Virus record (IMG/VR): IMGVR_UViG_3300030102_002542
Location: 1 to 23,366 of that record
Reading direction: 5' to 3' (one strand)
Length of the DNA: 23,366 nt
From: a virus
How positions within the stretch are numbered: position 1 is the first letter of the stretch; the number at the start of each line of letters is the position of its first letter. This document shows, piece after piece, positions 1 through 23,366 of this stretch. The position numbers and the translations under genes are program-made. A model generated the notes under the pieces. The model saw nothing but the letters and a program-made list of their open reading frames with translations. It searched no databases and was not told the DNA's origin.

Positions 1-415
1 ATACAGGACTTCCAACCTTACTTGTATATTTTTCATCCATTGAATCCTCCTCAAAAGGCACATCCAAACCATATTTATTTAAGTCCTCTGCATCAAATTC
101 ATTTGCTAATGCATCCCAATCCCATTCCCCTGAACTCAGGTTGTCTTTTATTATGAATTCTCTCTGTTGTTTCTCTGTTAATGAACTGGCTCTGATGATG
201 TAAACTTCTTTTAGTCTAGCCTCTTTACAAGCCCTTAATCTTTGGTTGCCTCCGAGTACAATGTTATCGTCATTTACAACAATAGAACGCAACTGCAACA
301 TCCAGGGAGATTCCTTAATTGACTTGACTAATTTACGGAAGTCATGGTTTTTAATTACCCGTGGGTTATTTGGGTTATTTTTTACTTCTGATATTTTTAC
401 CTTTTCTATCTTCAT
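1..415 (-). CDS. ParB/sulfiredoxin-fold nuclease-like protein (partial, C-terminus beyond window)
   Basis: The first 138 residues are present and the reading frame is open to the window edge. The N-terminus (MKIEKVKISEVKNNPNNPR) followed by about 40 residues and the motif GGNQRLRACKEA is the pattern of ParB-like nuclease domains, where the GxxRLRA stretch contacts nucleotide/phosphate. The region after it (SLTEKQQREFIIKDNLSSG) is the helical continuation seen in phage ParB-like proteins, some of which carry a DNA methyltransferase domain further on or lie just before terminase genes. The ATG overlaps the TGA of the upstream gene (ATGA), which fixes the start. Known: the fold binds or cuts DNA or acts as a CTP switch. 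Which of these applies here cannot be told without the missing part. Confidence 0.75.
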   Translation of the reverse strand, partial: MKIEKVKISEVKNNPNNPRVIKNHDFRKLVKSIKESPWMLQLRSIVVNDDNIVLGGNQRLRACKEARLKEVYIIRASSLTEKQQREFIIKDNLSSGEWDWDALANEFDAEDLNKYGLDVPFEEDSMDEKYTSKVGSPV

Positions 416-822
416 TCTGCCTCATAGGTTTCATATACTCTCTTTAGACTTGAATAAACCGTCTTTAAGCAGCTTGAACAACTTGTTGATGGTTTTCTCC
501 TTCTGAATATTCTGCTGTATATATTTCTCATCATTTCCTGTTCACTTGGCTTCAGGTTTGTTGTGCCTTTTTTAAAGTATTGATCAAGGAATTTGTATTC
601 GTCTTCCTGTAAGCAATCCGGCTTTTTATCATTCCTAAATATTTGATTGAGTTTCTCCTTTCGTTTATCACATCCACAGTCTTCCCCCAATATAAATTTT
701 GCGACCTTAGCCACGCCTGTTTTTTCCAGCACTTCCTCAACAATATCACCCACTCCCTTAGATTGCTTTTTTTTAGGTTTTAGTTTTGTTGATGTTTTTT
801 TAGTTGTTTTTTTAGTTGCCAT
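412..822 (-). CDS. Small Lys-rich protein with CGCD-RKEKLN motif, unknown function
   Basis: This encodes about 136 residues from the chosen ATG. A longer start 24 codons upstream (position 894) exists but would overlap the preceding gene by over 80 bp. The start at 822 gives a protein beginning MATKKTTKK and an 11-bp overlap, which is more typical here. The N-terminus is a long Lys/Thr-rich basic tail, then comes an amphipathic stretch (VEEVLEKTGVAKVAKFIL) and a Cys-containing motif GEDCGCDKRKEKLNQIF. I recall this CxCxxRKExLN signature from hypothetical proteins of Bacteroidota phages, but no function is known to me. A basic tail plus Cys cluster would suit a nucleic-acid-binding or packaging accessory role; that is inference only. 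The C-terminus has a second Cys cluster (CSSC). Confidence 0.72.
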   Translation of the reverse strand: MATKKTTKKTSTKLKPKKKQSKGVGDIVEEVLEKTGVAKVAKFILGEDCGCDKRKEKLNQIFRNDKKPDCLQEDEYKFLDQYFKKGTTNLKPSEQEMMRNIYSRIFRRRKPSTSCSSCLKTVYSSLKRVYETYEAE

Positions 823-1066
823 TTTTATGTTTTTTATTGTTTTCTTCTTGGAGCATTCTTTGCAGCCTGTAAATATCTTTGTTTGTTTGGACATCCTTAT
901 GCATCATCCCTGTGATTTGACTCCTTAATCTTTGGATCTCTTGTTGGATATCTTTAGTCTTTAACAACTGTACTTTGTATCCATTATCCTCAAGCAGCTT
1001 CTTTGCCTCATGAATCTTTTTTTTCTCTTCTCTGTAGTGTTCAAATATTTGATTGTCTATTGCCAT
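812..1066 (-). CDS. Small helical protein, unknown function
   Basis: This encodes 84 residues and is almost entirely charged and predicted helical (for example REEKKKIHEAKKLLEDNGYK, then a heptad-like stretch ending RLQRMLQEENNKK), so a short coiled coil is likely. It overlaps its upstream neighbour by 26 bp and the downstream gene by 11 bp, the tight packing expected of a real gene in this operon. No family is recognised. It sits in the unit led by the sigma-like gene, so it would be co-expressed with it. Confidence 0.65.
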   Translation of the reverse strand: MAIDNQIFEHYREEKKKIHEAKKLLEDNGYKVQLLKTKDIQQEIQRLRSQITGMMHKDVQTNKDIYRLQRMLQEENNKKHKNGN

Positions 1067-1259
1067 CCTTTTTGATTTTAGTATATATTCCTTTCTCTGA
1101 TTCGCTTAAAGATGCATAATTATAAATTTTATCTTCAAGCATTTCCTTTTCTGTTTTATAATATGGTTCGTTTTTATATCCCAAAACTGAAGAAACTCTA
1201 ATCCATACCCTTCTCTTTGTGCTTTTACCCTTTCCAATTTTGACCACTTGATACTCCAT
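1041..1259 (-). CDS. Small basic protein, unknown function
   Basis: This encodes 72 residues. The N-terminal part looks like a small beta structure (MEYQVVKIGKGKSTKRRVWI), followed by a charged helical half with two Tyr-rich segments. No recognised domain. The start lies 8 bp after the stop of the sigma-like gene and is preceded by the A-rich leader AAACAAAG rather than a Shine-Dalgarno site. It is co-directional and overlaps the next gene by 26 bp. Confidence 0.62.
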   Translation of the reverse strand: MEYQVVKIGKGKSTKRRVWIRVSSVLGYKNEPYYKTEKEMLEDKIYNYASLSESEKGIYTKIKKDGNRQSNI

Positions 1260-1267
1260 TTCTTTGT

Positions 1268-1825
1268 TTATAACTTAGGTTTGTGTTTTTGGTTTCTTTT
1301 ATTTAAGAATTCTGAATAATCATCTCCCAATTCCTCTCTGATTTTTTCCTTGCATTTTTTCAAAGTATAGAAAATTGTCTGAGTACTTATATGAGATCCT
1401 TCAGATATTGTTCTCATGCTTATTGCATCATGTCTCCATTTGTCTGAAATTCCTGTATAAAGTTTAAACAGTTCCCTATCAAAATAGCTCCAATTACTTA
1501 TCTCTTCCTGGATTTGTAGTTCTATCTCTTGGCTCTCCCTTGCCTCATAGTAATCATAATTCACAGAAATCTCAACCTCATCAATATCTATCTTCTCAAA
1601 TTTTGTTTTTTGCTTGTGATAATTTAGGAAGATATTCCTCAATACCAAATACAGATATTGCATGTTTAATTTACCCTCTTTGAAAGCCTTCTCTTTTGTT
1701 GAATATTTGATGAGCTTGATATAAAACTCCTGAACAATATCTTTGGCATAGAATGATTCCCCCATCTTTTGAATGATTTGTATCCATTCATCCTCATTCT
1801 CTTGAATCTTTTTAATCCATTCCAT
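1268..1825 (-). CDS. Sigma-70-family-like transcription factor
   Basis: This encodes 185 residues with the layout of a small (ECF-like) sigma factor. Residues 27-40 (AKDIVQEFYIKLIK) match the region 2 helix usually written as DLVQEVFLKLW, which binds core polymerase. Residues 55-72 form a further region-2-like helix (MQYLYLVLRNIFLNYHK). A variable acidic linker spans about 75-110. Residues 117-165 resemble the region 4 helix-turn-helix (FKLYTGISDKWR, then MRTISEGSHISTQTIFYTLK). Similar proteins are common in flavobacterial phages, but I know of no demonstrated target. It heads its own unit, with a host-type promoter box 16 bp before the ATG and a duplicated element just upstream. Inference: it redirects host RNA polymerase to phage genes, possibly the late genes. 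It could instead be a sigma-derived DNA-binding regulator. Confidence 0.78.
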   Translation of the reverse strand: MEWIKKIQENEDEWIQIIQKMGESFYAKDIVQEFYIKLIKYSTKEKAFKEGKLNMQYLYLVLRNIFLNYHKQKTKFEKIDIDEVEISVNYDYYEARESQEIELQIQEEISNWSYFDRELFKLYTGISDKWRHDAISMRTISEGSHISTQTIFYTLKKCKEKIREELGDDYSEFLNKRNQKHKPKL

Positions 1826-1840
1826 TGTTTAGAATCTAAT

Positions 1841-1848
1841 CAAATTTA
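1841..1848 (-). promoter_or_regulatory. Bacteroidota-type -7 box before the sigma-like gene
   Basis: On the minus strand this is TAAATTTG, an exact match to the TAnnTTTG -7 consensus of Bacteroidota primary sigma factor promoters. It ends 15 bp before the ATG at 1825. No TTTG -33 box lies at the usual 19-20 bp; that place is taken by the GTGGGATTTATGGG repeats, which suggests a promoter that needs an activator or is repressed. Confidence 0.5.
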
Positions 1849-1864
1849 ACGATTATTTTTTAAT

Positions 1865-1899
1865 CCCATAAATCCCACCTTTTTTCCCATAAATCCCAC
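1865..1899 (-). repeat. Duplicated 14-bp element (GTGGGATTTATGGG), candidate operator
   Basis: The minus-strand sequence GTGGGATTTATGGG occurs exactly twice, at 1878-1865 and 1899-1886. The copies are 21 bp apart start to start, about two turns of the DNA helix, so both would face the same side. They lie 16-58 bp upstream of the -7 box of the sigma-like gene. This is the spacing expected for a regulator binding site next to the polymerase. The G-runs stand out in otherwise AT-rich non-coding DNA. Confidence 0.55.
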
Positions 1900-1917
1900 A
1901 ATCAAATTACAGGGTAT

Positions 1918-1945
1918 AAAAAAAGCCAAACATTGCTGCTTGGCT
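1918..1945 (-). terminator. Second rho-independent terminator after the replication operon
   Basis: The minus strand forms AGCCAAGCA-GCAA-TGTTTGGCT: a 9-bp stem (one G-U) closed by a GCAA tetraloop of the stable GNRA class, followed directly by a run of T. The other strand also has a stem followed by CTTTT, so it may work weakly both ways. Confidence 0.8.
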
Positions 1946-1991
1946 CTTTTCTGTTATCAACATAACGTACAAAACGATAAACAAATATAAT

Positions 1992-2023
1992 AAAAAAACC
2001 GGACAATGAAAATCACTGCCCGG
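1992..2023 (-). terminator. First rho-independent terminator, right after the SSB-like gene
   Basis: The minus strand reads CCGGGCAGTGA-TTT-TCATTGTCCGG: an 11-bp stem with two G-U pairs, a 3-nt loop and then seven T. It begins 28 bp after the stop codon of the SSB-like gene. With the second hairpin it forms a tandem stop for the long replication/recombination transcript. Confidence 0.88.
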
Positions 2024-2050
2024 CTCATTACTAACATTTAACAATCCGTA

Positions 2051-2290
2051 TTAGAACGGAATATCATCAAGGTCTTTTGGTTTGTGACCATGACCTGCTT
2101 CAACCTCTGCTTGATAAGGCTCTGAGAATTGCAATCCCATATATGTTTTGCCCTGTTTAGACTCATTCACCCATGCAGATATTTCAATCTTTTCTCCTTT
2201 AATTATACAGGATCCTTTGTAATCAGGTTGCCTTTCACTCTTCTTAAAGTCATTTTTAAATAAGACTCCTGTGTTTTCTTTTTGTTCCAT
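2051..2290 (-). CDS. Small SSB-like / DUF736-like DNA-binding protein
   Basis: This encodes 79 residues. The body (PDYKGSCIIKGEKIEISAWV, then GKTYMGLQFSEPY) has the strand pattern of small DUF736-like proteins. The last residues, DLDDIPF, match the acidic tip of single-stranded DNA-binding proteins, where DDxIPF recruits replication and repair partners. Its place directly after a recombination exonuclease and an annealing protein supports a role in binding single strands during recombination. It is far shorter than a standard SSB OB-fold (about 110 residues), so it may be a minimal form or only an SSB-tail-bearing adaptor. It is the last gene of the operon and two terminators follow. Confidence 0.68.
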   Translation of the reverse strand: MEQKENTGVLFKNDFKKSERQPDYKGSCIIKGEKIEISAWVNESKQGKTYMGLQFSEPYQAEVEAGHGHKPKDLDDIPF

Positions 2291-2292
2291 TT

Positions 2293-2976
2293 CTATTTGT
2301 TTTTAAATTCTTCATGCAATAACTCATCATAATACTCTCTGCACTCCTCAACTCTCTGATATATTTTATCAACTACCTCTTGGTCATATTCAATCTCAAA
2401 TGTCTTGACTCTATATTGTGCTGGAACTCTCTCAAAGCTATGCTGCCTTTCAACAGTTGCCCTCACAATTGGATTGTCATCAATCTCTTTGAATTTATAG
2501 TGAACTCTTCTAACCTCATCCTCAACAATATCTTCAGGAGTATCCACTAAACAATACGCAAGGTACGAAATTTTCTTCCCCGTCAAAGCCATATACCCGA
2601 TTAATTGATAATAATACTCTTTGTTTGGTATCTCTTTTGCAAACCAGGGAAAGGTTGTTGCATCATAACTGCTCTTAACATCCAAAACAAAGCAATCATT
2701 CAATACATCAGGAGTCCCTGTCAAGTATTCATTCTCAAAAAACTCCTCATTCTTTGTCATCTCTCCCATATCCAAGACCTCTTGAGCTAATTTAATGCTT
2801 TGATCCTCAACTGCTATTCCCTTATCAATGGCTTTGCTCCATATATCTTTTGCATATCCATACATATTCTCTATTGCTAATGCCTCAAGGTATCCCTTGC
2901 ATGTTTTACTCAATTGACCTTTTGTTCGGCTGTTAGGCATTATCTTTCCTATTTGGGAGCATCTTATCTTTAACAT
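2293..2976 (-). CDS. YqaJ/lambda-exonuclease-like recombinase nuclease
   Basis: This encodes 227 residues of the PD-(D/E)XK nuclease fold. Visible motifs are E57 in a helix after KGIAVEDQS, GTPD with D90, LDVKSS with D99 and K101, and the YYYQL segment with Q124 typical of YqaJ and lambda Exo. The N-terminal SQIGKIMPN also fits this family. Known role: 5'-3' digestion of one strand of linear duplex DNA to expose 3' tails for an annealing protein. The annealing-protein gene overlaps it by 7 bp upstream and an SSB-like gene follows 2 bp downstream, giving a complete exonuclease-annealase-SSB set like lambda Red. The start at 2976 is well supported by the overlap. Confidence 0.87.
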   Translation of the reverse strand: MLKIRCSQIGKIMPNSRTKGQLSKTCKGYLEALAIENMYGYAKDIWSKAIDKGIAVEDQSIKLAQEVLDMGEMTKNEEFFENEYLTGTPDVLNDCFVLDVKSSYDATTFPWFAKEIPNKEYYYQLIGYMALTGKKISYLAYCLVDTPEDIVEDEVRRVHYKFKEIDDNPIVRATVERQHSFERVPAQYRVKTFEIEYDQEVVDKIYQRVEECREYYDELLHEEFKNK

Positions 2977-3470
2977 AATGAAATGCTTTTAAGTTGTTCC
3001 TTTGTCAAATCAAATCCACTTCTCAATTGCTCATGGGTATATTTACCTTCTGAAATGGCAAGAAGAGCCTCCTCAAATCTCTCTGCACTTATTGTTTTCT
3101 TTTTCTTTGGCTTTTTATTCTGTTGCTCTATGGCAGTAATCACTTCATCAGCACTTGCCACACTCACATCAATTCCTATCCCTAAATTTGCCAAAGCTCT
3201 TCCCCATGCAGATGTTTCACAGTTCTCAACATAACTTGTCTTGTTTATAAAGGTTGTGCCTTTAATCTCCTCTGCTATTCCTGTGGCTCTGATATTGCCA
3301 TCAGCATCCTTAATTGTTGCCTTAATCATAACTGATGTTGCTGTTTTTTCAATCACATCAGACTCTAAACAAAAGCCTTTATAATTCTCTCTAAAGTATT
3401 TGAGCCTTTCATTGACTTCCACATAGGGCTTTCCCTTAATGTCTATTGTTTTTAATTTTGTATTTTTCAT
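2970..3470 (-). CDS. Single-strand annealing protein (Erf/Rad52-like superfamily)
   Basis: This encodes 166 residues. The N-terminal half has the strand-rich pattern MKNTKLKTIDIKGKPYVEV followed by ERLKYFRENY. Residues 82-100 (ENCETSAWGRALANLGIGI) carry the ETSAxGRAL signature shared by phage annealing proteins of the Erf/Rad52-like group, followed by SVASADEV. A Lys-rich linker (about 118-125) joins a short C-terminal helical domain (KYTHEQLRSGFDLTKEQLK) that may contact partners. Known role: pairing of complementary single strands exposed by the exonuclease. Overlap with the YqaJ-type nuclease gene supports a two-component recombination system. The exact family (Erf, Sak or another) is not settled by eye. 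Confidence 0.8.
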   Translation of the reverse strand: MKNTKLKTIDIKGKPYVEVNERLKYFRENYKGFCLESDVIEKTATSVMIKATIKDADGNIRATGIAEEIKGTTFINKTSYVENCETSAWGRALANLGIGIDVSVASADEVITAIEQQNKKPKKKKTISAERFEEALLAISEGKYTHEQLRSGFDLTKEQLKSISLC

Positions 3471-3473
3471 TGT

Positions 3474-3752
3474 TTATTGGTTTATATATTTTTTAATAAA
3501 TGAATAATTGTCAACATATCTATTGATATTATGATATGAATCTATCAATGACCTTGCTGCCCTTCTATCTCCATTCTTCTCTGCTTGTTTTGCACTTGTC
3601 CACATTCCCTCCATAATTGTTATGGCTTCCACTCTGCCCAAATTAAAGAGCCAATTGTTTGCAATCAACTTCTCATTGATTATTTTTTTTCCATTAATTG
3701 TGATTGATTTGATGCCTGGATTATCCGGCAACATCAAAGATATTTTTTCCAT
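3474..3752 (-). CDS. Hypothetical protein in the recombination operon
   Basis: This encodes 92 residues. The N-terminus is a short strand pair (MEKISLMLPDNPGIKSITIN) and the rest is helical with basic patches (SAKQAEKNGDRRAARSLIDS). No known domain is recognised. It lies 3 bp before the annealing-protein gene and after NinG, so it is probably expressed with DNA recombination functions. A 59-bp AT-rich gap precedes it, in which I see no promoter box or hairpin. Confidence 0.62.
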   Translation of the reverse strand: MEKISLMLPDNPGIKSITINGKKIINEKLIANNWLFNLGRVEAITIMEGMWTSAKQAEKNGDRRAARSLIDSYHNINRYVDNYSFIKKYINQ

Positions 3753-3811
3753 TCTTCAATTGTTTAATTATTAGTGAGATAAAGATATAAATTTTCAATT
3801 GATTTTACAAA

Positions 3812-4333
3812 TCATCCTTTGAGATTCTTGGTCTTTTGTTTATACAATTCAATGATATCCTTCAATTCTTCTCTGCTGAATTTCCTAATCTTGTGAGCTT
3901 CCTCATGCAGTTTAATCAATTCATCTGCTCCTATCCTCTCCTGGATCCCCAATTGATAGTTTAGCAAGTTCCCATGCAGGTCTCTATTGCACCGTACGCA
4001 TTGACCATGAACGTTGTTCTCATTAAAGGTTGTGTTTTTATGGGTGCTTGAAAAGTAGTGACCGGCGTCAAACTTAGATGGCAATTTCTTTCCACAACTT
4101 ACACATGGCTTCCCCTTGTCTCTTGTTCTAATAAATGTATTGAAATACCTTTGAGCTTTCTTTGTTAGGCTCTGAACAGTTTCAAGTTCCTCCTTTAGTT
4201 TTTTCTTTTCTTTCTTCCAATTGCTTTTTTTAGCTGATGCTACCCACACCTTAACGCATTCAGGCTTGAAACAATATTTCTGATTAAAATGCTTTGGTTC
4301 AAACTTCTCTCTGCAATTCTTACAACGTGGCAT
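3812..4333 (-). CDS. ninG: NinG/Rap-like recombination endonuclease
   Basis: This encodes 173 residues, close to the usual NinG length. A first zinc-binding site is formed by C4, C7, C21 and C26 (MPRCKNC and later YCFKPEC). A basic coiled helical stretch spans about 35-60. The second half holds C77-x2-C80 (KPCVSC), AGHYFS with H92, and VHGQCVRCNRDLHG with C112, C115 and H120, the layout of the NinG HNH-like fold. Known role in lambda: Rap/NinG cuts branched recombination intermediates. Its position upstream of the annealase and exonuclease genes fits. The ATG lies inside the end of the preceding zinc-ribbon gene (14-bp overlap), suggesting translational coupling. Confidence 0.85.
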   Translation of the reverse strand: MPRCKNCREKFEPKHFNQKYCFKPECVKVWVASAKKSNWKKEKKKLKEELETVQSLTKKAQRYFNTFIRTRDKGKPCVSCGKKLPSKFDAGHYFSSTHKNTTFNENNVHGQCVRCNRDLHGNLLNYQLGIQERIGADELIKLHEEAHKIRKFSREELKDIIELYKQKTKNLKG

Positions 4334-4484
4334 CTATTGGTCTAAAGATATAAACATCATCAACTATACAGTCATCATTTATACAATTATAGATTGCAAT
4401 ACTGCCATCTCCCTCAAGCATAAAGTCGTGGTATTCGTGTTCTTCTTGCCAATTCATTCTTTCCATGCATTGTGGGCATTTCAT
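4320..4484 (-). CDS. 54-aa zinc-ribbon protein, unknown function
   Basis: I translated this small frame by hand: it begins MKCPQCMERMNWQEE and ends YIFRPIDATL. It has C-x2-C at residues 3-6 and a second pair in YNCINDDC, a zinc-ribbon spacing, with acidic sequence between. The start is 16 bp after the stop of the Mom-like gene and the stop overlaps the start of ninG by 14 bp, so it fills the gap exactly. Small CPxC ribbons of this type are common in phages without known function. In phage Mu the small zinc-finger protein Com controls mom translation; here the gene lies after, not before, the Mom-like gene and shows no clear similarity to Com, so a link is only a suggestion. Confidence 0.72.
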   Translation of the reverse strand: MKCPQCMERMNWQEEHEYHDFMLEGDGSIAIYNCINDDCIVDDVYIFRPIDATL

Positions 4485-4500
4485 AAATGTAATTTGTTTT

Positions 4501-5271
4501 TTATATGTTAATATTTTTTCGCTTTGGATAAGGTAAAATTAATGGTTTTAAGGTTTTTAGCATTTCTTTGTTTTCATATTTATTACCTATTAATTTAATA
4601 TATCTTGCTTTTGGCAACCTTTCTTTAATGCAAAATTGTGGTTTATCTTCAATAAATTTTTGCATTTTATTCTTGCCACTATATTTATATTTTTTGTAAA
4701 AATCCCTATCATTCATATATATTTTACCGTTGCTGTAATATATGTCATAATGTTTTGTTTTGCCAAAACCTAAATAGTGCCAATTAGTTGCTTGATATAA
4801 TGTTCCTATTTCTCCAGCTTCAGCATCCGAAAATGCAACAACATACTTATATCCTTTTTTTTGCATTTGTCTCAACCCATATCCGATTAGTTTACTGCCG
4901 CTATGCTTATGCGCCCACCACGTACAAGCGCCACGAGTTAATTGAATGCCTTTAAATGCAAATTTTTCACTTACATAAGGAGCGTAAGGATGTCCTCCGC
5001 TATTAGTGTTCATTGCTTGAAAATATCCAAAACCGATCACGCCTCCACAAACGCCTTCAAAATATATGCCGTAGTGCTTTTGTGTTGTTCCCATAGTACC
5101 GAGCCATTCGTACTGCTCTATGATTTTTTTTGCCGTTTGATAATCAACTTCTTTTAATTGACAATTTTTTATGTCTGCTATAGGATACCCAAACAAACCT
5201 CCATTGTCAATTATACTTTGTTCTTCTCTAATTTTTTTTTGATGCGCCTTTCCTATATTATATTTTGTCAT
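4501..5271 (-). CDS. Mom-like DNA adenine-modification protein (GNAT fold)
   Basis: This encodes 256 residues that match the Mom family pattern. The N-terminus has IIEQYEWLGTMGTT and GVCGGVIGFGYFQ. The core has IQLTRGACTWWAHKHSGSK leading into an amphipathic helix (LIGYGLRQMQKKG), and then VVAFSDAEAGEIGTLYQATN with WHYLG, which corresponds to the conserved Mom 'S-AD---G--GT-YQA-NW-Y-G' block. Known role: Mu Mom adds a methylcarbamoyl group to N6 of adenine, protecting phage DNA from restriction. Here the gene overlaps the preceding coiled-coil gene by ATGA and lies two genes after a DNA methyltransferase, suggesting a DNA-modification module. CpG is noticeably more frequent (about 19 in 771 bp by my count) than in the exonuclease gene (5 in 684 bp), a hint of separate origin. 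The C-terminal 60 basic residues may bind DNA. Confidence 0.8.
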   Translation of the reverse strand: MTKYNIGKAHQKKIREEQSIIDNGGLFGYPIADIKNCQLKEVDYQTAKKIIEQYEWLGTMGTTQKHYGIYFEGVCGGVIGFGYFQAMNTNSGGHPYAPYVSEKFAFKGIQLTRGACTWWAHKHSGSKLIGYGLRQMQKKGYKYVVAFSDAEAGEIGTLYQATNWHYLGFGKTKHYDIYYSNGKIYMNDRDFYKKYKYSGKNKMQKFIEDKPQFCIKERLPKARYIKLIGNKYENKEMLKTLKPLILPYPKRKNINI

Positions 5272-5561
5272 ATTCCCTCCCTTTGAATTTTACCTTGCAA
5301 CTCAAGATCTCTGATTTTTTCTTTCAATGTCAGATTCACATGCTCCAATCTAAAATTTGTCCTGTATTCTAATTTCAAGCTGTTCTCTAATTCAATAAAG
5401 GCATTTTGAAACTCAAGTATATCATTCAAGGTTTCAGTCATTGTATCTATTAAATCAGTTCTCTCAGGATGCTTTTCTTTAAGATCCTGGATAGACAATT
5501 CAAATCTCAATATGGTTGTCTTTATATCAATATGTGCTTTTAAAATGTTTATGTCATTCAT
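5268..5561 (-). CDS. Coiled-coil protein between modification genes, unknown function
   Basis: This encodes 97 residues, nearly all helical and charged, with heptad-like spacing of Leu/Ile (for example LEHVNLTLKEKIRDLELQGK at the C-terminal end). There are no Cys residues, no catalytic signature and no membrane segment. It lies 18 bp after the methyltransferase gene and overlaps the Mom-like gene by ATGA, so its expression is tied to the two modification enzymes. It may be a partner of either, but nothing in the sequence proves this. The leader before the ATG is A-rich (AATAAACCAAATAAA) without a Shine-Dalgarno site. Confidence 0.66.
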   Translation of the reverse strand: MNDINILKAHIDIKTTILRFELSIQDLKEKHPERTDLIDTMTETLNDILEFQNAFIELENSLKLEYRTNFRLEHVNLTLKEKIRDLELQGKIQREGI

Positions 5562-5579
5562 TTTATTTGGTTTATTGTT

Positions 5580-6218
5580 TCAAAATAATCTTTGTTGTGA
5601 AATATGGTCTTTAATTCGTTTTAATGACGCTTCATAATATTCTTTTTCAAGTTCACACGCCGTTAGTTCAAAGCCTAAATTATGACAAGCAATAGCGATA
5701 CTACCACTACCTAAATGTGTATCAAGTATTTTGTCGCCTTCTTTAGCGTAGTTCATTAATAACCATTTATATAGTTTAACTGGTTTTTGTGAAATATGAA
5801 ACCTGTCATTTTGGTTACTTGTAATTTTGATTAATTTAGAATGCCTATCAAATGAAGTCCAAGCTAACTCTATTTGTGACATTGATGGCAAATAATTCAT
5901 TTTATCCCAAACAATAAAACTTCTTGTAGGTTTTAAATTATCTATAAAATAATTACCTCCAAAAATTATTTGGTTTTTTGATACTCTTACAAGTTCTTTA
6001 AAATATTGTTTTGTAGGTTTTATATCATCGTAAATATGGCTATTGGCTTTTAATCTACTCATAGAATTATTCTTACTTGAGCCGCCTGTTTTAGATACAC
6101 CTGCACCGATTCCGTAAGGCGGGTCTACAATAGCAAGGTCAAAGTAGTTGTCTTCATATCTTGACATCAAAGCCATATTGTCTTCGTTAGTTATTTCTAT
6201 CTTATCTGTTACTTTCAT
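5580..6218 (-). CDS. DNA N6-adenine or N4-cytosine methyltransferase (beta-type)
   Basis: This encodes 212 residues. The catalytic motif IV DPPYGIG is at residues 32-38, motif X-like HISQKPVKLY at 141-150, and the SAM-binding motif I DTHLGSGS at 166-173, followed by ACEL at the expected acidic position. The order IV-X-I, with the catalytic motif first, marks the beta class of amino-methyltransferases. There is no obvious target-recognition domain of large size; the variable part is about 40-130. The substrate could be adenine (suggested by DPPY) or cytosine N4. The start overlaps the stop of the ATPase gene (ATGA). No cognate restriction gene is nearby, so it is an orphan enzyme, likely for protection or for regulation. 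Confidence 0.88.
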   Translation of the reverse strand: MKVTDKIEITNEDNMALMSRYEDNYFDLAIVDPPYGIGAGVSKTGGSSKNNSMSRLKANSHIYDDIKPTKQYFKELVRVSKNQIIFGGNYFIDNLKPTRSFIVWDKMNYLPSMSQIELAWTSFDRHSKLIKITSNQNDRFHISQKPVKLYKWLLMNYAKEGDKILDTHLGSGSIAIACHNLGFELTACELEKEYYEASLKRIKDHISQQRLF

Positions 6219-7069
6219 CTTAATTCACTTAATGGATCCTTTCCATATATCTCAAATCCTTTCCCCCAATTGAAATCACAAAATACATATTGGTCAAGCA
6301 TGGTTTGCTCTCCTCCTGTATCCCTATCTTTAATCTTGTCTATGCTTACCAAAGTTACAAATTTCATTGTATCATGTTTGACAAGCCTGTGAATCGTAAT
6401 GAAATCGTCGCACCGATTCAGAAAACTCTTGCCTCCCTCAACATAGGCAGCCATTGGTGGTCTTAAATGCCCTTCCCACATATGCCCTTTAGGAAATAGA
6501 TTCCCTTGCCTTCCACTCTCTGATGTTGGATGGGTGCTGATGTAGATTGTCTTTCCACTCTCATTGACGAACTGCCTTGCCATATTTAAAAATTCATAGT
6601 TCCCCTCATAACCATATTGTCTTGTTAGTCCGGTATACGGGTCTATTAGGAAAGCATCTGCATCAGACTTCTCAAATTCTTTGAGCAACTGCTCAGGAGT
6701 ATATTGTCTGCTGTTATCTATGAAGTCAAAATACTGCTCTAAGTATGCAGAGCAATTTATTATCTCTTGCTCTTTTAACTCAAGGAATGGTTTGCCTTTG
6801 TACATCTGAATCAAGTCTCTCATGATTTGCCCGTATTGATTCTCACCTGCCCATAAACAAAATCTCTTTTGATGCCTCAATGCAACGCAAAGAAAATACC
6901 AAAAGATCCAATATGACTTGCCGACATTATCGTGTCCAAGAATAATGTTGAGCTGCTTTTGTTTGAATACAATATAATTATCCAAATCACAATCAATCTT
7001 CAATCCTTGTTTGATTCTTCCAAATCTATAATCCAATAAATATTTTGCTTGTTGCCCCTTACTTAACAT
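6215..7069 (-). CDS. RecA/DnaB-fold ATPase, probable replicative helicase
   Basis: This encodes 284 residues. The Walker A motif GHDNVGKS is at residues 45-52, preceded by NIIL, and the Walker B-like strand AFLIDPYTGL is at about 139-148. A sensor-like segment YISTHPTSESGRQG follows near residue 180. This is the layout of single-domain RecA/KaiC/DnaB-type ATPases (AAA_25-like) that act as phage helicases or helicase loaders. It is shorter than full DnaB (about 450 residues) and lacks an N-terminal primase-binding domain. The partner may be the DUF6291-like protein whose gene overlaps it by 11 bp. Expected role: unwinding at the phage origin. Confidence 0.82.
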   Translation of the reverse strand: MLSKGQQAKYLLDYRFGRIKQGLKIDCDLDNYIVFKQKQLNIILGHDNVGKSYWIFWYFLCVALRHQKRFCLWAGENQYGQIMRDLIQMYKGKPFLELKEQEIINCSAYLEQYFDFIDNSRQYTPEQLLKEFEKSDADAFLIDPYTGLTRQYGYEGNYEFLNMARQFVNESGKTIYISTHPTSESGRQGNLFPKGHMWEGHLRPPMAAYVEGGKSFLNRCDDFITIHRLVKHDTMKFVTLVSIDKIKDRDTGGEQTMLDQYVFCDFNWGKGFEIYGKDPLSELR

Positions 7070-7628
7070 ATCCCAGTTCTTTTGCTTGTTTAGTTAGTTT
7101 ATCTTCAGGCTCATTTTTTGGTAATCTCTTGAGCCAATTCTTTGCAGTCAAATATAGGGATTTGTATTTAGTGTTTTGTTTAAAGTTTTCTATTGCATCC
7201 AAAGTCTCATCAATCTGCTCCTTGCTGTAAATAGTGTTTAACTTTTTATAATTAGAATTAGACAAATACAAATGAGCAAAGCTCCTATATATATCTGTAT
7301 TATTTTCATTAACACTAACACTAACACTATCAGCTTTTTTGGGTTTTTGAAAAAAGGCTTGGGTTTTTTGGGTTTTTTTTGGTCTCCCTCCTTTCATTCC
7401 ATTCTCTTTTTGCTTGTCAATATAGACATTGTATTTCTTCAAATCACGTTTTAAGGCTTGTCTGATGCCCTCAAAAGCAATATCAATTATAAATTCAGCC
7501 TCTGGATCCTCATCAGCACAATAGGAATACACATGCTTTATCAATTTTCCTGCCTGTTCATCACTCAATTTGTCAAATATTCCTCTTTGATCCATATAAA
7601 GGATAAAGCTTTTCTTGTCTTTTGCCAT
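7059..7628 (-). CDS. DUF6291-like replication protein (primosome/initiator type)
   Basis: This encodes 189 residues. The N-terminal domain (KSFILYMDQRGIFDKLSDEQ, then AGKLIKHVYSYCADEDPE) and the basic segment KENGMKGGRPKK are typical of DUF6291 proteins in Bacteroidota phages, which are usually encoded just before a helicase. A low-complexity linker (about 80-105, including SVSVSV) joins a C-terminal helical domain (YSKEQIDETLDAIENFKQ, then LYLTAKNWLKR) that resembles the C-terminal part of DnaD/initiator-like proteins. It is the first gene after a 188-bp non-coding leader with a promoter-like box and a hairpin-T9 element. Origin recognition or helicase loading is inferred from family context. 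Confidence 0.76.
   Translation of the reverse strand: MAKDKKSFILYMDQRGIFDKLSDEQAGKLIKHVYSYCADEDPEAEFIIDIAFEGIRQALKRDLKKYNVYIDKQKENGMKGGRPKKTQKTQAFFQKPKKADSVSVSVNENNTDIYRSFAHLYLSNSNYKKLNTIYSKEQIDETLDAIENFKQNTKYKSLYLTAKNWLKRLPKNEPEDKLTKQAKELGYVK
7310..7383. repeat. Short tandem and homopolymer repeats inside the DUF6291-like gene
   Basis: On the plus strand TAACAC is repeated three times (7310-7327) and encodes the SVSVSV stretch. Close by (about 7336-7383) are several runs of T6-T8 separated by GGG, which on the coding strand give runs of A and AAACCCAA repeats. Both sit in the linker between the two domains. Such tracts can slip during replication or translation. Confidence 0.7.
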
Positions 7629-7638
7629 AATTTTCTAT

Positions 7639-7691
7639 AAAAAAAAACGACACGCTTTCAGGATGTGGCGGCCCTACTCACGCATCGTGTT
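7639..7691 (-). promoter_or_regulatory. GC-rich leader hairpin plus T9: attenuator or terminator before the replication operon
   Basis: On the minus strand ACACG (7690-7686) pairs with CGTGT (7654-7650), enclosing a GC-rich segment in which GATG (7686-7683) or other parts can pair internally with CATC (7665-7662). The outer stem is followed within a few bases by nine T (7647-7639). The element lies only 11 bp before the ATG of the replication gene and downstream of a promoter-like box. It is the only GC-rich non-coding patch in this AT-rich region. It may stop transcripts from the upstream small genes, or work as a conditional attenuator in the leader. Confidence 0.5.
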
Positions 7692-7816
7692 AAATAAACC
7701 AATAAAACATTTGTATAGCCACAAATATACATTTTTTTATGATATGATAATTAATTATTGTGAATCTCCATAAATCCAGCAGATAATTATTGCATAAATA
7801 TATTCAAATATTTTTC
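7692..7816 (-). promoter_or_regulatory. AT-rich control region with promoter-like box and palindrome
   Basis: This is the rest of the 188-bp gap (7629-7816). Minus-strand TATATTTG at 7729-7722 is an exact TAnnTTTG -7 box, but no TTTG is found at the right distance upstream. A perfect 12-bp palindrome, ATAATTAATTAT (7747-7758), sits where the -33 box would be and could be an operator, although AT-only palindromes arise easily. A related GATAATTATTG lies at about 7781-7791. The AT-richness in front of replication genes would also suit an origin; no iterons are visible. Confidence 0.42.
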
Positions 7817-8065
7817 TCATGAGTTTATTTTTTCAATTTTTACAATCAAACCTTCCCATTTATCCCATACTTTTATTGCCTCAGCTCTATCCAAAGCCAC
7901 AACATAATCAATTGCTTGAATAGGATTATCCATCTCTTGGCTGTTTTTAAAATATCTGTATTTTATTCTAAAGACATTCATGTTATTATTCTCTTTTTTT
8001 ACTCTTTGGGAATATAAATACAGGTTGAAATTATCCCATTGTTCAATATTTAATTTATGTGCCAT
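7817..8065 (-). CDS. Small hypothetical protein
   Basis: This encodes 82 residues from the first ATG. An internal Met at residue 29 (MNVFRIKYRYF) would give a 54-residue protein and may be the true start, because the segment from there on looks like one compact domain (strand, turn, helix with ALDRAEAIKVWDKWE, strand GLIVKIEKI). I keep the longer form because its start lies 4 bp after the preceding stop with an A-rich leader. No family is recognised. Confidence 0.6.
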   Translation of the reverse strand: MAHKLNIEQWDNFNLYLYSQRVKKENNNMNVFRIKYRYFKNSQEMDNPIQAIDYVVALDRAEAIKVWDKWEGLIVKIEKINS

Positions 8066-8069
8066 TTGT

Positions 8070-8267
8070 TTATAAGTTAGTTATATGTTTCTTTGCTTTT
8101 TGTTTCATGTATGCAATATCAAGCCACTCTAATAAGTCTATTGTATTAAACCAAACAGTGAACTCTTTGCCATGCTCATCAGTGCCTGAGAGACAGGTTT
8201 CATTGTCCTCAGTAGACATGAATGTATTTATATCATTCATCCTTTTTATAATATCCTTTTTACTCAT
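8070..8267 (-). CDS. Small acidic hypothetical protein
   Basis: This encodes 65 residues: a short N-terminal helix, an acidic middle (STEDNETCLSGTDEHGKEF), a strand and a Trp-containing helix (TIDLLEWLDIAYMKQK). It is not recognised. The ATG follows the stop of the 36-aa membrane gene by 1 bp, and the next gene starts 4 bp after its stop, so it belongs to the operon started by the promoter at 8694-8724. Confidence 0.6.
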   Translation of the reverse strand: MSKKDIIKRMNDINTFMSTEDNETCLSGTDEHGKEFTVWFNTIDLLEWLDIAYMKQKAKKHITNL

Positions 8268-8268
8268 C

Positions 8269-8379
8269 TTAAACAGTGATTAAATTCATGATAAAATAAT
8301 ATCCTATCCAAACAGACCATATGAATAATGCTGCTGTCAATAGTTCTCTTTTTGCTTCTTTCCTTTCTTGATTATTCAT
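8269..8379 (-). CDS. 36-aa single-span membrane protein
   Basis: I read this small frame by hand: it starts MNNQERKEAKREL and continues as a hydrophobic helix of about 20 residues (LTAALFIWSVWIGYYFIMN), ending LITV. A basic N-terminus followed by one membrane span suggests an N-in orientation. The stop lies 1 bp before the next ATG and the start lies 3 bp after the previous stop, so it fits the gap between two genes exactly. The function is unknown; tiny membrane proteins in early phage regions often affect host envelope, exclusion or lysis. Confidence 0.66.
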   Translation of the reverse strand: MNNQERKEAKRELLTAALFIWSVWIGYYFIMNLITV

Positions 8380-8382
8380 GTC

Positions 8383-8667
8383 TTATTGTTTTAGGGTTTT
8401 TAACTTTGCTTTTATATCATCAAGGCTGATGGTATTTATTGCATACTCAAAGAATAATCTCTTTCTGATTTTATCCTGCTCACTCATAGCCTCTTTCAAT
8501 TCTGCTATCTCTTGCTTCCAAATGATCCTGTTCTCTCTCATAGTTCCTCCCATACCTTTTAAGGAGTCCTCAAGCATTTCAATAAGTTTCAGATTTGTTT
8601 CTCTTGCTGTTTCTATATCCAAGAGCATTTGAGTCAATTCGACTCTTGACAATTTGTCTTTCATCAT
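8383..8667 (-). CDS. Coiled-coil hypothetical protein, first gene of the accessory/replication unit
   Basis: This encodes 94 residues (93 if the second of two adjacent Met codons is used). It is almost fully helical: RVELTQMLLDIETARETNLK, then a Gly-containing break (KGMGGTMRE) and a second helix (WKQEIAELKEAMSEQDKIRK), an arrangement that would form a helical hairpin. No family is recognised. It is the first gene downstream of the best host-type promoter in the window, so it is probably expressed early. Confidence 0.64.
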   Translation of the reverse strand: MMKDKLSRVELTQMLLDIETARETNLKLIEMLEDSLKGMGGTMRENRIIWKQEIAELKEAMSEQDKIRKRLFFEYAINTISLDDIKAKLKTLKQ

Positions 8668-8693
8668 GTATTGTTTAATTGTTAGTAATGATT

Positions 8694-8724
8694 CAAATCT
8701 ATAAAAAAATTTGTTTATTCCAAA
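8694..8724 (-). promoter_or_regulatory. Strong Bacteroidota-type promoter for the accessory/replication genes
   Basis: On the minus strand TTTG (8724-8721) is followed after 19 bp by TAGATTTG (8701-8694). This matches both the -33 (TTTG) and -7 (TAnnTTTG) elements of Bacteroidota primary promoters at the expected spacing. The predicted start of transcription is near 8688, about 20 nt before the ATG at 8667. The spacer contains a T7 run. Confidence 0.75.
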
Positions 8725-8731
8725 CTTTTTA

Positions 8732-9766
8732 CTAAAAAATATGCGTGAGCCTTGCTATTTGACCATGATCTTTGTGATGAATAAAGCCTTCAACAGCCTT
8801 TGGAGAATGTTGATATCCTTTGATATGATGCCATGAATCTGTCCCTGATGGAGAGCGTAAACTTTCAACTGTTACGCCGATGTAGTCTTTGCTCGATTTG
8901 TGATGTACATGATGAGTATAAACATATCTGTGCTTTGTTTTGCTCCATTCAATAGGATATTCTTGAGCCATTAACAAAGGCAAGTCCTGGACTTTAGCAC
9001 CATCTCCATGAGTAGTGCCTATGAGATTATATCCGTATTGATATCCTTTTCTATGAGATATACTGCAATCAAAAGTGATATTTTTGTTCTTCATAAACCA
9101 AGTCTTTATCACATCTGCCAAAAAGAATCCACTCATGTAGTCATGATTTGATGGATTGAAAGTAAAATGCACATCAGCAATGGTGATTAATTTCTCTAAT
9201 ATCTCAACATAGAGCTTCTTTGCAAGTAGAAAGTTGCTGTACCACATCCCATCTGTATCTTGACTTGTTCCTTTTGTTGTTGACCTCTTTGGATTATCAA
9301 TGTGCAGAATGTCATTACCTCCAATAAATAGCACTTTGTCAATGTTGAATCCTTGTGCCTTGTCTAAAATACCCTGAACTCCCTCCCTTACACGCTGCAC
9401 AGCTATCTGATTATTGTAATCTTCACCTGTCTCAAAGGCTTCTGAGAGCTTTCCAATATGAATATCAGCAGGATCCACAACTAAAAGGTGACCATCTGCA
9501 CATTTTTTCCTTTTTATTTTGGGATATTTAGGCACATATTGCTTTAATTCTTTGACAATTTCCTTTTGAAGTTGCTCCAATTCTTGGATATTTTTGCTCT
9601 TGAAGTCAGGATTTTGAAAGAAAAGACTTGCCTCTTTAGTTTTTAACCATCCATGCTTTACATCTTTGATATCAATTCCAGCATCTTTGGCTGATTCTTT
9701 GATTCCTCTGTATTCAAAAAGAACCTTTTGCTCATCCGGACTCAATCGATATCTGTTGTTTCTCAT
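8732..9766 (-). CDS. Calcineurin-like metallophosphoesterase
   Basis: This encodes 344 residues. The metal-binding blocks are in order: D101-x-H103 in VDPADIHIGKL, GGND at 149-152, NPSNHD at 204-209, THGD at 252-255, and the His cluster YTHHVHH at 283-289. These are the five motifs of the family, so it should be an active two-metal enzyme. The first 80 residues form a separate helical part (SPDEQKVLFEYRGIKESAKD) that looks like a helix-turn-helix or DNA-contact region. Known members act on nucleic acids or nucleotides; phage versions of this length are common in Bacteroidota phages without a tested substrate. The ATG overlaps the stop of the spanin gene (ATGA), so it is co-translated with the lysis cassette. 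Confidence 0.83.
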   Translation of the reverse strand: MRNNRYRLSPDEQKVLFEYRGIKESAKDAGIDIKDVKHGWLKTKEASLFFQNPDFKSKNIQELEQLQKEIVKELKQYVPKYPKIKRKKCADGHLLVVDPADIHIGKLSEAFETGEDYNNQIAVQRVREGVQGILDKAQGFNIDKVLFIGGNDILHIDNPKRSTTKGTSQDTDGMWYSNFLLAKKLYVEILEKLITIADVHFTFNPSNHDYMSGFFLADVIKTWFMKNKNITFDCSISHRKGYQYGYNLIGTTHGDGAKVQDLPLLMAQEYPIEWSKTKHRYVYTHHVHHKSSKDYIGVTVESLRSPSGTDSWHHIKGYQHSPKAVEGFIHHKDHGQIARLTHIF

Positions 9767-10173
9767 AGATATTTTTGAATCAATTTAAAAAGGACAAACA
9801 CCAACAAGCCTAAACCAAGTAAAGCAATCAGAAAACATTCCCAACAAGTCTTTTTAGATGCTCTTGCCTTTTGAACTTCCACTCTTTTGATGAGTCTCAA
9901 TGTATCCCTTTTGAGCTTGTATTCAATCCTTGTTTCCAATCTTGTTTGAGGCACATAAATATTTTTATAAAGTATCACAGTATCTTTTGAACTAAAGAAT
10001 TTCTCGTAAACGATTGTATCGTGTTTTATTACAGGAACTGAATCCAATGTTGTAATTCTTATCGTGTCGCTTGATATAAGCTCTTTTAAGCCTCTTTTGA
10101 CTGCCTTCTGATAGTGATACTTAGCAGAGCAAGAAAAAAGCGTTAAAACGCAAAATAAATAGAATATTCTCAT
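9763..10173 (-). CDS. Unimolecular spanin (u-spanin)-like lipoprotein
   Basis: This encodes 136 residues. The N-terminus is a lipoprotein signal with a lipobox ending at C15 (LTLFSC). The middle is rich in beta-prone and basic residues (SSDTIRITTLDSVPVIKHDT, then TRIEYKLKRDTLRLIKRVEV). The C-terminus has a clear membrane helix at about 113-131 (FLIALLGLGLLVFVLFKLI) with a basic end. A lipid anchor at one end and an inner-membrane helix at the other is the hallmark of u-spanins such as T1 gp11, which fuse the inner and outer membranes in the last step of lysis. It follows a holin and an endolysin directly, with ATGA overlap. I recognise it by architecture, not by strong sequence similarity. 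Confidence 0.78.
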   Translation of the reverse strand: MRIFYLFCVLTLFSCSAKYHYQKAVKRGLKELISSDTIRITTLDSVPVIKHDTIVYEKFFSSKDTVILYKNIYVPQTRLETRIEYKLKRDTLRLIKRVEVQKARASKKTCWECFLIALLGLGLLVFVLFKLIQKYL

Positions 10174-10808
10174 TTTTCAATTTCTTGAATCATTTCAAAG
10201 TGTATCTTAGCAATCCTATCTCTTCCTTCCTCACTCATGATTAAACGACATTCATTCTCATTTGTCATAAAGAAATTTTCACTCAATATCGCTGGCATTG
10301 CAGTATGAATTAAAACGTAAAAGTTTGCCTCTTTATCTGCATCACCATCTCTGTAATCTTTACGCATTCTGTACATAGGGAATTCAGCCTGTGCCTTTTG
10401 AAATAGAACTTCAGCAATCTCATCACTCTTTGTTTCTCCTCTGCTTGTGAAAACCTCCCATCCATTTGCACTCTCCTTATTAAATCCATTAGCATGAATT
10501 GAAACATAGATGCAAGGCTTTTCTGAGTCTCTGTATATCTCATTTGCCTTTGCTGTTCTTTTTGATAGACTCATATCTTCTTTAGTGTCTACCAAATTAA
10601 CACAATCAATATTAGCTTTTTTGCAGAGCTTCATTAATCTTTCAACAATTGCCCTGTTGAATTCTCCCTCAAATAGCTGAGATCCATCATCCCAAATTGG
10701 GGAACGCTTTCCAGGAGTCTGATAAACTCCATTGATTATCCCTCCATGCCCATTGTCAAAAATCCATAAATACTTTGAACTTGGTTTTTTGTTGTTACAG
10801 CTTTCCAT
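10170..10808 (-). CDS. N-acetylmuramoyl-L-alanine amidase endolysin (Amidase_3)
   Basis: This encodes 212 residues, one catalytic domain with no separate wall-binding repeat. Zinc ligands are H21 (DNGHGG), E47 (EGEFNRAIV) and H105 (VSIHANGF), and the catalytic glutamate is E177 (AILSENFFMTN). All key residues are present, so it should cleave the amide bond between the glycan and the stem peptide. There is no signal peptide, so it needs the holin encoded just upstream to reach the wall. It overlaps the holin gene by 14 bp and the spanin gene by 4 bp. Confidence 0.92.
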   Translation of the reverse strand: MESCNNKKPSSKYLWIFDNGHGGIINGVYQTPGKRSPIWDDGSQLFEGEFNRAIVERLMKLCKKANIDCVNLVDTKEDMSLSKRTAKANEIYRDSEKPCIYVSIHANGFNKESANGWEVFTSRGETKSDEIAEVLFQKAQAEFPMYRMRKDYRDGDADKEANFYVLIHTAMPAILSENFFMTNENECRLIMSEEGRDRIAKIHFEMIQEIEK

Positions 10809-11271
10809 TTTTGTTGATGTTTTTAAACTCTTGAGTAACCTCTTTAGCTCTGCTAAAAAGATTTTTCAATGATTGAAACAAATCGATCCCTTTTATCGCT
10901 CGATAGTTCTCATTTATACTAATGACTTCAATTGATACCAAAGTCAATGCTAACATTTTAGTTGTAAGCATATCAATTGAAAAGAATGATTTGACTATAT
11001 CATTAACAAGAAAATAATCAATCAGATAAAAGAGCATTACAGTCACCTCATATAAAAGTATCTTTGAGATAATTGCAGAGAGCCTTCTGCTTGTTATTGG
11101 AGTTTTGAGTTTCTTGGCTTTCCATATTCCTGTAATAGTATCCAGGAGAACAGATGCTGCAATTAAAATTAGGATCCCAATGATGGGTAAAAAGAATGAT
11201 AGAACAATAGACATAAGCTGTGTTGAATAAGTTTGTAATTTAGCCACTAATAGTATAACCTGTGTCTTCAT
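10795..11271 (-). CDS. Holin (Phage_holin_4/toxin-secretion type)
   Basis: This encodes 158 residues with three or more hydrophobic spans, at about 20-44 (SIVLSFFLPIIGILILIAAS), 68-90 and 103-119. The loop DTITGIWKAKKLKTPITSRR after the first span is the characteristic 'D--TG--KA------S----' pattern of the holin-4 family, which also includes TcdE-like holins. The C-terminus is basic and cytoplasmic. It lies between a 51-aa membrane protein gene (ATGA overlap) and the amidase gene, forming a lysis cassette. Its timing of pore formation would decide lysis. Confidence 0.84.
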   Translation of the reverse strand: MKTQVILLVAKLQTYSTQLMSIVLSFFLPIIGILILIAASVLLDTITGIWKAKKLKTPITSRRLSAIISKILLYEVTVMLFYLIDYFLVNDIVKSFFSIDMLTTKMLALTLVSIEVISINENYRAIKGIDLFQSLKNLFSRAKEVTQEFKNINKNGKL

Positions 11272-11423
11272 GATTCTATTTGTTCTACCAATAGGTAAGT
11301 TATATAAATTCCGAGAAATCCCCCAAGACTTTGTACGTATAATTGCCCACTAAAGAGCATTGTCAAGGTTGCAAAATAACCTGCAACAAAATACAATATG
11401 GCAAGGACGTTTGCGTGTTTCAT
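11268..11423 (-). CDS. 51-aa two-span membrane protein, candidate second holin or antiholin
   Basis: This small frame was read by hand: it begins MKHANVLAILYFVAGYFATL, and a second hydrophobic segment (LGGFLGIYITYLLVE) follows a short polar turn. Two membrane spans with a basic start and an acidic end (VEQIES) fit a small holin or an antiholin. The start overlaps the stop of the upstream gene (ATGA) and the stop overlaps the start of the holin gene (ATGA), so it fills the gap precisely and is translated with the cassette. No family is recognised. Confidence 0.78.
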   Translation of the reverse strand: MKHANVLAILYFVAGYFATLTMLFSGQLYVQSLGGFLGIYITYLLVEQIES

Positions 11424-11674
11424 ATTTCTTCAGATTCCCCAAACCAAAATGGCGTTAGCATTAAATCAAGGCAACCTCTATGAGATAAAATTTGTACTGG
11501 TTCAACTGTTCCATCTGCTATAAAGGTAGGTATTGAATTGTATTTAATTACAAACTGAGTTTCGTCTACTGACTTAACAATAGTATCTGCACTTGTCTCT
11601 CCCACTTGAGCAAAGTCAATACTTGCCAAGTCTTTAGTTTTTATTATTGCGTATGTTTCTGCTATTTTTTTCAT
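11420..11674 (-). CDS. Small hypothetical protein between fibre and lysis genes
   Basis: This encodes 84 residues and is beta-rich: TYAIIKTKDLASIDFAQVGE, VKSVDETQFVIKYN, and a C-terminal hydrophobic/aromatic end (LMLTPFWFGESEEI). No signal peptide or membrane helix. It begins 6 bp after the LamG gene and overlaps the next membrane gene by ATGA. It might be a fibre-assembly or tail-tip component from position, but the sequence itself does not say. Confidence 0.62.
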   Translation of the reverse strand: MKKIAETYAIIKTKDLASIDFAQVGETSADTIVKSVDETQFVIKYNSIPTFIADGTVEPVQILSHRGCLDLMLTPFWFGESEEI

Positions 11675-11680
11675 ATCTGT

Positions 11681-12499
11681 TTAGCTTGGTACATCAGTAC
11701 TAAATGTTGTAAAGTTTTCCATTGATCCCGTATTGTCTGCGCTTCCGTTATCTGTTAGCGATGGACTTGTATCGCCGTCACCGCACCGCCACCAACTCAC
11801 CGGACTTAATGACGATAAATCCGATGGCGCACCGCTATTATAAATTGTAGAAATGTTTGCACTTTGGTCACTATTCCAAATAGCTACCTCATCAATTTTA
11901 CCATTCCAAAAAGCACGTTGCGCAACATTGCTTCCATTCCTTCTGCCTAACTGAAGGATATCAGAGCCATTGTCAATTGTACCACCGCCACCGCTATTTG
12001 TGTTTTCTAAAACTCCATTGATATAAATCTTCAAATCTGTTCCTGTATTTACTCCCATCACATGAAACCAAGCACCTGTATTCACTGCTGTTGTACCTTT
12101 AGTAGATGTAAATGTTCCACTCTTATAAATACCAATCCCAACAGAGTTTCCTGCTGAACTCATAAAGAATAAATAACTTCTTTTACTTGCCTTTCCAACA
12201 GAGTCCTTTCCAACTATTGCCTTAGTTGATCCGCTGCTTGTCGTTTTAACCCAAGCAGATATAGTCATTGCACCCGTAATTTGTAGGCTTGAATCATTAC
12301 CACAGTCAACAGAATCATCCACTCCATCTAATTCTATGCTTTTAGTATTTGCAAAAGCTGCTGTCGTTCCCAAATTAGTATCCCCACTTGAGCTTGAGTC
12401 ATATATTTCTCCCCAATTATTGGTAGCTGTGGTTTTACCCTTCCCCCAATTGTTGGTATTATTAACCGCTCCCTGCCCCCATCCGTTTGTAACTGCCAT
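11681..12499 (-). CDS. Fibre or receptor-binding protein with LamG/ConA-like lectin domain
   Basis: This encodes 272 residues. The N-terminus has a short repeat, NGWGQG, NNWGKG, NNWGE, spaced about every 10 residues, a pattern I associate with virion fibre anchors in Bacteroidota phages. Residues about 53-215 form a LamG (concanavalin A-like) domain: SIELDGVDDSVDCGND at the start, MTISAWVKT, the strand DLKIYINGVLEN, and GKIDEVAIWN near the end. A C-terminal part (SPVSWWRCGDGDTSPSLTDN) is typical of LamG_3-containing phage proteins. Such domains bind sugars on the host surface. It follows another fibre-like gene and precedes the lysis cassette, the usual position of host-range proteins. Confidence 0.84.
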   Translation of the reverse strand: MAVTNGWGQGAVNNTNNWGKGKTTATNNWGEIYDSSSSGDTNLGTTAAFANTKSIELDGVDDSVDCGNDSSLQITGAMTISAWVKTTSSGSTKAIVGKDSVGKASKRSYLFFMSSAGNSVGIGIYKSGTFTSTKGTTAVNTGAWFHVMGVNTGTDLKIYINGVLENTNSGGGGTIDNGSDILQLGRRNGSNVAQRAFWNGKIDEVAIWNSDQSANISTIYNSGAPSDLSSLSPVSWWRCGDGDTSPSLTDNGSADNTGSMENFTTFSTDVPS

Positions 12500-12509
12500 T
12501 TTTCTAAAA

Positions 12510-12965
12510 TTAAGTTGTTATTGAACCAAATAAATACCATTCATCTGTTGCTACTTTTAATAGTGTAGCCGTTGCATATTGTGCTGATAGTTTAGATGCA
12601 CCTCCTGCTGCTCTTAAAGTAACACCACTTCCAGCAACTATTTGAGATTGTCCACTGTTGCTTTGAGTAATTTCAATTCGTGTTCCTGTAGGAAAAGCCA
12701 CTGAACTATTGGGAGGAATTGTGGTTACGTTTGCGCTTGAATCATCTAATTTCAAGAACTTGTTTGCATCTGCTAAAGCCAAAGTATTAGGAAAACTTGA
12801 TACAGCTCTTGTTGTGGTTAATTTAACACCATCAATAATCTCTGAGCCTGTAATGTGCTTACTATTAAATGCACCTCCTCCTGCACTCTCTGCTATTGCA
12901 AAGCGGTCAGTCGTTGCTATATTAGCCCCTTTTGCTGTTAGTGCGCTTATCTTTACATCTGCCAT
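12510..12965 (-). CDS. Fibre/tail-type virion structural protein
   Basis: This encodes 151 residues. The N-terminus MADVKISALTAKGANIATTD, followed by RFAIAESAGGG, is shared by many phage virion proteins. The C-terminal half has GTRIEITQSNSGQSQIVAG, then VTLRAAGGASKLSAQYATAT and DEWYLFGSI, a beta-rich fold common at the tips of phage fibre or decoration proteins. Together with the LamG gene 10 bp downstream it probably forms the fibre apparatus. A 60-bp gap upstream contains AT-rich sequence without a clear promoter box. Confidence 0.72.
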   Translation of the reverse strand: MADVKISALTAKGANIATTDRFAIAESAGGGAFNSKHITGSEIIDGVKLTTTRAVSSFPNTLALADANKFLKLDDSSANVTTIPPNSSVAFPTGTRIEITQSNSGQSQIVAGSGVTLRAAGGASKLSAQYATATLLKVATDEWYLFGSITT

Positions 12966-13025
12966 TCTCTAATTTTTTTAAATATATTTTGAGCTTTTCC
13001 TCATTACTTTTTTTTGCCTTGTATC

Positions 13026-13526
13026 TTAAACAACCCATCCTGTAAAATTAACATCATTATCCGGATAAACGTCACCATTTGAATTTGATGTATATTCAGG
13101 AAAATTTGCAGAATTAAAACACATATGATCCACAAATCTTTGCTTGTAATTCATAGCTGTTTGCATTGCCTTTCCCTCTAGATAGTCAATCTCTTCTTTG
13201 GATGCTGTATCACTATTCTCTGAATTGTGTTTATAAATGCCTTTGTTTGAAACCGTATATGCCCCGTTTGGCAAATAACGAGCATAAGCAAAATGGATTA
13301 AACATGGTTTGATATAATCAGTCAACAGAGCCAAGTATGGATTTGCCAAAGTTCCTGCAACAATCTCTGCCTGGATCTTTTCTAATAAATCACTGCCAAG
13401 CATCTGCTGTATTTCTATATCCTGTGAAATGCTTATATACTGTATAAACGTATCCGTATCGATATTACCATTCATTTGCGTAAATCTAATAATATCGTCT
13501 CTTGTAATTAATAATGCCTTTGCCAT
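13026..13526 (-). CDS. Head-tail connector-like protein (DUF6712-like)
   Basis: This encodes 166 residues. The start (MAKALLITRDDIIRFTQMNG), the segment DTDTFIQYISISQDIEIQQM, and LGSDLLEKIQAEI match DUF6712 proteins encoded after portals in Bacteroidota phages. The helical core with IKPCLIHFAYARYLPN is like small head-tail adaptors that sit below the portal. The C-terminus ends in an extended Asp/Asn-rich segment. It starts 3 bp after the portal stop, consistent with a shared role in the neck. Confidence 0.76.
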   Translation of the reverse strand: MAKALLITRDDIIRFTQMNGNIDTDTFIQYISISQDIEIQQMLGSDLLEKIQAEIVAGTLANPYLALLTDYIKPCLIHFAYARYLPNGAYTVSNKGIYKHNSENSDTASKEEIDYLEGKAMQTAMNYKQRFVDHMCFNSANFPEYTSNSNGDVYPDNDVNFTGWVV

Positions 13527-13529
13527 TTC

Positions 13530-15401
13530 TTATCCTTTATAATTTGGGTGATGTCCATTATTAGGCATGTCCTTTGGAGCTTTCTTTGAGTCCTCATTTC
13601 CATAAGGAGATGGTTTGTAGCTCTTAGGAATTGATTGAACCTCTGCACTACTGCTCAAAGATTTGTCCTCATAATAGGATCCATCTTTCTTTTTCTTTAA
13701 TCGATACAGTTGCTCACTCCAATAATGTCCGCAATTAACACCGCCTTTGAAGCGAAATAAACTATAATTTTGACCTTTGTGACCAAATGAATTATTTACT
13801 CCTTGAAATGATGCCATGTCAATGTCCTCCTTTCTATAGACAACTCCATTCTTTGTCCTTGCCATCATTCTCTTGCAGAAGTCTCTTGTGTTATTACTGC
13901 TGTATTTCTCAGTATACTTATACCTGACTTTATAGATAGACTTATCTAAAGAGCTTTTTCTATTTGGAAAACTTTTTATCACATCAGAAAATTTCTGCAA
14001 GGTGCTTTTGCCTTTCTTATCATGTTCCTTAATCCAATCATCAATATCCACATTCTCATCATCAACCTCTCTTTCATCTATCAGCTCCCAAGCCTCTCCC
14101 ATAACCTCTCCATCCAGGTTCTCAAGCATCTTATTTCCTTCTTGGTCTGTAAAGTCTTTATTTAATGCAACCGTCGGCTTCTTATAATCCCCTTTTAAGC
14201 CGATTATAGAGCGTATCTCCTCCGGACTCATATTCTCCAATACCTTGTTTGCAACTAACGGCGACAGGCTGTTTATTCCATTTATGATATCTTCAGCCTC
14301 ATCTGTTTTTGTCAGGTCTCCATCTGCTGTCAATGGCTGTAATTCTTCAAAATGAATGTTTAAAGCCATACCATTGAATGCCATTATTTTATCTATGGCA
14401 TCAAGGAGGAGCATTCTCATAGGCTTTATTACCATGTTCTCAAACAAAATATATGAGTTTTTTAGCTCATCGGCGTTTGAACTGAACCCATTGCTTGATG
14501 CTATCCCAAACAATAACGGTGACGTAACATTGTGACCAAGCATAATCTTTCTCAAGCACTCCTCTGATAAAGTTGAATACAAGTCAGGAGCGTCATTTAC
14601 AGGCATCGCATCAACTGTCGTCTTGGATTCTGCATTTGAATTAAAGGAAACAATTACCTTTTCTCCCTGAGTACCCGTCAACGATTGCATGATTTTGCTC
14701 TTTATCATTCTTTGTTGCTCCTCCGATGGAGCGCCATTGTTAAAATTTACGACAGATCTGGAACTGAACCCGTTATTGACCTCGTTTATTAAGTATTCAC
14801 TAATGGACTCCTCGAGTGTGCAGTAAGGCAAAGCTCCCACATAATCCGGCAAAGCATAGTATTTTAAACCGACACTATAAGGCTTGACATATAATATCTC
14901 GATGTCCTCCGATGATGTTCCAAAAGCAGGGATTCTCTTTGGCTCATAGTTTTTTACATCTTGCCAATTATCTGAATAATAATAACCTTCCACTTTCCCA
15001 TCTTCATTGCACTTCTCAGCACGTAATAATTGAACAGGCATATGATGAACTTGAGCAATCTTTGTTCTATCCTTAGAATAGATTATTTGCATTGCACATT
15101 GTCCTAAAAGTTTTAAGTCGTTCACCATGTTTCTCACATCCTCCTTTGGAAACAAGGATACCATTGCAGCATATTCATTTGGCTTTTTATTGGCATTACT
15201 TGCTGTAAGTCCTTTACCATAAACCAAACGATTTACATTGTTGACAATTGCATTCTGAGTTGTGCTATTGGTATAGCAATCAATCAAAAACTGAAAATAA
15301 TTGTTGTCCTCGCCAAACGAAACATAATCGTCCTTTTTGCTCTCCTTGATTACAGGAGCTTCATAGGCTGCTAACTCTAAAATATGTATGTCCTTACTCA
15401 T
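13530..15401 (-). CDS. Portal protein with extra C-terminal domain
   Basis: This encodes 623 residues. The N-terminus and core carry portal-like sequence: QNAIVNNVNRLVYGKGLTAS, the long helical stem region around CTLEESISEYLINEVNNGFS, and EECLRKIMLGHNVTSPLLFG followed by NADELKNSYILFE, typical of Bacteroidota phage portals. Residues from about 425 are acidic and then a separate part at 490-623 contains RDFCKRMMARTKNG, RKEDID, and FKGGVNCGHYW with C509, C557 and H559, a pattern recalling the MuF-like C-terminal region found fused to some portals. Known role: a 12-fold ring at one head vertex through which DNA enters. The ATG overlaps the preceding gene by 8 bp. A terminase gene is not adjacent. 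Confidence 0.85.
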   Translation of the reverse strand: MSKDIHILELAAYEAPVIKESKKDDYVSFGEDNNYFQFLIDCYTNSTTQNAIVNNVNRLVYGKGLTASNANKKPNEYAAMVSLFPKEDVRNMVNDLKLLGQCAMQIIYSKDRTKIAQVHHMPVQLLRAEKCNEDGKVEGYYYSDNWQDVKNYEPKRIPAFGTSSEDIEILYVKPYSVGLKYYALPDYVGALPYCTLEESISEYLINEVNNGFSSRSVVNFNNGAPSEEQQRMIKSKIMQSLTGTQGEKVIVSFNSNAESKTTVDAMPVNDAPDLYSTLSEECLRKIMLGHNVTSPLLFGIASSNGFSSNADELKNSYILFENMVIKPMRMLLLDAIDKIMAFNGMALNIHFEELQPLTADGDLTKTDEAEDIINGINSLSPLVANKVLENMSPEEIRSIIGLKGDYKKPTVALNKDFTDQEGNKMLENLDGEVMGEAWELIDEREVDDENVDIDDWIKEHDKKGKSTLQKFSDVIKSFPNRKSSLDKSIYKVRYKYTEKYSSNNTRDFCKRMMARTKNGVVYRKEDIDMASFQGVNNSFGHKGQNYSLFRFKGGVNCGHYWSEQLYRLKKKKDGSYYEDKSLSSSAEVQSIPKSYKPSPYGNEDSKKAPKDMPNNGHHPNYKG

Positions 15402-15726
15402 AAATTATAAATTGATTGTCCGATGCTTGACTTGTAAATTTTCCATTGTTTATTGAATATGAATCCACTGATTGATTGGTGCAGAACATCTTGTCTTTAT
15501 ATACCACTGTTGATCCATTCCTAACCTCTAGGTTATAAAAATGATTTTGCAATAAAGTAAAGGTTGCATTGATAGAATCAAAATAATCCCCTTGAACACT
15601 ACTTGCAATTGTGACTTGAACCTCTGTATTGGTTTGGTCATCAGTTATAAAAAGACCATCATAGGTTTGGCTTCTTGCAATAAACCTAAAAGTTTGCTCT
15701 GTTCCTATTTGCTGCAATATAATCAT
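15394..15726 (-). CDS. Small beta-rich virion-region protein
   Basis: This encodes 110 residues from the ATG at 15726 (MIILQQIGTEQTFRFIARSQ). A longer frame back to 15792 is open, but that start lies inside a strong terminator hairpin, so the shorter start is preferred; it is also preceded by the GGTTATATAAATA motif. The protein is rich in strands (TNTEVQVTIASSVQGDYFD, FTLLQNHFYNLEVRNGSTVV) with KDKMFCTNQ and a C-terminal NQFIIYE. I recognise it as a conserved hypothetical encoded just before the portal in Bacteroidota phages, without a known role. An Ig-like or beta-sandwich virion part is likely. Confidence 0.72.
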   Translation of the reverse strand: MIILQQIGTEQTFRFIARSQTYDGLFITDDQTNTEVQVTIASSVQGDYFDSINATFTLLQNHFYNLEVRNGSTVVYKDKMFCTNQSVDSYSINNGKFTSQASDNQFIIYE

Positions 15727-15728
15727 CC

Positions 15729-15742
15729 TATTTATATAACCT
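15729..15742 (-). promoter_or_regulatory. Late-gene motif copy 1 (AGGTTATATAAATA)
   Basis: The minus strand AGGTTATATAAATA ends 2 bp before the ATG of the gene in front of the portal and lies just downstream of a terminator, where new transcription would be expected. The same 14 bases occur at 19866-19879 before the protease gene. No host-type TAnnTTTG box is present here. Because it is so close to the ATG it could act in transcription (leaderless mRNA) or in translation. Confidence 0.4.
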
Positions 15743-15780
15743 ACTTTTTTTTGGTTTGTTTTTATTTTACGAATGTAAAC

Positions 15781-15805
15781 AAAAAAAGGCACTCCGAAAA
15801 GTGCC
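15781..15805 (-). terminator. Rho-independent terminator before the portal unit
   Basis: On the minus strand AGGCACT-TTTCGG-AGTGCCT forms a perfect 7-bp stem with a 6-nt loop followed by a T run. It lies 28 bp downstream of the stop of the structural protein gene at 15833 and separates the capsid unit from the portal unit. Confidence 0.88.
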
Positions 15806-15832
15806 TAATTTATAGAAAGGAACAAAAAACCT

Positions 15833-16405
15833 TTATGACGTTACAATTGTAGCGTCCTCACCTGCTCCTGTAGCAAAGGCAGTTTTTAATGCAGCCTCTG
15901 AAGAAACATCTATAAAATTGGCAGGTAATACCTCGCTTGCAACAAAAGTCAATTTATAGCCGTTGAAATCGCCAAGAGCAGCACCTGAAGATATCTCTCC
16001 GGCAGTCGTATCACAGCCTTGAGCCAATCCCATTAAAAAGAATTGATCGGTCATAGTGCGTACAATTATTCTTGGACGTCCATACGCTAAAAGTTTAATA
16101 TTCTTGTGCATTGCTTGGTCTTGTTTCTTTAAAGAAATAGCCAAAGTTTGCTCAAAGAATGTTGTACCGTTGTCTCGTGAAGTTTGAACAGCAGTTGTAA
16201 AGCTATTTTCATTTGATTTTAATTCATATTTGAACAAAGATAAAATAGCAGCCGGTTGCCATGCATCTACTGTATCAGTATTTGTGGCATCATATGTAAT
16301 GTTATCAGTATCCAAATCGTCGAAGTTGGCAAAGTAGATGGCTTTCAGACCGCTTACGCTGTCCTTACACTCCTCCACTCGTCCATTTGTAATATCACAA
16401 CTCAT
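15833..16405 (-). CDS. Virion structural protein, candidate tail tube protein
   Basis: This encodes 190 residues. It begins MSCDITNGRVEECKDSVSGL and continues KAIYFANFDD, a start I know from conserved structural proteins of Bacteroidota siphophages. The middle holds FTTAVQTSRDNGTTFFEQTL, AISLKKQDQA and IKLLAYGRPRIIVRTMTDQF, strands expected in a tube-like beta-barrel fold. The end is Ala/Gly-rich (EAALKTAFATGAGEDATIVTS). It lies between terminators after the capsid gene, so it can be produced separately and perhaps in high amount, as major tail proteins are. Tail tube is my best guess; a head decoration or neck protein remains possible. Confidence 0.68.
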   Translation of the reverse strand: MSCDITNGRVEECKDSVSGLKAIYFANFDDLDTDNITYDATNTDTVDAWQPAAILSLFKYELKSNENSFTTAVQTSRDNGTTFFEQTLAISLKKQDQAMHKNIKLLAYGRPRIIVRTMTDQFFLMGLAQGCDTTAGEISSGAALGDFNGYKLTFVASEVLPANFIDVSSEAALKTAFATGAGEDATIVTS

Positions 16406-16427
16406 TGATTATTAGGTGTTTATGAAT

Positions 16428-16459
16428 AAAAAAGGGAAAGGCACATTACCTCCCCCTTT
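16428..16459 (-). terminator. Rho-independent terminator after the capsid gene
   Basis: The minus strand reads AAAGGGGGAGG-TAATGTG-CCTTTCCCTTT: an 11-bp stem with two G-U pairs, a 7-nt loop and a T run. It begins about 20 bp after the stop of the major capsid gene. It may be partly leaky so that the next structural gene is made in a set ratio. Confidence 0.8.
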
Positions 16460-16480
16460 AAATATTCTGATTAAAAAATA

Positions 16481-17416
16481 TTATGCGTGATAAAGAACAA
16501 TGTCAGAACCAATCGCATACTGAACTCCTGCGCTTAGGCGATAAATAATACGCACGTTCTGAGATCCATCGATATCAGCCATGTCGATATATTTCGCATC
16601 AGCAGTGACATCACTCAATAAACCGCATCCAAAGAATAAGTTTGAAGTTTGAGCAGCCATTGCAGTATCATCAGCCATTCCAGCAGCAACAACTACAGGA
16701 ATACCATCAAATGTCAAAGCTCCATTAGAATACCATTGAGTCCCGGCGTTGTTTGTACCTGCATTAGATGTTGCAGCAACAGAGAAACCGCCCAATGCTC
16801 TGATGTAAGCCTTAGCAATATTACGTGATACATAGATAGTCAAATCCTCTGAGCCATAAACAGTGCTGCTTATAGCATCGACAATGGATCCGAGCTTATC
16901 GATTACGTTTGCAGATGTCACAGCAGCATGTGATGCAACATCAACAACAGTTGAGTCAGCCAAAGCTAAAGTAACTAATCCATCAAACTGTCCGCTTGTT
17001 CCTGATGCACCCTCCCAAATAGAAGTCTCAAGAGATGCAGCAACCATTCCTGCTACATGAGCCAACATGAAAGATTTAAAGTCTGCTGGTAAATCCTCAT
17101 AAGCAGAGTATCCTGCTTGTGCAGCAATCCAATCTTGGTGATAGTCTTTCTTACAAAGTTGTACGTTTGATTGTACCTCCTTCAAGGTTAAAACTCTTTC
17201 GGCAACGTCAACATCCATATTGTGATCAAAGTCACAAGTTGCATTAACTAAAACATTTCCTGTTGTACTGATTTTTTTCATCACTCGTTTATAGTGAATG
17301 TTCGGGAGAACAGTAATCAAACCCGATTCAATTGTAGGTGCGCTTAATAAGGCAGCGGCAACAAAATTGCCCTGAAAATCTCCTGCATAAGTGCTTCCTG
17401 TTACGGTATTAGCCAT
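16481..17416 (-). CDS. Major capsid protein
   Basis: This encodes 311 residues. The start MANTVTGSTYAGDFQGNFVA, then APTIESGLITVLPNIHYKRV, and the segment ERVLTLKEVQSNVQLCKKDY are the pattern of a capsid family common in Bacteroidota phages. Later segments DLTIYVSRNIAKAYIRALGG and TFDGIPVVVAAGM fit the P- and A-domain strands of an HK97-type shell. The C-terminus ends with AIGSDIVLYHA. There is no long N-terminal delta domain; the separate acidic gene directly upstream would supply the scaffold. It is flanked by the scaffold gene (17 bp) and a terminator, consistent with high expression. Confidence 0.86.
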   Translation of the reverse strand: MANTVTGSTYAGDFQGNFVAAALLSAPTIESGLITVLPNIHYKRVMKKISTTGNVLVNATCDFDHNMDVDVAERVLTLKEVQSNVQLCKKDYHQDWIAAQAGYSAYEDLPADFKSFMLAHVAGMVAASLETSIWEGASGTSGQFDGLVTLALADSTVVDVASHAAVTSANVIDKLGSIVDAISSTVYGSEDLTIYVSRNIAKAYIRALGGFSVAATSNAGTNNAGTQWYSNGALTFDGIPVVVAAGMADDTAMAAQTSNLFFGCGLLSDVTADAKYIDMADIDGSQNVRIIYRLSAGVQYAIGSDIVLYHA

Positions 17417-17433
17417 ACTTGATATTTAAATTA

Positions 17434-18108
17434 TTAATTATTATTTGCGTTATTTATTCTTGAAAGAACAGTATCCATGATTGTTCTTTTACGGTTAGGG
17501 CTGATTGTTCTGCCCACCTTGATATTTTTGTTTTCAGGATTGTGAACTATTGGCTTAGCAGCTGCCTCAACCTCTTCTGTTTTCTCTTCAGACAGTTCAA
17601 CTTGCTCCTGGACTTCCTCAGCCTTTTCTTCTGTTTGAGTTTCCTCAACAGGCTCTTTGGATAGCATTTCAATCTCTGCTTTTAGCTCTTCATTCTCTTT
17701 TTTCAACTCCTCCATTTGAGAAAAGAAAGTTTCTTTGACAATTGATTCAACTGTTTTTTTGATAGGCTTTGCTTCATCAACAGATGCTTCAACCTCTTCC
17801 TCTTCTTTTTTCTCCTCTTCCTTCTTTGCTTCCTCAACCTCTTCTTTCTCTTCCTCTTCCTCTTTTGCTTTCACCTCATCAATGATTCCTTCCTCTTTCA
17901 CAATCAACATCTCCCCGGATTCCATTTTGTAATCCCCAACAGGTAAAGCAATTTTTTGCTCATCCTCTGTGACAATCATTATTTCATCTCCTTTCTCAAA
18001 AGATTCAGCCTCAACAACTGTGGATCCATCCTCCAATTTGCGTTGCTCTAATTGAACCTCCATTCCTAAAAGTGTTCTCACTTTGTTTAAAATTGAATTT
18101 TCTTTCAT
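17434..18108 (-). CDS. Acidic scaffold-like head assembly protein
   Basis: This encodes 224 residues. Residues about 18-75 form a small strand-rich domain (EDGSTVVEAESFEKGDEIMI, LPVGDYKMESGEMLIVKEEG). Residues 78-115 are nearly all Glu and Lys, and 125-150 form a coiled coil (FFSQMEELKKENEELKAEIE). The C-terminal part is basic (KVGRTISPNRKRTIMDTVLS), a likely capsid-binding tail. Low complexity, strong charge, a coiled coil and a position between the prohead protease and major capsid genes are features of internal scaffolds that the protease later removes. The motif GGTTATATAGATA lies 20 bp before its ATG. Confidence 0.74.
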   Translation of the reverse strand: MKENSILNKVRTLLGMEVQLEQRKLEDGSTVVEAESFEKGDEIMIVTEDEQKIALPVGDYKMESGEMLIVKEEGIIDEVKAKEEEEEKEEVEEAKKEEEKKEEEEVEASVDEAKPIKKTVESIVKETFFSQMEELKKENEELKAEIEMLSKEPVEETQTEEKAEEVQEQVELSEEKTEEVEAAAKPIVHNPENKNIKVGRTISPNRKRTIMDTVLSRINNANNN

Positions 18109-18127
18109 GGTATAATATATTATGCTT

Positions 18128-18140
18128 TATCTATATAACC
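18128..18140 (-). promoter_or_regulatory. Late-gene motif copy 2 (GGTTATATAGATA)
   Basis: The minus strand reads GGTTATATAGATA, differing at one base from the copies at 15729-15742 and 19866-19879. It lies in the short gap between the 46-aa Cys-rich gene and the scaffold gene, about 20 bp from the scaffold ATG, a better distance for a promoter than the other two copies. Confidence 0.4.
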
Positions 18141-18169
18141 GACGTTATTTAATCTTGTTGTAAATTCGA

Positions 18170-18310
18170 TTAAATTTTTCCTATTCCTTGAGCTTTTAAT
18201 GTTCCATCACAGCACTTGGATGAATAGGTATTATCCTTGCACAGGCAACCTCTCTTGCCTCCTCTTGGACTTGTTTTGGCTTGTGTTTCTTTTACCTTTC
18301 TGTTTTTCAT
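18170..18310 (-). CDS. 46-aa Cys-rich protein
   Basis: Read by hand: the start is MKNRKVKETQAKTSPRGGKR, then GCLCKDNTYSSKCCDG and TLKAQGIGKI. Four Cys in a CxC...CC arrangement could bind a metal or form a compact knot. I recall GCLC-DxTYSxxCCDG-AQGIG small proteins in flavobacterial phages, encoded among structural genes, with no assigned role. The ATG overlaps the stop of the protease gene (ATGA), which makes it very likely real despite its size. A basic N-terminus suggests a nucleic-acid or capsid contact. Confidence 0.76.
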   Translation of the reverse strand: MKNRKVKETQAKTSPRGGKRGCLCKDNTYSSKCCDGTLKAQGIGKI

Positions 18311-19866
18311 TTCTTTGGACTTTTTGGATGTTTAGCAGGGAGCAAATCATAGTCAGTTGTGTATTTTGCATTTTGTGGCCTGCCATTTTTAATTAAATAA
18401 AGGAAAGCATTTACTCTTGCCATTGCCCATTGTCTTGCACTGTTTACATTTGGACTGTGGCTTGTATTATATGCTCCCAATCCTCTTTGAAATACACTCT
18501 TCAATGCTCCTACATTTGCACCATATCCAAGTTTTTTCTTGTATCTCTCATTGAATTCATCACTCTTCTTTTTGAGACTTGCCTCATCAGCCTTGCTCAC
18601 TTTTGCTCCTCTGCTTGATTTGGCATCTCCCTTTGCAGTTCCCTTCCCTTTTGGTTTAGGATTTGGTGTGTCGCTCTTGGGTGCTTTCTTGCTTCTCTTT
18701 ACTCCTCCCTTCGGACCTACCTCTGCATATTTACTTTTTTTTTTAACACATTTGCCATCCTTCTTTTCATATCCAGGAGGACATTTTTTATACATCTCAA
18801 CAGAATGAGTCTCTCCTATCATGTACCAAGTCTTTCCTTCATATTCATGCTCATGCACTCCCTCAACTCCTAAATCTTTTGCTGCTTTCTCTGCCATCAT
18901 TTTTGAAGAATAAGCAAGTCTATCATCAATAATTGCAAAATCCTCATCAATAACCATACTTGCCAAGTCCTCTCTTTCTATCTGCTTGAGCTTTGACTCT
19001 GCCCATGTCTTAGCAGACTTGCCTCCCCATAGCAAATAAGATATATATCCACAGCTCTCTTTATCTCCTGCATCATAATAAGTCTCTGCCCTACTTAAAA
19101 AGCTAAACATTCTTTTGATTGTGCGTACTGACAAAGGTTCACCTTTTGACAAGGACTGTGCACGAATTTTTCCTACCTGTGTTGCGCACTTATTACCTAC
19201 TGCCTCATTCAATTCTATTCCTCTCTTGGCATTATTTCTCACACTCTCTGGATAGTCACTATAAGACTCCAATTCTTCTTTGCTCAGTAGCTCTTGCAAT
19301 TCATCAACAAGCATCTTCTTTTGGAAGTCTTCAAAACTCTCCTCTTTAGCCATGTCGTACTTATCGGCAAAATATCCTTCGATTGAGAAACCTTTTACCT
19401 CACCGCTTTTGGCTTTTTTGTATAATTCATCATCATCGATTTTCATTGACACCATCCAAGTTCCAACAGGAACGTTTAAACCATAATGCCTTGATTTGTC
19501 TTTCTCTCCTTCCACGATCCATGACTCAACAATAGTTGTTCCCTTTACAGGTTGCTTATGCTCATATGTAGCATTTTTATGATTTGACTTTTTAAAGAAA
19601 AGCTCTGATGCTTTCCTAACAGTATCTTTGCTGAAATAGATATAATACTCATCGCCTGTTTTGTCATTCTTCCTGTATATCTGTTTATTAGGAACTAATG
19701 CCGCTCCCATCAGGATCCTCTTCTCTTTGTCTACTTCTGCAAGTAATACCTCTTGCTTGTTCAATGCAATAAAATTCTCTTCAATTGCCGGTGTTTCAAC
19801 GAGACTTACCGCTTCAATACCGCTGTTTTCATCTTGCTCGTCCAAAATTAATTCAACTATTCTCAT
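18307..19866 (-). CDS. Multidomain prohead protease (XkdF/Peptidase_S78_2-like with DUF5824-like C-terminus)
   Basis: This encodes 519 residues, far longer than a simple prohead protease. Residues about 50-170 are the XkdF-like serine protease: GAALVPNKQIYRKN, YEHKQP with H103, and VKGFSIEGYFADK with S161 as the likely catalytic serine. Residues about 201-298 form a helical domain (SYSDYPESVRNNAKRG, SVRTIKRMFSFLSRAETY, then YLLWGGKSAKTWAESKL) often attached to phage head proteins. Residues 318-355 contain GVHEHEYEGKTWYMIGETHS, a small motif seen in phage proteases. A Lys/Gly-rich linker (about 360-425) leads to a DUF5824-like end (RGLGAYNTSHSPNVNSARQW, RVNAFLYLIKNGRPQNAKYT, DLLPAKHP). It should cut the scaffold and capsid during head maturation; the role of the extra parts is unknown. 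Confidence 0.82.
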   Translation of the reverse strand: MRIVELILDEQDENSGIEAVSLVETPAIEENFIALNKQEVLLAEVDKEKRILMGAALVPNKQIYRKNDKTGDEYYIYFSKDTVRKASELFFKKSNHKNATYEHKQPVKGTTIVESWIVEGEKDKSRHYGLNVPVGTWMVSMKIDDDELYKKAKSGEVKGFSIEGYFADKYDMAKEESFEDFQKKMLVDELQELLSKEELESYSDYPESVRNNAKRGIELNEAVGNKCATQVGKIRAQSLSKGEPLSVRTIKRMFSFLSRAETYYDAGDKESCGYISYLLWGGKSAKTWAESKLKQIEREDLASMVIDEDFAIIDDRLAYSSKMMAEKAAKDLGVEGVHEHEYEGKTWYMIGETHSVEMYKKCPPGYEKKDGKCVKKKSKYAEVGPKGGVKRSKKAPKSDTPNPKPKGKGTAKGDAKSSRGAKVSKADEASLKKKSDEFNERYKKKLGYGANVGALKSVFQRGLGAYNTSHSPNVNSARQWAMARVNAFLYLIKNGRPQNAKYTTDYDLLPAKHPKSPKK

Positions 19867-19879
19867 ATTTATATAACCT
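19866..19879 (-). promoter_or_regulatory. Late-gene motif copy 3 (AGGTTATATAAATA), overlapping the protease start
   Basis: The minus strand AGGTTATATAAATA fills most of the 21-bp gap between the tape-measure stop and the protease ATG; the last A is the first base of the ATG. It is identical over 14 bp to the copy at 15729-15742. Confidence 0.38.
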
Positions 19880-19887
19880 TTGTTTTT

Positions 19888-21864
19888 TTATAATGTTGCA
19901 TTTTCAACTCTGTTCCTATCCAATGCTTGGCTTGTTGTGACTTCACCACTAACCACGAATGCCTGAACAGGCTGTTGTTGTATAGAGGCGAGTTGATTGA
20001 TACCGCTGTCACCGACCACATTGAAACTTGGTGCTTGTGCTTGACCTCCTCCTGCATTTGTATCTATGTCTGGTGTGTCATTAGTGCCTCCGCCAAATTT
20101 AGTTTTTGAAATAGTTGCAATTTGAGCTGCTCCTGTTGCTGCTGCCAATACTGCTCCAGGAATACCAGCAGGAATACCCAAACCACCAACAGCAGGATTA
20201 ATGGCTGCTGAAACTGCACCGGCTGTATTTACTATGGCTTGAGCAATACCAATTGCTTTGTTAATTTGAAATGCTTTTTTTTGTGACTTTTCACTTTCTC
20301 CTGCAAAGGCATTTGTTAACTCGCTCAATGCTCCAAACGCATCATTAGCAAATTTTACTTTAGCTTGTTGAGCAGATAGATTATTGGCTTTCTCTTCATC
20401 AGTCAACTCTTTGCTTAAACCTGCTAATTGAATGTTTTCATTTTTTGCTATCTCAATTTTTTTGGCACTTTGTACCTCAAGTTGAGCAAGTTCAGCATCA
20501 AAAGATTCTGTTTTAAATACATCAAATTTTTCTCTTATTTCCTTTTCCTTTTGTAGTTCAAGTTGATTAAACAAGTCTATTAATTGAAGTCTTTGTTGAC
20601 CTGTTGCAGTAATATCCTCTCTTTGTCTTTCAAACCTTTGTTTGTTTATTAAAAGTTCTTTCTCAAGACCATCCTCTAACAATTGGTTTTCAAGGTCTTC
20701 AATTTGACGTGCTGCTGCTTTGCGTTTTGCAGCGTATTCGTTATAACTGTTTAATTTTTCTGCATTTGTAGCTTTGGCGCTTTCAACTTGTTTTTTATTT
20801 TCATTTATTTCATTTACTGTAAGTTGTGTAGTAACTGATTTCAGTTCTGCTGCTAACGCTAAAGCTGCGTTTTTTTGTTCTGCTAAAATTTCCTTGTTAA
20901 CTTTTGTAAAAAACCCACCCTCCTTAATTCTTTGTTGAGTTCGTTCAATGTCAAGTTTCAACAACTCTAATTTGGCTAATTTCTCCTTTCCTAAATCCGC
21001 CAATTTTTGCTGTTGAAGTTTGAACGTACTTTTGCCAAGCGCTTCATTTATTGCAATTTCGTCATCAAATGCTTGTTGTTTAAAATTCTTTATGGCTTTT
21101 TCTCTTGCCAATTCTTGTTCTTGACGTGCCTTTTGCTCTTCTGCTCTTCTTTTTCTTGCTTGAGAACGCTCCTCTTCTGCAAAATCAGTTAGTCCAATGA
21201 AGTCAGTAAACTCTTTAAGTTTGTCAATTGCAGGATCAAGAAAACTTGTAAACTTTGCAAGTGCGGCTACTGCTGCAACTATTCCAGCAGTAATTAAAAC
21301 AAATGGATTTGCTTTTAAGACAACATTCAATGCCTTTTGTGCTTTTGTCACTAAACCTGTTATACCACCAAGTTCTTTATAAGATGTTCTCAAGCCATCA
21401 ACTCCCTGTTGAATAGCTAATGCTGCTTGAACTTTTACAAGTGTTTTCTCAAGCGCTTCATTCTCTTTGCCAAATAAAGCAATTGCTCCTTGCGTTGCTG
21501 CAAATCCACTTGTAACTCCATTCAATGCACTACCTAATTTTTGAGTCAAGGTTGTGGCTGCTCCATCAACTGCCAAATCTGTTTGAATCTGCACTTTGCG
21601 ATATTCCCCAACTTTAGTTAATAGGTCTTGATATTCTTTGGATGCAGTGTCACCAGCAAGTGCTAACTCATAAAGACGGTCCTCTGCCTCACCAAGTCTT
21701 GTTGTTAATGGCTGAACTCCTTCAAATACATCTTCAAATTTAGCATCAAGGTTTTCTGCACTATCAGCAGCCTTTTTTACTCCTGTTGCTAATGTTTCAA
21801 ACTCCTTTGCAGCTTGGTCAGCATTAGTGTTAATGTCTATGTCTATAGTTCTTTTTTGAGCCAT
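19888..21864 (-). CDS. Tail tape-measure protein
   Basis: This encodes 658 residues. The N-terminus MAQKRTIDIDINTNADQAAK with EFETLATGVKKAADS is the typical start of short tape measures. A hydrophobic segment lies at about 186-204 (NPFVLITAGIVAAVAALAKF); a long charged coiled-coil region spans about 225-510; and a second hydrophobic, Ala/Gly/Pro-rich segment lies at about 535-585 (GIPGAVLAAATGAAQIATIS). The C-terminus is Gly/Gln-rich. The protein sets tail length and helps DNA pass the host membrane. At about 0.15 nm per residue it predicts a tail near 100 nm, consistent with a siphovirus; this is an estimate. The start overlaps the 62-aa upstream gene by 22 bp. Confidence 0.9.
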   Translation of the reverse strand: MAQKRTIDIDINTNADQAAKEFETLATGVKKAADSAENLDAKFEDVFEGVQPLTTRLGEAEDRLYELALAGDTASKEYQDLLTKVGEYRKVQIQTDLAVDGAATTLTQKLGSALNGVTSGFAATQGAIALFGKENEALEKTLVKVQAALAIQQGVDGLRTSYKELGGITGLVTKAQKALNVVLKANPFVLITAGIVAAVAALAKFTSFLDPAIDKLKEFTDFIGLTDFAEEERSQARKRRAEEQKARQEQELAREKAIKNFKQQAFDDEIAINEALGKSTFKLQQQKLADLGKEKLAKLELLKLDIERTQQRIKEGGFFTKVNKEILAEQKNAALALAAELKSVTTQLTVNEINENKKQVESAKATNAEKLNSYNEYAAKRKAAARQIEDLENQLLEDGLEKELLINKQRFERQREDITATGQQRLQLIDLFNQLELQKEKEIREKFDVFKTESFDAELAQLEVQSAKKIEIAKNENIQLAGLSKELTDEEKANNLSAQQAKVKFANDAFGALSELTNAFAGESEKSQKKAFQINKAIGIAQAIVNTAGAVSAAINPAVGGLGIPAGIPGAVLAAATGAAQIATISKTKFGGGTNDTPDIDTNAGGGQAQAPSFNVVGDSGINQLASIQQQPVQAFVVSGEVTTSQALDRNRVENATL

Positions 21865-22031
21865 TGGATATGTTCTTTATTTGTTTGCTTTAATATTTGC
21901 ATTCTTTTTTTCTGCTTGTATATTCCTTTTATCCCTTTCTCAATGTTGTATAAACCTTTAGCAATTTGTACATCATGACTTGCTTCATAGAAGTCATCAA
22001 TTTGTAATAAGTCAATTATATGTTTTAGCAT
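21843..22031 (-). CDS. 62-aa protein encoded before the tape-measure gene
   Basis: This encodes 62 residues: MLKHIIDLLQIDDFYEASHD, then NIEKGIKGIYKQKKRMQILK, an acidic first half and a basic helical second half. It is coupled to both neighbours: its start shares one base with the upstream stop (TAATG) and its end overlaps the tape-measure start by 22 bp. The position just before a tape measure is where tail assembly chaperones are found, but this is too short and shows no slippery site, so the role stays open. Confidence 0.66.
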   Translation of the reverse strand: MLKHIIDLLQIDDFYEASHDVQIAKGLYNIEKGIKGIYKQKKRMQILKQTNKEHIQWLKKEL

Positions 22032-23366
22032 TATCCTTCCTGTTGTATAAATATTTGATTTGCTGCTGTGGATCCATTTGCAAACGTATATGTTACCAAT
22101 AAAATAATTACCGTTGTTGCACTGCCCTCAGTTCTGAATTGTTTGTTTGATATTGTTCCAGCATTCTCATCTGTAATATTATCTGTTCCATTCTCTGCAA
22201 TTATTAAATCTGTTGCTCCATTTGCAGGTAAACAAACAGCCGTTGTGCCTTCACTTGTCAATGTGCTTGGAGTAATAGTCACTCCTGTTGTTGTTGTGGT
22301 CACTGTAGCACTCACAGCATTATGAGGAAACAATATATTTATGTTCAGGCATTGAGCAGTATTATCTGGTCTGATTATCTCAGAAGATATTCCACCGTCT
22401 GCAATAAGCTCTCTAAAGTCATTTATTAGAACCATGTCAACATCTCCTGTATTGAGGTTGCTTTTCATAGATTCAATCATAAATCGTTTATCTCTAATAA
22501 CTACCCTGTCATTTAATTCCAATCCTGTTAATAAGCTAATTGGCAAATTTGTTTTGACACTTGTCCTTCTGTTCTTAAGGTTATATAAATTAATTATATA
22601 TGCACTGTAATAAACAGAAAATAATGTATCCTGAACAGGCTCTAATAAAAAGGTGCTGTTATCTGCATTGAAATTTAGAGTAAAATCTGTAGTTCCAAGT
22701 CTGAGATCCTGCCCAAAGGGAATGTATGTACTCATATTTGTAACGCTGCTCCCTTCATCAAATCTCCATTGTGCATTTGTTGTATCATATGCATACATGA
22801 TTAATGGCTTGGTAATATAATTCTCCAAATCAGTATTGAGTCTTTTACCAACTTGCAAATCAGTACCTGTGAATTTATGCATCATCATATTTTCAAAAGG
22901 CAAATCAATCTTATACTCACCCCCATCATAATCAAACTTTTCACTGAGATTGCCATAATCTCTGCCCCCTGTTAATTCTCTGAATGCATTGTTTGTTGCA
23001 GATTCACTTTGCTGATAAGAAAAGCTAACATTTTTAAATAGCTTGATCCTGTCAATTTTAGTGCTTTTGATATCTGTAAATTCTGTAATGTCTACAATTG
23101 CCCCTTTCTGATACCAATCATCCAAAGGTTCAACCTGATAAACATCTTTTGAAGTGGAATAACAAGTCAAGTTGAACATCTGCAAAACACCTTTGAAGAA
23201 ATCAACAATCTTCATATCAGGTAAATAGTTCAAAATACTGAATTCCGTTCCTAATACTGTTGAACTTACAGAACTAAATCCATTGAAAACTGCTTGACTG
23301 CCTCCTGATGTTGTATATAATGCCCTCTGTAAATATCCTATTTTAATAATCCTTGTTGCTGCCTCT
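22031..23366 (-). CDS. Tail structural protein (partial, N-terminus beyond window)
   Basis: The frame is open to the right edge of the window, so the true start is outside; the visible C-terminal part is about 444 residues. An apparent start at 23233 would be a TTG codon inside the gene, since the 44 codons before it have no stop and continue in style (QRALYTTSGGSQAVFNGFSS). The body has segments such as DMKIVDFFKGVLQMFNLTCY, DVYQVEPLDDWYQKG and NVSFSYQQSESATNNAFREL, which I know from large tail or baseplate-type proteins of Bacteroidota phages. The last 100 residues are Thr/Ala/Gly-rich strands (NAVSATVTTTTTGVTITPST, VTYTFANGSTAANQIFIQQ), like an Ig-type surface domain. It precedes the tape-measure gene, which supports a tail role. 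Confidence 0.66.
   Translation of the reverse strand, partial: EAATRIIKIGYLQRALYTTSGGSQAVFNGFSSVSSTVLGTEFSILNYLPDMKIVDFFKGVLQMFNLTCYSTSKDVYQVEPLDDWYQKGAIVDITEFTDIKSTKIDRIKLFKNVSFSYQQSESATNNAFRELTGGRDYGNLSEKFDYDGGEYKIDLPFENMMMHKFTGTDLQVGKRLNTDLENYITKPLIMYAYDTTNAQWRFDEGSSVTNMSTYIPFGQDLRLGTTDFTLNFNADNSTFLLEPVQDTLFSVYYSAYIINLYNLKNRRTSVKTNLPISLLTGLELNDRVVIRDKRFMIESMKSNLNTGDVDMVLINDFRELIADGGISSEIIRPDNTAQCLNINILFPHNAVSATVTTTTTGVTITPSTLTSEGTTAVCLPANGATDLIIAENGTDNITDENAGTISNKQFRTEGSATTVIILLVTYTFANGSTAANQIFIQQEG

Follow-up and report, generated by a model that had tools for sequence, protein, structure and literature searches.

Mom of phage Mu turns adenines of DNA into N6-(methylcarbamoyl)adenine, and its gene is regulated by Dam. 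In jumbo and other phages with momylation systems, Mom genes have been inferred to serve anti-restriction, and several modification systems can coexist in one phage (PMC7824862). On plasmids, the methyltransferases M.EcoGIX and M.BceJIII are associated with replication, and a role at the replication fork has been proposed for them (PMC7736820). Here we analysed a 23,366-base IMG/VR virus fragment (record IMGVR_UViG_3300030102_002542, positions 1 to 23,366; hereafter the window) that carries a Mom gene and an amino-methyltransferase gene in one operon. The two are, quite probably, interchangeable cargo of a DNA-modification exchange locus in the replication/recombination operon of a flavobacterial-type phage lineage.

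The window stems from a marine flavobacterial-type phage of an uncultured lineage. The nearest named match of its portal is Nonlabens phage P12024S/L (32%) and those of its helicase are Cellulophaga and Maribacter phages (28–29%), while a DNA-level search with window region 1–8700 returned no match to any named phage. A ParB-N-domain gene, ~240 aa in relatives, is truncated at the window edge (2–415). Its end is overlapped by an additional Mom-like gene in two related contigs (L015, 12948–13634; L063, 15163–15831), so the phage may hold another modification gene outside the window. The locus was surveyed in 80 viral contigs with a related helicase (L-numbered; most are fragments), which yielded 71 complete intervals, counts of which still include some near-identical contigs. 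The main genes of the window lie on the minus strand, and the features considered here are:

6215–7069, minus strand: RecA/DnaB-type helicase-like gene, left border of the locus (PHROG primase/helicase, 3.6e-15; 80 related loci)
5580–6218, minus strand: beta-class N6/N4 amino-methyltransferase, 212 aa, slot 1 cargo, ending ...HISQQRLF (PF01555, 6.5e-16; fold matches)
5580–5597, minus strand: codons of the QQRLF tail and stop, a clamp-binding-like motif (Q208 and F212 conserved in homologues)
5268–5561, minus strand: 97-aa coiled-coil-like backbone gene between slots 1 and 2 (found in most of the 71 intervals, whether or not they hold cargo; zero CpG)
4501–5271, minus strand: Mom-family (GNAT-fold) protein of predicted adenine-modifying function, 256 aa, slot 2 cargo (PF25680, PHROG 1384, PDB 8bv8)
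4320–4484, minus strand: 54-aa Cys-rich small backbone gene between slots 2 and 3 (kept beside NinG in relatives without Mom)
3812–4333, minus strand: NinG/Rap Holliday-junction nuclease, right border of the locus (PF05766, 1.6e-37)
2293–2976, minus strand: phage recombination exonuclease, downstream in the same operon (PHROG 5715 exonuclease, 1.3e-56)

The product of 4501–5271 is a true Mom-family protein. An earlier note had assigned it to this family from the letters of the DNA, and its reading frame, coordinates and quoted motifs were all confirmed. Profile searches against Mom families matched both Pfam Mom PF25680 (E 4.4e-22; 79.2 bits against a curated cut-off of 27.1; profile positions 3–202 of 202) and PHROG 1384 'Mom-like' (E 1.2e-26). 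Among solved structures, the sole relative by sequence was 8bv8, Mu Mom (phmmer against the PDB, E 1.8e-6), whose PDB title describes the inactive mutant S124A. A structural model built from 28 homologues (pLDDT 89.8, pTM 0.84) has a GNAT fold and was likewise best matched by Mu Mom in a Foldseek search (8bv8_B, E 4.1e-12; 8bv8_A, E 8.1e-12). R113, S126, D149 and Y159 of the window protein align with R111, S124, D149 and Y159 of Mu Mom and are invariant across the 28-member alignment. By analogy with Mu, the protein should chemically disguise adenines in the phage DNA. One contig (L092, 1674–3183) carries two Mom genes in tandem, 60% and 50% identical to window Mom.

The gene at 5580–6218 encodes the beta-class amino-methyltransferase named in the earlier note, with the reading frame and both quoted motifs confirmed. 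DPPY (motif IV, residues 32–35) precedes DTHLGSGS (166–173, of which LGSGS at 169–173 is motif I), the order of the beta class. The fold matches include CcrM, MboIIA and M.BceJIV; DPPY and the best of these, CcrM and MboIIA, favour an adenine target, although N4-cytosine enzymes also appear in the list. The genes around the methyltransferase matched the helicase-like protein, the 97-aa gene, Mom and NinG, and no cognate restriction endonuclease was matched beside it among the proteins scanned. With at least one match to it in 674 named phage records, the methyltransferase is common among phages. In L019 (4666–5328) and L076 (3883–4545), a second methyltransferase that likewise ends in HISQQRLF directly follows the exonuclease, at a further insertion site. 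SPPY-type enzymes (L042, 3685–4401; L085, 634–1350) share the N-terminal TDKIEI and the C-terminal RIKNHISQQRLF with the DPPY type and differ in the core, which suggests intragenic recombination. In Nonlabens phages P12024S and P12024L, related methyltransferases that differ from each other (45% and 56% identical to the window enzyme) sit at different positions.

Across the surveyed intervals, the backbone runs helicase, 97-aa gene, 54-aa gene and NinG, and the enzymes occupy the three gaps between them (slots 1–3). The 54-aa protein had no match in a Pfam search. Cargo is inserted or swapped gene for gene, frequently with 4-bp ATGA overlaps. The nearest relatives spanning both occupied slots (L008, L009 and L086), with flanks 86–96% identical to the window at the DNA level, provide natural comparisons of an empty site and a replaced site. 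In all three, slot 1 is empty and the helicase abuts the 97-aa gene where the window has its methyltransferase, while in slot 2 the Mom segment (window 5267–4486) is replaced by a PF00145 C5 methyltransferase of 312–415 aa; the breakpoints are clean. Other relatives hold a PAPS-reductase-like gene in slot 1 (L007) or two other C5-type genes in slot 2 (L327), and subclass C9 Moms are found in slots 1 (L052), 2 (L042) and 3 (L037). The modification-type classes comprise C5 and N6/N4 methyltransferases, Mom, a short Mom-like GNAT and a TAGT glycosyltransferase. In L056 (3067–3909), a TET-associated glycosyltransferase (PF20691) occupies slot 3 and is preceded by an unannotated 101-aa gene. The PAPS-reductase-like proteins (PHROG 424; L007, 5279–6133, and 14 relatives) recur in slot 1 with a conserved CDSGYCGL end, and could possibly be DNA modifiers or counter-defence proteins.

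The earlier note had read the two window enzymes as a pair joined by the coiled-coil protein and acquired together, with the methyltransferase perhaps regulating Mom. A dedicated, jointly acquired functional pair, in which the methyltransferase regulates Mom or modifies its sites, would fit the shared operon, which our analysis supports, and the base composition. The note's CpG counts of 19, 13 and 5 for the Mom, methyltransferase and exonuclease genes proved exactly correct on computation, and among the 22 window genes of at least 450 bp (mean observed/expected CpG 0.42) Mom (1.01) and the methyltransferase (0.89) rank first and second; both genes are foreign in composition. It would also fit L042, which repeats the window layout (methyltransferase, 97-aa gene, Mom, 54-aa gene) with other enzymes (methyltransferase 32%, Mom 24%), and L102 and L104, where a methyltransferase of ~380 aa directly adjoins Mom downstream. 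However, the 97-aa protein, rejected here as a linker of the two enzymes, belongs to the backbone: its gene is 93–94% identical to the window at the DNA level in relatives with neither enzyme. Two different slots thus flank a resident gene without a single CpG, which makes two separate insertions the simpler reading and sets joint acquisition aside as the default, although a whole block may possibly have been co-transferred from a relative. Each enzyme class also occurs without the other, related methyltransferases are frequent in phages, and pairing is scarce: among the best 78 other Mom loci, an N6/N4 methyltransferase lay within ~8 kb in four and a C5 enzyme in two, and PF01555 occurred anywhere in the record in 2 of 10 longer Mom records. 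Dam-like control of Mom by the methyltransferase was likewise rejected, as no supporting feature was found. The first 4 bp of mom lie within the 97-aa gene, which leaves no upstream gap for a regulated promoter of its own. As the overlapped gene is a backbone gene that also occurs where Mom is lacking, the Mu-type arrangement (own promoter with upstream adenine-methylation sites, overlapping com) is not seen at the window locus. We therefore consider a dedicated pair quite unlikely. The presence of other enzymes in both slots of relatives argues instead for an exchangeable DNA-modification locus. From the earlier interpretation, the two enzyme identities, the shared operon, the foreign composition and the possibility of two modification layers stand; acquisition as a single pair and control of Mom by the methyltransferase do not.

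Two further readings were weighed. The gaps might form a neutral insertion hotspot that accepts any small gene, with modification genes dominating because they are common in phages. GP88, a GIY-YIG endonuclease and small unknown genes also sit in the slots, and since neither the first two nor the PAPS-reductase-like cargo are established DNA modifiers, the slots may take any small gene. At least one modification-type gene is present in 43 of the 71 complete intervals (34 when the PAPS-reductase-like class is left out) and none in 28. Against neutrality, the same three gaps repeatedly hold modification genes of several unrelated families, with backbone genes intact and junctions precise, and we regard a purely neutral site as improbable. 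The Mom-like protein, for its part, could be a GNAT acting on protein or a small molecule rather than DNA. GNAT folds are versatile, generic GNATs come next after 8bv8 among the fold matches, and H58–Y59 of Mu Mom is replaced by E55–W56 in the window protein, the His-Tyr pair being missing from its subfamily, so its chemistry may differ. With Mu Mom as the best match by both sequence and fold, and with the four aligned residues and the C-terminal PYPK block conserved, a non-DNA substrate seems very unlikely. The reading we prefer remains that of a locus exchanging DNA-modification genes.

The methyltransferase ends in a tail that resembles the clamp-binding motif Q-phi-x-[L/M]-[F/L], described at protein tails in a 2024 review (PMC11139829) whose text does not contain the word 'methyl'. 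QQRLF has Gln at position 2 of this motif. Among 33 homologues, Q208 is invariant and F212 nearly so, whereas adjacent positions vary; Q-x-x-[LIM]-F is kept in 73 of 82 distinct homologues, the canonical motif in only 14. The Q-x-x-[LIM]-F form also ends the homologues in all five named phages compared (Flavobacterium lillamy and 11b, Cellulophaga Nekkels, Tetrasphaera TJE1 and Bacteroides BF486P1), and Pol IV ends in three Bacteroidota genomes have a comparable form (QLKFEF, QLKLPF, QLSLEF...). Similar tails recur at this locus in PAPS-reductase-like proteins, one C5 methyltransferase class and C9 Moms. A relaxed QxxLF-type motif, chosen post hoc after some tails had been seen, is present in 6 of 16 cargo families but in only 4 of the 240 others (Fisher p 4e-6), whereas the strict published motif is not significantly enriched in cargo families (p 0.12). 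A prediction fixed in advance for homologues in other phages held in one of eight named, so we rejected the tail as a feature of these enzyme families at large and retained it for the methyltransferase family and this lineage. Window Mom has no QxxLF tail, and in the methyltransferase model the tail is part of a helix, modelled with low confidence, and does not hang free. Given the outcome of the prediction and the tailless window Mom, we put the idea forward as conjecture, leaning mildly against it: unrelated cargo (methyltransferases, a Mom subclass and PAPS-reductase-like proteins) may each have acquired a QxxLF tail that docks on the host sliding clamp, marking phage DNA during copying.

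Most likely, the two genes provide two modifications, independent of each other, that protect the phage DNA against host restriction. Mom would modify adenines by acetyl-CoA-dependent chemistry, as in Mu, and the orphan methyltransferase would add N6-methyladenine or N4-methylcytosine at its own site, each modification presumably shielding progeny DNA from a different set of host restriction enzymes. The repertoires of these enzymes may select for swapping of cargo, which could run through homologous recombination in the shared backbone; conceivably, the methyltransferase and some other cargo reach newly replicated DNA through their tails on the clamp. Palindromes are strongly avoided in the window (GGCC, 2 found against 26 expected; CTAG, 3 against 31; GATC is depleted too), and GGCC is nearly absent also from L008, L009, L086, L015, L044, L060 and L063; near relatives avoid CTAG as well. 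L049 displayed no such avoidance. The pattern in the window and most of the compared relatives is consistent with restriction pressure. It is not directly informative on Mom, since the avoided GGCC and CGCG contain no adenine, and it did not separate phages with Mom from those without.

These findings show a phage replication operon with defined slots in which DNA-modification genes are swapped one at a time as cassettes, the enzymes probably acting as exchangeable disguises that shield the DNA from bacterial restriction. New DNA-modifying enzymes may be sought in such slots, with the PAPS-reductase-like proteins and the unannotated occupants as candidates; should the clamp tail prove real, phages would have a means of marking DNA at the replication fork. 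Among described systems, Mu Mom (8bv8; PF25680; PHROG 1384) shares with window Mom the fold, the S124/S126, R111/R113, D149 and Y159 positions and the PYPK block, but at ~25% identity and with H-Y at 58–59 in place of E-W; Mu mom is expressed late from a Com/Dam/C-controlled promoter, whereas window mom sits in a replication operon. In momylation systems Mom typically forms a fusion with a nuclease domain (PMC7824862), whereas window Mom stands alone in an exchangeable slot. The short orphan N6/N4 methyltransferases of Flavobacterium phages lillamy and 11b and Cellulophaga phage Nekkels resemble the window enzyme (52–58% identity, same length, same QxxLF tail) but lie in a different gene neighbourhood, and a Mom search in these three records gave no match. 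M.EcoGIX and M.BceJIII are, like the window methyltransferase, carried by a mobile element; they partner with Pol I, with a clamp role only suggested (PMC7736820), while the clamp-like tail of the window enzyme is read from its sequence.
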